Shown: positions 1-64,000 of the stretch, piece after piece | Position numbering within the stretch: the stretch's first letter is position 1 | Layout: each line of letters opens with the position of its first letter | Assembly: GCA_019113165.1 (NCBI GenBank) | Contig: DXHV01000077.1 | Coordinates: forward strand, 46,777-110,776 | Source of the DNA: Candidatus Desulfovibrio intestinipullorum | Lineage (GTDB): Bacteria; Desulfobacterota; Desulfovibrionia; Desulfovibrionales; Desulfovibrionaceae | Direction: 5' to 3' | Length of the DNA: 64,000 nucleotides | Translations under genes and position numbers: made by a program | The notes under the pieces: model-generated | Seen by the model: only the letters and a program-made list of their open reading frames with translations | Database searches by the model: none | What the model was told of the DNA's origin: nothing

Positions 1-480
1 CACGGAAATGTGCTTGAAGTTGGGGTGCGAAAAGGAATGGCTTGCGACCTCATGTCCCTCTTCCACCACACGGCGGACAATATCGGGGTAATGCTGGGCG
101 TTTTTACCGAGCATGAAGAAGGTGGCCGTTATCTCGTAGGCATCAAGCATGTCGAGAAGGTGTGGCGTGTACACGGAGGGGCCGTCGTCAAAGGTAATGG
201 CGCAGAGGTTTTCTCCCATGCGCTGGCTGGTGATTTGTGCTCCCATGTACGGGGTAAAGTCGGCTGATGACCTGTCGGATGGCAGCGTGGCGGATGAACT
301 CACGGAGGGTGCCCGGGAGGGTATCACGACGGATGAGCGGGCCTGACTGGATATGGTGGACGGTCCGGACGAACCGGAAGTGGAGGGGGCATAGGATGAA
401 GCAGACGAGTCAAGCGCGCTGGCAGGGGCTGCACACAGCAGGAACAGCAGCAGAGAGCTGAAGAAGGGGCGGAAGGACAT
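1..480 (-). CDS. Polysaccharide deacetylase (NodB homology), C-terminus beyond left edge
   Basis: Not in the ORF track (no stop in window). Reverse complement reads MSFRPFFSSLLLFLLCAAPA (signal peptide), a Ser-rich linker, then ICAITFDDGPSVYTPHLLDML...VASHSFSHPNFKHISV: NodB TFDDGP and SHSFSHP motifs. Confidence 0.88.
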   Translation of the reverse strand, partial: MSFRPFFSSLLLFLLCAAPASALDSSASSYAPSTSGSSGPSTISSQARSSVVIPSRAPSVSSSATLPSDRSSADFTPYMGAQITSQRMGENLCAITFDDGPSVYTPHLLDMLDAYEITATFFMLGKNAQHYPDIVRRVVEEGHEVASHSFSHPNFKHISV

Positions 481-809
481 GACGACCTCAGGAGGAAAAT
501 GAACACACCCTGATATGCCCTCTGTAACACTTTTTCAACAAAAAATTTCGGCAAGTATTTGGATAATACTTTAAAAATATTAATGTTTTTGATCTATGCA
601 GACAGCTCTCCCGTTGCAGAATCTTGTCGAAAGGCCACGAAGCCCAGTGGCTGGGGGATGCGGACAGGCGGACATCAGCGCCTCGGGGCAGGCAAGGGGG
701 CAACTCCCCTGCCCTCCTCGCCTGTCTTGTCAGCCAGTCAATAACAGCCGGCAAAGACCAGATCTTCAGGGAGTCTCCACCAAAAATTGCAGAAGTCGCG
801 CTCGAAGTA

Positions 810-839
810 TTGACAGATGAGGCCAATTCTGAATAATAT
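810..839 (+). promoter_or_regulatory. sigma70-like promoter of first tRNA-Val/tRNA-Asp pair
   Basis: TTGACA at 810-815, 18-nt spacer, TAATAT at 834-839, just upstream of the tRNA. Confidence 0.6.
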
Positions 840-852
840 AAATTCTTGCGTT

Positions 853-928
853 GGGCAGTTAGCTCAGCTGGTAGAGCATCGCCTTCACACGGCGGGGGTC
901 GCAAGTTCAAGTCTTGCACTGCCCACCA
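853..928 (+). tRNA. tRNA-Val (anticodon CAC), copy 1
   Basis: Acceptor GGGCAGT/ACTGCCC, D arm GCTC/GAGC, anticodon loop TTCACAC, T arm GCAAG TTCAAGT CTTGC, encoded CCA. Confidence 0.95.
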
Positions 929-937
929 GCGCATTGC

Positions 938-1014
<77 letters not shown>

Positions 1015-1035
1015 CTTTTTCAGGAAACAGAGCAT

Positions 1036-1076
1036 ATCCCGAATTGCTGCGATTCAGGATATGCTCTTTTTGTTTG
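1036..1076 (+). terminator. Rho-independent terminator after first tRNA pair
   Basis: agcatatcc...ggatatgct stem followed by ctttttg. Confidence 0.75.
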
Positions 1077-1180
1077 TGCAATGTGCAGGCATGTTCCCCA
1101 TGCGGTTCGGGAAGCTGCCTGACAGCGCATGAGGGACATGCCTGTTCGTGATATTTTCTGAAAAAGTGGGCGACAAAGTG

Positions 1181-1209
1181 TTGACAACAAGGCATGTCAT
1201 ACGTACTAT
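1181..1209 (+). promoter_or_regulatory. sigma70-like promoter of second tRNA pair
   Basis: TTGACA 1181-1186, 17-nt spacer, TACTAT 1204-1209. Confidence 0.65.
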
Positions 1210-1222
1210 GTCTACCTGCGTT

Positions 1223-1298
1223 GGGCAGTTAGCTCAGCTGGTAGAGCATCGCCTTCACACGGCGGGGGTCGCAAGTTCAAGTCTTGCACTGCCCACCA
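1223..1298 (+). tRNA. tRNA-Val (anticodon CAC), copy 2
   Basis: Identical to 853-928, offset 370 bp. Confidence 0.95.
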
Positions 1299-1307
1299 GC
1301 GCACTGC

Positions 1308-1384
<77 letters not shown>

Positions 1385-1395
1385 CAAAGCATATT

Positions 1396-1437
1396 CAGGG
1401 CTTTATTGACAAAAAACGTCAGTAAAGCCCTTTTTCA
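1396..1437 (+). terminator. Rho-independent terminator after second tRNA pair
   Basis: agggctttattgac / gtcagtaaagccct stem followed by ttttc. Confidence 0.75.
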
Positions 1438-1593
1438 TTGCCCTGGCTGTCCTTTGAGGAAGGCCCGCAAGCCGTTCCTGTTCATCTCTGGCCAAAAGAA
1501 AAGACCCTCCAGGCGTCATCGAAGGGATGGTGCCTGGAGGGTCTTGTGCATGGCAAGGGACTGGAAAAGGGGTGTCTGTGCAGTTCCCGGGGC

Positions 1594-2943
1594 CTAGCGG
1601 GCGCCCTTGGGGAAGAGGACAACACCTATGGTCTTGAGAATGATGGTGATGTCGAGAAGAATGGAAATGTTCTTGATGTAGTACAGGTCGTACTCAAGCT
1701 TGCGCAGGGAGTCTTCCACCGAGGCGCCGTAGGGATAGCAGACCTGGGCCCAGCCTGTGAGTCCCGGTTTGACCGTATGGCGCAGGCTGTAATAGGGGAT
1801 TTCCTTCTTGAGGTTTTCCACAAAGGTCATGCGCTCCGGCCTCGGGCCAATGAAGCTCATGTCGCCCTTGAGAATGTTCCAGATCTGGGGGAGCTCGTCT
1901 ATGCGGACCTTGCGGATGAAGCGGCCCACACGGGTAATGCGGTCATCATGCTCCCTGGCCCAGACCGCACCGTTCTTCTCTGCGTCCGTGCGCATGGAGC
2001 GGAACTTGTAGACCGTGAATTCCTTCTCGAAGAGCCCTACCCTGTCCTGCTTGTAGATGATGGGGCCCTTGGAATCCAGGCGAATGGCAATGGCGGTCAG
2101 CAGCATGATGGGTGCTGCAGGAATGAGCAGCACGATGGAAATGAGAACGTCCAGAGCTCTTTTGAGACGGCGCAGCGAGCCTCTGGTATTGAGATTGAAG
2201 CCTTCGTTCTGCAGGAGCCATTCTTCCGTGATCTGCGAGATGGGCAGGCTCTTGACCACGTGTTCATAGAAACTGCGGATGTCGACGACCATGGCACCGT
2301 GGAGCTTGGCTTCCAGCAGAGCATGGGCAATGTCGTCGTCAATGGGCGCGTCGGGCAGCAGCAGAATCATGGTTGCCCCGTGTTCCTTGGCCGCTTCCAG
2401 CACAAAGAACGGAGCACCGAGGCAGGGGCCGGCGTCGGGATCCATGTCCTTTTCGCCGACATAGCCTATGATTTTTGCCTGGGGCAGTCCCTCGTTGAGC
2501 AGCTGGCGTACCTTGCCTGCCCTGTCCACGCCGACAAGCAGGATGCGCAGGGGGTGTGTCACCCTGTCGGCATTGCGGTAATAGATATAGCGCCAGGAAA
2601 GGCAGAGGATAAAGGATATGGCAAAGAGCAGGCTGATGGTGCTTCTGTCAAAGCGCCAGTGCTGAAAGGCATAGGACGCCGTTGCCGAGCTGATGATGCC
2701 GAGAAGGCAGGCGACGGCCACTCTGCCTATGGTCTCCTTGAAGTCTTCGTTGCCTACATTGTAGACGTCCAGAATGTAGAAGAACAGAAGATAGAAGAAG
2801 AAGGTAAAGAGACAGGCACCGGTGTAGTCTTCAAAAATGTTCAGACCAGGGAGAATGGTCAGCAGTTCGCAGGCGAAAAGGGCAATGAGAATGCACAGAA
2901 CGTCTATGGCCTGCAGCAGTCCTCTGCGATAATTACTTATCAT
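1594..2943 (-). CDS. Polyprenyl-phosphate glycosylphosphotransferase (WbaP/exopolysaccharide type)
   Basis: N-terminal TM segments; C-terminal KRALDVLISIVLLIPAAPIMLLTAIAIRLDSKGPIIYKQDRVGLFEKEFTVYKFRSMR...RIDELPQIWNILKGDMSFIGPRPE, typical bacterial sugar transferase. ORF trimmed to ATG at 2943 (MISNYRRG). Confidence 0.92.
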   Translation of the reverse strand: MISNYRRGLLQAIDVLCILIALFACELLTILPGLNIFEDYTGACLFTFFFYLLFFYILDVYNVGNEDFKETIGRVAVACLLGIISSATASYAFQHWRFDRSTISLLFAISFILCLSWRYIYYRNADRVTHPLRILLVGVDRAGKVRQLLNEGLPQAKIIGYVGEKDMDPDAGPCLGAPFFVLEAAKEHGATMILLLPDAPIDDDIAHALLEAKLHGAMVVDIRSFYEHVVKSLPISQITEEWLLQNEGFNLNTRGSLRRLKRALDVLISIVLLIPAAPIMLLTAIAIRLDSKGPIIYKQDRVGLFEKEFTVYKFRSMRTDAEKNGAVWAREHDDRITRVGRFIRKVRIDELPQIWNILKGDMSFIGPRPERMTFVENLKKEIPYYSLRHTVKPGLTGWAQVCYPYGASVEDSLRKLEYDLYYIKNISILLDITIILKTIGVVLFPKGAR

Positions 2944-4090
2944 GATGGTTGTTTCCTTCAAAGGGGGATGCAGGGACGTGCATATCCTGCAGAATCCCTG
3001 TGGCAACAACATGTGCGTCAAAAGTTTGTTCGGCCAGTTCCCTGCCTCGCTTGCCCATGGTCTGCAGAAGCTCGGGCTGGCAGATGAAGCGCTCCATGGC
3101 CTCGGCCAGTGCAGCCGGATCCTTGTCGGGCACAAGAAATCCGTTGTCCCCGTCGGTCACGGCTTCGCGGCATCCGGGCACATCCGTGACCAGGCAGGCC
3201 CTGCCCATGCTCATGGCTTCCATGATGGCCGTGGGAATGCCTTCTCGCCAGGAGGCAAGAACCACAACATGGCAGTTGCGCACATAGGGCACCACGTCAC
3301 TGGTCGCGCCCAGGTATTCGACGGCGCCCTCTTCCTTCCATTGCTGCAGCCGCTCATCGGAGATGCTGCCCAGGCCCTGTTCGCGGGGGCCCAGGATTTG
3401 GAAGCGGCACTGGGGGTATTTCTTCTTCACTCTGCGCGCAGCCTCGGCGAACTCGCAAAAGCCCTTGGCAATGAGCAGCCGGCCCACGGTGAGAAAGACC
3501 AGGCCCTGCGAGGTGTCCGGCAGCGGCTGCACGGGAAAGCGTGCCGTGTCCACGCCGGTGCCCCTGGCAAAGAGCACGCGGGAGGCGTCGGTCAGGATGC
3601 CGCAGGAGCGAAAGAGCCGAGCATCGTCCCTGTTCTGAAAAAAGACACCTTCTATGCGGGAGAGCGCCGTGCGATACAGGACGACACTGACTGCGTGCAC
3701 GATTTTCTTCAGGAAACTGTCTGCTTCAAAGGCATAGCCAAGGCCGGTGATGGTGGCATAGACATGAGGAATGTCTGCGAGACGGGCAGCAATGCATCCG
3801 TAGATGACCGGCTTGATGGTCGTGGCAAAGAGCAGGTCTATCTGTTCCTCGTGAAAAATTCGTTTCAGATCCAGAAAGGTTCGTACGTCACGCAAGGGGT
3901 TGATGCCTTTGCGATCAAGGGAATAGTGACGGATACTGACACCCAGGTCTTCGATATCCTTGTCACTTTTCTCGTCACCCTGAGGGACGAGACAAAGAAC
4001 GCTGTGTCCCCGGGCACGTGCTTCATTCATGAGCACGCGCCAGAAAAGAAAGACGGCCCGGGACTGATTGCCGAGTACACAGATGCGCAT
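2933..4090 (-). CDS. Glycosyltransferase family 4
   Basis: MRICVLGNQSRAVFLFWRVLMNEARARGH...VGRLLIAKGFCEFAEAA...VVLASWREGIPTAIMEAMSMGRACLVTDVPGCREAV. ATG at 4090; overlaps the downstream gene by 11 bp. Confidence 0.9.
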   Translation of the reverse strand: MRICVLGNQSRAVFLFWRVLMNEARARGHSVLCLVPQGDEKSDKDIEDLGVSIRHYSLDRKGINPLRDVRTFLDLKRIFHEEQIDLLFATTIKPVIYGCIAARLADIPHVYATITGLGYAFEADSFLKKIVHAVSVVLYRTALSRIEGVFFQNRDDARLFRSCGILTDASRVLFARGTGVDTARFPVQPLPDTSQGLVFLTVGRLLIAKGFCEFAEAARRVKKKYPQCRFQILGPREQGLGSISDERLQQWKEEGAVEYLGATSDVVPYVRNCHVVVLASWREGIPTAIMEAMSMGRACLVTDVPGCREAVTDGDNGFLVPDKDPAALAEAMERFICQPELLQTMGKRGRELAEQTFDAHVVATGILQDMHVPASPFEGNNHHDK

Positions 4091-4685
4091 AGCCGTTCCT
4101 TGAGAGCCTGCCGTGCAGGCTTGCCTCGTGATCTTGGTGGATTGGGCTTGAAGAACTGTCCAGGCGGACAGACAGGCAGGACACAATGCATCCATGCAAG
4201 AGAGGTTCCAGCCTGATGCAGTTCGGGCATGCAAAACCTGTACATTGCAAGGGAATGGCCCTGTCTCGTACTGCGAGTTGGCAAGCTCCTATCACAAGGC
4301 AGCCGCTCATGGGAAGGGGACAATACAAGTCTTTGAAAACAACAATGAAAAATTTTACACTCCTGCCTGGTCAGGACTGGAGGCCGAACACCGAGCAGCT
4401 GCCGGGAGCTGGATTTTTTCCCTGTCCTGTGCCAATGTTTTGAGCAGGGAATCATAATCCAGTCAAAACTTTCCGAATATTTACGGCAGGAGAGACACAG
4501 CAGGAACAGGGTGCCTGGCACCCGTCTTCTGGAATCCGTGTGCATCTGGCTCCATCGCTTCTGCCCCTTCTGGTCTTCGGAAGAGCCCCGGCAGAAGGGA
4601 GGCAGGCAGTTCCTTTGCCCTTTTAGCCTTGAGATACAGACACAAGGAGCACTGCGCTCTCCAAACAGAAACAGGAGAATATCTT

Positions 4686-5714
4686 ATGCAGAACCATACA
4701 TATGAACAGCTGTGTGCCGACATGCAGAAGGAGCCTTCCTGCTGGCTTGTGACAGGATGTGCCGGCTTCATAGGCTCCAATCTGATTGAGCAGCTGCTCA
4801 AGCTCGGACAGAAGGTTGTCGGTCTGGACAATTTTCTGACGGGCTATCAGAAGAACCTTGACATGGTGGAGGCCCTGGTCGGCCCCGAGGCCTGGAGCCG
4901 CTTTACCTTCATCAAGGGTGACATCCGCGACATCGAGACCTGCCAGGCAGCCTGCAAGGGCGTGGACCATGTGCTCCACGAGGCAGCGCTAGGCTCCGTG
5001 CCGAGATCCATAGAGGATCCCCTGCTGACCAACAGCTGCAACATCACAGGCTTCATCAACATGCTGGTGGCTGCCCGTGATGCCGGAGTCAAGAGCTTTG
5101 TCTATGCAGCCTCTTCCTCTACCTACGGTGACTCTCCCGAATTGCCCAAGGTGGAAGATCACATAGGTCGTCCGCTCTCTCCCTATGCTGTCACCAAGTA
5201 TGTGGACGAGCTCTATGCCGATGTCTTCGCTCGCTGCTACGGCTTCACCATGGTGGGCCTGCGCTACTTCAACGTCTTTGGTCAGCGTCAGGATCCCTTC
5301 GGAGCCTATGCGGCCGTCATTCCCCAGTGGTTTGCCTGCATGCTGCGCAAGGAACCTGTCTATGTGAACGGTGACGGCGAAACAAGCCGCGACTTCTGCT
5401 ACATAGACAATGTCATTCAGGCCAATCTTCTGGCCAGCTTTGCCGAAGAAAAGGCCCGCAATGAAGTCTACAACGTGGCCTTCGGACAGAGAACAACCCT
5501 CAATGAGCTGTTCTACCTGATCAGGGAAGAAGTTGTGCGTCACAAGCCGGAAGTTGCCGACATGGAACCTGTGCACCGCGACTTCCGCGCCGGCGATATC
5601 CGCCACTCTCTGGCCAACATAGACAAGGCACGCAATCTGCTGGGCTACGACCCGCACTATGATGTGCGTCAGGGACTGCGTCTGGCTGGAGACTGGTACG
5701 CTGCCAATCTCTAG
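4686..5714 (+). CDS. NAD-dependent epimerase, UDP-GlcNAc C4-epimerase-like (WbpP/TviC type)
   Basis: [69 protein letters not shown]. Confidence 0.88.
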
Positions 5715-5833
5715 ACTGACGGCTGTCACGAACGCTGCTTTTCCGGGTTCCGTGCCCCTGTCCTGCTGCGAAGACATGGGCACGCGAGCCCTTCAGACAA
5801 AAGGGAGATTTGTCCGCTTCATCCGGAGGATGT

Positions 5834-7792
5834 ATGGCCGTTCCCAGAGTTTTCAAGTTTGCTTTGCTGAGCCTTGGTTCCGCACTCCTTCTTCTCGTTG
5901 CAGTCTTCTTTGTCGCAGGTCCGACTGTTCTGGAAAAGGTGCTTGCCTATGCAGACGAGGTCTCCCAGAAATCAACGGGCCGCTCGCTGACCTTCAGTGC
6001 TCCGCCCTCCATTTCCCTCATGCCGCTGGGCGTGCGCTTTGAAGGCGTGCGCTGGGGGGACGAGGCATCGGACCTGTCCTTCTCCGCCAGGGGCGGCTAT
6101 GCTTCCGTCAATCTGGGCTCCATTTTAAGCGGAGTGCCGCAGATTGAGGAAGTGCACCTGGAGGGGCCGGTCATCCATTACCGGCAGAGCGCCGGGCAGG
6201 CTGCCAAGTCCTTTGAACAGAAGACAGGGGCCGAGGACAGTCAGCAAGGCTCCGAACCAGCCGGACAGGGAACTCAGTCCCTGCCGGTGCAGCTTTCCCG
6301 TCTGGTCATGCAGGACGGCAGGGTTGTCGTGGACATGGCCAGTGGCGACAAGGTGACACTTTCCGGCATCCACCTGTCTGTGCGCGACATAGGGACGAAC
6401 AAGGCCGGCGACGTCAAGTGCGATTTTGTGGCCGCCATGCAGAAGGTTTCCGGCGAATACATGGAAGCCAATCTTGCTCTGCAGGGCAGTGTGGACATGA
6501 AGCTGCCCCAGGTGCACGTGTCCGGCCTGCAGCTCACGGTGAGTCCCATCGCCGGCCTGTATGACAAGAAGCTCGGGCCCGCCAGTCTGAACTTTGCGGG
6601 TTCCTATGCCCTGGATACCCAGGCCTTCAAGGTGGAAAAGTGCGAAGTGGCCATCCCCCATGCCAAGGCGGCAATCTCTGGCGCGGGCAGCCTCAAGGAC
6701 ATGCTGGCCTTTGAAGGCGATCTTGCCCTGGATGCCTCTCCGGACAAGATGAACCAGGGCCTGAACGGTGTGCAGCATCTCACCCTGCGGGGCAAGACCA
6801 TTGTCCGGGACACGGTCGTCGAGGTGCCTTCCTTTACGGCATCCCTGGACAAGATGCAGGCACAAGGCAATCTGCTGGCAGGGGGTGAACCCCTGCAGAT
6901 CAAGGGCTCGCTCCACTGTGACACCCTGGACGTCAATGCTCTCATGGGCTCTTCGCAGGCCAAGAGCGAAGCGGCAGACAAGCGCAAGGCTGCAGCCTCG
7001 GCAGAGCAGGAACCTGCTTCTGCCTCTACCAGTCTGCCGGTTGTGAATCTGAGTCTGGCCTGCGACACCATTCTTTATAATGGAGTGCGTCTGGGCAAGG
7101 TGCAGTGCACGGTCTCTGGCAAGGAAGGCCGCTATGCCATTACGCCCCTGAAGGCAACCATTGACGGCAGCGGTGTGCTGGATGGCCGGGCAGACATCAA
7201 TCTGCCGGACAAGAGCTGGCGTACCTCCGGGTCCATCAGGAATCTTGCCCTCAGCACCGTGCAGAAGGCCGCAGGTCAGGACTTCGGCATGGCAGGCAGT
7301 GGCAATCTGCAGTGGAATCTGCGGGCCCAGGGCAGTGACAGCAGGGAAATTGCTGAAACAGCCAGTGGCAAGGGCCAGATAGCCCTGAGCAACGTGACCA
7401 TTGCCGGCATCACCAGGGCCATCAGGAATACCAAGCAGCTTGCCTCTGTCGTTGTTCCGGAACGCATAGATCGCGTGACTGTCCCCTTTACCCTGACAGA
7501 CGGCCACTGCCGGTGGCAGGCCAGCCTGGACAGCAAGGGTTTGGAAGGAACAGGTCAGGGCGACGTGAACTATCTGGCCAAGAGAATAGACGCAACGGCC
7601 GAAGTCCGTGTGCAGGGGAGGACCATCCCCCTGAAGATTCATGGCCCTCTGAGTGATATTTCCTACAGTGTTGACGTGGAAAAGCTCATGAAGAACATGG
7701 GTCGGCAGTTGCTGGAGACGCCCAGAAATGCCCAGGACGGCGTCAAGTCCCTTGTTCCCAGGGGCGGCAATCTGCTCAAGGGCCTTTTCTAG
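5834..7792 (+). CDS. AsmA family protein
   Basis: N-terminal TM helix, large repetitive beta-rich body, C-terminal GNLQWNLRAQGSD...LSNVTIAGITRAIR. Confidence 0.8.
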   Translation: MAVPRVFKFALLSLGSALLLLVAVFFVAGPTVLEKVLAYADEVSQKSTGRSLTFSAPPSISLMPLGVRFEGVRWGDEASDLSFSARGGYASVNLGSILSGVPQIEEVHLEGPVIHYRQSAGQAAKSFEQKTGAEDSQQGSEPAGQGTQSLPVQLSRLVMQDGRVVVDMASGDKVTLSGIHLSVRDIGTNKAGDVKCDFVAAMQKVSGEYMEANLALQGSVDMKLPQVHVSGLQLTVSPIAGLYDKKLGPASLNFAGSYALDTQAFKVEKCEVAIPHAKAAISGAGSLKDMLAFEGDLALDASPDKMNQGLNGVQHLTLRGKTIVRDTVVEVPSFTASLDKMQAQGNLLAGGEPLQIKGSLHCDTLDVNALMGSSQAKSEAADKRKAAASAEQEPASASTSLPVVNLSLACDTILYNGVRLGKVQCTVSGKEGRYAITPLKATIDGSGVLDGRADINLPDKSWRTSGSIRNLALSTVQKAAGQDFGMAGSGNLQWNLRAQGSDSREIAETASGKGQIALSNVTIAGITRAIRNTKQLASVVVPERIDRVTVPFTLTDGHCRWQASLDSKGLEGTGQGDVNYLAKRIDATAEVRVQGRTIPLKIHGPLSDISYSVDVEKLMKNMGRQLLETPRNAQDGVKSLVPRGGNLLKGLF

Positions 7793-7955
7793 GCAAATCT
7801 GACAGGGACGGGAGAGGCGCTCCCTCATGTTCTGCCAAGGGACGTGAGAAGCCCTCTCCTGTCCTTTTGTACGCCCCCTGCCTTCCTCCTGTCTTCAGAT
7901 CGGACGGAATCGGGGTGCTGGCAGTGCGGAAAACAATGAGAGTAAGGAGAGTGTC

Positions 7956-8642
7956 ATGAGTACCATTACCTGGCTCGGTCATGCAGCGTTCAAACTGGAA
8001 TCCCCCGAGGTTTCCATAGTTATCGATCCCTTTTTTACCGATGACAGGCTGGCAGCCCAGGCCGAAGAAGGCCGTGTAGATCTTGTTCTTGTGACCCACG
8101 ATCATGCCGATCATACCGGGTCGGCTGCAGACATCTGTCAGCGGACGGGCGCGCAGCTCGGAGCCATAGTGGGGACAGCAGAGCGTCTGCAGCAGGCAGG
8201 CGTGCCACAGGAACAGATTATCTTCGGCGGCTTCAACATGGGCGGAACGGTGGAATGCAAGGGGGCTCGCATTACTATGACCCAGGCCTACCATTCCAGT
8301 ATGTCCGGTGCTCCTGCAGGTTACATCATTACCATGCCGGACGGGCTTGTGGTCTATCATGCGGGCGACACCTGTCTGTTCAGTGGCATGTCCCTGTGGG
8401 GCAGGCTCTACCCCATTGATGTGGCACTTCTGCCTGTGGGCGGTGTCTATACCATGGACGCCAGACAGGCAGCCATGGCCTGCGGACTGCTCAAGTGTGC
8501 CCATGTCATTCCCATGCACTGGGGCACCTTCCCCATTCTTGCCCAGGATACAGAGGAATTTCAGAAGTTTCTGGCTGCCCAGGTGCCGGGCTGTCGCTGC
8601 GTGAACATGCTGCCTGGCGATAGTGTGGATTTCAGTCGCTGA
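7956..8642 (+). CDS. Metal-dependent hydrolase, metallo-beta-lactamase fold (UPF0173-like)
   Basis: [15 protein letters not shown]...[12 protein letters not shown]...[12 protein letters not shown]...IPMHWGTFP. Confidence 0.9.
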
Positions 8643-8753
8643 TGCTGTCAGACCCTGTCGGGACAGAAAGAACGTTGTCCTGCGTCGGCAGATGCGCTTT
8701 GTTCCAGTCTCTTGACAGGTTAGAGACTTTTCAGTAGAGCTCTTTCCAACTTT

Positions 8754-8830
8754 GTGTCCGTGGCTCAGCTGGATAGAGCGTTGGCCTCCGGAGCCGAAGA
8801 TCGGGAGTTCGAATCTCCCCGGGCACACCA
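8754..8830 (+). tRNA. tRNA-Arg (anticodon CCG)
   Basis: Acceptor GTGTCCG/CGGGCAC, anticodon loop CTCCGGA, GGGAGTTCGAATCTCCC T arm, encoded CCA. Confidence 0.94.
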
Positions 8831-8842
8831 CAGGAACAAAAT

Positions 8843-8878
8843 ACGGGATAGAGCCTTGCAGCTGTATCCCGTTTTTTT
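8843..8878 (+). terminator. Rho-independent terminator after tRNA-Arg
   Basis: acgggata...tatcccgt stem followed by a T tract. Confidence 0.7.
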
Positions 8879-8905
8879 GGTGCCTGAAGAAGAAAAACGA
8901 CAAAA

Positions 8906-9730
8906 TCAGGCTTCCATGATGCGAATGTTGTCGAGCATGCTTCTTGTTGTCGGAACGAACTGATGCACGGAACTTCCGAGAACAGAAGAAAGCTCGGCAG
9001 CGGTCCGGGTGACTTCCTGTATGAGCTGTGCCGAAGACTGCTCATTGATGCGCACTGTAGGCACAGAGCAGCCGATGGTGGCAACAAGGGAATTGGTGTA
9101 GTTGAAAATGGGAGCAGCAACACATCGGACACCGTGGAAAATTTCCTCGCAGTCAAAGGCTATTCCTTCCCGGCGGACCTGCGCGAGCTCATCGCAGAAG
9201 CGATTGACTGTTGCTACAGGCAGCTGTGGGTTTACTGTCCGCAATTCATTGAGGTAGTTGAGCAGCTCTCTTTCGCTCAGAAAGGCGCAGTAGATCTTGC
9301 CCGAAGCGGAAGGAAAGATGGGGAAGGACGATCCGATAATGGAGTCAAGGCGCAGGCTTTGCCAGGATACCTGCTGATCGATGACGACCATGTCCAGGTT
9401 CTGGGCCACGCAGAGGTTGACAGTTTCGTTGACCTTTTCCATCAGTTTGCGGCAGATGGGGCGTGCCTTGTCCGCAAGATTGTTGTTGGAGGCAATGCGC
9501 TGGCCAATCTTGTAAAACTTGAGTGTCAGGCTGTAGGCCCCTCCCCTGTTTTCATGCGAGACATAACCGAGGCTGCACAGCGTGAGCAGAATTCTTTGCA
9601 GTGTGCCCTTGGGCAGGCCACTGGCCTTGGTCAGCTCCTGCAGTTCCCACTTGGCCTGATGAGACATGAGTTCGACTATCCGAAAAGCTTTTCCCAGGAC
9701 ACCGATATTGTAGGCTTGTGGTATTTCCAT
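8906..9730 (-). CDS. IclR family transcriptional regulator
   Basis: N-terminal wHTH (LGKAFRIVELMSHQAKWELQELTKASGLPKGTLQRILLTL) and IclR effector domain (GSSFPIFPSASGKIYCAFL). Confidence 0.9.
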   Translation of the reverse strand: MEIPQAYNIGVLGKAFRIVELMSHQAKWELQELTKASGLPKGTLQRILLTLCSLGYVSHENRGGAYSLTLKFYKIGQRIASNNNLADKARPICRKLMEKVNETVNLCVAQNLDMVVIDQQVSWQSLRLDSIIGSSFPIFPSASGKIYCAFLSERELLNYLNELRTVNPQLPVATVNRFCDELAQVRREGIAFDCEEIFHGVRCVAAPIFNYTNSLVATIGCSVPTVRINEQSSAQLIQEVTRTAAELSSVLGSSVHQFVPTTRSMLDNIRIMEA

Positions 9731-10011
9731 ATGTAATCCTTGATTTTTCCTTGAGTTTTTTGTGCGGTATACAGAAGAACTTAAAGTAACTGTTTGGTAT
9801 CATATAAAAATTCACTGAGCGCTGTATGCCTGAATCACAAAATGTTGTCAAAAGGCAGGTTTGTCTGCGGGAGAAGTTTTTCTAAATGCCAATAAAAAAA
9901 AGCAGGTCAGAGGGACCCGCTTTTTTTCATATTCATCCTCTTGATGATGTATGAGCATTCGAGAAGAGCACAATATGTTTTTTATAACAGGATATAAAAT
10001 TTTGCGGATCC

Positions 10012-10290
10012 ATGAACTACCTCGCACTTACGTGCGAGGTTTCACGGGGACGCTCCCCCGTTTTTAGCAATTCTCCGAGATCGAAACATTGGTGCAGATC
10101 TCGGATTACTGCGGGCGTGTCCACAACGCCCCATCGAGTTCGAGCAGTTCCGAACCACTCGTCCCCGAATTCTTTTCAGCCTATATCTAGAGGCAAATGC
10201 GGCCGAATGTCAATTCAGTCCCGCTATCCATCCTCACGCTTACGCGTTGGGAATACCGCGGATTTTGTTAAAATATCAAATTTTAGGCAG
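10012..10290 (-). mobile_element. Probable IS200/IS605 (IS1341-type) right-end remnant / omega-RNA-like region, no tnpB
   Basis: Minus strand ends ...ACGGGGGAGCGTCCCCGTGAAACCTCGCACGTAAGTGCGAGGTAGTTCATGG: terminal hairpin plus GTAGTTCA as at many IS605/TnpB right ends. Perfect stems at 10020-10039 (8 bp), 10044-10061 (6 bp), 10074-10105 (9 bp), 10113-10131 (6 bp). No transposase ORF. Confidence 0.55.
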
Positions 10291-10580
10291 GTAACTTCTC
10301 CCGTTTATTAATAGTAATTTAAATTATGTTTCTTTTATAGAAAAGTTTTTTTATGTATGTCAATACACTTATTTGTATAAAAATATTTTTTAAAAAAATG
10401 AAAGAAATTTTTTTAATGACAGAAAATATTTTCATACTATAGATCAAACTTTCTGTTCTTTTCTATGGGAGAAAGGCAGACTGACTACATACGTTGGCTG
10501 ACGCACAGGCTCTGCCTCTTACAGGCAGGATACTACTTAATACAGGCAGGGCCCGTGAACTGTCAGCTCTGCTCCTGAGC

Positions 10581-12137
10581 CTAATTCTTCTTTTGTGTCT
10601 TGTAGCGTGCAGTCAGTATCAAGCCTTCCTTGACGATACACCAGCACAGGATGGCTGTCAGAATCATCATCAGCACCCCGCCGAAGACGAACATGCCTCG
10701 CAGGGCTGAAATGCCGCACAGGGTGATGACAGCCAGGGCAACACCACCCATGTTGCCACCCCACAGGACCTTCAGGAATTTGGGTGCTTCTTCCTCTGCC
10801 GAAATGCCACGGGTGGAAATGGTTGCCAGAACAGAACTCATGGGATCCACCAGGGTGACAAAGGATATCAGGGTGACAACAATAAAGAAGGCTATGAGAA
10901 TGCCGCTGAAGGGGAAACGCTGCAAGATGCCTATGACCGTGGACTCAAGGCCCTGTGTCTGCACAAAGGTCCAGACATCGACTATATCCTTCCACTGGTA
11001 ATAGATGGCAAGGCTTCCGAAGGTATTGATCCACAGGAAAACGAACATGGAAGGAGCAAGGATATTCATAAGCAGGAACTGACGCACCGTGCGCCCCTTG
11101 CCAAGCCGTGCCAGGTACAGGCCGATGGGCGGTCCATAGGCAAAAAAGGCCCCCATATAGACAATGAGCCAGGAGTCCGCCCATCTGTCCTTCAGAAATT
11201 CCGTGCTGACAAGTGTGCTGTGACGGATAAAGTTCGTGAGCATGTAGCCGAAGGACTCTGTCCCCATATTCAGGATGAACAGGGTAGGTCCGCAGAAAAA
11301 CACGTAGAACATCAGGATAAAGAACATTCTTGTGTTCTGTGCGGCCAGAAAGTTCATGCCTTTTTTCAGACCGGTTGTGGAGGAAGTGACAAAGAAGACT
11401 GTGGAGACGACTGCCACACAGGCGTTCATGGCAAAGGTGCGCTCCAGGCCGGTCAGATAGGACAGACAGCTGGAGACCATCATGATGAGCGCACCGATGC
11501 TGCTTATGACGGTACAGCAGATGGAGAAGAGACAGGAGGCGTGAATGATGGTGCGGAACAGGGGACGATTCCTGGCGGGGAGACAGGGGGCAAGCCCGCT
11601 CATGATGGAGAGCGGCATTTTTTCATTGAAGGCCATGAGGGCAAAGGCAACACCGCATATGGCGTAAATGCAGTACTGGGCAATGCTCCAGTGCATGGCT
11701 GACTGCGAGATGGCAAAGAGGGCCGCTTCGTGACTCTGAGGCTCAATACCGAGGTTCGTCGGAGGCTTCATGAGGTGGTAGATAGGCTCACCGATACCCC
11801 AGAACAGGATACCTATGCCTATGCCGGAACACAGGGAGATGGCGAACCATCTGAAGAAGGTAAAATCCGGTTTTGCATCAGGTCCGCCAATGCGGATGTC
11901 TCCTATGGGAGAGCAGATGATGCCGAAGGTGAAAAGCATGACCAGGAAGGCAACAAAGACCGAGGCCCAGCCCAGCTTGTCCACAATCTGGGCCTGCAGG
12001 GTATCCATGAAGTTGATGAAGCCTTCGGGAAACACCAGAGAACTGATGATGAAAGCAAAAACCGAACAAAATCCGATGAGAAAGGGGATGGTATCGAGAC
12101 TTTTGGACCTGGGAGGCAAGTGTAAGTTCTTTTCCAT
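10581..12137 (-). CDS. BCCT family transporter
   Basis: FFRWFAISLCSGIGIGILFWGIGEPIYHLMKPP, AMHWSIAQYCIYAICGVAFALMAFN: BCCT core motif; about 12 TM segments. Confidence 0.93.
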   Translation of the reverse strand: MEKNLHLPPRSKSLDTIPFLIGFCSVFAFIISSLVFPEGFINFMDTLQAQIVDKLGWASVFVAFLVMLFTFGIICSPIGDIRIGGPDAKPDFTFFRWFAISLCSGIGIGILFWGIGEPIYHLMKPPTNLGIEPQSHEAALFAISQSAMHWSIAQYCIYAICGVAFALMAFNEKMPLSIMSGLAPCLPARNRPLFRTIIHASCLFSICCTVISSIGALIMMVSSCLSYLTGLERTFAMNACVAVVSTVFFVTSSTTGLKKGMNFLAAQNTRMFFILMFYVFFCGPTLFILNMGTESFGYMLTNFIRHSTLVSTEFLKDRWADSWLIVYMGAFFAYGPPIGLYLARLGKGRTVRQFLLMNILAPSMFVFLWINTFGSLAIYYQWKDIVDVWTFVQTQGLESTVIGILQRFPFSGILIAFFIVVTLISFVTLVDPMSSVLATISTRGISAEEEAPKFLKVLWGGNMGGVALAVITLCGISALRGMFVFGGVLMMILTAILCWCIVKEGLILTARYKTQKKN

Positions 12138-12413
12138 GACGGGCTCGCTTTTCTTGGTGTATGAGCAATGAGCCGTGAGGATAGCCCGGCAAAACCTCCA
12201 AAAAACAGAGAAGTGCGAACAGATTACGAGAGAGGAGGGGAGTGTCTTCTTGTACAGCCAGTCTCCTGAAGCGTGGAGGCTGCCATCAGCAGAAAGACAG
12301 AATTTGGAATGAGGAGTGGAATGGAGTACGTATGGGGAATTATCGCACAGAATTTTGGGGACTTACCGAAAATATATATCTATGCAGGGGCTCGGCGCAG
12401 GAGGGTGCCTGAT

Positions 12414-12450
12414 ACATGTCCAGGATGCAAGGAAGACATCCTGGACATGT
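12414..12450. repeat. Perfect 14-bp inverted repeat (9-nt loop) between ridA and BCCT genes
   Basis: ACATGTCCAGGATG (12414-12427) / CATCCTGGACATGT (12437-12450). Confidence 0.9.
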
Positions 12451-12506
12451 ACGAGGTGTTTTTCCGGAGAGAAGATGCATGAGGAAGGGATACTGGACCA
12501 GGGAAG

Positions 12507-12884
12507 TTATTCCTTGTAGCAGACGGCGTCCATTTCGAGCAGGCAGCCGTGGGCAATATTGCTCACTTCCACGCAGACTCTGGCCGGACGGTGTGTCCCC
12601 ATGAAGTTGGCGTAGACTTCATTGAAGGCATCGAAGTCATCCAGGTTGGTGATGAAGACCGTGGTCTTGGCGATGTCGGTAATGGCAAGGCCGGCTTCAT
12701 CCAGGACAGCCTTGAGGTTGGCCAGAGTCTGGACAGCCTGTTCCTTCATGTTTGTGCCAATGACTTCGCCCGTCACGGGATGGAAGGGCACCTGGCCGCA
12801 CAGATAGTAGGTGGAACCGGCCTGGACGCAGTGGGAGTAGGGGCCGACAGAGGCACAGGCTTTGGAAGCATGGATGAACTTCAT
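12507..12884 (-). CDS. RidA family enamine/imine deaminase
   Basis: MKFIHASKACASVGPYSHCVQAGSTYYLCGQVPFHPVTGEVIG...HRPARVCVEVSNIAHGCLLEMDAVCYKE. Confidence 0.92.
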   Translation of the reverse strand: MKFIHASKACASVGPYSHCVQAGSTYYLCGQVPFHPVTGEVIGTNMKEQAVQTLANLKAVLDEAGLAITDIAKTTVFITNLDDFDAFNEVYANFMGTHRPARVCVEVSNIAHGCLLEMDAVCYKE

Positions 12885-12927
12885 GGAATACTCCTTGAAA
12901 AGAGAGACGCTTTCACGTGTATGTCTT

Positions 12928-12957
12928 GGGACACCCGGTCATGGTGCCGGGTGTCCC
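12928..12957. repeat. Perfect 11-bp inverted repeat between FAD oxidoreductase and ridA
   Basis: GGGACACCCGG (12928-12938) / CCGGGTGTCCC (12947-12957); no T tract. Confidence 0.85.
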
Positions 12958-13051
12958 GGCAAAAACAGGAATCGGTACGTCTGAGGAAAGAAAAGACAAG
13001 GACGCAGGAATGTTTTTCTTTGTTCCCAGGAACTCTGGTTGGGACGGACCG

Positions 13052-14374
13052 CTAGATTTCTGTCTTTGCGTTGAATTCTTCCCACATGAGACGCACGGTG
13101 GCACCGATGGTGACCAGGGGTTCCGGCGGCAGATGGCTGGGGGTAGCAATACGGCGCAGGAAGCGAAGTTCCTCACTGTCTATGCCATTGATCCATTCGG
13201 CAACATAATGGCCCATCAGGCAGGTCTTGGCTACGCCGGCGCCTTCGCCACTTGCAGAAGCGTACACGCTGGGATGCTTCTGCACCATGAGCGGGCGGAA
13301 GTTCATGGTCATGTTGATCATGCCGCCATAGATGAATTCGAAGTTGACGTGCTTGATTTCGGGGAAGCGGTTTTCAAAGGCCCTGCGCAGCTTGGGAATG
13401 GCGCGGCGGATACGCTGGAAGGACGTGGTGCGGTGGGTGCCGTAGCTGAAGCCGTTGCGGACAAAGATGCGGTTGTCGCGGGTGAAGCGCACGGTTGTAC
13501 CGGCAGGATGACCGGCTGTGCAGCCCCAGGGCTTCACATCCTTGAAGTAGATCATTTCGTCGTCATTGAGCTGACGGGTGAAGGCTCCGTAGGAGAGCAC
13601 GGGGCAGAAGGTATTCTTGACAATGCCAAACTCTTCAATGAAGGGGCCGCCGGTCACGACGACGCTCTTGGCAGAGAGCTGCTTGCCGTTGAGCAGGGTG
13701 ACGCGGGCACGGGCACCCTCCTCTATGCGCATGACCGGGCAGTCTTCGAAGACGTCCACGTTCTCGGGCAGCACCGTGAACAGGCCGCGCAGCACGTCGG
13801 CAGGGTTCACAAGCAGCGTGCCGGGGGTGTACAGAGCCTTCTTGTAGTAGCGGGTGCCAAGGCGCTTGGCCAGCTCTTCACCCTCGTAGATCTCGTAGTT
13901 CACATTCATGTGCTGCAGTTCTTCGGCTTCCACGTCGATGAGCTTGAAGCTCTTGGTTTCGGCACAGCAGAGATACTTGCCGCAGGGATCCCAGTCGACG
14001 GAAATGCCGGAGTCTTCAATGGCCTTCTTCATGCGCCCAATGATGTAGGTATTGAGCTTGTAGTACATGAAGTTGTCGTCGAAGGTGGAATTGCCCTGGT
14101 CGCCAAAGTTGTGCGGCACGTCGATGATGAAGCCGGCATTCTTGCCACTGTCGCCGTTGCCGATTTTGATGGCTTCGAAGACGGCAATGCGGGCATCGGG
14201 CTGCAGTTCGGCCAGACGGCTTGCACATCCGTAGCCGCCGTAACCGGCGCCCACAATGATGTAGTCATACTCGTTGGCAATCTTGTCATGGCTCTTGAAG
14301 AGATGATCCTTGAAGGAGGACATTTCCAGCCAGCTCTGACCTGTGGTTGTGGGGAAACGCTTGACTTCACGCAT
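13052..14374 (-). CDS. FAD-dependent oxidoreductase, DAO family (amine/amino acid)
   Basis: YDYIIVGAGYGGYGCASRLAEL (dinucleotide-binding), GNGDSGKNAGFIIDVPHN, C-terminal FRPLMVQKHPSVYASASGEGAGVAKTCLMGHYVAEWI. Confidence 0.88.
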   Translation of the reverse strand: MREVKRFPTTTGQSWLEMSSFKDHLFKSHDKIANEYDYIIVGAGYGGYGCASRLAELQPDARIAVFEAIKIGNGDSGKNAGFIIDVPHNFGDQGNSTFDDNFMYYKLNTYIIGRMKKAIEDSGISVDWDPCGKYLCCAETKSFKLIDVEAEELQHMNVNYEIYEGEELAKRLGTRYYKKALYTPGTLLVNPADVLRGLFTVLPENVDVFEDCPVMRIEEGARARVTLLNGKQLSAKSVVVTGGPFIEEFGIVKNTFCPVLSYGAFTRQLNDDEMIYFKDVKPWGCTAGHPAGTTVRFTRDNRIFVRNGFSYGTHRTTSFQRIRRAIPKLRRAFENRFPEIKHVNFEFIYGGMINMTMNFRPLMVQKHPSVYASASGEGAGVAKTCLMGHYVAEWINGIDSEELRFLRRIATPSHLPPEPLVTIGATVRLMWEEFNAKTEI

Positions 14375-14398
14375 ATCAGTACCTGCCTTTGATATAAT

Positions 14399-14417
14399 AT
14401 ACGTAGTATCTACGTAT
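14399..14417. promoter_or_regulatory. 19-bp palindrome upstream of FAD oxidoreductase (candidate operator)
   Basis: ATACGTAG-TAT-CTACGTAT, perfect 8-bp arms, 24 bp upstream of the annotated start. Confidence 0.6.
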
Positions 14418-14602
14418 TGTGAAATTATTTTATATTAAATAGTGGTATTTCTCTGTGTGAAATACTGAACAGTTTCTTTGTATTTTTAATTTGAGAGTGC
14501 ATCCTGACTGATAATTCGGCTTAAGACAAACATTCTCTCTGGCCTCTTGTGTGGTTTGTTGACTTTGTTATCCGCAAGTTACACTCTCATATTTTGCATG
14601 TA

Positions 14603-16753
14603 TCAGTTGTGACGCAGGACAATGCGAGCGTCGGCAATGGCAAGACCCTTTTCCCATGCAAAGACAGGATTGAGGTCCACCTCTGCAATGTCGGAGAGTT
14701 CGCTCACCATGTAGGAAACCGTGCACACGGCCTGGGCCAAGGCATCAAGGTCGCAGGGCCTGGCGCCACGTGCTCCCTGGAGCAGGGGCAGCCCCTTGAT
14801 TTCGCGAATCATTCTCTGGCAGGCAGGGAGGTTGACCGGAGCAACGCGGAAGGACACGTCCTTGAGAACTTCCACGAAGATGCCGCCGAGGCCAAACATC
14901 ACTGTCGGACCGAAGGTGGTGTCATGGCTGGAGCCAATGATGCATTCCACGCCGGACTTGAGCATGGGGGTGAGCATGACGCCGAAGATGTCGGCTGTGC
15001 TCTTGTAGTTGCGACCATTGCTGACCAGACGGTCATAGGCCTCGCGAGCAGCCTGGGCAGAATCGATGTTCAGGGCGACGCCGCCGGCATCTGTCTTGTG
15101 CAGGATGTCGGGAGAGACAATCTTCATGACTGCCTTGCCGCCAATCTTTTCCCAGAGGGCTGCTGCCTCATCGGCAGAGGTGGCAAGATAGTGGTCGGGC
15201 AGAGGCATGCCGTAGGCTTTCAGAATCTCGCGGGCTTCGGTCTCGACGAGATTGACGCGGCCCTGGGCACGAACATTGGCGAAGATGGCCTGGGCCTTTT
15301 CAAGGCGGTCTGCAGGCAGGGCAGGAGCCTGGGAATCCATTTCTTCCCTGAGGATGCTGCGTCTTGTGCTGTATTCGACGAGCATGCCCATGGTGCGGAC
15401 GGCTTCGTCAATGGCGCCGAAAACAGGCACGCCGTTTTCGCTCAGGTACTTGAGACATTCAGGCTGCTGGGCCTGGTAGATGGAGTGCATGACAACGGGC
15501 TTGCTGCTCTTGTTCACGCGGGCGGCCATGCTCCTGGCAACGTCCATTTCCAGAACACGGAATTCCTCGGACAGGTCGGCGTAGCCACCATAGAGACCGA
15601 CGATGACAACGCCGTCCACATCGGGGTCATTGAGCAGGATGTCCAGGCAGCGATCGAAGACCCACATGTCGCCTTCGGGCGTACCGGCCAGGTCCACGGG
15701 ATTCTTGATGGGGCAGTGCGGCTTGAGGACAGCGCGCAGCTTTTCCTGAGTGGCGTCGCTCAGCACGGGCGCTTCGAGACCGTAGGTTTCGCAGAAGTCC
15801 GTGGCCATGACGCCGTGGCCTCCACCGTCGGTGAGAATGGCAATGCGCTTGCCAGTGGCAGGCTTGCACTTGGAGAAGGCTTCGGCGGCATCAAGGAGGT
15901 CGTTGGGCGTGTTAACGCGGACAACGCCGGCCTGGGCCAGGGCGGCATCAAAGATTTTTTCACTGCCGGCCAGGGAGCCTGTATGAGAGGCTGCGGCACG
16001 GGCACCGGCGGCGCTGCGGCCGATCTTGATGGCAACGATGGGACGCTGCAGGGAGGTTCTGCGGGCTGCTTCAAGGAATTTGCGGCCATCTTCTTCATTT
16101 TCGACACGCAGGCCTTCCATGTACAGAAGCAGAACCTTGGTGTGGGTGTCGTTTTCTATGTAGCGAACGAAGTCATTGAAGCGGAGATCCATCTGGTTGC
16201 CGATGGTTGCCCAGCAGCTGTAGCCCAGGTTGCGCTTTTTGGCATTGAAGTTGATGTCGATGCCGAAGTTGCCGCTCTGCAGGACCAGGCTCATGGGACC
16301 GGGAGCAAGGTCGATGATGCTGGCGTTGAGGCTGACAGCGGAGCTGTACATGCCCATGCAGTTGGGACCCATGATGCGCATGTTGCCGCGGCGGGCAATC
16401 TCGAGCATCTTGCGTTCGATTTCCTTGCCTTCCTCGCCTGTTTCACCAAAGCCCGTGGAGACGACAATGCCTGTCTTGACGCCTTTTTCCACGCACTGTT
16501 CGATGATGGGAAGAATGTATTTGGGAGCAATGGCGATGATGGCCAGATCCACCTCTCCGGGAACGGAGAGAATGTCGGGATAGGTCGGATAGCCAAGAAT
16601 TTGTCCGCCAGAGCGGGAAACCAGAAAGATGTCACCCTGGAACTTGTTGTCTATCAGACTTTTGGCAGTCCAGTAGCCGTACTTCTTTGTATCGGAAGAA
16701 GCACCGATAAGTGCAACGCTTTTGGGCTGGAAAAGGGGAAGAAGGTCGGACAT
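14603..16753 (-). CDS. Acyl-CoA synthetase, ADP-forming (fused alpha-beta)
   Basis: LLPLFQPKSVALIGASSDTKKYGYW; GPNCMGMY; ILTDGGGHGVMATDFCE; C-terminal ATP-grasp GKAVMKIVSPDILHKTDAGGVALNI. ATG at 16753. Confidence 0.92.
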   Translation of the reverse strand: MSDLLPLFQPKSVALIGASSDTKKYGYWTAKSLIDNKFQGDIFLVSRSGGQILGYPTYPDILSVPGEVDLAIIAIAPKYILPIIEQCVEKGVKTGIVVSTGFGETGEEGKEIERKMLEIARRGNMRIMGPNCMGMYSSAVSLNASIIDLAPGPMSLVLQSGNFGIDINFNAKKRNLGYSCWATIGNQMDLRFNDFVRYIENDTHTKVLLLYMEGLRVENEEDGRKFLEAARRTSLQRPIVAIKIGRSAAGARAAASHTGSLAGSEKIFDAALAQAGVVRVNTPNDLLDAAEAFSKCKPATGKRIAILTDGGGHGVMATDFCETYGLEAPVLSDATQEKLRAVLKPHCPIKNPVDLAGTPEGDMWVFDRCLDILLNDPDVDGVVIVGLYGGYADLSEEFRVLEMDVARSMAARVNKSSKPVVMHSIYQAQQPECLKYLSENGVPVFGAIDEAVRTMGMLVEYSTRRSILREEMDSQAPALPADRLEKAQAIFANVRAQGRVNLVETEAREILKAYGMPLPDHYLATSADEAAALWEKIGGKAVMKIVSPDILHKTDAGGVALNIDSAQAAREAYDRLVSNGRNYKSTADIFGVMLTPMLKSGVECIIGSSHDTTFGPTVMFGLGGIFVEVLKDVSFRVAPVNLPACQRMIREIKGLPLLQGARGARPCDLDALAQAVCTVSYMVSELSDIAEVDLNPVFAWEKGLAIADARIVLRHN

Positions 16754-16810
16754 GGATCTCTCCGTTTGAGGGGTCTGGCGGATTTTGTGCAAAATCCGCC
16801 AGAAGGCAGG

Positions 16811-17026
16811 TTAGTTTTCCACAACAACGCCAATGGCTATGTCAGGGCACACAATGCCGCAGATGTTGCAGCGTATACACTTGTCGGGCTGAACCCGCTC
16901 AACATAGTTGTATCCCTGGCCATTAATCTCGGTTCCTATGGCAAGGACCTGTTTGGGACAGGCATCGACGCACAGTCCACAGGATTTGCAGCGGCGGGTA
17001 TCAATGACATGGGTCTTCTTGCTCAT
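16811..17026 (-). CDS. 2-oxoacid:ferredoxin oxidoreductase delta/ferredoxin subunit
   Basis: CKSCGLCVDACPKQVL...CIRCNICGIVCPDIAI: two 4Fe-4S motifs; operon context. Confidence 0.92.
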   Translation of the reverse strand: MSKKTHVIDTRRCKSCGLCVDACPKQVLAIGTEINGQGYNYVERVQPDKCIRCNICGIVCPDIAIGVVVEN

Positions 17027-17028
17027 GG

Positions 17029-17574
17029 TTATTCCCCCTTGCCTGCTTCAAAACCGGCATTGAAGGCCTTGAGATTCATTTCCAGCAGCTCGGGCTTTTT
17101 CTTGCCCATGGTTTCCTCAAGCACAGCGGCAATGGTCTCGTACTTGAGGAGGCCTGTTTTGGCCAGAACGGCACCGAGCATGACCATGTTGACACTGCGT
17201 ACGGAACCAGCCTGCACGGCCATTTCCGAGGCGGGGATCATCAGCTGGGTAAATCCCTCTGCAGTTTCAGGTTCTTCCACCAGAGAAGAGTTGGTGAACA
17301 GAATGCCGCCAGGGGCAACTCCGTGGAAGCACTGATGGTAGATGGATTTGCTCAGGGCCACGGCAATATTGGCGTCGTTCTCGACAAGAGGGCTGCCAAT
17401 GGGCTCGTCGGCCACGATGATATTGGCCGTGGAATCGCCGCCACGCTGCTCAATGCCATAGGTCTGTGTCATGACGACCTTCAGATTTTCCTTCATGGCA
17501 CCCTGACACACGAGCTTGGCCATCAGTGCTGAACCCTGCCCGCCCGAACCAGAAAACATACATTTGACCAACAT
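17029..17574 (-). CDS. 2-oxoacid:ferredoxin oxidoreductase gamma subunit
   Basis: KCMFSGSGGQGSALMAKLVCQGAM...TQTYGIEQRGGDSTANIIVADEPIGSP. Confidence 0.93.
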   Translation of the reverse strand: MLVKCMFSGSGGQGSALMAKLVCQGAMKENLKVVMTQTYGIEQRGGDSTANIIVADEPIGSPLVENDANIAVALSKSIYHQCFHGVAPGGILFTNSSLVEEPETAEGFTQLMIPASEMAVQAGSVRSVNMVMLGAVLAKTGLLKYETIAAVLEETMGKKKPELLEMNLKAFNAGFEAGKGE

Positions 17575-17580
17575 GTGTGC

Positions 17581-18327
17581 TTACTCCATTTCGTTTTTGA
17601 AAACCTGGGGCTTGAAATAGGTGATCATTTTTTCGTTACACCACTTGTAGGCGTCCCTGACGCTCATTTTCAAACCTGTGGGGCAGGGAACGATAACTTC
17701 CACAAAGGAGTATCCGAGACCCTTGACTTGGCATTCAAAGGCTTTCTTGATGCTCTTCTTGGCACTCATGATGTGCTTGGCCGTCGCCACGGTTTCCCTG
17801 GCAAGATATTTGACACCGGGCATTTCGCGCATCATTTCGGGAACCAGCAGGGGGTAGCCCTGCCAGGTGACGTCACGGCCCTTCACTGTGGTGGCAGTGA
17901 TCTGGCCAGCCAGTGTGGTCGGAGACATCTGACCACCAGTCATGCCGAAGACCGTATTGTTGACCATGATGGTTGTGATAGGCAGGCCCTTGTTGGCAGC
18001 GTGCAGAAGATCGCCCAGACCGATGGCGCAGGTGTCGCCGTCACCGGCATAGGTGAACACGATATTGTCGGGACGGCAGAGCTTGTAGCCGATGGCAAAG
18101 GACGGAGAACGTCCGTGAGTGGCCTCAATGGCATCGATGTCCATGTAGTGATGGGAAAAGCCGCCACAACCGATGCCGACGATGGCGATGGCCCGTTCAC
18201 GGATGCCCAGTTCTTCAATGGCTTCAGCGACAAGGCGAGTCACAACGCCGTGTCCGCACCCCGGACAGTAACTGGTCAGTTTGTCCAGGTTCAGGGTCTT
18301 GCCGTATTTTGCGCTGAGATTCTGCAT
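17581..18327 (-). CDS. 2-oxoacid:ferredoxin oxidoreductase beta (TPP-binding) subunit
   Basis: YCPGCGHGVVTRLVAEAI...THGRSPSFAIGYKLCRPDNIVFTYAGDGDTCAIGLGDLLHAANKGLPITTIMVNNTVFGMTGGQMSPTT. Confidence 0.94.
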   Translation of the reverse strand: MQNLSAKYGKTLNLDKLTSYCPGCGHGVVTRLVAEAIEELGIRERAIAIVGIGCGGFSHHYMDIDAIEATHGRSPSFAIGYKLCRPDNIVFTYAGDGDTCAIGLGDLLHAANKGLPITTIMVNNTVFGMTGGQMSPTTLAGQITATTVKGRDVTWQGYPLLVPEMMREMPGVKYLARETVATAKHIMSAKKSIKKAFECQVKGLGYSFVEVIVPCPTGLKMSVRDAYKWCNEKMITYFKPQVFKNEME

Positions 18328-18331
18328 GAGA

Positions 18332-19402
18332 TTACTCCCCTAAGAGACGGTTCACTTCAGCGGTCATTTCCGCAAGGGTGTACATGGGCATGTCGCCACC
18401 GGTCTTGCCGAAGAAGTGCACGGGCACGCGGCCGTTCACAGCGAGACGCACATCATCAACCATCTGGCCCAAATTCATTTCCACGACGAGAATCTTCTTG
18501 ACGCTGGCAGGAAGTGTTTCAAAGGCCTTTTCAGGGAAGGGCCACAGGGTGATGGGACGGATGCTGCCCACTTTCTTCCCCTGGGCACGGAGATTCTTCA
18601 CAAGGTCCTTGCACATGCGGCCATGAATGCCAAAGGCAACGACGATGAGTTCCGCATCTTCAGTGGAGTTTTCCTGCCACTTCTGTTCATTGGCCTTGAT
18701 AAGGGCGTATTTCGCACGCAGCTTCTCGTTCATCCTGTAGCCGTCTTCATGCGAGTAGCTGCCAGTAATCAGGGCGCGCTTGGGGTGGTCGCCTGTGCCT
18801 GTATAGGCCCAGGAAGAGGTGTCGTACTCTGCGGAATAGTCGTGGTAGTCCGGAAGGTTGACCGTCTCGGTTGTCTGGGCAGTGACACCGTCCATAACAA
18901 AGAGAACGGGGGTTCTGTAGGTATAGGCCAGACGAATGCCTTCGGGAACAAGAGAAGCGATTTCCTGGCCGTCCGAGGGAGCAAGGACGGGTGTGCGGTA
19001 GTCGCCGTGGCCGCCACCGCGGGTCGCCATGTAGTAGTCGCTCTGGGCACCCAGGATGTCGCCGTCACCAGGACCGACACGCATGGAATCGATCATAAGA
19101 CAGGGCAGTTCTGCACCGGCCATGAAGGAGATGGCTTCCTGCATGAGAGTCATGCCGGGGCCGGAGCTCGAGGTCGCGCAGAGCACGCCTGTACAGGCGG
19201 CACCGGCAAGGGCGCTCGAAACGGCCAGTTCGCTTTCCATCTGCATCATCTTGCCGTCGTACTGCGGAAGAATGACAGCCATTCGCTTCATGACGTCCGT
19301 TGCGGGAGTGATAGGGTAGGCAAAATGGAATTTGACCCCACAACGTGCCAGACTTTCAGCGAAAGTCTCCGTGTTTTTCAAAAACATGGTTTGCTGAGCC
19401 AT
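18332..19402 (-). CDS. 2-oxoacid:ferredoxin oxidoreductase alpha subunit
   Basis: FHFAYPITPATDVMKRMA...MESELAVSSALAGAACTGVLCATSSSGPGMTLMQEAISFMAGAELPCL. Confidence 0.94.
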   Translation of the reverse strand: MAQQTMFLKNTETFAESLARCGVKFHFAYPITPATDVMKRMAVILPQYDGKMMQMESELAVSSALAGAACTGVLCATSSSGPGMTLMQEAISFMAGAELPCLMIDSMRVGPGDGDILGAQSDYYMATRGGGHGDYRTPVLAPSDGQEIASLVPEGIRLAYTYRTPVLFVMDGVTAQTTETVNLPDYHDYSAEYDTSSWAYTGTGDHPKRALITGSYSHEDGYRMNEKLRAKYALIKANEQKWQENSTEDAELIVVAFGIHGRMCKDLVKNLRAQGKKVGSIRPITLWPFPEKAFETLPASVKKILVVEMNLGQMVDDVRLAVNGRVPVHFFGKTGGDMPMYTLAEMTAEVNRLLGE

Positions 19403-19480
19403 AGTAACCTCAGTACAGTCTCATAATGTTGGATTATTTGACGAAATTTGAGAAAGAAACACTTTTATACAAAATCAAAC

Positions 19481-19507
19481 ATACCGTATAACGGTATTTC
19501 ATACCGT
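19481..19507. promoter_or_regulatory. Candidate operator ATACCG-TATAA-CGGTAT plus an extra ATACCGT half-site
   Basis: Palindrome 19481-19497, third half-site 19501-19507; upstream of the oxidoreductase alpha gene. Confidence 0.7.
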
Positions 19508-19820
19508 TAAATTCAGGCTATGTTACGAGAGAGTTCCTGTCAAGGTATTTTGTGGAAAAAATTATGAAAAAAAGGAAAAATTTTTAAAAAATTATAAAAT
19601 ATAATATGTTAGACATGGAAAAATTCCCCATGAGCGTATGAACTGCCAGCGCGTCACAAGCCGTCCTGAACGGTAATGGGAAATATTTTTTTTAGGTAAC
19701 TATTTGTATATATTTATAAAAATTTTAGATAAGGGAAAAACAGAAGCTGAGTCCCTAATCTCAAAAAAGCATTGACATATATCGAATTAAAGAATTAAAA
19801 CACGGATAAACTGATATTTT

Positions 19821-19837
19821 ATACCGAAATACGGTAT
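19821..19837. promoter_or_regulatory. Candidate operator ATACCG-AAATA-CGGTAT upstream of MFS gene
   Basis: Same arms and spacing as 19481-19497. Confidence 0.7.
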
Positions 19838-19884
19838 AAAAACATAAACGCAAGACCTTTCTTCCCAAACGAGGAGGCTTTGTC

Positions 19885-21201
19885 ATGACCCAGGCAGTAT
19901 CCATGAATTTTGAAGATGCTCCCTTCTCACCATTCCACAAAAAAATCACAGCCGGCACGTTCATGGGCCTGATCAGCGACGGCTACACCCTGGGCATTGT
20001 CGGCATAGCGCTCAGCTATGCCCAGGAGCCTCTGGGACTGAGCAGTTTCTGGATGGGACTCATTGGCTCCATGGCCATGTTCGGCATTTTCTTCGGCAGC
20101 CTCATCACCGGCATCATTACGGACAGGATAGGCCGCAAGCTGCTCTATCCCCTGTTCATGGCCCTCACGGTCATTGTCTCCGTGTGGATGTATTTTCTGT
20201 CGGACCCGCTCTACATCACTGTTGCCCGGTTCATTCTGGGCATGCTCATCGGTTCGGATTATGCCGTGGGCATTTCCTATCTGAGCGAATGGACCCCCGC
20301 GAAGAACAGGGAAGGCATTCTCGCCTGGCTGCTCACCGTCTGGACCATCGGCTATACTCTGTCCTACATTGCCGGCTTCTTCATGGACGGCGTCGTGGCC
20401 GCCTTTGGCAATGATGGCTGGCGCGTGGTTCTCTGCACGTCGGCCATTCCCGCCCTCATTGCGCTCGTCATCCGTCACGGAGCCCCAGAATCCGCCCTCT
20501 GGCTCATTGCCAAGGAACGCAAGGATGAAGCCCTGACCGTGATTCACAAGTATCTGGGCACGCAGTACGGTCTGCCGTCCGCTCCGCTGGAAAAGGCTGC
20601 CTCCTCTTCCTGGTTTGCCCTCTTTGCCCCCAAGCAGTGGCGCAAGACCATCGTTTCCGGCGTCTTTTTCTTTGCGCAGGTCCTGCCCTTCTTCTCTATC
20701 AGCATCTTCCTGCCCATCGTCCTCACCAATCTGAAGATCGAGAACCCCAATGCCTCCGGCGTGCTCTACAATGTCTTCACCATGGTTGGGGTTCTTGTGG
20801 GCATGTGGCTCTACAGAGTCATGACGCGCCGCGCCTTCCTGCTCTGGACCTTCTATCTTTCCGCAGCCCTGCTCACCTTCATGATCCTCTGGACTTCCAT
20901 GCCGCCTGTTGTCGCCCTGGTCCTGGTCACGCTTCTTGCCCTGGTTCTGGCCATCTCCATTGTCCCCGAGTTCTCGTATCCTGCCGAGCTCTTCCCCACG
21001 GAACTGCGCGGATCCGGTGTTGGTCTGACCGTGGCCATAAGCCGCTTTGGTGCTGGCGGCGGTACCTTCCTTCTGCCCATCATCAGTGAAAGCTACGGCA
21101 TTCATGCCGCACTGTGGGTCTGTGTGGGAACCCTGCTCTTTGGCGGCATTATCTGTCAGATGTGGGCACCGGAGACATCTGGCAGAGGAAAGAAGAAGTA
21201 A
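19885..21201 (+). CDS. MFS transporter
   Basis: GTFMGLISDGYTLGIVGIAL, GSLITGIITDRIGRKLLYPLF, PAELFPTELRGSGVGLTVAISRFGA. Confidence 0.92.
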   Translation: MTQAVSMNFEDAPFSPFHKKITAGTFMGLISDGYTLGIVGIALSYAQEPLGLSSFWMGLIGSMAMFGIFFGSLITGIITDRIGRKLLYPLFMALTVIVSVWMYFLSDPLYITVARFILGMLIGSDYAVGISYLSEWTPAKNREGILAWLLTVWTIGYTLSYIAGFFMDGVVAAFGNDGWRVVLCTSAIPALIALVIRHGAPESALWLIAKERKDEALTVIHKYLGTQYGLPSAPLEKAASSSWFALFAPKQWRKTIVSGVFFFAQVLPFFSISIFLPIVLTNLKIENPNASGVLYNVFTMVGVLVGMWLYRVMTRRAFLLWTFYLSAALLTFMILWTSMPPVVALVLVTLLALVLAISIVPEFSYPAELFPTELRGSGVGLTVAISRFGAGGGTFLLPIISESYGIHAALWVCVGTLLFGGIICQMWAPETSGRGKKK

Positions 21202-21326
21202 TTTTATTTTCACATAAAAAAAATTTTTATAAACAAAAATAATTTTTTCTTAAAAACATAATTTTATAAATTATGAATTTCTGTAATTTTAAATAACAAT
21301 CATTTCCTGCACAGAAAAACTTAAGG

Positions 21327-21373
21327 GTGAAGCATCTCGGAAAGAAATGTTTTTCGGATGCTTCACTTTTTTA
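21327..21373 (+). terminator. Rho-independent terminator after MFS gene
   Basis: gtgaagcatc...gatgcttcac followed by tttttt. Confidence 0.65.
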
Positions 21374-21751
21374 TTGTGTCAACAAACTGTAAAATACATA
21401 GAATATTTCCAGCTTGACTTTTCTCTTGTTTTCTTTTGTAATATCAAAGTTCTATGGAGTACATGGCCGATATTCCGGTTGCATGACCTGCTCCTTTCCC
21501 AAAGGGAAAGAGCCTGTCAGTGCCCGGAATGGAAATCCCAGGAACAGGAGAGCGCAGCTCGGAGTGTCTTGTGCACGCGAGAAAAAGACCGCATGGATTT
21601 TTACGGGTTACGGGCAAGAACCTGGCGACCCCTGCGGGCATGATCGCTCTCCAGAGGAAGGCGTTCCTCTGCCCTGCACATTCCGTCATGGTCCGTTCAG
21701 GGAGCACGAGGATGTTTTGCTGCAATGACAAGACGTTCAGGTGGGAGGGGT

Positions 21752-23026
21752 ATGGACACTAATCTGTCTTCGCCAGAGGACATTCAGGAGAGACAATCAC
21801 TTCCCAGGACAGTGTATCTGGCACTCTGGTTCCCGCTTTTGTCGGAAACCTTCGTCTTTTACGAAGTGGAAGGCCTGTGGAAGCGGAAATTCCCCGTCTC
21901 TGTCGTTTCCCTCTACGGAGAACGCAGCAGGTTTCTTGCCGAGCACATGCGCAGGAGCACCATTCCCGTGCGCCATCTGGGCATACCTGCCATCCTGCCC
22001 ATTGCCGCTGCCGTTGTGCGCAGGTTTTTCCGGCAGCCGCGGCAGGTTGGCCATATCCTGCGCACCATAGTCTTTCATTCCTGGCGCGATTTGGAAATGC
22101 GCCTGGAAAACTACTGGGCCTGCTGCTGCGGCATCTATCTGGCCGAACAGTTTCGCAGGGAAGGCGTGCAGCATGTGCACGGCGCCTGGGCCTCCGGCCC
22201 GGCAACAGCCGCCTGGGTCATCCATCAGCTGGAAGGCATTCCCTATTCCTTTACGGCCAGGGCAACGGATGTGCGTCCCCCGGACGGATTTCTGGCCGAA
22301 AAGCTGGCCGACTGCTCCTTTGCCAGGGCCGACTCCTCCTTCAATGTGCCGCATCTTGCCTCCTTTCTGCCCGAACAACAGAAAGACAAAGTCTGTCTTG
22401 TCTACAACACAGTCACCCTGCCCTCCAGTGAGCAGGCCCCTGTGCACATGAAGCCTCCGTACAGGATCATTGCCATAGGCAGACTCATAGAAAAGAAGGG
22501 CTTTCTCTATCTTGTCCGGGCTGCCGGCCTGCTGCGCAGGCAGAATGTCGATGTGGAAGTGACCATTGTAGGGGGCGGCGGGCAGATGCATGCCCTCAGG
22601 GCCGAGGCGGAAGCCTGGCACATACAGGACCATGTGCATTTTACGGGCGCCCTGCCCCATGATCAGATAGGCGGCATGCTGCACCAGAGCGACATCATGG
22701 TCATGCCTTCCATTGTGCCCGAGGGCACGGAAAAGTCGGACGGCCTGCCCACGGTCATTGTGGAAGCCATGAGCATGGGTGTTCCCGTGGTGAGCACGAA
22801 CGTGGCCAGCATTGGCGATGTCGTCAAGGACGGCCACACGGGCCTGCTTGTGGCGCAGAAAGATGCCGCGGCCCTGGCACAGGCCATCAGAACTCTTGCT
22901 GAAGACAGGGACAAGGCCCTGGAACTGGCAGCCAATGCCAGAAATTTCATCAGGGAGATGTTTTCCGCAGAAAATACCCTGGGCAGGATGCAGGAGTTCT
23001 TCTGCAACAATGCCCTGCCCAGGTAG
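21752..23026 (+). CDS. Glycosyltransferase family 4
   Basis: IAIGRLIEKKGFLYLVRAAGLL...VMPSIVPEGTEKSDGLPTVIVEAMSMGVPVVSTNVASIGDVVKDGHTGLLV; RBS gggagggg before ATG 21752. Confidence 0.9.
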   Translation: MDTNLSSPEDIQERQSLPRTVYLALWFPLLSETFVFYEVEGLWKRKFPVSVVSLYGERSRFLAEHMRRSTIPVRHLGIPAILPIAAAVVRRFFRQPRQVGHILRTIVFHSWRDLEMRLENYWACCCGIYLAEQFRREGVQHVHGAWASGPATAAWVIHQLEGIPYSFTARATDVRPPDGFLAEKLADCSFARADSSFNVPHLASFLPEQQKDKVCLVYNTVTLPSSEQAPVHMKPPYRIIAIGRLIEKKGFLYLVRAAGLLRRQNVDVEVTIVGGGGQMHALRAEAEAWHIQDHVHFTGALPHDQIGGMLHQSDIMVMPSIVPEGTEKSDGLPTVIVEAMSMGVPVVSTNVASIGDVVKDGHTGLLVAQKDAAALAQAIRTLAEDRDKALELAANARNFIREMFSAENTLGRMQEFFCNNALPR

Positions 23027-23043
23027 GCCGCAAGGAATTTTGC

Positions 23044-23101
23044 AAAAAAAGGGATGCCTCTTTCCCGGAGTCTGACTCGCGGGGAGGGCATCCCTTTTTT
23101 C
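23044..23101. terminator. Bidirectional terminator between glycosyltransferase and queE
   Basis: aaaaaagggatgcc...ggcatccctttttt. Confidence 0.75.
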
Positions 23102-23128
23102 GTCTGAAGGCGCTGCGTCCAGGGACAG

Positions 23129-23812
23129 TCAGCGCAGATCGATAAACTTGTGTGTCTGCAGGGACAGCTTCCAGTTGTTCTTCATGCACAGCTCAATGCA
23201 GAGCTTGGTTGCCTCTCTGTTCTGGCTGACCGGCTGCAGGGACACAAGGGGTCTGTGCAGCCTTTCCAGCCCTTCAAGCTTTTCCAGGAAGGGGGCAAGG
23301 ACCGTCAGGTCGCTGGGATGCAGGACTGGAATCTTGAGTTCGTTGGCCCTTTCCCAGTTTTCCGGCAGGGGGAGCTTGGCGAGCTTGGGAGACAGGGTAA
23401 TCCAGGTCCTCTCCAGGGCAGGAGCCGGCAGGGGCCTTGTGCCACTGGTTTCCACCTGAACCATGAAGTGTTCCCTTTCAAGGCGTTCAAGAAGCGGAAC
23501 AATGTCCTGCATGAAGGGCTCGCCTCCGGTCAGGACCAGATGGCGGATGGGGCTTTTCCGTGCCAGCAGTTGTCCTACCAGCCAGTCCGCATCGGCAGCC
23601 GTGTAGCGCGGGTCGCTGCCCAGTTTGGCAAGGACCTGAGTGCTGTTGTCCGACAGGCGGTTTTCGGCGCGGACGTCAAGGGCATAGCCCGTATCGCACC
23701 AGGGACAGCGGACATCGCAGCCCTGCAGGCGGACAAAGACGGCCGGTGTGCCGGTAAAGTGGCCCTCGCCCTGTATGGACCAGAATATTTCATTAACAAG
23801 CAGCTGTGTCAT
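23129..23812 (-). CDS. queE: 7-carboxy-7-deazaguanine synthase
   Basis: NEIFWSIQGEGHFTGTPAVFVRLQGCDVRCPWCDTGYALD (CxxxCxxC) and VLTGGEPFMQD. Start trimmed to MTQLLVNE. Confidence 0.9.
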   Translation of the reverse strand: MTQLLVNEIFWSIQGEGHFTGTPAVFVRLQGCDVRCPWCDTGYALDVRAENRLSDNSTQVLAKLGSDPRYTAADADWLVGQLLARKSPIRHLVLTGGEPFMQDIVPLLERLEREHFMVQVETSGTRPLPAPALERTWITLSPKLAKLPLPENWERANELKIPVLHPSDLTVLAPFLEKLEGLERLHRPLVSLQPVSQNREATKLCIELCMKNNWKLSLQTHKFIDLR

Positions 23813-23834
23813 CGAATCGGCCTTTTGTCCGCAA

Positions 23835-24278
23835 TCAGTCGGCGCTTCTCTGCCAGGTGGCACAGTTGTTGTCCGTCTCGTAAACAGTCACTGCATGGAC
23901 GCAGACCTGGGTGTCCACGCCCGTAGCACGCAAGAGTTTGGGAAAGAAGGTCGTGGCAAGATAGGCAGCCATGTTCTCGGCCGTGGGGTTGAAGGGCACG
24001 GAGCAGAGTGATCCGTCCTGAAGAATGGGCTCCAGGGCGAGAAGCAGAGGGTCCTTGCTGAAGAGCAGAGTCTTGTGGTCCCAGGCTTCGTCCAGTGCAG
24101 AGAACAGCAGCTTTTTGACATCGCCGAAATCAAGGACCATGCCCAGTTCATTGAGACTGCCGGCTGCCAGGGTCAGGCAGATTTTGTAGTTGTGGCCGTG
24201 CAGACGCTCGCAGCGTCCTCCGTATTCAAAGAGCCTGTGTGCGGCTGAGATGGTATGCTGGCGGGTAATGTACATCAT
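23835..24278 (-). CDS. queD: 6-carboxytetrahydropterin synthase
   Basis: ISAAHRL...CERLHGHNYKICLTL...GMVLDFGDVKKLL...WDHKTLL...PTAENMAAYL. Confidence 0.92.
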   Translation of the reverse strand: MMYITRQHTISAAHRLFEYGGRCERLHGHNYKICLTLAAGSLNELGMVLDFGDVKKLLFSALDEAWDHKTLLFSKDPLLLALEPILQDGSLCSVPFNPTAENMAAYLATTFFPKLLRATGVDTQVCVHAVTVYETDNNCATWQRSAD

Positions 24279-24647
24279 TGGTCAAAACAGGCACGAAGGC
24301 TCCTGCTGGCAGGAGCAGCGCGCCTCCTCCTTAGTCCTTGTATGCTGTCAGGCTTGCTGCGCATGGAGCGCTCACGTGTTCCCCCAGTCCAGAACGATCT
24401 GCTCTGGCAGGTTCTGCTTCCGGGAGGAATAGTGGCGGAAGTTGTATCCGAGAGTGTCTGGGGAATCAAGAAAGGCCCTGCCAATGGAGCCTGCTGTCGG
24501 AAAGAGAATGTGCGCAGAAAAAAACTCCTGTAGACAGATGAAAAATACATTTGATACATTTACTACATAAAATGGAGTTAATATACGCAACATATTTGGA
24601 TTTTTGAAAATAGTGAGGAAATATCTTGTAGTTTTTTTTGAAAAATC

Positions 24648-24678
24648 TTGACACTTGGGGACAAAACGGCCTTATACT
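24648..24678 (+). promoter_or_regulatory. Candidate promoter of FAS-like/BioF-like cluster
   Basis: TTGACA 24648-24653 and TTATACT 24672-24678 (18-19 nt spacing). Confidence 0.5.
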
Positions 24679-24743
24679 CACTTTGTGTCGTGCAGGAGCA
24701 CGAGCATGTCTGCCGGCAGAATCGATCTTTCCAAGGGAGCAGG

Positions 24744-25043
24744 ATGAACACCATTCGTACAGAGATTCTTCTTGATGCCAGTCATCCCCTGTATGCAAGC
24801 CATTTTCCCGGCAGTCCCTGCACGCCGGGCAGCCTCATCATCCACGGGCTTGTACAGCTTTTGCAGGAACAGGTCCCCCTGCCCTGCGGCTACAGGGTGC
24901 GGCGTTTTCGCTTTCGCCGCTTTCTTGTGCCAGGGCGCTGTGTCTGCGAGATAGACCTGGAGCCAGGAGACAATCAGGCCCGCTGCCGTGTGTATGCCGA
25001 AGGACACCTCGCTGCTGAAGGTCTTGTGGAGTGGCCGGCATGA
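24744..25043 (+). CDS. Small hotdog-fold dehydratase-like protein (FabA/FabZ-type motif)
   Basis: MNTIRTEILLDASHPLYASHFPGSPCTPGSLIIHGLVQLL: HFPGxPxxPG signature; RBS gggagcagg before ATG. Confidence 0.75.
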   Translation: MNTIRTEILLDASHPLYASHFPGSPCTPGSLIIHGLVQLLQEQVPLPCGYRVRRFRFRRFLVPGRCVCEIDLEPGDNQARCRVYAEGHLAAEGLVEWPA

Positions 25044-25783
25044 AGCTGCTGGATCCTGTGCTCATCCGGGGCATGAGCTGCGAGCTTGGCCAGACCCTGG
25101 CCAGAGCCCTTGTAGCAGAAGGATGCCGGGTTCTGGGCATCTGCCGCAGCGAGGAAAGCAGGACAAGGCTGCAGGAGGCAGGCTTTGAGGCTGTCTGCGC
25201 AGAGGCTCCCGAAGTCCTGCCGGCCCTTCTGGCCGGCACGGTCTTTCATGCCCCCAAAGCCTTTGTGGACTGTGCGCACTCGCAGACGGAAAGTCTGGTA
25301 GCTGCCCTCGCCCCCGAGCAGATTGATCGCTGGAGCCTGGAGGACATTGCCGCACGGGCCCGTTATCTGCGTACAGTCGTGCGCCTGATGCTGCCGGGCC
25401 GGGAAGGCCGCTGCCTCTTCATCTCCTCGGCAGCCCTGGCTGCGCCTGCCAGGGGCCAGGGCTACTATGCCGCTGCCAAGGCAGCAGGCGAGGCCCTCTA
25501 TGCCAGCGTGGGACTGGAGATGGCTGGCCGCGGCATCACCACCTGCAGCCTGCGTCTGGGCTGGATGGATGCGGGCCGGGGTCATGCCTACCTCAGGAAC
25601 CGTACCGGCCTGGCCGGCCTTGTACCTACAGGACACCTTGTCAGCCTGGAAGAAGCCTGCGGAGGACTTCTGTATCTCTTGTCCCAGGGTGCCCGATCCA
25701 TCAATGCCACCGTCGTGACCATGGATGGCGGCTTTTCACAGACCAAACCGGAAGCGCCGCAGGACAGGACGGCAGCGCTTTGA
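25040..25783 (+). CDS. SDR family oxidoreductase (FabG-like)
   Basis: YYAAAKAAGEALYASVGLEMAGRGITTCSLRLGWMDAGRG...GGLLYLLSQGARSINATVVTMDGGFSQ; overlaps previous stop (ATGA). Confidence 0.85.
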   Translation: MKLLDPVLIRGMSCELGQTLARALVAEGCRVLGICRSEESRTRLQEAGFEAVCAEAPEVLPALLAGTVFHAPKAFVDCAHSQTESLVAALAPEQIDRWSLEDIAARARYLRTVVRLMLPGREGRCLFISSAALAAPARGQGYYAAAKAAGEALYASVGLEMAGRGITTCSLRLGWMDAGRGHAYLRNRTGLAGLVPTGHLVSLEEACGGLLYLLSQGARSINATVVTMDGGFSQTKPEAPQDRTAAL

Positions 25784-25797
25784 GGAGAACAAAGACT

Positions 25798-26190
25798 ATG
25801 GAACAGGCTGAAGCCCTGCGCTGTGTCTGCAGTGTGGTTGAGGAAATTTTCGAAAGGGAACAGGGGAGCCTGAGCGGCCGGACCCTGCTCATGCAGGATC
25901 TTCCCTGCGAATCCATTGATCTGCTGGAAATTGCCGCAAGGATTTCCCAGGCTGCCGGCAGGGAAGTGGACGACGAGGCGCTCTTTCTCAAATCCCTGCG
26001 CAGCCGTCTTGCCGAGGAGCCCGCTTCCGAGGCCAGCACTCTTCTTGCCTGCGAATACCCCTGGCTTTCCCGGGAGCGCTGCGGCGAGATCCTTGAGGAG
26101 CTGCGCTCCCCTGCCCCCTTTCTCCGCCTGCAGGACATGGCAGACTATCTGGCCTTCCTGCTGAACGGCAGGCCTTCATGCAGCGTGTAG
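25798..26190 (+). CDS. Acyl carrier protein-like
   Basis: LLMQDLPCESIDLLEIAARISQAAGREVDDE: ACP-type helix with Ser in an ESIDLLE motif (DSL variant). Confidence 0.75.
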   Translation: MEQAEALRCVCSVVEEIFEREQGSLSGRTLLMQDLPCESIDLLEIAARISQAAGREVDDEALFLKSLRSRLAEEPASEASTLLACEYPWLSRERCGEILEELRSPAPFLRLQDMADYLAFLLNGRPSCSV

Positions 26191-27407
26191 TCATCACTGG
26201 CATGGGCCTGTGCTCAAGTCTTGGGCATTCCAGGGCACAGGTCGTGACCTCCCTGCACAAACGGCAGAACACCTTCTGCCTGAGTGACGTACTGCCGGAC
26301 ATTGTGGTCAGTCCCGTCAGGGATACCGGGGACGATGCAGCCACGGCCAGACTGAAGTCCTGGCGCCACAGGCGCTATCTGTCCAGGGGCGGAACCCTGG
26401 CTGTCCTGGCCGGCCTCAGGGCTGTAGAGGATGCCAGACTGCCCAGACTTCCCGAGGATATGGGCCTCATTGGCTGTGCCGCGCCAACGCTTGATGTTGC
26501 TGCCGAACAGGGGCTTGCAGCGGCGGACCCGCTTCTGCTGGATGCCTTGTGGCTTTTGCGCTGGCTGCCCGGCACGCCAGTGTCCGCGCTGGCCACCCTG
26601 CTCGGCGTGCACGGTCCGGGCCTGGCGCTTGGCTGTGCCTGTGCCTCCGGGCTGGCCGCCCTGGGTGAGGGCTGGCTGCGGATACGGCACGGTGTGGTGC
26701 CCTGTCTGCTCGTAGCCTGCGGCGATTCCAGACTGTCCCTGGGCGGTCTGCTTGGCTATGCAAGGGCACGCACCCTGAGCCACGGCTTTGTGCCGCAAGA
26801 GGCTTCGCGTCCCTTTGACAGGGCGAGAAATGGCTTTGTTCCCGGAGAAGGCGGTGCAGCCCTTGTGCTGGAGAGTCTGGAGCATGCCAGAGCTCGCGGG
26901 GCCAGGATATGGGCCGAAGTCCTTGGCTATGGAGCAAGCCTGGACGCAGGCAGCCTGGCTGCACCGGATGCGGAAGGACGGTTCGCGCAACGGGCCATTG
27001 AAAAGGCCCTGCAGGAAGCGTCCTGCACAGCTGCCGATCTGGACTGGGTCAGTACCCATGGCACAGGCACACGCCTTAATGACGAGATGGAGGCAGGTGT
27101 TTTGCGCAGGATGTTTGCTGGAGAGCCCCGCCTGCCCCTGCTTGCGGCCGTGAAGTCCTGGACAGGGCATCTTGCGTCTGCCTGCGGGGCCCTGGAAGCT
27201 GTTGTGTGCCTGTGGGCTGCTGCAGAGGGCTTTCTGCCTCTGGTGCGCAATCTTGAACATCCCCTGGCAGCCGATCTGCCCTTCGTGACAGAGCGGACGC
27301 AGTGGCAGGGCCGCAGCCTTGCCTGCGGGCTTGTGGAAAACTTCGGCTTCGGAGGACAGAACGCAGCCCTGATGCTGCGCCTGTGGCAGGAGAAGAGTGA
27401 GCAATGA
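26178..27407 (+). CDS. Beta-ketoacyl-ACP synthase (KAS-II/FabF-like)
   Basis: VVITGMGLCSSLG; LGCACASGLAALGEG (active Cys); DWVSTHGTGTRLND; KSWTGHLASACGALEAV; NFGFGGQNAALML. Confidence 0.92.
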   Translation: MQRVVITGMGLCSSLGHSRAQVVTSLHKRQNTFCLSDVLPDIVVSPVRDTGDDAATARLKSWRHRRYLSRGGTLAVLAGLRAVEDARLPRLPEDMGLIGCAAPTLDVAAEQGLAAADPLLLDALWLLRWLPGTPVSALATLLGVHGPGLALGCACASGLAALGEGWLRIRHGVVPCLLVACGDSRLSLGGLLGYARARTLSHGFVPQEASRPFDRARNGFVPGEGGAALVLESLEHARARGARIWAEVLGYGASLDAGSLAAPDAEGRFAQRAIEKALQEASCTAADLDWVSTHGTGTRLNDEMEAGVLRRMFAGEPRLPLLAAVKSWTGHLASACGALEAVVCLWAAAEGFLPLVRNLEHPLAADLPFVTERTQWQGRSLACGLVENFGFGGQNAALMLRLWQEKSEQ

Positions 27408-27931
27408 GTGAGTTCAGGCACGCTTCGGCGAGGGAGCAGGCCTTCCTGCCCAATCCTGGCGAACTTCCCGCCTCTTTTGTACTTGTGAATCGCGTGGACA
27501 GGGTGCAAACAGACAGCCTTGTGGCTTTTACCCGCCTGGCAGGCCAAAGCGGACAGATGGCAGACTGGCAAATTGTAGAGGCCTGCGCCCAGACGGCCTG
27601 TCTGCACCAGCGCTTTCTGCGCGACTTTGGCGACCAGGTCTTTCTGCTTTGCGTGGACGAAGCCTGCATCCCTGGTGCAGCCGCTCTGGCCGCCCTTGTC
27701 GGTGAGGTCGAGATTGCGGCACGCCTCACGGGGCAGAGTGCCAGAGCAGCAAGCTATGTGCTGCGCCTGCGATCTCTGGCAGGCCGTGCCGCAGAGGACG
27801 CAGAAGCGGTGCATGTTGTTCTGACCGTTGGTCACATGCCTTACGCAGGCCCGGAACAGGCCGATCGCCTTGGACGTCATTATCGGAGGATCTGGCAGTG
27901 TCTTGCACACGCACAGTACGTTCCATGCTGA
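27404..27931 (+). CDS. Hotdog-like (hydroxyacyl-ACP dehydratase-like) protein, weak call
   Basis: Context plus FVLVNRVDRVQTDSLVAFTRL...DWQIVEACAQTACLHQRFL, resembling ApeP-type hotdog proteins; ATGA overlap with the KAS gene. Confidence 0.45.
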   Translation: MSEFRHASAREQAFLPNPGELPASFVLVNRVDRVQTDSLVAFTRLAGQSGQMADWQIVEACAQTACLHQRFLRDFGDQVFLLCVDEACIPGAAALAALVGEVEIAARLTGQSARAASYVLRLRSLAGRAAEDAEAVHVVLTVGHMPYAGPEQADRLGRHYRRIWQCLAHAQYVPC

Positions 27932-29070
27932 TGGCCCGCCTGAAGACCTGGCAGGAGCTGGGCCTGGAACGCCATGTTCCCGTTTTTGCCGACGAAGATC
28001 GGGGAGCAGACGAGCCTGCATGTGGCAGACGCGGGATCTCCTTTCTTTCCAATGACTACCTGGGGCTGGCTTCGGACAGGCGCTGGCAGCAGCAGGTGGC
28101 AGAGTGCTTTGCCGTGGCTGCTCCCTCGGCCTCGGCGTCGCGTCTGGCAGGAGGCCACAGAGAAAGCATGTGCAAGGCTGAGCAGGAGCTGGCCGACTAT
28201 TTCGGGCATGAGCGGGCTCTGCTTGTCTCCAGCGGCTATCAGGGCAATGCGGCCATAGTGGCAGGACTTGTGCAGCCTGGGCAGCCTGTCTTTGTGGACA
28301 AGAGGATTCATGCCAGCACGGCCCATGCTCTGGCTGGTTCGGGGGCGCGGATCCTTCCTTGCCGGCACGCCGACATGGACCATCTTCGCAGGCGCCTTGA
28401 GACCTGCGCAGGCCCCATGCAGCCCATGGTCTTCACGGAATCGCTCTTCAGCATGGACGGCACTCTGACAGACGTGCAGGCCATTCTGGCTCTGAAGCGC
28501 AGATACGGCTTCTTTCTGGTTGCAGACGAAGCCCATGCCCTGGGCTGCCTTGGCCCGGGCGGAAGAGGTCTTTTTGCCGGGCATGCCGGCGAGGTCGACG
28601 TGATCCTGGGCACTCTTGGCAAGGGGCTGGGGCTTTTCGGCGCCTTTGTTCTGCTGACACAGGAGTGCGCCCGGGCCCTTGAGCATTTTGCCTCGCCTAT
28701 CGTGCATTCCACGGCCCTGCCTCCGGCTCATGCCCTGGCCTGTTCAAGGCTGGTGAAACTTTTGCCCACGCTGGAAGAGGAACGGCAGCGGCTTGCAGCC
28801 AGTGCCCGCTTTCTGCGCAAAGCCCTGCAGGAGCGTGGCTGCACAACCCTTGGCCAGGCCCATATCGTCGCCCTCCCCCTGGGCCAGGAAGAGCGCGCCA
28901 GGAAAGTCTCTCTGTCCCTGCAAAGGCAGGGCATACATGTGCTTGCGGCACGCTTCCCCACCGTCCCCGTGCATCAGGCCCTGCTGCGCCTTTCGGTCAC
29001 GACCAGGCATACTGAAGACATGCTGCAGGAGACGGCCCGCTGTGTGGCCCTGAGTCTGCAGGAAGCATGA
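27931..29070 (+). CDS. Alpha-oxoamine synthase, 8-amino-7-oxononanoate synthase (BioF)-like
   Basis: FLSNDYLGLASD; LVSSGYQGNAAIVAGL; VADEAHALGCLGPGGRGLF; GTLGKGLGLFGAF (PLP Lys); STALPPA. Start uncertain; ATG 27931 overlaps previous TGA. Confidence 0.88.
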   Translation: MARLKTWQELGLERHVPVFADEDRGADEPACGRRGISFLSNDYLGLASDRRWQQQVAECFAVAAPSASASRLAGGHRESMCKAEQELADYFGHERALLVSSGYQGNAAIVAGLVQPGQPVFVDKRIHASTAHALAGSGARILPCRHADMDHLRRRLETCAGPMQPMVFTESLFSMDGTLTDVQAILALKRRYGFFLVADEAHALGCLGPGGRGLFAGHAGEVDVILGTLGKGLGLFGAFVLLTQECARALEHFASPIVHSTALPPAHALACSRLVKLLPTLEEERQRLAASARFLRKALQERGCTTLGQAHIVALPLGQEERARKVSLSLQRQGIHVLAARFPTVPVHQALLRLSVTTRHTEDMLQETARCVALSLQEA

Positions 29071-29106
29071 GGACTTGAGCAGACACGAGGAAAAAGACAC
29101 AAAAAA

Positions 29107-29142
29107 ACAACGGGCCACCACATTGCTGTGGCAGCCCGTTGT
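29107..29142. terminator. Bidirectional terminator between BioF-like gene and dsrD
   Basis: ACAACGGGC...GCCCGTTGT stem, A tract on the left. Confidence 0.7.
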
Positions 29143-29162
29143 GAAAAGTTGTCACTGAGAGA

Positions 29163-29408
29163 CTAAGCTTCGGCATCGCCTTCTTCAGCGGCTTCCTGCT
29201 TTCCGTAGCCCTTGAGGCCATACATGGTGGTAGATCCGGAGGACCAGTACTCAACAACGCCTTCCTTGACCAGATCGCTGAGAAGCTTCTTCACTTCGCG
29301 GGATTTCTTGTCAGGGAAGAGTTCAAGGAAGTCCTTGAAGTAGTGCTTGGACTTCACCTTGGATTTAGCCTTGAGGTATTCAACAATAACTTCTTTATCC
29401 TCGGCCAT
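29163..29408 (-). CDS. dsrD: Dissimilatory sulfite reductase D
   Basis: MAEDKEVIVEYLKAKSKVKSKHYFKDFLELFPDKKSREVKKLLSDLVKEGVVEYWSSGSTTMYGLKG. Confidence 0.96.
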   Translation of the reverse strand: MAEDKEVIVEYLKAKSKVKSKHYFKDFLELFPDKKSREVKKLLSDLVKEGVVEYWSSGSTTMYGLKGYGKQEAAEEGDAEA

Positions 29409-29467
29409 GACAAACTCCAGTTCGTGGCAGCGCAGAGCGCTGCCACGATAATGTTATTTTAGACGGA

Positions 29468-30613
29468 TTAGAACTTGAACTGGGTGCTCTGACGCCAGGT
29501 GTAGTAGGCGGGATCACGGAAGTCATCGATGAGATGATGCGTGAAGGTCAGACCAGTCAGCTTGAAGAAGTCCTGCCAGCCCACGCGTTCAGCCCAGTCA
29601 CCCAGACGTTCGTACTTGCGGGCGTTGGCAGCATAGGTGTCAACAATCTTCTTCACGGTGGCGGTCAGGGTGGGCCAGCGAGAAGGCTCGTTGGGGATGT
29701 AGGCGACCACAACCTTGGAGAACTTGGGGAAGGTCATACGGTTGGAGACCTTGCCGCCGACCATGATGGCGATACCGTCGCCTTCCTTGTCGGCGATGGG
29801 CAGAGCGGGACACATGGTGTAGCAGTTACCGCAGTACATGCAGCGGTCTTCCTTAATGGCAATGGAGTTCACCTTCTTGCCTTCAAAGTCGACCTTGGTG
29901 GGACGCACGGCGGCCATGGGGCAGGCAGCGACAGCCAGCGGGATTTCGCAGAGCTTGTCAGCCCACTTGTGGTCGATCATGGGAGGTTTGCGGTGAATGC
30001 CCACGAGACCGATGTCGGAGCAGTGCACGGCACCACACATGTTGATGCAGCAGGCCAGGGAGATGCGCACGGGGGCGGGCAGACGCATGTTCTTGAATTC
30101 TTCGAACAGCGTGTCCATGACCACCTTCACGGGGCCGGTGGAGTCAGTGGCCGGGGTGTGGCAGTGCAGCCAGCCCTGGGTATGCACGGGGTTGCTGATG
30201 CCAGCACCGGTGCCGCCCACGGGGAACTTGTTGGAGCCGGCTTCGAACTTGCGAGAATTGAGGTCATCCCTCAGGGCCTTGGCAGTTTCCAGGCTGTCGG
30301 TGATGAACTCAATGTTGTTACGGGTTGTCCAGCGCACATAGCCACCGGTGTACTTGTCGGCGATGTCACAGACTTCGCGGATAGCGGTGATGGACATGGT
30401 GCGGGTGCCGGCGCAACGGACGGTGTACACCTTGTCACCGGACTCGGCCACATGCATGAGCATGCCGGGTTCCAGGATTTCATGATAGAGCCACTTGCCA
30501 AAGTTCTTGGCAATGACAGGCGGGAACATGGAGTCGTATTTCTGGGGACCAATGTCCGTGATACGACCTTCCATGGGTTTTTGAGGATTGTACCCAGAAG
30601 AAATAAAAGCCAT
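29468..30613 (-). CDS. dsrB: Dissimilatory sulfite reductase beta subunit
   Basis: [23 protein letters not shown]...[26 protein letters not shown]...[15 protein letters not shown]. Confidence 0.98.
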
Positions 30614-30631
30614 TGCTTTTTCCCCCTAAAA

Positions 30632-31942
30632 TTAGCGTTGGTGACGAGAACGGTAGTCGGCGAGGTCGCGCTTGAAGCCGCCGGGAACTTCATCTTCCTT
30701 GAAGAAGATGTAGGGGTTGGCACGGGGTTCCTTCACGTGGAAGGCTTCGGCTTCGGTGTTAGTGACTTCGAGGAGTTTCTGGAAGGAAGCGCGCTTCATG
30801 AGTTCGCCGAGGCGCTCACGGTTCTTGCCTTCTTCAATCCACCAATCCCAGATGTTTTCGATGATCTCTTTGAGTTCATCGTAGGGCTGTTCCACCTTCA
30901 CGAAGGGAACGAGGAGGGAGCCCATCTGGGCGCCATCAACGACAGGGGCCTTGGCACCGCAGAGGACGCTGGCACCGCGGTCGTCACCGATGTGAAGAGC
31001 GCGGGGCATGGTGTCGATGCAGTGCATGCAGCGCACGCAGTTGGCGTTGTCAATGGTCAGCTTCTGGCCATCCCAGCTCATGCAGTGGGTGGGGCAGCGA
31101 TCAATGACTTCGGCCTGGATGTCAAACTTGCCCCAGTCACGGCCGGAGTGGGCACCGGCGTTGGGAACAAATTCGCCACCGACGTAGGCTTTCACGGCGT
31201 CCTGGTCAATCTTGATGTCGTCACGCCAGGTGCCCACGACTGCAAAGTCGGAACGGGCCATGGCGCAGACGCAGCCATTGGGACAGCCGTCGAATTTGAA
31301 CTTGAACTTGTAGGGGAAGGCAGGACGGTGCAGTTCGTCCTGGTAGTCTTCGGTCAGCTGGTAGCAGACGTCCTGGGTGTTGTAGCAGGCGTATTCGCAA
31401 CGGGACATACCCATACAGGCAGCGGGGGTACGCAGGTTGGAGCCGGAACCACCAAGGTCGTTGTTCATTTCGTGGGTCAGCTGATAGAAGATTTCTTCCA
31501 GCTGGGGAGTGGTCGTACCGATGAGCACGATGTCACCGGTGGAGCCGTGCATGTTGGTCAGGCCGGAACCACGCAGATCCCAGATGTCACACAGCTGGCG
31601 GAGGAATTTGGTGGAATAGAACTTACCGGAAGGCTGGGCAACACGAATGGTGTGGAAGTGGGCCACACCGGGGAACATTTCGGGCTGGTCGCAGTAACGG
31701 CCGATAACGCCGCCGCCGTAACCGAACACGCCCACGATGCCACCGTGCTTCCAGTGGGTTTCCATATCCTTGTAGCTCAACTCCAGGAGGCCGAGAAGGT
31801 CTTCACAGCAGTCTTGCGGAATCTGATAGTCCAACCCATTGGGGTTTGCGGCGCGGTGGGCAGCCTCTTGTTTGATGTCGGACACAACGCTCGGCCAGGG
31901 GCCTTGTTCCAGTTGGTCCAACAAGGGGGTTTCAAATTTCAT
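30632..31942 (-). CDS. dsrA: Dissimilatory sulfite reductase alpha subunit
   Basis: THWKHGGIVGVFGYGGGVIGRYCDQPEMFPGVAHFHT...FDGCPNGCVCAMARSDFAVVGTW...CVRCMHCIDTMPRAL. Start trimmed to MKFETPLL. Confidence 0.98.
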   Translation of the reverse strand: MKFETPLLDQLEQGPWPSVVSDIKQEAAHRAANPNGLDYQIPQDCCEDLLGLLELSYKDMETHWKHGGIVGVFGYGGGVIGRYCDQPEMFPGVAHFHTIRVAQPSGKFYSTKFLRQLCDIWDLRGSGLTNMHGSTGDIVLIGTTTPQLEEIFYQLTHEMNNDLGGSGSNLRTPAACMGMSRCEYACYNTQDVCYQLTEDYQDELHRPAFPYKFKFKFDGCPNGCVCAMARSDFAVVGTWRDDIKIDQDAVKAYVGGEFVPNAGAHSGRDWGKFDIQAEVIDRCPTHCMSWDGQKLTIDNANCVRCMHCIDTMPRALHIGDDRGASVLCGAKAPVVDGAQMGSLLVPFVKVEQPYDELKEIIENIWDWWIEEGKNRERLGELMKRASFQKLLEVTNTEAEAFHVKEPRANPYIFFKEDEVPGGFKRDLADYRSRHQR

Positions 31943-32112
31943 TACCTTACCTCCAGGTGGTTTGGGCAATACCGTTTTTTAGCCATCTGCCGGCCTGCGG
32001 AAACGTCTCACAAGCAGTTTGAGCCTGAAAGAACGACCCTTTCCCGCAGATGCATCTTAAGAACGACTAGCGCCAACGTAGACAATTTTTACTGGCTTGG
32101 CAACTGTATTTC

Positions 32113-32140
32113 TTTTTTCACAAGGATATTTGTGAAAAAA
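32113..32140. repeat. Inverted repeat TTTTTTCACAA-N6-TTGTGAAAAAA upstream of dsrA
   Basis: Perfect 11-bp arms; TTGTGAAAAAA recurs near 32171. Confidence 0.75.
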
Positions 32141-32532
32141 AGTTCTTAAAAGAATCTTTTGATTTTTTATTTGTGAAAAAAATATCTTGAAATTGTATCG
32201 AAGCCTTTGGGCCATAATCCGGCACGCAGGCGTTCAGGTGCGCCAGGCAGGCTTTTTCAGGGATGCCGGGACAGCGGATCCAGACAGCGGCCACCTCCAT
32301 GAAATTGCCCCCTGCCCCCTTTCCTGCTACAAGGAGCCATTCGCGTACTGCCTGTGCACCGGGCTTTTGGCCTCGCGATTGTGCCTTTGTCACGCGTGGG
32401 CACGCCGTGGGTTGCAGGCACGAATTTCCAAGGGAGCATGCGGCATGCTGCGACGGCCTTTACGGAGCCCTTCCGGGAAAGTCGGGAATGATGCATGCCT
32501 CTCGAAAATGCCCTGTCAACGAGGATACATAT

Positions 32533-32805
32533 ATGGAAGACAGCAGAGGTCTCTACTACTACCCCAACCCGGCCCTGACCGCAGTCCGCGTGTACGTGCG
32601 TCGTGCGGAAGACGGCAGCATGGAGTTTCGCATGTGGGATGCCGAGCATCCCGAAGTCTGGGAAAAGCATGGCTGGATAGGCATGGAGACCGTCAACATG
32701 GCCAGGGAGCTCTTTGCCGGAGAACACGATGACGGCTGGCATCCCGAGATGATCTACGATGCGGCAGTGGCAGAGGCCCTCCTGAAGGAAAAGGCCAAGA
32801 AGTGA
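32533..32805 (+). CDS. Conserved-looking small hypothetical protein (90 aa)
   Basis: MEDSRGLYYYPNPALTAVRVYVRRAEDGSMEFRMWDAEHPEVWEKHGWIGM; 4-bp overlap with next gene. Confidence 0.65.
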   Translation: MEDSRGLYYYPNPALTAVRVYVRRAEDGSMEFRMWDAEHPEVWEKHGWIGMETVNMARELFAGEHDDGWHPEMIYDAAVAEALLKEKAKK

Positions 32806-33596
32806 GCAATTACAGGCTTGCCAGCAATCACGAGTATTTTGTTCGTGATCTGCTCAGGGATTACTGCGCCGTCTATCTGGCCGTGGCCGAACAGCATGTG
32901 CGCTGTCGCAGGGACGGGAACATCTCCTATACCGTGGTGCGCACGCTCATCGGCGAGGCCATGAGCAAGGGGGTCTTCTGGCGTCTCAAGGACACGGCGC
33001 ACTACCTGTTCCGCAACGAGGACTGGGCAGTCCTGGAAGGCTCAGGGAAGAATTATGCCAGCATAGGCCGGCTCATTGACTGGTGCATCGGCTATGCCTT
33101 CCATGAGTGCAACAAGCTTCGTGAAGACGCCTTTCAGGGACAGCACTATGCCATGCGCCTCATACAGCTCGCCCGTCATGACGAGCTTACCCAGCGCCTG
33201 GCCGCTCCCCTGAAGCCCCTGGCAGGCCAGACCACAGAGAGCAGCAAGCGCGAACTCAACCGCATCCTGCATGTGCTGCGTGCGGGCATGCTGCTGCTCA
33301 TCCGCTTTCTTCCCTCTGCGTCCGAAAACTGCTGCCTTGCCCGCTGGCTGGCCACCGATCAGACACGGGTCCGCAAGGCCTTTCAGAATCTCTATCCGGC
33401 CCTCATCAAGGCCCTGTACGGAGAGAGTCCGGAGAGAATGTACACGCTGGCTGCCGTGGATTTCCTGGACTGCGGCAGAACAACGGAGGCCCGCAGCCTG
33501 CTCAGCCATGCCAAGGATCTCGGCTGTCTGGACGAGGACGGAGACAGGCTGCTGCTCGCCATGGGCGAGGCGCGCATAGAGGAAACGTTCAGCTGA
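32802..33596 (+). CDS. Hypothetical protein (264 aa)
   Basis: GTG start overlapping the preceding TGA (GTGA). Confidence 0.65.
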   Translation: MSNYRLASNHEYFVRDLLRDYCAVYLAVAEQHVRCRRDGNISYTVVRTLIGEAMSKGVFWRLKDTAHYLFRNEDWAVLEGSGKNYASIGRLIDWCIGYAFHECNKLREDAFQGQHYAMRLIQLARHDELTQRLAAPLKPLAGQTTESSKRELNRILHVLRAGMLLLIRFLPSASENCCLARWLATDQTRVRKAFQNLYPALIKALYGESPERMYTLAAVDFLDCGRTTEARSLLSHAKDLGCLDEDGDRLLLAMGEARIEETFS

Positions 33597-33741
33597 GGCC
33601 CACGGGACCCCACACCCGCGCACGCGTCTGCACATACAGGGCATACAGGCGTTCACAGGCGTCCACGCCCCCATGCATCGCCAACACACAGGCACAGTCG
33701 TCGGAACCGGAAAATTCTGTCAGAAGGAATGGAGGTCTTGC

Positions 33742-34542
33742 ATGCCTGCCGCAGGTCTGAGTATTGCAGTAGAGGAGATATTTCTGTTCAGGGACCTGTT
33801 TCGGTGCCTGATTCAGGGAAGGACGGCCTTTCTCGTGCGGATTGCCGCCCTTGTGCTGGTCATTGCCCTGGCCCTTGTTCTTGCCGGCTGCGGAAGCAAG
33901 CCGTCCATACGCACGCATGGACCGGGTGTGGACGAACCCTATGTCGTCAAAGGCAAGAAGTACTACCCGCTCCTCTCGGCCGAAGGCTACGAGGAAGAAG
34001 GCATGGCGTCCTGGTACGGCCCGGGCTTTCACGGCAGGCTGACCTCTTCCGGAGAAAAATACGATCAGAACGCCCTGACGGCCGCCCATACCATCCTGCC
34101 CTTTCAGAGCGAGATAGAGGTGACCAACCTGCGCAACGGGCGTTCGGTCATAGTGCGCATCAATGACCGCGGTCCCTTTGCGCGATCCCGCGTCATCGAT
34201 CTGTCCAGGGCTGCGGCCATACGTCTGGACATGATTGGCACAGGCACCACCAGGGTGCGTCTGCGGCATGTGGGATCCAGTCCGGCTGCTGCTGCCCCCG
34301 TGCCCAGGGAGCCTGTGGAAGGCATCTTCTATATTCAGGTCGGCGCCTTCGGAGACCGGCGCAATGCCGCAGCCGCCGTACGCACGGCACGCCGAATGGG
34401 CATGCAGGCCGACATACAGCCAGGGAAGCGTCTGCTGCGGGTCGTGCTTGGTCCGTGGCAGGACCTGAACACGGCCAATGACAATCTGTGGCGTGTGCGT
34501 GATCGCTTCCCCCAGGCCTTTGTCGTCAGCGAGGAAGACTGA
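33742..34542 (+). CDS. rlpA: Septal ring lytic transglycosylase RlpA family lipoprotein with SPOR domain
   Basis: Lipobox LVLAGC; GMASWYGPGFHGRLTSSGEKYDQNALTAAHTILPF...VRINDRGPF...RVIDLS; C-terminal FYIQVGAFGDRRNA. Confidence 0.92.
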   Translation: MPAAGLSIAVEEIFLFRDLFRCLIQGRTAFLVRIAALVLVIALALVLAGCGSKPSIRTHGPGVDEPYVVKGKKYYPLLSAEGYEEEGMASWYGPGFHGRLTSSGEKYDQNALTAAHTILPFQSEIEVTNLRNGRSVIVRINDRGPFARSRVIDLSRAAAIRLDMIGTGTTRVRLRHVGSSPAAAAPVPREPVEGIFYIQVGAFGDRRNAAAAVRTARRMGMQADIQPGKRLLRVVLGPWQDLNTANDNLWRVRDRFPQAFVVSEED

Positions 34543-34670
34543 CAGAAACGGCCTGACAGGCCTGCGTACCGGCCGCTTATCGGATTGCCCAAGGTCAGGC
34601 ATTCTTTCTCCGACCCTGCCCAGGGAACAACTGCTGGCAGGGTCTGCATCTTGCAAAGGAGTTTTTCTAT

Positions 34671-35822
34671 ATGGCTATGCGTCTTTCCCGCTCCATAGTG
34701 GGCAAGGCTGAGGCTGAAGCTGTCAGCAGAGTCATCATTGAGGATGGCTATCTCGGCATGGGAAGTGAAGTGCATCGTTTTGAGGACGATCTGGCTGCCT
34801 ATCTGGGCGTGCCGGCAGCCAGTCTGGCCACAGTCAATACAGGAACCGCTGCCCTGACGCTGGCCGTGGATGCGGCCGCGCCCGGCCGGTTCGGCCAGGG
34901 GCTGCGGGGCTCCGTGCTTGTGCCGTCCCTGACCTTTGTGGCCTCCTTTCAGGCCATAACCGCCTGCGGCTGCGAGCCCATTGCCTGCGAAGTCCAGCCC
35001 GAGACAGGCACCATTGACCTGGACGATGCGGCCAGGCGCCTGAGAAAGGACACCTTTGCCATCATGCCCGTCTATTACGCCAGCAATCCCTGGGGTATTG
35101 ACGAGGTCCGAGCCTTTGCCGCCGAACATGGCCTGCGCGTCATCGAAGATGCGGCTCATGCCTTCGGTTGCCGCCACAAGGGCCGGAAGGTGGGCAGTTG
35201 CGGCGATCTGGTCTGCTTCAGCTTTGACGGCATCAAGAACATTACCTCCGGCGAAGGCGGCCTGGTGGTGGCCTTCAGGGAGGAGGAAGCACGAATCATC
35301 CAGGATACCCGTCTGCTGTCCGTGGAAAGGGACACGCAGGCCCGCTTCAGCGGAGGCAGGACCTGGGATCCCGACGTGAGCAGGCAGGGATGGCGCTTCC
35401 ACATGAGCAATATCATGGCTGCCATCGGCAGGGTGCAGCTGGGCCGTCTGGAAGGCGAATTCATTCCGGCCAGAAAGCGTCTTGCCGCCCAGTATAGGGA
35501 AGAACTGGCAGGGGTTGAGGGCGTGGCCTTCCTCCGGCAGAGCCCGGAGGACGACATCGTACCCCATATCCAGGTTGTGCGGGTGCTGAACGGGCACATG
35601 CCGGCCGTGCGCCAGTACCTTCTGGACCACGAGATTCCTGTCGGCGTGCACTACAAGCCCAACCATCTGCTGACCTACTATGGTGGCGGCTCGTCTGCCT
35701 GCCCCGTGACCGAAAAGTTGTATGGCGAGCTCATGACCCTGCCGCTGCATCCTGGTCTCAGTACCGAGGATGTGAGCACGGTGTGCACGCGCCTTCGCGA
35801 GGCGCTGAAGACCATAGGCTAG
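34671..35822 (+). CDS. DegT/DnrJ/EryC1/StrS family aminotransferase
   Basis: VNTGTAALTLAVDAA; RVIEDAAHAFGCRHKGRKVGSCGDLVCFSFDGIKNITSGEGG; HYKPNHLL. Confidence 0.92.
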   Translation: MAMRLSRSIVGKAEAEAVSRVIIEDGYLGMGSEVHRFEDDLAAYLGVPAASLATVNTGTAALTLAVDAAAPGRFGQGLRGSVLVPSLTFVASFQAITACGCEPIACEVQPETGTIDLDDAARRLRKDTFAIMPVYYASNPWGIDEVRAFAAEHGLRVIEDAAHAFGCRHKGRKVGSCGDLVCFSFDGIKNITSGEGGLVVAFREEEARIIQDTRLLSVERDTQARFSGGRTWDPDVSRQGWRFHMSNIMAAIGRVQLGRLEGEFIPARKRLAAQYREELAGVEGVAFLRQSPEDDIVPHIQVVRVLNGHMPAVRQYLLDHEIPVGVHYKPNHLLTYYGGGSSACPVTEKLYGELMTLPLHPGLSTEDVSTVCTRLREALKTIG

Positions 35823-35892
35823 ACACTTGCTGGAAGGTGCAGGCCAGCAGAACCTGTGCCTTCCAGAGTCCTGCCCAAGAAACGGAGTTTGT

Positions 35893-36858
35893 ATGTCCTC
35901 TCAGCCAAGAGTTTCTGTCATCATGAACTGCTACAACAGCGACGAACACCTGAGGAGCGCGCTGGACAGCGTCATGAAGCAGACCTGGACAGACTATGAA
36001 GTCATCTTCTGGGACAACTGCTCGACGGATACCAGTCCGCAGATAGCCCGGAGTTACGGTGACAGGGTGCGCTACTTCAGGGGCACGGAAAAGGTGCCGC
36101 TGGGAGCAGGCCGCAATCTTGCCATAGCCAGGGCCAGGGGCGAGTACATAGCCTTTCTGGACTGCGACGATCTCTGGGAGCCGGACAAGCTGGAGCGCCA
36201 GGTTGCGCTCTTCGAGGCCAATCCCCGCACAGGCCTTGTGACGACAGACACTTGGGTCTTTGACGGCACGCGCAAGCTGCGCCGCTTTTTCGAGGGCGCC
36301 CGGCCGGCACGGGGCATGGTCTTTGCCGAGCTCATACGCAGGCAGTGGATTTCCATGTCCTCGGCCATGGTGCGCAGGCAGGCCCTGGCCGGACTGACCG
36401 CCGATTCTGACGCCTGGAATGGCGGCTGGTTTGACGAGAGTCTGAGCATGAGCGAGGAGGCCGATGTTTTCTACCGCATAGCTCATGACTGGGAGCTGGA
36501 CTATGTGGATGCCCCGCTCACCTGGTGGCGTGTGCACGGCCACAACAGCACCCTGCGCCGCTTTGCCGAATTTTCTAGGGAAACACGCTACATCCTGGCC
36601 AAGCATCTGCAAATGTATCCTGACTATGCCAGGGAACACGCGGATCTGGTGGCCCTTTTGCAGGAGCGCGCCGACTTTGAGGAAGCCGTTGCCCTCTGGC
36701 AGCAGGGCGAAGGCCGCAAGGCCAGGGGCCTGCTTGCCCCCTACGGCATGAAGTCCAGGAAAATTGCGGCCTTCCGCCTGTTAAGCTATCTGCCCAGGCA
36801 GACCTTTGATGTGGCGGCACGCATCTATTTCGGACTGCCAAAGCTCTTTTCCAGATAA
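35893..36858 (+). CDS. Glycosyltransferase family 2
   Basis: RVSVIMNCYNSDEHLRSALDSVMKQTWTDYEVIFWDNCSTDTS...ARGEYIAFLDCDDLWEPDKL. Confidence 0.92.
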   Translation: MSSQPRVSVIMNCYNSDEHLRSALDSVMKQTWTDYEVIFWDNCSTDTSPQIARSYGDRVRYFRGTEKVPLGAGRNLAIARARGEYIAFLDCDDLWEPDKLERQVALFEANPRTGLVTTDTWVFDGTRKLRRFFEGARPARGMVFAELIRRQWISMSSAMVRRQALAGLTADSDAWNGGWFDESLSMSEEADVFYRIAHDWELDYVDAPLTWWRVHGHNSTLRRFAEFSRETRYILAKHLQMYPDYAREHADLVALLQERADFEEAVALWQQGEGRKARGLLAPYGMKSRKIAAFRLLSYLPRQTFDVAARIYFGLPKLFSR

Positions 36859-36925
36859 AGGCCTTTCATGAACGCAAGCAGACCTTGAGAGCATCGCAAG
36901 ACTGCTGAACAAGCAGCAACAGCAA

Positions 36926-36963
36926 AAGCCCCTCTGACGGAAACGCTCCGTCAGGGGGGCTTC
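36926..36963. terminator. Terminator hairpin between GT2 and lepA
   Basis: agcccctctgacgg aaacgct ccgtcaggggggct. Confidence 0.7.
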
Positions 36964-36988
36964 AACATTGGGGCAGGCAAGATCCTGG

Positions 36989-38794
36989 CTAGTCCTTGCC
37001 CACGGTCAGGGCCGCCAGAAAGGCTTCCTGCGGAAGCTCCACATTGCCCATGCGCTTCATGCGCCGCTTGCCTTCCTTCTGCTTTTCCAGAAGCTTGCGC
37101 TTGCGAGTGATGTCACCGCCGTAGCACTTGGCCGTCACGTTCTTGCGGAAGGGCGGCACCGTTTCCCTGGCAATGACCTTCTGGCCGATGGCTGCCTGAA
37201 TGGCCACCTCGAAGAGCTGGCGGGGAATGGTACGCTTGAGCTTGAGCGCCAGGGCGCGGCCATAGGGGTAGGCACTGGATCTGTGCACAATGACGGCCAG
37301 GGCATCCACGGGATCGCCGTTGAGCAGGATGTCCAGGCGAACAAGATCCGATTCCTTGTACCCTGCCGGTCTGTAGTCCATGGACGCATAACCCTTGCTC
37401 ATGGACTTCAGCCTGTCGAAGAAGTCGTAGACGATTTCGGCAAAGGGCATTTCGTAGGTGATGATGACGCGGTTGGCTGCCGCATACTGCAGGTTCTTCT
37501 GCATGCCGCGCTTTTCTTCGCACAGCTTCATGATATTGCCCACAAATTCGTTGGGCACATGGATGTCCAGCGTCACATAGGGCTCATACAGGGTCTGCAG
37601 CTTGGAAGCATCGGGAAGATTGGCCGGGTTGTGGATCTCCAGGGTTTCGCCCGACGTGGTGAGCGCACGGTAGATGACCGAAGGGGCCGTGGCAATGAGC
37701 GAGACCTCGAATTCGCGTTCCAGGCGCTCCTGAATGATTTCCATGTGCAGGAGTCCCAGGAAGCCGCAGCGAAAGCCGAAGCCCAGGGCTTGCGAGGTCT
37801 CGGGCTCGAACTGGAAGGAGGCATCGTTGAGCTGCAGCTTTTCCAGAGCCATCTTCAGGCTTTCGTACTTGTCCGACTCAGAAGGATAGAAACCGCAGAA
37901 GACCATGGGCTGCACATCCTTGAAGCCCGGGACAGGCTCCATGGCAGGCTTGTCTGCGTGGGTAATGGTGTCGCCGACCCTGGCATCGCCAAGTTCCTTG
38001 ATGGAGCCGCAGAGGAAGCCCACCTCTCCGGCATGGAGGGAGGGAATGTCCCTGGCCTCCGGCGAAAAGACACCGAGGCGCAGGACTTCGTATTCCTTGC
38101 CGGTATTCATGAGGCGGATGCGATCCCCGAGCCTGATGGTGCCCTCGATGACGCGGAAGAGCACCACGACGCCCTGATAGCTGTCGTACCAGGAGTCGAA
38201 GATGAGCGCCTTGAGGGGAGCGGCGGGATCGCCCTTGGGAGCAGGCAGGCGTTCCACAATGGCTTCCAGAATCTCGGGTACGCCCACACCTGTTTTGGCC
38301 GAGCACTCCAGTGCATCGGTGCAGTCTATGCCGATGATGTCCTCAATCTCCTCCCTGACAACGTCGGGTTGGGCCGAGGGCAGGTCTATCTTGTTGAGAA
38401 CGGGAATGATTTCCACGTTCTGGTCCATGGCCAGGTAGACATTGCCCAGGGTTTGGGCTTCCACGCCCTGGGTGGCGTCCACGACAAGCAGGGCGCCTTC
38501 GCAGGCGGCCAGGGAACGGGAGACTTCGTAGTTGAAGTCCACATGACCTGGCGTATCCAGGAGATTGAACTCGTAGACCGTACCGTCCTTGGCCGTGTAG
38601 GGGATGCGCACGGTCTGCGCCTTGATGGTAATGCCCCGTTCTCGTTCTATGTCCATGCGGTCCAGGTACTGATCCTTGGCTTCTCTGGCACTGACAACCT
38701 TGGTCAGTTCCAGAATGCGGTCGGCAAGAGTGGATTTTCCGTGGTCAATATGGGCAATGATGCAGAAATTTCGTATATTTTTGAGATCAGTCAT
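36989..38794 (-). CDS. lepA: Elongation factor 4
   Basis: [29 protein letters not shown]...[18 protein letters not shown]...[38 protein letters not shown]. Confidence 0.98.
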
Positions 38795-39242
38795 GGCAAT
38801 CCCTGTCAGGACATACAAGTATTGGGCAGAAAATGACGAGAGTCGGATGATGGTTCAGGCAGGGTCTGCCCTTGGCCGGACGAACGCTGTCCGTTTGCCG
38901 GGACAGAACCTGGCGGCAGAGGCCTAGTGGATTGCGGCCTCAGGGGGAGATGCCCGGTCTGGCCAAAATGATCAGATGGGGGGAGAAGGAGCGGCTGTGG
39001 TCCCTGGCAGGTCTGTCGGCAGCGAAGAGAGCGAAAAGGAGCCAGGCCAGGTCTGCAAAGGCAGGCCGGGAACGACGTGTCAAGCCGGGAAAGGCCCTGG
39101 GAACAGCGGCGTGCAGCGCATGACGCTCACTAAACTTTTGCAGGAAGAAATTCAAGACCGCCTGCCAGGAACAGGGGGTTGAGCGGTGGTTTTCCTTCAG
39201 GACAAGGGAGAAACGTTGTCCCGGGGTGCCGGGCAAAGAAAA

Positions 39243-39275
39243 AGGAAGGTCGAAAATTGCTTTTCGACCTTCCTT
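39243..39275 (-). terminator. Terminator after atpC
   Basis: ggaaggtcgaaaa ttgc ttttcgaccttcc. Confidence 0.75.
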
Positions 39276-39301
39276 GTTATTGTTCAGTTACCTGCCGCAG
39301 A

Positions 39302-39706
39302 TCAATGATGCCGCGCCAGAGAGAGGCGAACCAGGGCGCGTTGCAGAGCTGCCTCCGCACGCACGTGGTCTATTTTATCGGACTTGTCTGCCAGGCGATC
39401 TTCAGCGCGTTTCTTTGCTGCTTCGGCTCTGGCAATATCAATATTTTCAGCCAGTTCAGCCGACTCAACAAGGACCGTGAGCACATTGTTGTTCACGTCA
39501 GCGAAGCCATTATTGACGAACACGAGGTGTTCTTCGTTGGATTCCGTCCTGTAGCGTAAAGCGCCGATTTTCAGGGCAGACAGAAGCGAGATGTGGTTCT
39601 TGAGCACGCCAAACTCGCCCGCAGCGCCCGGGCACACAGCCGCAACGACTGGGGTGCTGAGCACGGTCTTGTCCGGCGTCACAACTTCAAGCGTAAGTTC
39701 GCTCAT
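39302..39706 (-). CDS. atpC: F1 ATP synthase epsilon subunit
   Basis: LTLEVVTPDKTVLSTPVVAAVCPGAAGEFGVLKNHISLLSALKIGAL. Confidence 0.96.
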   Translation of the reverse strand: MSELTLEVVTPDKTVLSTPVVAAVCPGAAGEFGVLKNHISLLSALKIGALRYRTESNEEHLVFVNNGFADVNNNVLTVLVESAELAENIDIARAEAAKKRAEDRLADKSDKIDHVRAEAALQRALVRLSLARHH

Positions 39707-39736
39707 TGCGTACTCCTTCTGTGCCGTAGGATCGGG

Positions 39737-41167
<1,431 letters not shown>

Positions 41168-42058
41168 TTACCCATTCTGCGCTTCCGCTCCACCGACGAT
41201 GTCGATGAGCTCACTGGTGATGGAAGCCTGCCTTGTCTTGTTGAACAGCAGTGTCAGCGAGTTGATGAGATCCGTGCAGTTGCGTGTAGCATTGTCCATG
41301 GCGGCCATACGCGCTGCATGTTCACTGGCAGAGGTGTCCAGCATTCCCCTGTACGTCTGAACCTTGAGGTACTGCGGCAGGATGACTCCAAGCAGCTGTT
41401 CCTCGCTGGGTTCATAGAGATATTCACAATGGGGCCCTTCTGGGGCCTGATTGGAATTTTCGTCCGTCGCGGGGGTCTCGAAAGGCAGAAGCTGCAGGAC
41501 TCGCGGGGGCTGCTGGGCCATGGAGACGAATTCGCCATAGATCAGATAGACTTCGTCTATTTCCTCGGTTTCGTAGCCGTGGATGACTGTCTGGGCGACA
41601 GAGCTCGCCAGGGAGAAGTCCAGCGAACCCATGTGTTCACCATAGCTGTCCAGCATTTCCACTTCCGGCAGGCGGCGCAGGGCGTCACGCCCCTTGCGAC
41701 CGACGCAGATGGCTTTCACCTGCATGCCGGCAGCGGTTTTCTCGCGGACAAGCTTGAGAGCCTTGTCGATGATGGCAGCGTTGAAACTGCCACACAGACC
41801 CCTGTCCGAGGTGATGACGATAAGTGCGCAGTTCTTGTGCTCCTTGTGCACCTCGAGAAGAGGGTGGGAAGCACCGTCAACCTTGCTCGCCAGTTCGGTC
41901 AGGACGGATTTGTATTTGCTTGCAAAGGGACGGAAACGTTCAATGCGGGACTGGGCACCGCGCAGCTTAGCGGAAGCCACCATGTTCATGGCTTTCGTAA
42001 TCTGCTGTGTCTTTCCGACACCTGCAATTTTCATTTTGACATCTTTCAGAGAAGGCAT
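41168..42058 (-). CDS. atpG: F1 ATP synthase gamma subunit
   Basis: MPSLKDVKMKIAGVGKTQQITKAMNMVASAKLR...ITSDRGLCGSFNAAI...NATRNCTDLINSLTLLFNKTRQASITSELIDIVGGAEA. Confidence 0.97.
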   Translation of the reverse strand: MPSLKDVKMKIAGVGKTQQITKAMNMVASAKLRGAQSRIERFRPFASKYKSVLTELASKVDGASHPLLEVHKEHKNCALIVITSDRGLCGSFNAAIIDKALKLVREKTAAGMQVKAICVGRKGRDALRRLPEVEMLDSYGEHMGSLDFSLASSVAQTVIHGYETEEIDEVYLIYGEFVSMAQQPPRVLQLLPFETPATDENSNQAPEGPHCEYLYEPSEEQLLGVILPQYLKVQTYRGMLDTSASEHAARMAAMDNATRNCTDLINSLTLLFNKTRQASITSELIDIVGGAEAQNG

Positions 42059-42070
42059 GGCACCTCCGTG

Positions 42071-43579
42071 TTAGGCTGTATAGCCCTGCTTGAAAGACTC
42101 AATGGCGCTGTTGAGCTGCGCCTTGACGTCATTGTCAAGCACCTTCTTATCCCGGATGGCCTCCAGAATCTCCTTCTTCGTGTCGCGCATGTAGGTGAGG
42201 AATTTGCTTTCGAAATCTCTCACGTTCTCGACTGCAACGTCATCCAGGTAGCCGTTGGTGGCTGCGTAGATGGAGGCAACCTGTTCCTCGGCGGGCATTG
42301 GCTGGTACTGGGGCTGCTTGAGCAGTTCCACGAGGCGGGCACCGCGTTCCAGCTTGGCCTTGGTGGCCTTGTCAAGGTCGGAACCGAACTGAGCGAAGGC
42401 AGCCAGTTCACGATACTGGGCAAGGTCAAGACGCATGGTACCGGCAACCTGTTTCATGGCCTTGATCTGAGCGGCGCCACCCACACGGGAGACGGACAGA
42501 CCAACGTTGATGGCGGGACGCACACCGGCATTGAAGAGGTTGGGTTCCAGGTACACCTGGCCGTCGGTAATGGAAATAACGTTGGTGGGGATGTAGGCGG
42601 ACACGTCGCCGGCCTGAGTTTCGATGATGGGCAGAGCGGTCAGGGAGCCGCCACCCAGGGTATCGTTCAGCTTGGCAGCGCGTTCCAGGAGACGGGAGTG
42701 CAGATAGAAGACGTCGCCGGGGAAAGCTTCACGTCCGGGAGGACGGCGGAGCAGGAGGGACATCTGCCTGTATGCAACAGCCTGCTTGGAAAGGTCATCG
42801 TAGATGATGAGAGCATGCTGGCCCTTGTCACGATAGTATTCAGCCATCGTGCAGCCGGTATAGGCGGCGATGTACTGCAGGGGAGCAGGCTCGGAAGCAG
42901 TAGCGGAGATGATGGTGGTGTATTCCATGGCTCCGTACTTGCGCAGGGTGTCAGCAACCAGGGCCACGGTGGCCTTCTTCTGACCGATTGCGACGTAGAA
43001 GCAATGGATGTCCGTGTTCTTCTGGGCAAGAATGGCGTCTATGCAGACAGCCGTCTTGCCGGTCTGACGGTCACCAATGATGAGTTCGCGCTGGCCACGG
43101 CCGATGGGGGTCATGGCGTCGATGGCCTTCAGGCCGGTGGGCATGGGTTCGCACACGCTCTTGCGGGCGATGATGCCGGGGGCCTTGATTTCCACTTCGC
43201 GGACTTCGGAGGTGTCAATGGGTCCGAGACCGTCAATGGGCTGACCAAGGGGGTTCAGCACACGGCCCATGATGGCTTCGCCAACGGGCACGGAGAAGAT
43301 CTTGCCGGTTCTCTTGACCGTATCGCCTTCCTTGATGCCCGTGTCAGAGCCAAGAAGGGCAACACCCACATTGTCTTCTTCCAGGTTGAGGACCATGCCC
43401 ATGACGCCGCCGGGGAACTCGAGGAGTTCCATGGCCATGGCATTTTCCACGCCATAGACGCGGGCAATACCGTCACCGACGTAGAGCACGGTGCCGGTTT
43501 CGCTCATTTCTACGCGCTGGTCGTAGTTCTGGATTTCATCTTCGATGATTTTGCTGATTTCGTCTGCTTTAATCTGCAT
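42071..43579 (-). CDS. atpA: F1 ATP synthase alpha subunit
   Basis: [27 protein letters not shown]...[26 protein letters not shown]. Confidence 0.98.
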
Positions 43580-43582
43580 GTG

Positions 43583-44134
43583 CTAATTACCCCTCTTGAG
43601 CGTACTCCTCAGGATCTCCAACTGTGCACGCAGGCTCGAATCCAGGATTCGATCGCCCACCTTAAGGACGACTCCGCCCAAGATGGCCGGATCCACATCA
43701 AAGGTGAGTTCCAATGCTGCACTGGCCTTTGCTTCAAGTTCTGCCTTGACAGACTTTTGTTTAGCCTGTGACAGGGGAATGGCGGTTGTGAGCGTTCCAC
43801 GAATGACGCCCTTGGCCTCGTCAAGCAGTTTGGTGTAGGCCTGGACAATGCTGCGATAGTACGGCAGGCGTTCCTTGTCAGCCAGAAGATAGCAGAAGTT
43901 ACGCGTAACGGTATCGCAGCCTATTTTATCAAGAAGGTCGGTAAGGACCTTCTTTTTTTCAGCGACTGTAAAGATAGGGCTCTTAAAGACATTATCCAGG
44001 ACGGGATTTTCATCAAGCATGCCTTTCAGCTGCAAGAATGTTTGTCCACGCGTGGAAATTACGTCGTTGCCTTCCTGCATTCCCAGTTTGAAAACAGCGC
44101 TGGCGTAACGACGGGCAATGCGTTTGTCGGTCAT
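43583..44134 (-). CDS. atpH: F1 ATP synthase delta subunit
   Basis: RIARRYASAVFKLG...NFCYLLADKERLPYYRSIVQAY...VDPAILGGVVLKVGDRILDSSLRAQLE. Confidence 0.95.
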   Translation of the reverse strand: MTDKRIARRYASAVFKLGMQEGNDVISTRGQTFLQLKGMLDENPVLDNVFKSPIFTVAEKKKVLTDLLDKIGCDTVTRNFCYLLADKERLPYYRSIVQAYTKLLDEAKGVIRGTLTTAIPLSQAKQKSVKAELEAKASAALELTFDVDPAILGGVVLKVGDRILDSSLRAQLEILRSTLKRGN

Positions 44135-44715
44135 TGCAGCACCACCTTCTTCAGGGAGTTGTCAATAAGTTTCTCATGTTTGCTTTTGTTGAGCGTTTTG
44201 AGAAGCTTGTCACGGGTTGCATCAATCAGCTCGTCGGCAATGGTTGCACGCATCTGCTGAACAATGCTCTGGCCTTCACTTTCTGCAGTGACGTGGGCCA
44301 TGGCAACGATCTGCTTAGCCTGTTCCTGAGCCTGGGCGATGATGTCATTCTTGAGTGCTTCAGCCTGAGCCTTGCTTTCCTCAAGGATAGCAGCCCTTTC
44401 AGCCTCAAGATTGGCAATACGCTTCTCGATTTCGGCTAAGCGGGCCTGGGCCTGCTCACGCTTGGCGGTCAGATCATCAATACCGTCCTTGATGCTCTGC
44501 TTGCGTCCCCTGAAGAAGTTGACGCACAGCTTGCCAGCAAAGTGCCAGAGAATGGCAACGAAGATGACAAGGTTGACAATACGCCAGGCGAAGTCTCCCC
44601 AGGGGAGCTCATGGCCGCCTTCCGAGGCCATGGCAGGGGCGGCGAAGAGAAGGCCTGCAGCACAGACTGCGGCCATCATTCCCACCATGGCTGTACACAC
44701 ATGTTTCTTCCTCAA
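44131..44715 (-). CDS. atpF: F0 ATP synthase b subunit
   Basis: Signal-like N-terminus, FAWRIVNLVIFVAILWHFAGKLCVNFFRGRKQSIKDGIDDL; coiled coil. Confidence 0.92.
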   Translation of the reverse strand: MRKKHVCTAMVGMMAAVCAAGLLFAAPAMASEGGHELPWGDFAWRIVNLVIFVAILWHFAGKLCVNFFRGRKQSIKDGIDDLTAKREQAQARLAEIEKRIANLEAERAAILEESKAQAEALKNDIIAQAQEQAKQIVAMAHVTAESEGQSIVQQMRATIADELIDATRDKLLKTLNKSKHEKLIDNSLKKVVLQ

Positions 44716-44759
44716 TGCATCCCACCTCCTGTTATCTACCTGTCTCGCCCCAGCCGGGA

Positions 44760-45176
44760 CTAACCCAGAACACGAGTGGCGAGTTGCTGGGAAAAACTGT
44801 CGACCTTGGCACGCAGTTCCTTGAGGGACTCTTCAGCCTCGGCATTCAACCGGGCGCGTGCTTCACCAAGGATGCCCTGAGCTTCTTTTTGTGCCTCGTC
44901 AAGTACGGCCTGCTGTTCTTTCAAGCCGGCGTTGCGGCCATCCTCGCGGTTTGCCGCAGCGTCCTGACGTGCCTTTACCAGCTGTGCTTCGTACTCATCG
45001 AGACTGCTCTGGGCCTTGCTGGCAAAGCCTTCGGCATCATTGCTCAGATTGGCCATCATGGCCTTTCTTTCACTAATGATCTTGCGAATGGGCTTGATGA
45101 GCAGATAGTTGAGAACGACAATTGTGATCAGAAAATTCACAAGCTGAAAAAGCAATGTTATGTTGAGATCCAGCAC
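44760..45176 (-). CDS. F0 ATP synthase b'-type subunit
   Basis: VLDLNITLLFQLVNFLITIVVLNYLLIKPIRKIISERKAMM; GTG start at 45176 behind GAGGAGG. Confidence 0.88.
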   Translation of the reverse strand: MLDLNITLLFQLVNFLITIVVLNYLLIKPIRKIISERKAMMANLSNDAEGFASKAQSSLDEYEAQLVKARQDAAANREDGRNAGLKEQQAVLDEAQKEAQGILGEARARLNAEAEESLKELRAKVDSFSQQLATRVLG

Positions 45177-45332
45177 GTTCCATCCTCCTCGGAAAAGAGT
45201 GGCAGGCATTACGTTAATTTAGGTTTATACTAGCTCTAACTTTCTGTGTCAATGTGTTTTTGGAGGAACATGTCCTTCATAAGGAACTTTTTTGCTTTTT
45301 TCTGTTATTTCAAACTGTTGGAAAAATGGCGG

Positions 45333-45410
45333 TTGCCGGCCACCGGGCAAAACCCGGTCCGGGACTCCCCGGGAACGGCAAAGCCAGGTCGCTGGCTGCG
45401 ACCTGGCTTT
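45333..45410. other. Compact multi-hairpin (branched RNA-like) element upstream of atp operon
   Basis: TTGCCG/CGGCAA (45333-45338/45376-45381) encloses ACCGGG/CCCGGT (45342-47/45353-58) and CCGGG/CCCGG (45359-63/45368-72); followed by perfect 13-bp hairpin AAAGCCAGGTCGC-tggct-GCGACCTGGCTTT (45380-45410). Confidence 0.6.
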
Positions 45411-45731
45411 GGCTTGGAAAATCCCTGGTTTTAGATTGACAGAGTACACAAAATGCGGAGAAAAATCTCGTTTTTCTGAAAAACAAGAGAGTCCAGGATG
45501 TGTTTATGATAAATTAGAGAAAAAAGTAGAACGTTTTTTCACCAGATTGTCACGAGAACGCATTCAGTCTGCGTCCTGGCCATGCGGGGCCATCATGCTG
45601 GGAACTGCATGGTATCCCTTGAATTTTCTTGCAAAATCACGACAATTCTCATTTGCGGACAAGGCGTGACTGCCGGCTGCTCCTTCGGGCATGCGAACTC
45701 TGGCAGCGATTAGTGTCTTGATATTTCTTTA

Positions 45732-46271
45732 TCAATCACTGCCCTTGTGTGACTTGAGCAGTTTGAGAACAATTTCACACAAAAGGGACGGAGATTGAGT
45801 GCCGTCAAGGCAGGAGTGCGCACAGGCCTGATAGAGCGGCTCGCGGCTGCGAAGCACATCGGCCACTTCTTCCTGCAGGCCTGCTCCGGTGAGGGAGGGG
45901 CGCTGGGCCACCTTGGGATCGGCTGCCAGACGGTGGACCAGTTCCGGTACCGGCACCTGCAGGTAGAGGCAGATCCCCGTGGCATGGAGAAGCCTGCGGT
46001 TTTCCTCCCTGAGCACTATACCGCCGCCCGTGGAGATGACAGCCGTCCCCTCTCCTGCGGTTTCCCCGATGACCTGCCTGAGTGTCTGGTGTTCTTCGTC
46101 GCGGAAGCGATCCCAGCCTTCCCTGGCCACAAATTCGGCAATGCTGCCTCCTGTGCGTGTGCAGAAGACCTGATCCGTATCCAGAAAGACAGCCTGGCAG
46201 GTTTCGGCAAGGGCTGCGCCGACGGTTGTCTTGCCGCAGGCCCGCGGTCCGGTGAGATAGATGCGCTGCAT
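45732..46271 (-). CDS. Shikimate kinase
   Basis: MQRIYLTGPRACGKTTVGAALAETCQAVFLDTDQVF...FRDEEHQTLRQV...VISTGGGIVL. Confidence 0.92.
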   Translation of the reverse strand: MQRIYLTGPRACGKTTVGAALAETCQAVFLDTDQVFCTRTGGSIAEFVAREGWDRFRDEEHQTLRQVIGETAGEGTAVISTGGGIVLREENRRLLHATGICLYLQVPVPELVHRLAADPKVAQRPSLTGAGLQEEVADVLRSREPLYQACAHSCLDGTQSPSLLCEIVLKLLKSHKGSD

Positions 46272-46279
46272 GGTGCTGC

Positions 46280-47338
46280 CTACAGGACGGTGATGCCGTT
46301 TTCCTCGACCAGAACAGTGACTTCCAGACGGACGCCGCACTGGCCGGGATAGTAGAGGCCCGGTTCCACGGTGACGGTCATGCCGGGTTCCAGGGGCCCC
46401 TCGGAATAGATATGGAAGGAAGGCAGTTCATGGGTGTCCAGACCAACCCCGTGCCCGAGACCGTGGGTGAAGTGCTCCTCGACCCCGGCCTTGCGGAAGA
46501 CCTCCTGGGCATAGTGGGCCAGTGCTGCCAGGGGCAGGCTGGGTTCCATGCGATCAAGGACCGCTTTCTGGGCTTCGGCCACAAGGTCCCTGGTCCGGGC
46601 AAAGAGATCGCTTTCCCTTTCCCCGAACCAGAAGGAGCGGGTCTGGTCGGAGCAGTAGCTGTCCACCCTGCAGCCCACATCCAGCAGCACACCCGTGTTG
46701 GGCACAAGGGGCCTCTGGGAGGGCACGGCATGGGGCAGTGCGGCATTGGCGCCAAAGGCCACGATGCTCGGAAAGGCCAGTTCGCTTGCTCCGTGTTCCC
46801 GGAAGTAGCGCTCGATCTGCCAGCTCAGCTCGGCCTCGGTCATGCCCTCCTTCAGGATGCCGGGCACCCATTCCAGCATGGCATGGTTCAGGGCAAAGGA
46901 TTTCTTGAGGGCTTCCCGCTCCTCCGCATCCTTGTGGAGCCGCAGCTGTTCCACAAGACCATTGCAGGCCTCAAGGGGCCGGTCTGCGGTCAGGGTACGG
47001 GCCATTTCTGCCGTCATGCTGCGGGACTCAAATCCTATGCGTGCACCGCTGTCGGCCAGAATCTGCTTCAGTGTCTCGACGAAATTCCTGCGGTAGATGA
47101 CAAGCCCTTCTTCCGGCCAGAACTGCCGGGCTGCATCCTGGTATCTGGGGTCCGTGAGGAGATAGTCCTTTCCGGAACGGGTAATGACCAGGAAGCCGGA
47201 GCTTTCGTTGAACTGCACATCATGCAGCTCGAAGCCAGAGAGATAGAATCTGTTGCTGGGATTGCTGATCAGAAGGGCATCAAGGGAGCGCTCTGCAAGC
47301 AGTTCACGCAGACGCTCTCGTCTCTGGGCATGGGACAT
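46280..47338 (-). CDS. Xaa-Pro aminopeptidase (M24 family)
   Basis: LLDVGCRVDSYCSDQTRSFWFG...HGLGHGVGLDTHELPSF...GMTVTVEPGLYYPGQCGVRLE. Confidence 0.93.
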   Translation of the reverse strand: MSHAQRRERLRELLAERSLDALLISNPSNRFYLSGFELHDVQFNESSGFLVITRSGKDYLLTDPRYQDAARQFWPEEGLVIYRRNFVETLKQILADSGARIGFESRSMTAEMARTLTADRPLEACNGLVEQLRLHKDAEEREALKKSFALNHAMLEWVPGILKEGMTEAELSWQIERYFREHGASELAFPSIVAFGANAALPHAVPSQRPLVPNTGVLLDVGCRVDSYCSDQTRSFWFGERESDLFARTRDLVAEAQKAVLDRMEPSLPLAALAHYAQEVFRKAGVEEHFTHGLGHGVGLDTHELPSFHIYSEGPLEPGMTVTVEPGLYYPGQCGVRLEVTVLVEENGITVL

Positions 47339-47485
47339 GGGTGAACTCCCTCATATATATAGGTTCAGAGTCGGAGAAGAAAAATGTGTGCTCCCCATGG
47401 TCCGGTCAGGGGACAGGGCTGGAGAACGGGCCGGATGCGGCCGGAACAAGACAATGAGACGTGGATGCGAGGAAGCGTGGTGCGG

Positions 47486-47932
47486 TCAGCTGACAGTATC
47501 GCCTGTGAGCGACTCTGACGGCTGCGGCGGGCGCAGGGTCCGTACAAGGTCCCTGTTGGCGGCAAGAAAGCCGAGCTCCCCTGCCCTGTCATGGGCCTGC
47601 CAGCAGAGGGTCTGGCCCTCGCGGGGCCTGGGTTCGCCGGCAAAGGCAGTGACATGGAAAAAGTGCAGGTGCACCTCAAGGCCGTCTTCGGGATAGCTGT
47701 GCGTGAAGGTGCACAGGGGCTGACTCTGCAGCACCCGTATCCCCAGCTCCTCTTCAAGTTCGCGCTCCAGGGCATGGGCAGCGTCTTCGCCCGGGCGGAT
47801 CTTGCCTCCGGGAAATTCCCAGAAGCCTGCCTGCACCCTGTCTGCCGGCCTCTGGCAGCAGAGGATGGTTGTCCCCCGCCAGATGATGCCTGCGGCGACA
47901 TCCACATGGCGCAGGCTGGGACTGTTCTTCAC
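47486..47932 (-). CDS. NUDIX hydrolase, MutT-like
   Basis: GFWEFPGGKIRPGEDAAHALERELEEELGI (Nudix box). GTG start placed at 47932 to avoid overlap. Confidence 0.88.
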   Translation of the reverse strand: MKNSPSLRHVDVAAGIIWRGTTILCCQRPADRVQAGFWEFPGGKIRPGEDAAHALERELEEELGIRVLQSQPLCTFTHSYPEDGLEVHLHFFHVTAFAGEPRPREGQTLCWQAHDRAGELGFLAANRDLVRTLRPPQPSESLTGDTVS

Positions 47933-47987
47933 GACACGACTCCTTGAGGCTCGGGCTTTTTGTTCGGAACACCACAGTGCCTCGTGG

Positions 47988-49985
47988 CTACTTGCCCGCC
48001 TCCTTTTCCGCTGCGGCAATTTCCTGTTCCAGACTGTCCAGCCTGACCAGCAGATCCTCGCATACCCCCTTCAGTTCCTCGTATCTGGCAAGAAGCTTCG
48101 TGGAGAGGGCCTTGTCGGCATAGGTGTCCGGATCGGCCAGCTTCTGCTCGGTCTCCTGCTCCTCGGTCATGGCCGCATCGAGTTCCTTCTCGAGTCGTGC
48201 GTACTGTTCCTTGAGGGGCTTGAGCTTCTTGTGCAGGGCATTGCGGGCCTCGGCCTGTTCACGGCGCAGGCGCTTCACCTCGTCCCTGCTCAGACCCGTC
48301 CTGGAGGCCGCGTTTTTGTCCTCCCTGACCTGGGCCTGCTGAGTGGCCTGGGGCTGGGCCTGGGCAGGCGTTTCCTGGGCGGCCTGCTGGGCATGGTGGA
48401 TTTCGTCGTATTCGGCAAAGGAGGCATAGTTGTGGATGCCTTCTTCGTCCAGGGCCCAGATTTCGCACCCTGTCTCGCTCAGCAGCCAGCGGTCATGGGC
48501 CACCATGACCAGGGTGCCCTCGTAGTGCTTCAGGGCGCTGGCCAGAGCCTCGCGGCTTTCGAGATCCAGATGGTTGGTTGGTTCATCGAGAAGCAGCAGG
48601 TTGCAGCGCTTGAGGAATAGGGAGGCCAGGACCAGACGGCATTTTTCTCCGCCGGACAGGTTGCCGATGAGCCGGTCAAAGAAGTTCTGCCCCAGCAGAA
48701 AGAGGCCGAGCACACTCATGAGCTCCTCTTCAGTGGTATGCGGATCGCTCATGTTGCGCATCTGGGCAAGAACCGTCATGTCGGGACGGAGCAGCTCCAT
48801 CTGATGCTGGGCATAGTAGCCCACCCTGGCGCTGGTGCTGTGCTGCAGGATGCCGCCCGTGGGGGCCAGGCGCTCGGCGAGCAGCTTGATCAGAGTGGAT
48901 TTGCCGCAGCCGTTGTGACCCACAAAGGCCACGCGCTGGCCGTTGTACACCGAGAAGTTCAGCCTGGGCCACATGCGCTTGCCGTCCGGGAAGTGAAACT
49001 CGAGATCGATGGCATGGAAGATGAGCTTTTCGGCATGGGGCGGCTGCGGCCAGCTGAACCTGAGTTCCTTGCGCTTGGGCTCCGGCCTGTAGCCCTCAAG
49101 CTCCTTCTCCAGCTTCTTGACCTGCTTGAGACGGGAACCGGCCTGCCGGGCCTTGGTGGCCTTGTAGCGGAAGCGATCCACAAAGGCCATCTTCTTTTGC
49201 AGGTCGTCCTGCAGGGCCTTGCGTTCCCGATCCCTCTGCACCTCGTATTCTTCCTGCAGCTTCAGGAACTGCGAATAGGTGGCCTTGCGGAACAGGGGCT
49301 TGCTGCCGCCAAGATAGAGGACGTGGGAGCTCACATGGTCCATGAAGACGCGGTCGTGGGCCACAAAGACGAGCACGCCCTGGAAGTTCTTGAGGAAGTC
49401 TTCCAGCCACTCCACGGCATCAATGTCCAAGTGGTTGGTCGGTTCGTCCAGCAGCAGAATGTCGGCTCCGGCCGTAAGAATGCGGGCCAGCTTGGCGCGC
49501 TCCCGCCAGCCGCCGGACAGTTCGCCCAGGGGCTTGTTCCACTTTTCCTGGGAAAAGCCCAGGCCCGAGAGTACGGTCTTGGCCCGTTGTTCGGGATTGT
49601 AGCCAAAGCTTGCCTCAAGTTCGCTCTGCCTGTGCATGAGCTGCTTGATGCGAGCCTCGTCCTTGTCCCGGGTCGCCTGTTCCCATTCCAGCCAGAACTC
49701 GTTCCAGTCGTGCACGACATCGAGCACATAGGTCAGCAGGGGCGTCTGCTGGGCTTCCGGAGTCAGTTCCTGTTCCACGTAGCCCAGGCGCGTTCCCGAA
49801 GGAATGAGAACACGGCCCGAATCCGGCACTTCGATGCCGGCAATGAGACGAAGCAGGGTTGATTTGCCCATGCCGTTGGGGCCGCAGACACACAGATGCA
49901 TGCCGGATTCTATGTCCAGGGAGAAGTTGGTGAAGATGTCCCTGCCGCCAAAGGCCTTGGAGATTTCATGGAGCGTTATTTTCAT
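47988..49985 (-). CDS. ABC-F family ATPase
   Basis: Two Walker A (GPNGMGKST, GHNGCGKST), two signature motifs (LSGGWRERAKLA, LSGGEKCRLVLA), ABC-F linker. ATG at 49985. Confidence 0.95.
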   Translation of the reverse strand: MKITLHEISKAFGGRDIFTNFSLDIESGMHLCVCGPNGMGKSTLLRLIAGIEVPDSGRVLIPSGTRLGYVEQELTPEAQQTPLLTYVLDVVHDWNEFWLEWEQATRDKDEARIKQLMHRQSELEASFGYNPEQRAKTVLSGLGFSQEKWNKPLGELSGGWRERAKLARILTAGADILLLDEPTNHLDIDAVEWLEDFLKNFQGVLVFVAHDRVFMDHVSSHVLYLGGSKPLFRKATYSQFLKLQEEYEVQRDRERKALQDDLQKKMAFVDRFRYKATKARQAGSRLKQVKKLEKELEGYRPEPKRKELRFSWPQPPHAEKLIFHAIDLEFHFPDGKRMWPRLNFSVYNGQRVAFVGHNGCGKSTLIKLLAERLAPTGGILQHSTSARVGYYAQHQMELLRPDMTVLAQMRNMSDPHTTEEELMSVLGLFLLGQNFFDRLIGNLSGGEKCRLVLASLFLKRCNLLLLDEPTNHLDLESREALASALKHYEGTLVMVAHDRWLLSETGCEIWALDEEGIHNYASFAEYDEIHHAQQAAQETPAQAQPQATQQAQVREDKNAASRTGLSRDEVKRLRREQAEARNALHKKLKPLKEQYARLEKELDAAMTEEQETEQKLADPDTYADKALSTKLLARYEELKGVCEDLLVRLDSLEQEIAAAEKEAGK

Positions 49986-50116
49986 CACTGAATATTGGCG
50001 CAAAGCCCCCTGCATCTCTGCAGGGGGCATGCACATCTGTCCTTGTCTTGAGTTCTGTACACGGATTGTTTTATGGCACGGGCCCTTGGGCCAAGTGCAC
50101 GGGCTGGCAAGGGTTG

Positions 50117-51136
50117 CTAAAGGAGCCGCCTCTTTTTGTACCCGGCCACGGCTTCCTCCATGCCACTTGCCAGATCCATGGCCGGAGCAAAGCCGAGCTC
50201 GGAGACAATGCGATAATTGCAGCCAATCCAGCCGCACTGCCTGGCTTCGCGGAACTTGTCCAGGTTCCAGTTCGGCGCCCTGCCTCCGGAGGAGACCAGC
50301 CTGCTTATCAGGGTGGCCGCACCCGAGCTGGCCAGGGCTGCCAGCCCCATGAACCAGAGCGGCAGGGGAATGAGATGTGCTTCCCTGCCCAGGGCCCTGG
50401 CTGCCTGCCGGTAGAAGTCGGCCATGGTCACGGTGTGGCCGTCGCTCAGATGGTAGATGCCCTGAGCCCTGGGTTCACAGGCCAGCAGGATGGCACGGGC
50501 TACGTCGTCTACATGGATGACGGACACGGGAAAGGAACGCCCGAGTCCCGGTACAACGCCCACGCCCCGGGCTAGGCCTTTGAACACGGGCAGGAGTCCG
50601 AGGTCGCCCGACCCGTAGATGATGGGGGGCCTGAGGATGACCAGGCGATCTCCTGCGGCACCGCGCAAAATGTTTTCGGAAAGGTACTTGGACCAGCCGT
50701 AGGCAGACACTGGGGTGCATGGCTCTTCCTCTGTCCTGCCCGGATCGCGGTCGCAGGGGCCTGCGGCTGCGAGGGAAGAGACGAGGACGACACGCTCAGG
50801 CCCCTTGTCTCCGAGATTGTGCAGCATGCCTGCCAGGTTCTGGGCCACGCCGCAGTTGTCCTTAAGATAATCCTGCCAGCCCAGGCCGAACAGCAGGGCT
50901 GCCATATGGATGAAGATGTCACACTGGGCAAGCTCGTCCTGGAAGCCTGTGCTGTTGCGCAAATCCGTGCGCACAATCCTGACCGAGTCGGGAAGATGCG
51001 AGGTCCTGGAGGAAGACCGGCACAGAAGTGTGACTCTGGCACCGGCGTCAAGGAGCATGGGCACAACCCTGCTCCCCACAAAGCCGGTTCCGCCGGTGAG
51101 AAGAACCCGCTTGTTCTGTAACACTGAGCTGTTCAC
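50117..51136 (-). CDS. NAD-dependent epimerase/dehydratase
   Basis: RVLLTGGTGFVGSRVVPMLLDAGARVTLLCR...YGWSKYLSENIL...ILRPPIIYG. Confidence 0.9.
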   Translation of the reverse strand: MNSSVLQNKRVLLTGGTGFVGSRVVPMLLDAGARVTLLCRSSSRTSHLPDSVRIVRTDLRNSTGFQDELAQCDIFIHMAALLFGLGWQDYLKDNCGVAQNLAGMLHNLGDKGPERVVLVSSLAAAGPCDRDPGRTEEEPCTPVSAYGWSKYLSENILRGAAGDRLVILRPPIIYGSGDLGLLPVFKGLARGVGVVPGLGRSFPVSVIHVDDVARAILLACEPRAQGIYHLSDGHTVTMADFYRQAARALGREAHLIPLPLWFMGLAALASSGAATLISRLVSSGGRAPNWNLDKFREARQCGWIGCNYRIVSELGFAPAMDLASGMEEAVAGYKKRRLL

Positions 51137-52260
51137 ACGATGTCCTTGCGGAAGAGCCTGTACCGTTTGCAGAGCTGTCCGCCGAAATCTTCAATCAGAT
51201 CGTCTACGGCGACGTTGTCTTCCAGAACCCAGGATCCCTCGACCCACTTGAAGTCTCGAGAGGCCCTGGCCTGGGTGAGCATGAAGTCGAAGAGCAGGAG
51301 GGGGAGTCCCAGCAGGCGGAACTTTTCGCGTATGCCGAAGAGCATGATGCGGTAGCCTTCCTTCAGTTCCCTGCGGGTCCTGAAGTAGTGCCAGGGGGCC
51401 AGCAGCCCCAGGCGTCCGTTGAGGCGCCTGAGCAGAGGATTGAAGTTGGGCAGAGCTACCATGCCGCCGGCAGGTTCGCCCTCGTGGAAGAAAAGGACAA
51501 AGAAGCGCGAATCCAGGTAGGCCACCAGTTCCTTGACCAGAGCCTGCGATTCCCGCTCCGAAAGCGGGGTGAAGCAGAAGTTCTTGGCCCAGGACTCGCT
51601 GTAGATGTCCAGCATGGTACGGACGTCCTCGGCAAGGGTCGCCTTTGTGGACTGCCTGTAGGTGAAGTCGCCCTTGTCCTTGAGCCTCTTGAGCTCCTGG
51701 TCAAGCCAGGGGGCCAGGTGCAGGGTATCCTTGTAGATGTGGTAGGCAAAGAGATCCTGTTCCTTGCGGAAGTGCCAGGCATTGAACAGGTCCAGATAGT
51801 AGGGCGGATTCCAGGGCATCATGAGGCCCGGGGGAACATCGAAGCCGTCCACCAGCAGGCCGCAGGTATAGTTGGTGGAGGGATTCAGGGGACCGCGCTG
51901 AAAGAGCATGCCCTGTTCCCTGTGCCAGTCCCTGGCGCTGGCAAAAAGGGCAAAGGCTGCTTCCTTGTCCTGCTGGCACTCGAAAAAGCCGATGGCACCG
52001 CAGCGCTCTCCGGCATAGGCATTGGCCTTGTCGTCCACAATGGCCGCTATGCGTCCCACGGGGCGCGAATCGCGGAAGGCAAGGAAGAGCTCGCGCCGGG
52101 CCGTTTCCCAGAAGGGATGCCTGCCCGGCGTGAGAAGGCTGATGTCGTCCTTCTTCAGACCCGGAACCCATGGATCCTCTTCCCTGTAGATGGACCAGGG
52201 CAGGGCCACAAAGGTTTCGAGAAGCTGCGGCGTGGTGACCGGTACAATTTGTACGGACAA
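51133..52260 (-). CDS. Hypothetical GNAT-like protein (about 375 aa)
   Basis: Long ORF between pyrD and an epimerase; TTG start at 52260 probable. Family by impression only. Confidence 0.65.
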   Translation of the reverse strand: MSVQIVPVTTPQLLETFVALPWSIYREEDPWVPGLKKDDISLLTPGRHPFWETARRELFLAFRDSRPVGRIAAIVDDKANAYAGERCGAIGFFECQQDKEAAFALFASARDWHREQGMLFQRGPLNPSTNYTCGLLVDGFDVPPGLMMPWNPPYYLDLFNAWHFRKEQDLFAYHIYKDTLHLAPWLDQELKRLKDKGDFTYRQSTKATLAEDVRTMLDIYSESWAKNFCFTPLSERESQALVKELVAYLDSRFFVLFFHEGEPAGGMVALPNFNPLLRRLNGRLGLLAPWHYFRTRRELKEGYRIMLFGIREKFRLLGLPLLLFDFMLTQARASRDFKWVEGSWVLEDNVAVDDLIEDFGGQLCKRYRLFRKDIV

Positions 52261-52267
52261 GACTGAC

Positions 52268-53203
52268 CTACCCCAGTGAAAGCATGCTGCGTATGTCGTC
52301 CAGGTGGCGGATGCCGTATTTTTCCATGGCGCGGGGCAGCTCTTCCACAATGTGGAAGGCCGCATCCGGGCGCATGAAGTTGGCCGTGCCTATCTCGACG
52401 GCACTGGCGCCAACGAGCAGGAATTCCAGCACATCCTCGGCAGTGCTGATGCCGCCGATGCCGATGACCGGGATATTGACGGCATTGGCCACCTGCCAGA
52501 CGCAGCACAGAGCCACGGGCTTTATGCAGGGGCCGGACAGGCCGCCGACAATGTTGGCCAGACGGGGACGTCTGGAGCGCAGATCCACCGACATGCCGAG
52601 CAGGGTATTGATGCAGGAAATGCAGTCTGCACCGGCATCCTCGACGCTGCGAGCTATGTCGGCAATGCTTGTGACATTGGGGGACAGCTTGACAATGACG
52701 GGCTTGTTGGGGGCGTTGTTGCGCACTGCCCTGGTGACCTTGGCGGCCTGGGCTGGATCGGCACCGAAGATGGATCCGCCTTCCTTGACGTTGGGGCAGG
52801 AGATGTTCACTTCCAGGGCCGCCACGCCTTCCATGGCATTGAGCTCTGCAGCCAGGATGCCGAATTCTTCGGCAGACGTGGCATACATGTTGACAATGAT
52901 GGGCACTTCCTTCCAGGGGAGATTGGGCAGCTTCTGCGTGCGGAATACTTCCAGGCCGTCGTTCTGCAGACCGATGGAATTGAGCATGCCGCAGGGGGTC
53001 TCGGCAATGCGCGGGCAGGGATTGCCGTGCCTGGGTTTGAGGGAAATGCCCTTGACGATGATGCCGCCAAGGGAGGTCAGATCGCCGAAGCGTGCGAATT
53101 CGGTGCCATAGCCAAAGGTCCCCGAAGCGGTCATGATGGGGTTTTTCAGAGTCAGAGTCTGCTTGGGTCCTGCAAGGGTAACAGCAAGTTCGTTATGTTT
53201 CAC
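52268..53203 (-). CDS. pyrD: Dihydroorotate dehydrogenase catalytic subunit
   Basis: NPIMTASGTFGYG...LNSIGLQNDGLEVF...EVNISCPNVKEGG...VIGIGGISTAEDVLEFLLVGASAVEIGTANF. Confidence 0.95.
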   Translation of the reverse strand: MKHNELAVTLAGPKQTLTLKNPIMTASGTFGYGTEFARFGDLTSLGGIIVKGISLKPRHGNPCPRIAETPCGMLNSIGLQNDGLEVFRTQKLPNLPWKEVPIIVNMYATSAEEFGILAAELNAMEGVAALEVNISCPNVKEGGSIFGADPAQAAKVTRAVRNNAPNKPVIVKLSPNVTSIADIARSVEDAGADCISCINTLLGMSVDLRSRRPRLANIVGGLSGPCIKPVALCCVWQVANAVNIPVIGIGGISTAEDVLEFLLVGASAVEIGTANFMRPDAAFHIVEELPRAMEKYGIRHLDDIRSMLSLG

Positions 53204-53347
53204 CAGTCTTTTCGGACAGCCGGACAGTGGTTCGTACAGGACGGTTCCGACAGGGGCTGTACCGCCTCCAGAAAAAGAACGTATGGAAAGTCGGGGCCAG
53301 CTGCGTGCGGACAGACGGGCCGTTCAGCCAAGAGGGTGCAGTGTTTC

Positions 53348-54163
53348 TCAGGCAAGCTCAATCTGGTCCGCCCAGAAGACGGGGCCCTGTGTGCAGCACT
53401 GCACAGGCGCGTTGCGGTGCGCCGCATCCGGCCAGGCGTCAGTGGTGCGCACAACGCAGCCGAGGCAGGCACCAACGCCGCAGGCCATCTTGTTTTCCAG
53501 GGAGAGCTGCAGCCTGGCGTGATATTCCTTGGCAAAGCCCTGCACGGTCTTGAGGAAGGGCAGCGGACCGCAGGCCAGGATGAGCCCCTTCTGGGAGGCG
53601 TATTCCTTGATACGTTCCTGCAGGGTGAAGATGAAGTTGTCCAGATCGCCGGGAACGGATTCGCGGAGCGTGTCCACGGGGATGTGCTCGTTGATGCTGT
53701 CCACGGGGTAGCACTCCAGGGGATCCCTGTGTCCGAAGAGCATGGAAATGTTCCAGGCCTTGGGGTGCTCGGCCACGTAGCCGATGAAGGGTACGATGCC
53801 CATGCCGCCGGCAAGGAGCAGGGTCGGTGTATCCGGCTCTACAGCAAAGCCGTTGCCAAGCGGGCCCCACACGCGGACCTTGTCCCTGGGACGCAGGCGG
53901 GCCATCTGCTCCGTTCCCCGGCCTGCAACCTGGAAGAAGCAGATAAGGTGCTGGGGACGGATGAGACAGATGCCGAGGGGACGGCCCCAAGGCATTTCAA
54001 GCCCGAAGGATTGGGGACGGATCATGAGGAATTGCCCCGGTTTCCATTCTTTCCAGTCTGGAGGCGAAAGACGTAGTGCAAAGTATCTGTGCACGGGATC
54101 GGCAAGACCGAAGGGAACAAGATCGAGGACTGTGAGCTCACAGCAGTCAGTTGTAGGAACCAT
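53348..54163 (-). CDS. pyrK: Dihydroorotate dehydrogenase electron transfer subunit
   Basis: FAD/NAD-binding reductase fold (RPLGICLI, LLLAGGMGIVPFIGYV) and C-terminal Cys cluster CGVGACLGCVV...VQCCTQGPVF. Confidence 0.93.
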   Translation of the reverse strand: MVPTTDCCELTVLDLVPFGLADPVHRYFALRLSPPDWKEWKPGQFLMIRPQSFGLEMPWGRPLGICLIRPQHLICFFQVAGRGTEQMARLRPRDKVRVWGPLGNGFAVEPDTPTLLLAGGMGIVPFIGYVAEHPKAWNISMLFGHRDPLECYPVDSINEHIPVDTLRESVPGDLDNFIFTLQERIKEYASQKGLILACGPLPFLKTVQGFAKEYHARLQLSLENKMACGVGACLGCVVRTTDAWPDAAHRNAPVQCCTQGPVFWADQIELA

Positions 54164-54681
54164 AGACAACCTCATGAAAGCAGAACCGGCAGCCGGCAGG
54201 CAGGGATGCTGCCGGCTGCCCCCTGGCCGGGGCAAACAATAATTTTTTGTGACCAGACTCAGGGCACTATGTCACAGGCAGCAAGAAAAGGCAAAAGTGG
54301 CACGATGCCGGAAAAATACAGGTCCTGCAAGAGGATGGAAGGACGAAGGTCGACCGGTCCCGGGCGCTGCCCAAAACCTGCCTGTCCCCATGCCTGTTCC
54401 CGGGGACGGGAAACACAAAAAAATCCCTGGGCAGGATTCGCAAGAAACAAATTATTTTCAGTATGTTGACGCGACAATGTCTTGGAGCTTTGGACAGGGC
54501 ACGCTTTACTTGCAGAGTCAGAGCGTATATTAGTATAGATTCACACGTATTCCTCTGACTTGCGTCTGTTCCGGACGTTTCCTGACAGGGGAAGGTGTCC
54601 GTGCTCTGTGCCTTGCAGCCAGGGCAGCCCTCTCCCGGCCCGTCATGCGGCTGAAGAGAATGTCCAAGGAGGAACACTACA

Positions 54682-55728
54682 ATGGGTAAGATGACAGTAG
54701 CTGTCTGCGGCGCCACAGGTGCAGTGGGCAGAGAAATGTTGAATACGCTCCATCAGCGTCAGTTTCCCGCTACGGAAGTCGTGGCCTTCGCCTCTTCCCG
54801 TTCTGCCGGAACCACAGTGCCGTATGGAGACAAGGAGCTGACGGTTCGCGAACTGAAGGAAGACAGCTTCGAGGGCATTGATCTGGCACTTTTCTCTGCC
54901 GGCGGCAGCACGTCGACCAAGTTTGCTCCCTATGCGGCCAAGGCCGGCTGTGTTGTCGTGGACAACTCTGCTGCCTGGCGCATGGACGATCGCTGCCCCC
55001 TGGTGGTTCCCGAAGTGAACCCCGAAGATCTTTCCTGGCACAAGGGCATCATTGCCAACCCCAACTGCTCCACCATTCAGATGCTCGTGGCCCTGAAGCC
55101 CATCTATGACGCCGTGGGCATCAGGCGCATTGTGGTGTCTACCTACCAGGCCGTTTCTGGCACGGGTCAGAAGGGCATTGCCGAACTGGAAAAGCAGGTA
55201 CGCGATCTCTTCAACGGCAGGGACATTGAGCACAAGGCCTATCCCTACCAGATTGCCTTCAACATCCTGCCCCACATCGACATCTTCCTGGACAACGACT
55301 ACACCAAGGAAGAGATGAAGATGGTCAATGAAACGCGCAAGATGTTCCATGACCCGCTCATCCGTGTCACGGCCACCTGTGCCCGCGTGCCCGTCTTCTA
55401 TGGCCATGCCGAGTCCGTCAACATCGAGACCGAAAAGAAGCTGACCGCAAGGGAATGCCGTGCCCTGCTTTCCCAGGCTCCCGGCGTCAGGGTCATCGAC
55501 AATCCCCATGAGCTGCTCTACCCCATGCCCATCATGTGTGCCGGTCAGGACGATACCCTGGTAGGCCGCATCCGTGACGACGAGTCCGTGGAAAACGGCC
55601 TCAACCTGTGGGTCTGCGCAGACAACATCCGCAAGGGGGCTGCCCTCAATGCCGTCCAGATTGCCGAGGAGCTCATCCGCAGGGATCTTGTCCGCGTTGA
55701 GGAAAAGGATCGCGCAACCTTCATGTAG
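54682..55728 (+). CDS. asd: Aspartate-semialdehyde dehydrogenase
   Basis: VAVCGATGAVGREMLNTLHQRQFP...IIANPNCSTIQMLVALKPIYD...VSTYQAVSGTGQKGIAEL. Confidence 0.97.
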   Translation: MGKMTVAVCGATGAVGREMLNTLHQRQFPATEVVAFASSRSAGTTVPYGDKELTVRELKEDSFEGIDLALFSAGGSTSTKFAPYAAKAGCVVVDNSAAWRMDDRCPLVVPEVNPEDLSWHKGIIANPNCSTIQMLVALKPIYDAVGIRRIVVSTYQAVSGTGQKGIAELEKQVRDLFNGRDIEHKAYPYQIAFNILPHIDIFLDNDYTKEEMKMVNETRKMFHDPLIRVTATCARVPVFYGHAESVNIETEKKLTARECRALLSQAPGVRVIDNPHELLYPMPIMCAGQDDTLVGRIRDDESVENGLNLWVCADNIRKGAALNAVQIAEELIRRDLVRVEEKDRATFM

Positions 55729-55758
55729 GGTACAAGCCTTCGGACGAAGAACTTTCTG

Positions 55759-55801
55759 ATATGCCGTTTCTCTCTGCCTTTCGGGAAACGGCATATTTTT
55801 G
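55759..55801 (+). terminator. Terminator after asd
   Basis: atatgccgtttc...gaaacggcatat followed by ttttt. Confidence 0.75.
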
Positions 55802-55928
55802 TCTTCTCCGGGACCTCCTGACGTTTTGCAGCCTGCAAACGGCAAAACACCCACCAGACAGAAATTTCAGGATAAGGAGACGGCGCTTTCTCTCTGCCGA
55901 ACAGGCCGGGGAAAGCGCCAATACGCGA

Positions 55929-56858
55929 ATGAAGTGCAATATCTGCAAGGCTGAAGCGCTCGTCAAACTTCGTGCGCACAATGCCGCCTTCTGCAGGGAC
56001 TGCTTTTTGCAGTTCTTTTCCAGACAGGTGGCCAAGGGCATAGAGAAGGAACATCTGTGCACAAGGGAAGACAGGATCCTTGTTGCCGTCTCCGGCGGCA
56101 AGGATTCGCTGTCCCTGCTCTATGAGCTGATACATCAGGGCTATGATGCCACGGGCCTCTTCATCGATCTGGGCATACCCGTTTCCTCCCAGGCAGCCCG
56201 CAGGACCGTGGAAGAATTCTGCGCGAAGCATGGCCTGCGCCTTATCGTGAAGGAACTGGCCGAGGACGGGCTGGACATCCCTACTGTCAAGGCCGCCATC
56301 AGGCGTCCGATCTGTTCGGTCTGCGGCAAGCTCAAGCGGCACTACTTCAACAGGATTGCCATGGAGGAAGGCTTTACCGTCCTTGCCACCGGCCACAATC
56401 TGGATGACGAAGTGGCCCGCCTCTTCAGCAACACCCTGCGCTGGGATCTGTCCTACCTGGCCTCGGATGGCCCCCTGCTGCCTGCCCACGGCCGCTTTGT
56501 GCGCAAGATCAAGCCCCTGTGGCGCCTCACGGAATTCGAGACCGCCAATTATGCTTTTCTGACTGAAATAGAACCGCACATAGCTCCCTGTCCCTACAGC
56601 CCGGGGGCCAGCTTCACGACGCTCAAAGGCGTGCTGCAGCGCCTTGAGTATGCCATGCCCGGCCGCAAGCTCGATTTCTATCAGGGGTTCATCCATCGTG
56701 GCCGCAAGGGCTTTGAACATCTGGCCCAAGAGAGCGGCGATCCCCTGCATGACTGTCCGGAATGCGGCTATCCCACTTCCGGGGAGGACATCTGCGGAGT
56801 CTGCCGCATCAGGCATCAGGTGGCAGCTTTCAGGGAGGCACAATGTTCCGCTTCCTGA
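55929..56858 (+). CDS. tRNA thiolation-like ATPase (TtcA/TtuA/Ncs6 family) with zinc-ribbon termini
   Basis: N-terminal CNIC...CRDC, PP-loop VAVSGGKDSLSLLYEL, CSVCGKLKR, GHNLDDE, C-terminal CPECGYPTSGEDICGVC. Confidence 0.85.
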   Translation: MKCNICKAEALVKLRAHNAAFCRDCFLQFFSRQVAKGIEKEHLCTREDRILVAVSGGKDSLSLLYELIHQGYDATGLFIDLGIPVSSQAARRTVEEFCAKHGLRLIVKELAEDGLDIPTVKAAIRRPICSVCGKLKRHYFNRIAMEEGFTVLATGHNLDDEVARLFSNTLRWDLSYLASDGPLLPAHGRFVRKIKPLWRLTEFETANYAFLTEIEPHIAPCPYSPGASFTTLKGVLQRLEYAMPGRKLDFYQGFIHRGRKGFEHLAQESGDPLHDCPECGYPTSGEDICGVCRIRHQVAAFREAQCSAS

Positions 56859-57496
56859 AAAAGGCCCTGGAACGGGGCCTGACCCTGCCCAACGTGGCAA
56901 GCTATGTCAGTCTGCAGACTTTGCGTCTTTTCGGAGCAGCTCTGGGCAGCCTGCGACTGGCCCTCAAGGCCCGGCTGCTGGGCGTGGAGCTCGGCAGCAA
57001 CGTGCGTGCGCACGGGCCAGTGGGGCTCATGCGCTGGCCAGGCAGCCGTATCGTGCTTGGCGACAACGTGCAGATGATTTCTTCCTGGCGCAGGGCAACG
57101 GCCTCTGCGCTCTCTCATCCCGTGCGCCTGCGGACCTTTGCACCGGGAGCCTGCATCAGCATAGGGAGTGGCTGCGAACTTTCGGGGACCTCCATAACCT
57201 GCCGATCCACCTCCATAACCCTGGGGAAGGATGTGCTCATTGCACCGGATGTCATTATCGTCGATTCGGATTTTCATGCGCCCTGGCCTGTAGAGCAGCG
57301 CAAGACGGATCCGGGCCTTGAGCGGGACAGACCTGTGGTCATAGGCGATGGTGCCTGGATTGGCATGCGCAGCATTATCCTCAAGGGAGTCACTATTGGC
57401 GAGGGGGCCATCATAGGCGCAGGCAGCGTGGTGACCAGGGATGTACCCGCCAATGCCGTGGCCTGCGGAGTGCCTGCCAGGGTCGTGAGCAAGTGA
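56843..57496 (+). CDS. Acyltransferase with left-handed beta-helix (hexapeptide repeats)
   Basis: VVIGDGAWIGMRSIILKGVTIGEGAIIGAGSVVTRDVPANAVACGVPARVV. Confidence 0.9.
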   Translation: MFRFLKKALERGLTLPNVASYVSLQTLRLFGAALGSLRLALKARLLGVELGSNVRAHGPVGLMRWPGSRIVLGDNVQMISSWRRATASALSHPVRLRTFAPGACISIGSGCELSGTSITCRSTSITLGKDVLIAPDVIIVDSDFHAPWPVEQRKTDPGLERDRPVVIGDGAWIGMRSIILKGVTIGEGAIIGAGSVVTRDVPANAVACGVPARVVSK

Positions 57497-57550
57497 TGTG
57501 CTGTCCTCTGGAACAGGGCCACTGATCAGAGTTGCAGATTAGGCCCCCCT

Positions 57551-57606
57551 TATGAAAAAATCCACCTGACTGACAGCAGAAGACTGTCGGTACAGGTGGA
57601 TTTTTG
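57551..57606. terminator. Bidirectional terminator
   Basis: aaaaatccacctg...caggtggattttt. Confidence 0.75.
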
Positions 57607-57658
57607 CGTGTCTTGGCATTGTCTGGAGGGGCTCGATCGTCAGGATCGGCCGGACTGG

Positions 57659-58552
57659 TCAGTCCGACTCTTCCGAGGAGAAAGGTTCCAGCTGGCCGTA
57701 GCGCTGTGCCATGCCCATCAGGGAGTGCACCAGCTTGGCAGCCGTAAAATCGGCATGATGCAGGCCCTTGATGGGGGCCAGTTCCACCACGTCGAAACCG
57801 ATGATCCTTCTACCCTTCAGACAGGCATCAAGGAGCCGCAGCGCCTCGTGCCAGAACAGGCCTCCGGGGGAAGGGGTTCCCGTGGCGGGCATGAGCGAGC
57901 TGTCGAAGCCGTCCACGTCAAAGGAGACATAGACAAGCCTGGGAAAATCCGGCGGCAGGGGCGTTTTGGGCAGCCCCTTTCTTGCCAGGAGGTCGGCATC
58001 ATAGGCCAGGACATGGGCACTCTTGCGGAAGTCGGCTTCCTCCCTGCTGTAGTCCCTGGTTCCAAACTGCGCGAGGGGAATGTCGCCGCATTCCACGCAG
58101 CGCCGCATGACGCAGGCATGGGAGAAGGCATCGCCCTCATAGATATCGCGCAGATCGGCATGGGCATCGAAGTGCAGAATGCCGAATTTCAAGCCGGCCT
58201 CGTGCAGTGTCCGTACAGGAGCGTAGCTCACGGTATGTTCTCCGCCCAGGATGACGGGAATGGCCTTGCACTTCCTGGCCATCCGCACGGCATCGCCTAT
58301 GCGTGCAAAGACGCCGGACAGAGGGCCTGTGCAGTCAATGGGCTCGTGGGTAAACAGGCCGAGCTCTCCCGGAGCCGATTTCCCGTCCCAGGCTTCAAGC
58401 TGCAGGGATGCTTCCAGAATGGCCGCTGGGCCCAGTCTGGTCCCTGCTCCGTAGGAGACAGTCCGTTCCAGAGGAACAGGAATGATGTGAAAGCGCGCCT
58501 TATCAGGTGCGCTGTTTGGATATTCGGAGAAAAGAAAGGGTGTAAAATCCAT
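57659..58552 (-). CDS. speB: Agmatinase/arginase family
   Basis: VILGGEHTVSY...ILHFDAHADLRDIYEG...VYVSFDVDGFDSSLMPATGTPSPGG...IIGFDVVELAP. Confidence 0.92.
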   Translation of the reverse strand: MDFTPFLFSEYPNSAPDKARFHIIPVPLERTVSYGAGTRLGPAAILEASLQLEAWDGKSAPGELGLFTHEPIDCTGPLSGVFARIGDAVRMARKCKAIPVILGGEHTVSYAPVRTLHEAGLKFGILHFDAHADLRDIYEGDAFSHACVMRRCVECGDIPLAQFGTRDYSREEADFRKSAHVLAYDADLLARKGLPKTPLPPDFPRLVYVSFDVDGFDSSLMPATGTPSPGGLFWHEALRLLDACLKGRRIIGFDVVELAPIKGLHHADFTAAKLVHSLMGMAQRYGQLEPFSSEESD

Positions 58553-58937
58553 GAGAAGGACCAAGTGTTGCTAAAAATTGGAAAGAGACTGTCAAAGACA
58601 TGAAAAAAAGTGTCTTGATACAGGGCATTTCTTGAGAAAAAATTTTTTTAATCAAAACAAGGCGCGTTTTTTATATTATATTGAAAAAAATAGATATAAA
58701 AAATATAGTATTCCGATATTTATTGACGAAATGTTAGCTTTATTGTAATAAAATTGTACTATTGTTTATTTTTTATACAGTTGCGGATTCTTGAACATTC
58801 CTTATTTTTGAGAGTGATGGAAACACGTCTGGCTGGCAACGCTGTCTGCACGGGCGCGCCCGTGTCCCCCGGTCAGCCTCTGCCGGCTGTTCCGTATACA
58901 CCGTATTTTCACAAGCTCCTGCTTGCAAGAGGTGCAT

Positions 58938-59750
58938 ATGTCTATTTTCAGTATTCTGAAATCCGATACCTTTGCTTCAACACTGCAAACATTCTCCGGC
59001 AAGGCCAGAGAAGTTGTCGATACAGTCAGCAAGAACATGCCCAGTTCCGTGCAGGGCATTGGCGACAAGGCTCGTGATGTGGCCGGTTCTGTCAGCAAGA
59101 ACATCCCCGGTTCTCTGCAGGGCCTGGGCGACAAGGCCAAGGGCGTGGCCGAGACTGTAAGCCAGAACATGCCCAAGAATGCCGCAACGGCCTTCGGCAT
59201 TGGCTCCCTGGTGGCCCTGTTCGGTACCATGCTGCCCAAGGATGTTGTCAAGGGCGCAGCCCTTGTCGGTGCCGGCGCCATTGCCTGGAATTTTTATCAG
59301 AAATGGTCTGCCCAGAAAACAGCTGCAGGCCAGGCTCCTGCAGAAGCCGGAGCTGCCCAGCAGGCCCTGCCCTCTCCGCAGGATCCTGCCGCCATGCTCA
59401 TGCTCAGGGCCATGGTGTACGCAGCCCGTGCCGATGGTCATATTGACGAGGCCGAGCAGTCCCGCATCAGCAAGCTGACCGAGCAGTTCCTGCCTGGCCA
59501 GGACACCAATGCCATCGTGAACACCCTGGTCAATGAGCCCCTCAACCTGGAGCTGCTGGCTTCGCAGATGCAGTCCGTGGAACAGAGAGAGGATCTGTAC
59601 CGTCTCTCCTGCCTTGTGCTGGACATCGACCACTTCATGGAACGCAGCTACCTGGACGCCCTGGCCAAGGCACTGGGCATTGAAGCCCGTCAGGCTGAGC
59701 TGGAACAGGAAGCCCTGGCTGCCAAGCAGCAGCTGGATGCCATGTCCTAG
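58938..59750 (+). CDS. DUF533 (YebE/TerB-like) protein with N-terminal 22-aa repeats
   Basis: Central AFGIGSLVALFG TM-like segment, C-terminal AAMLMLRAMVYAARADGHIDEAEQSRISKL; N-terminal tandem KAxxVxxxVSKNxPxxxQGxGD units. Confidence 0.8.
   Translation: MSIFSILKSDTFASTLQTFSGKAREVVDTVSKNMPSSVQGIGDKARDVAGSVSKNIPGSLQGLGDKAKGVAETVSQNMPKNAATAFGIGSLVALFGTMLPKDVVKGAALVGAGAIAWNFYQKWSAQKTAAGQAPAEAGAAQQALPSPQDPAAMLMLRAMVYAARADGHIDEAEQSRISKLTEQFLPGQDTNAIVNTLVNEPLNLELLASQMQSVEQREDLYRLSCLVLDIDHFMERSYLDALAKALGIEARQAELEQEALAAKQQLDAMS
58998..59180 (+). repeat. Three in-frame tandem repeats of about 66 bp (22 aa)
   Basis: KAREVVDTVSKNMPSSVQGIGD / KARDVAGSVSKNIPGSLQGLGD / KAKGVAETVSQNMPKN. Confidence 0.85.
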
Positions 59751-59791
59751 GCCGCAAGGCATCTCGGGAACCTTTCCCTGAAAAACTGTCC

Positions 59792-59835
59792 GGACAGGAA
59801 TATCTTGCCGCAAGAGATGTTCCTGTCCTTTTTTT
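59792..59835 (+). terminator. Terminator after DUF533 gene
   Basis: ggacaggaa...ttcctgtcc followed by a T tract. Confidence 0.75.
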
Positions 59836-59983
59836 GCGGGTTGCGCCAGGACATGAGCATGCGCGACCAGAAGATGTCTCCCGGCCCGAAGGCTTCTGCC
59901 CAATTCGGGGACAGAATAGCGGCCTGGACGAGTGCCAGATGGGTGCCGGACAGGTAGACGGGTTTGCTGCGGACAAAAAGAAT

Positions 59984-60020
59984 CAGGCGGAAGGCAGGGC
60001 ATGTCCCTGTCTTCCGCCTG
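59984..60020 (-). terminator. Terminator-like hairpin downstream of D-2-hydroxyacid dehydrogenase gene
   Basis: CAGGCGGAAG / CTTCCGCCTG perfect stem; minus strand continues ATTCTTTTT. Confidence 0.6.
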
Positions 60021-60050
60021 ACTGCATGTGCAGGCAAATGCAAAAAGGGG

Positions 60051-60971
60051 TTAGGCAAAGGCCTTTTTCAGGGCATCAACGCACATCTGGCCCATGCAGT
60101 TGGTCGTGCCCACTGTGGACGAGGAGGTATGGGAGCCCATGACCACGTTGGCCAGCTCGTACCATCTGGGATCGGCTGGGGGTTCCTTGCTGAACACGTC
60201 AAGACCGGCACCATAGATGGTCTTGCTGACCAGGGCTTCAAGCAGGGCCTCTTCGTCAACGAGTTCGCCGCGGGCGGTGTTGATGAGGATGCAGGTCTTC
60301 TTCATGGACGCGAGGCGATCCCTGTTGATGAGGTTCCTGGTCTCGTCATTGAGGAGCGAATGCAGGGAAATGACATCGGCCTGCCTGCAGATGTCATCGA
60401 CAGAGGCAGATTCGATGCCGTACTGGGCCGCAAATTCCTGGTCAAAATAGGGGTCACTGGCCAGAATCTTCATGCCAAAGCCGGCAGCACGCCTGGCCAC
60501 GCACTTGCCCACGGCGCCAAGACCAATGATGCCCAGGGTCTTGCCATAGATGTCAATGCCTGTTTCCTTGCCCCAGTCCTGCTTGCGGCAGCGGCCATCG
60601 ATGACCACGACCTTGCGGGCCACGGCCAGCATGAGGGCAAAGGCAAAGTCGGCCACGGCATTGCTGTTGGCACCGACAGTGCGTGTCAACTGTATGCCCC
60701 TGCGCTGGCATTCGTCCACGTCAACGTTGTCCAGACCGACACCGTAGCGGGCAATGGCCTTCAGACGGGGCGCGTGGTCGAGCACATTTCTGTTGCAGGG
60801 ATCCACGCCCAGAATCAGGGCTTCGCAGTCTGCAATCTTTTCGCACATGGCCTCTTCGGAGAGAATGGCGCCTGTGTCGTTGCGTACAATTTCAAATCCC
60901 AGGGATTCAAGCTGAGCAAAGAGATGGGGATTGCTCTTGCCAAAGGAACGGGGAGTAATAAGGACTTTCAT
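60051..60971 (-). CDS. D-isomer-specific 2-hydroxyacid dehydrogenase
   Basis: KTLGIIGLGAVGKCVARRAAGFGMKILASDPY...LINTARGELVDEEALLEAL...GAGLDVFSKEPP. Confidence 0.93.
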   Translation of the reverse strand: MKVLITPRSFGKSNPHLFAQLESLGFEIVRNDTGAILSEEAMCEKIADCEALILGVDPCNRNVLDHAPRLKAIARYGVGLDNVDVDECQRRGIQLTRTVGANSNAVADFAFALMLAVARKVVVIDGRCRKQDWGKETGIDIYGKTLGIIGLGAVGKCVARRAAGFGMKILASDPYFDQEFAAQYGIESASVDDICRQADVISLHSLLNDETRNLINRDRLASMKKTCILINTARGELVDEEALLEALVSKTIYGAGLDVFSKEPPADPRWYELANVVMGSHTSSSTVGTTNCMGQMCVDALKKAFA

Positions 60972-61987
60972 CGAAAAAATGTTTCCGCGCAGACAGGCTG
61001 ACAGGAGTGTCAGTGTCGCATGCGGCCTCCTTGAATGATGAAAAATTGTATCCGAACAGAGGGTACTTGTACAGCAATAATTTGTTTTTACTGTAAAAAC
61101 AAAAGTGTTAATTTAGTGTTGGTCCAAGGTGTGCCGGCAGGGTCAGAAAGGGAGACAGGGACTGTCCGCAATCGGCAACCGGGAATCGGAAGCCACACTC
61201 GAGAATCGGGAGCTTTCCTGTGTCAGGCTTTGAGCCACTGCGCCCCTGAATCTGCATCAGGGGGCTGGATGTCCAGGAAGCAGGTCGTTTCGGCTCTCTT
61301 GCCCGCAAGGCCAGCAAGGACATGCCCATCGGGAAGATGCCAGGGAGCCGGCGTGCATGCTGTGTGCGCAGAACAACGGAGGCACAATCGGCATGGCCTG
61401 TGGGACGGACAGGGACCTTCACGTACCGTCCTTATCAAAAGCGCAGAAGGCGTTCCTGGGAATATCGCGCCATCACCTGCCATGAGGCGCACAGGGAAAC
61501 AGACGTTCCCTGAAGGACGAGGCTCTTGCCCGGTCAGACAGAATCGGCAAGGCCGTCATCAGGGAGAGCAGGGGAAGAAGGGCCTTTGCAGGACGCCAGC
61601 ACCTGGACAGGGTATGGAAAACGGCAAGAAGAAGGGCAGCGATACAAGGGCAAGGCGCAGCTGTTCACCGAAAAAACGTCATTCGTCTTTTGCACTTGCA
61701 GCAAATTTCCTGATTTCTCAGGATTCCTGATGCCGGAGAAAAAGGCGGCACAACAGACATCTCCCCTGCTCCGTTTCATTGTCATTGTCGGAATCAACAT
61801 ACATGTTCAATATACAATGAAATCCCACGCAGAATGATGTGATGCAAAAGATAGTACCGAACTCTGAAATTTTTTGGAAGAAATCTCGCAACTCCTCCAG
61901 AAAAGCAGAAATCATTGCACAATTTTCTTGACAGTTTTTTCTGAAATACGGATTATTTTATCGATATTTCACGTGGAGGTGAATGTC

Positions 61988-63439
61988 ATGCGCAAACTGA
62001 CTGTCTTCCTGGCCGGCGCAGTCCTTGCTGCAGGTCTTTGCGCCGCACCAACATCCTCTATGGCCTACGAGGCCATCTGTGGCCCCCTGGGCGTCCTTCA
62101 TTACCAGAAGGAGAAATCCTACGGTGGCTACGTGCTCTACACAAATCACACGGGTGGCACAAAGACCTACCTCATTGATCTTGAGGGCAATGTCGTCCAC
62201 GAATGGGATCACGGGCGCATAGGCTTCATGGCCGAGCTCCTGCCCAACGGACATTTGTTGCGCTCGGAACAGGGCCCCGGTTCCCCAGTGAGCTTTGGCG
62301 GATGGCACGGCACACTGCGCGAGTACGACTGGGACGGCAATGTGGTCTGGGAATACACCCTGCGCGACAAGAACAAGGTCGCCCACCACGGCTACGATCG
62401 TCTGCCCAACGGCAATACCGCTCTGCTCATCTGGGAAAGGATGAGCTGGGATGAAATGATTAGCAAAGGACGCGATCCCAAGGATCCCACCGTCTACAAG
62501 GACGGCTTCAAGTACCCCGACGGCACTGTGCTGCATGATGTGTGGCCGGATGCCATTATCGAAATTGATTCCAAGGGCAAGGTTGTCTGGGAATTTCATG
62601 TGAAGGACCATATCGGTACTGCCAGGGATCAGTGGGATCCGAACTACCATCTGCCCTTTGGCTACAAGCCGGCCTATTTCGCCGGCCCGGACTGGACGCA
62701 CTGGAATTCCATACGCTACAATCCCAAGACCGATCAGTACCTTGTAAACTCCCGCGACTGGGGTGAAATGTACATCATCGATCGCAAGACCAAGAAAATG
62801 GTCTGGCGCTGGGGCAACCCCTATGCCTACGGAGCTGGCACCAAGGAACAGGGCTACGCTCGCGATGGAGATCAGATCCTTTTCGGTGCCCACGACTGCA
62901 ACTGGCTGCCCAACGGCAATGTGAGCATCTTCGACAATGGAACCAAGCGCCCCAGCGGCAACTACAGTGCTGCCTACGAGATAGAGCGCGACGGCACCTT
63001 CACTGGCGGCAAGATCGTCTGGTCCTTCAAGACCGACGATTCGAACAGCTTCTATTCCGACTACCAGAGTTCGGCACAAAAGCTCCCCAACGGCAACTGG
63101 CAGATTACAGCCACCAGAAACGGCCATGTTTTCGAAGTGACACCTGCGGGCGAAGTCGTCTGGGAATTCCTCAATCCCATGTCCGGCGACAAAGCATACT
63201 GTGTGAGAAAGGACAAGAACCCCTTTGTCGAAATTCATCGCGCCTTCCGCTACGCGGCTGATGCTCCCGAGCTCAAGGGCCGGGTTCTGAAGCCCATCCG
63301 CAAGCTCGCTCCCGATTGCCCGGACTGGACAAAGCTCTTGCAGTTCAAGCCATCTCCCTGCGGGAACAAGTCTCCGAAGACGAACAACGATGGCAACGAG
63401 AACACCAAGGGCTATGACTACGCTGTGCCTCAAAAGTAG
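61988..63439 (+). CDS. Aryl-sulfate sulfotransferase (ASST-like), exported
   Basis: Signal peptide MRKLTVFLAGAVLAAGLCAAPTSSMAYEA; repeated beta-propeller-like VVWEY/VVWEF...LPNGN blades; WTHWNSIRYNPKTDQYLVNSRDWGEMYIIDRKTKKMVWRWG; HDCNWLPNGNVSIFDNG. Confidence 0.9.
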   Translation: MRKLTVFLAGAVLAAGLCAAPTSSMAYEAICGPLGVLHYQKEKSYGGYVLYTNHTGGTKTYLIDLEGNVVHEWDHGRIGFMAELLPNGHLLRSEQGPGSPVSFGGWHGTLREYDWDGNVVWEYTLRDKNKVAHHGYDRLPNGNTALLIWERMSWDEMISKGRDPKDPTVYKDGFKYPDGTVLHDVWPDAIIEIDSKGKVVWEFHVKDHIGTARDQWDPNYHLPFGYKPAYFAGPDWTHWNSIRYNPKTDQYLVNSRDWGEMYIIDRKTKKMVWRWGNPYAYGAGTKEQGYARDGDQILFGAHDCNWLPNGNVSIFDNGTKRPSGNYSAAYEIERDGTFTGGKIVWSFKTDDSNSFYSDYQSSAQKLPNGNWQITATRNGHVFEVTPAGEVVWEFLNPMSGDKAYCVRKDKNPFVEIHRAFRYAADAPELKGRVLKPIRKLAPDCPDWTKLLQFKPSPCGNKSPKTNNDGNENTKGYDYAVPQK

Positions 63440-63686
63440 CTAATCTCTTTAGCCGGGCTGCACTTTGGCAAGAGGCAGGCTCAGGATATCTTCCGCTCCT
63501 CTGCACAAGGCAGTTTCGCACAAGCTTTTTCTCCTGCAGGGCTCCCGATGGGCTCTCTGCAGGAGTTTTTGTTTGCGTGGCATATGCACAGAGGCTCTGT
63601 GCCAAAATGGCCGTTTCATTGGCTCCGGTACTGAGGGCGCCCGCGGTCTTTGCTCTCCTGGAGGCGGATGAAGTCGTTCCATCTAG

Positions 63687-64000
63687 GTCGTGTTGACAAA
63701 ATCGAAAGCCAGCCAATCTGACTTCGACTTTGCCATAGGGTGTGATTTTGATATTGTATCCATACAGATCCACTAAGGAGCCTTCTGCATGGATGCCGTC
63801 AAAGCTCACCACCGACATGATATCACTGATGAACTTTGGGACAAGATTGCATCGTTTTTCTCCAATAGCACGGGGAAGCGTGGTCGCCCTGCCGGAGACA
63901 ACAGACGCTTTTTCAACGCTGTCATATGGGTTATGCGCTCGGGGGCGCCTTGGCGAGATCTCCCTCCAGATTATGGGAATTGGAACAGCATTTTTGTGAG
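63687..64000 (+). mobile_element. IS5-family insertion sequence, left portion (truncated by window edge)
   Basis: Transposase start at 63789; candidate left end GTCGTGTTGACAAAATCGAAAGC right after CTAG at 63683-63686. End position inferred. Confidence 0.6.
63789..64000 (+). CDS. IS5-family transposase N-terminus (IS427/DUF4096-type), incomplete
   Basis: Not in ORF track. MDAVKAHHRHDITDELWDKIASFFSNSTGKRGRPAGDNRRFFNAVIWVMRSGAPWRDLPPDYGNWNSIFV; RBS aagg upstream. Confidence 0.9.
   Translation, partial: MDAVKAHHRHDITDELWDKIASFFSNSTGKRGRPAGDNRRFFNAVIWVMRSGAPWRDLPPDYGNWNSIFV

Follow-up and report, generated by a model that had tools for sequence, protein, structure and literature searches.

The two inverted repeats on either side of the divergent intergenic region between a korA-like gene and an MFS transporter gene are, judging by their sequence and conservation, almost certainly conserved three-box operators of an already known IclR-family kind, and any novelty beyond that kind lies in the regulon and in how it evolved. 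It is very likely that they serve a local regulon, in which the nearby IclR-family protein would bind both three-box operators at the start of transcription and repress the operon and the MFS gene until it is released. The window is the whole 64,000-nucleotide stretch of Candidatus Desulfovibrio intestinipullorum DNA that was analysed; its source genome, G000, is 2.77 Mb in size and 98% complete. The sites, their conservation, layout and place relative to the promoters, their genome-wide specificity and the presence of a single IclR were all computed. The features are collected in Table 1.

Table 1. Coordinates of the putative operators, predicted promoters and genes (window positions unless another contig is named).
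Feature	Position	Strand	Details
IclR-family regulator, proposed ligand of the operators	8906-9730	-	recognition helix PKGTLQR; Pfam HTH_IclR, IclR_C
BCCT family transporter	10581-12137	-	
RidA-type enamine/imine deaminase	12507-12884	-	
FAD-dependent (DAO family) oxidoreductase	13052-14374	-	
Acyl-CoA ligase related to ADP-forming acetate--CoA ligase	14603-16792	-	
2-oxoacid:ferredoxin oxidoreductase gamma subunit (korC)	17029-17574	-	
2-oxoacid:ferredoxin oxidoreductase beta subunit (korB)	17581-18327	-	
korA-like 2-oxoacid:ferredoxin oxidoreductase alpha subunit	18332-19402	-	first gene of operon
Putative korA operator, three boxes	19481-19506	-	CGGTAT 19506-19501, ATACCG 19497-19492, CGGTAT 19486-19481
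Predicted korA promoter	19515-19543	-	-35 TTGACA 19543-19538, 17-bp spacer, -10 TAGCCT 19520-19515
Predicted MFS promoter	19772-19801	+	-35 TTGACA 19772-19777, -10 poorly defined, about 19795-19801
Putative MFS operator	19812-19837	+	degenerate TGATAT 19812-19817, then ATACCG-AAATA-CGGTAT 19821-19837
MFS transporter (aromatic acid:H+ / sugar porter-like), divergent target	19885-21201	+	
UbiX-family gene	G000:C9:4016-4597 (L042)		operator about 4617-4642

The original prediction placed two ATACCG-N5-CGGTAT palindromes, ATACCGTATAACGGTAT at 19481-19497 and ATACCGAAATACGGTAT at 19821-19837, and an additional half-site, ATACCGT, at 19501-19507, and all three are found at these positions. The window contains just these two exact matches, compared to 0.42 expected from shuffled sequences even when two mismatches are allowed, and the same two places are the sole exact matches in all 2,765,059 bases of the genome. 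The motif is hence not one that recurs at random genome-wide, a concern raised with the original prediction. Allowing one mismatch adds three sites in G000, whereas a reversed control pattern gives one match. Among the three, the three-box layout described below occurs only at the site on contig C9, upstream of the UbiX-family gene; the C39 and C68 sites were not retained, as their sequences did not show this layout.

Although the palindromes are real sites, the functional unit is larger than had been proposed, a 26-bp element in which three boxes alternate in direction with 6-3-6-5-6 spacing (yGGTAy nnn rTACCr nnnnn yGGTAy). The additional half-site is part of it: the korA element, read on the minus strand from 19506 to 19481, is CGGTAT-GAA-ATACCG-TTATA-CGGTAT. 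The MFS site also has a third box, albeit a degenerate one (TGATAT-TTT-ATACCG-AAATA-CGGTAT, 19812-19837), with a single core mismatch in box 1. Its palindrome is kept in the closest relative, G307, and it is on the exactness of the palindrome and this conservation that we regard it as a putative operator.

We fetched 26 stretches carrying orthologous loci from relatives (L007 and L038 are one contig, and L006 appears from its coordinates to be contig G309:C114). With the window included, scoring was possible for 26 korA upstream regions of sufficient length, 24 of which reached a three-box score of at least 13 out of 15, a value attained by 0.19% of dinucleotide shuffles. The conservation in orthologous intergenic regions that had been put forward as a check is thus found. 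The spacing at korA is exact in the window and in most relatives, and in many loci two copies of the element lie about 55-76 bp apart. The element also precedes the divergent MFS gene in the window, L006, L018 and L020, an MFS gene with its own promoter in L041, which is not a divergent case, and the divergent BCCT gene in L023, L027, L033, L037 and others. It is absent upstream of korB, the ligase gene, ridA and iclR in the scored loci, and an MFS gene located after ridA within the operon has no element in the loci compared.

A scan for terminators flags 19497-19481 on the minus strand, where a stem of 7 pairs (3 G-C) is followed by GTTTGATTTT, and one could suppose that the palindromes are RNA hairpins or chance inverted repeats. 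Such an explanation is extremely improbable. A hairpin needs neither a conserved third box nor fixed 6-3-6-5-6 spacing, a terminator at this place would stop the korA operon itself, and both exact copies in the genome fall in one intergenic region. With a 7-bp stem holding 3 G-C pairs and a position before korA rather than after a gene, the sequence was rejected as an intrinsic terminator.

The specificity of the putative operators was assessed with a sequence-only model, R1, constructed from 37 sites of relatives with the window left out. In G000, its first match was the korA operator (E 0.0034) and its second the C9 site (E 0.083), beyond which it returned just the korA operator on the opposite strand (E 3); these E-values are only partly independent, since the window and the relatives had both been inspected before the template for the sites was made. 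The window MFS site, with its degenerate first box, was not reported by this three-box model at E<=10. R1 matched in 21 of the 21 operon-bearing relatives searched, with the best match inside the fetched operon region in 20 and at the BCCT locus in the remaining one, G178. Across 79 genomes of the genus, R1 matched at E<0.02 in 8, and precisely these 8 and no others possess a korA ortholog; random agreement of two such sets has a probability of 4e-11, with the qualification that some of these genomes had supplied sites to the model.

The original prediction overlooked the position of the sites relative to the promoters. Promoters were inferred from sequence, with the pattern TTGACR-N17-TAnnnT used for the korA loci. 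The korA operator begins 8 bp after the predicted -10 box, and the MFS operator lies about 10 bp downstream of its predicted promoter. The predicted korA promoter is conserved in G307, L018, L006 and most loci, and a comparison of the window with G307 shows that the operators and TTGACA-N17-TAnnnT upstream of korA are kept while the remaining spacer has diverged. In 21 of 26 loci such a promoter ends 3-11 bp before a three-box site, compared to 0.02% of shuffles. An element at this distance would span about +1 to +26, a geometry in which repressors typically block RNA polymerase. Hence, the element probably sits over the predicted transcription start as a repressor site would.

The same sites could alternatively be bound by IclR acting as an activator, like PcaU and PobR. 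Three-box operators are known for PcaU, PobR and HmgR, among others (survey of Suvorova and Gelfand, 2021; PMC8222616), and the -10 boxes predicted here (TAGCCT, TAGTGT) are weak, a frequent feature of promoters under activation. However, the operator follows the predicted -10 box at a distance of 3-11 bp in 21 of 26 loci, an unusual position for an activator, and we consider this mode of action unlikely.

The architecture of the element agrees with what that survey (PMC8222616) describes. Its set comprises 181 groups, and three-box IclR-family operators are given for 32 orthologous groups. As in those operators, the three half-sites alternate in direction; two of them form a 17-bp group 1 pair with a centre of three A/T, the other pair has the closer group 2 arrangement, and there is a linked IclR gene with catabolic and transport targets. 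The difference is that the third half-site position is A/T-symmetric here (TACC/GGTA), whereas the published form is TTYC/GRAA; GGAAC half-site variants do occur in relatives. Against the consensus WTTYCRYW3RYGRAAW quoted there, the korA palindrome has 2 mismatches, which fall at the symmetric third position of each arm, and the MFS palindrome has 3; GTACCACAATGTGGAAC of relatives has 1 mismatch to GTTYCRYW3RYGRAAC. A group 1 inner palindrome, an alternating third box, a cognate IclR and orthologous conservation, by which a three-box operator is recognised, were all found. The PcaU and PobR operators of Acinetobacter likewise consist of a palindrome and an additional external half-site, and for PcaU the third box is reported to be needed for binding (cited in PMC8222616). 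These regulators control beta-ketoadipate pathway genes through a GTTCG consensus, whereas here the operon is of an amino- or oxo-acid type, the consensus is rTACC and, unlike in their operators, the predicted site lies over the operon start, which suggests repression.

The candidate regulator has an N-terminal HTH_IclR domain (PF09339, 2.8e-09) and a C-terminal IclR_C domain (PF01614, 4.2e-37), and is the one IclR_C protein encoded in G000. Its best NCBIfam match is BhcR (NF045644) at 149 bits, far under the cut-off of 350 bits, and the pathway differs, so that it was rejected as a BhcR equivalog. In the high-quality relatives that were checked, an IclR gene is located close to the operon or to its BCCT gene (in G212 just outside the stretch first fetched), and it is the only regulator gene consistently seen with the cluster. 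It was not found in two incomplete genomes that carry the site, G306 (78% complete) and G311 (77% complete). A tRNA gene (8754-8827) lies just downstream of iclR in the window.

An unlinked regulator of another palindrome-binding HTH family could instead use the sites while IclR controls something else. In favour of this, iclR itself has no full operator and is separated in the window from the BCCT gene by about 850 bp (9731-10580). The CGGTAT half-site claimed upstream of it is present at 9765-9770, but the full element is absent, and autoregulation through the three-box element was dismissed, as neither the window nor any other locus has a site upstream of iclR. Nevertheless, the alternating boxes and their spacings match the published IclR operator type, IclR alone accompanies the cluster consistently and no second IclR is encoded in the genome; a different regulator is thus quite improbable. 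The sequence around 10010-10250, within the iclR-BCCT gap, is rich in hairpins; an Rfam search matched no family to them and returned no RNA element here beyond a tRNA.

Further support for IclR comes from its recognition helix. Loci with a PKGTLQR helix have TACC in the middle box almost throughout, and loci with PKTTVHR often have TAAC. The covariation is partial, with exceptions in L022, L036, L037, L041 and G045, and most of the PKTTVHR loci belong to a single clade. Both types occur in genomes G168 and G178, where korA with its TAAC boxes is accompanied by a PKTTVHR gene, and BCCT with its TACC box by a PKGTLQR gene that is adjoined by a second PKTTVHR gene. These last two form tandem IclR genes with different recognition helices next to BCCT (L096 and L100), and the second IclR copy in G168 is reported with one internal TGA. 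An extra IclR match (46%) in L020/L144/L105 was left out of the helix comparison; its HTH columns contain BCCT-like sequence rather than an HTH, since the frame that was extracted begins within the adjacent BCCT gene. The proposal that one regulator, IclR, controls both units is supported by operator architecture, the sole IclR_C protein, linkage and the partial helix covariation, and its assignment to both sites may be called well supported at the level of sequence.

We infer IclR binding, repression and an inducer as follows. Together the two sites would form the operators of a single local regulon, and each closely follows a predicted TTGACA-type promoter. IclR would bind them, most likely either as a dimer of dimers or as two neighbouring dimers sharing the middle box. 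Both the korABC-acyl-CoA ligase-DAO-RidA(-BCCT) operon and the divergent MFS gene would then stay repressed until IclR is released by the substrate or an early intermediate. In G000, ubiX, on another contig, would be the third target.

This third target also escaped the original prediction. The C9 site reads TGATAC-ATA-ATACCG-TATTT-TGGTAT, and the promoter layout ahead of it is that of korA, TTGACT-N17-TAGTCT followed by 9 bp to the element. Displaced ubiX genes carry the element and this layout in both G000 and G098, and in G098 the two are kept despite changed sequence. In the relatives L006 and L018, ubiX is inside the cluster, in the iclR-BCCT gap; it stands beside IclR in L020, L023, L029, L038 and L039, and between RidA and MFS in L028, L032 and L034-L037. 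The G000 gene hence looks like a displaced member of the regulon. In a phylogenetic tree, the displaced genes group with operon copies of G309 and G163 and with another G309 copy (moderate support, 87/98). In G311 (L102:8686-10590), frames of an ISL3-type transposase lie between the three-box operator and ubiX, and the element is kept. That the same operator still precedes the gene outside the cluster is good evidence of its co-regulation.

The genes on the minus strand follow the order korA, korB, korC, acyl-CoA ligase, DAO, RidA, BCCT and IclR, with MFS divergent. From their protein families, a plausible pathway would convert an amino compound to an imine (DAO), a 2-oxo acid (RidA), an acyl-CoA (oxidoreductase) and finally an acid with ATP (ligase), and the MFS protein is plausibly an importer. 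A solved relative of the DAO protein detectable by sequence was not found, and the papers searched contained nothing on this operon in Desulfovibrio. A korABC-RidA-MFS cluster in G045 (L094) has two perfect three-box operators; no DAO ortholog was found there, so operon content varies.

UbiD (PF01977) was not found in G000, at 98% completeness, or in G280, and is present elsewhere in the genome in other relatives. The absence of UbiD from these two genomes and the operator that ubiX keeps outside the cluster suggest, as a speculative and rather doubtful reading, that this uncharacterised pathway of BCCT/MFS uptake, DAO, RidA, oxidoreductase and ligase needs a UbiX-type flavin prenyltransferase without UbiD. 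If so, prenylated flavin, or a new UbiX activity, would serve another enzyme, for which the DAO-family oxidoreductase is a possible candidate.

In summary, these findings assign a candidate regulator-operator pair and a regulon to a catabolic cluster of Desulfovibrionaceae that had been unstudied. With dozens of naturally occurring variants of the operator and two helix types that occur side by side in single genomes (G168 and G178), the published idea that IclR-family proteins dimerise in two modes on three-box sites can be tested directly. Furthermore, the regulon links a UbiX-type enzyme to a catabolic pathway.
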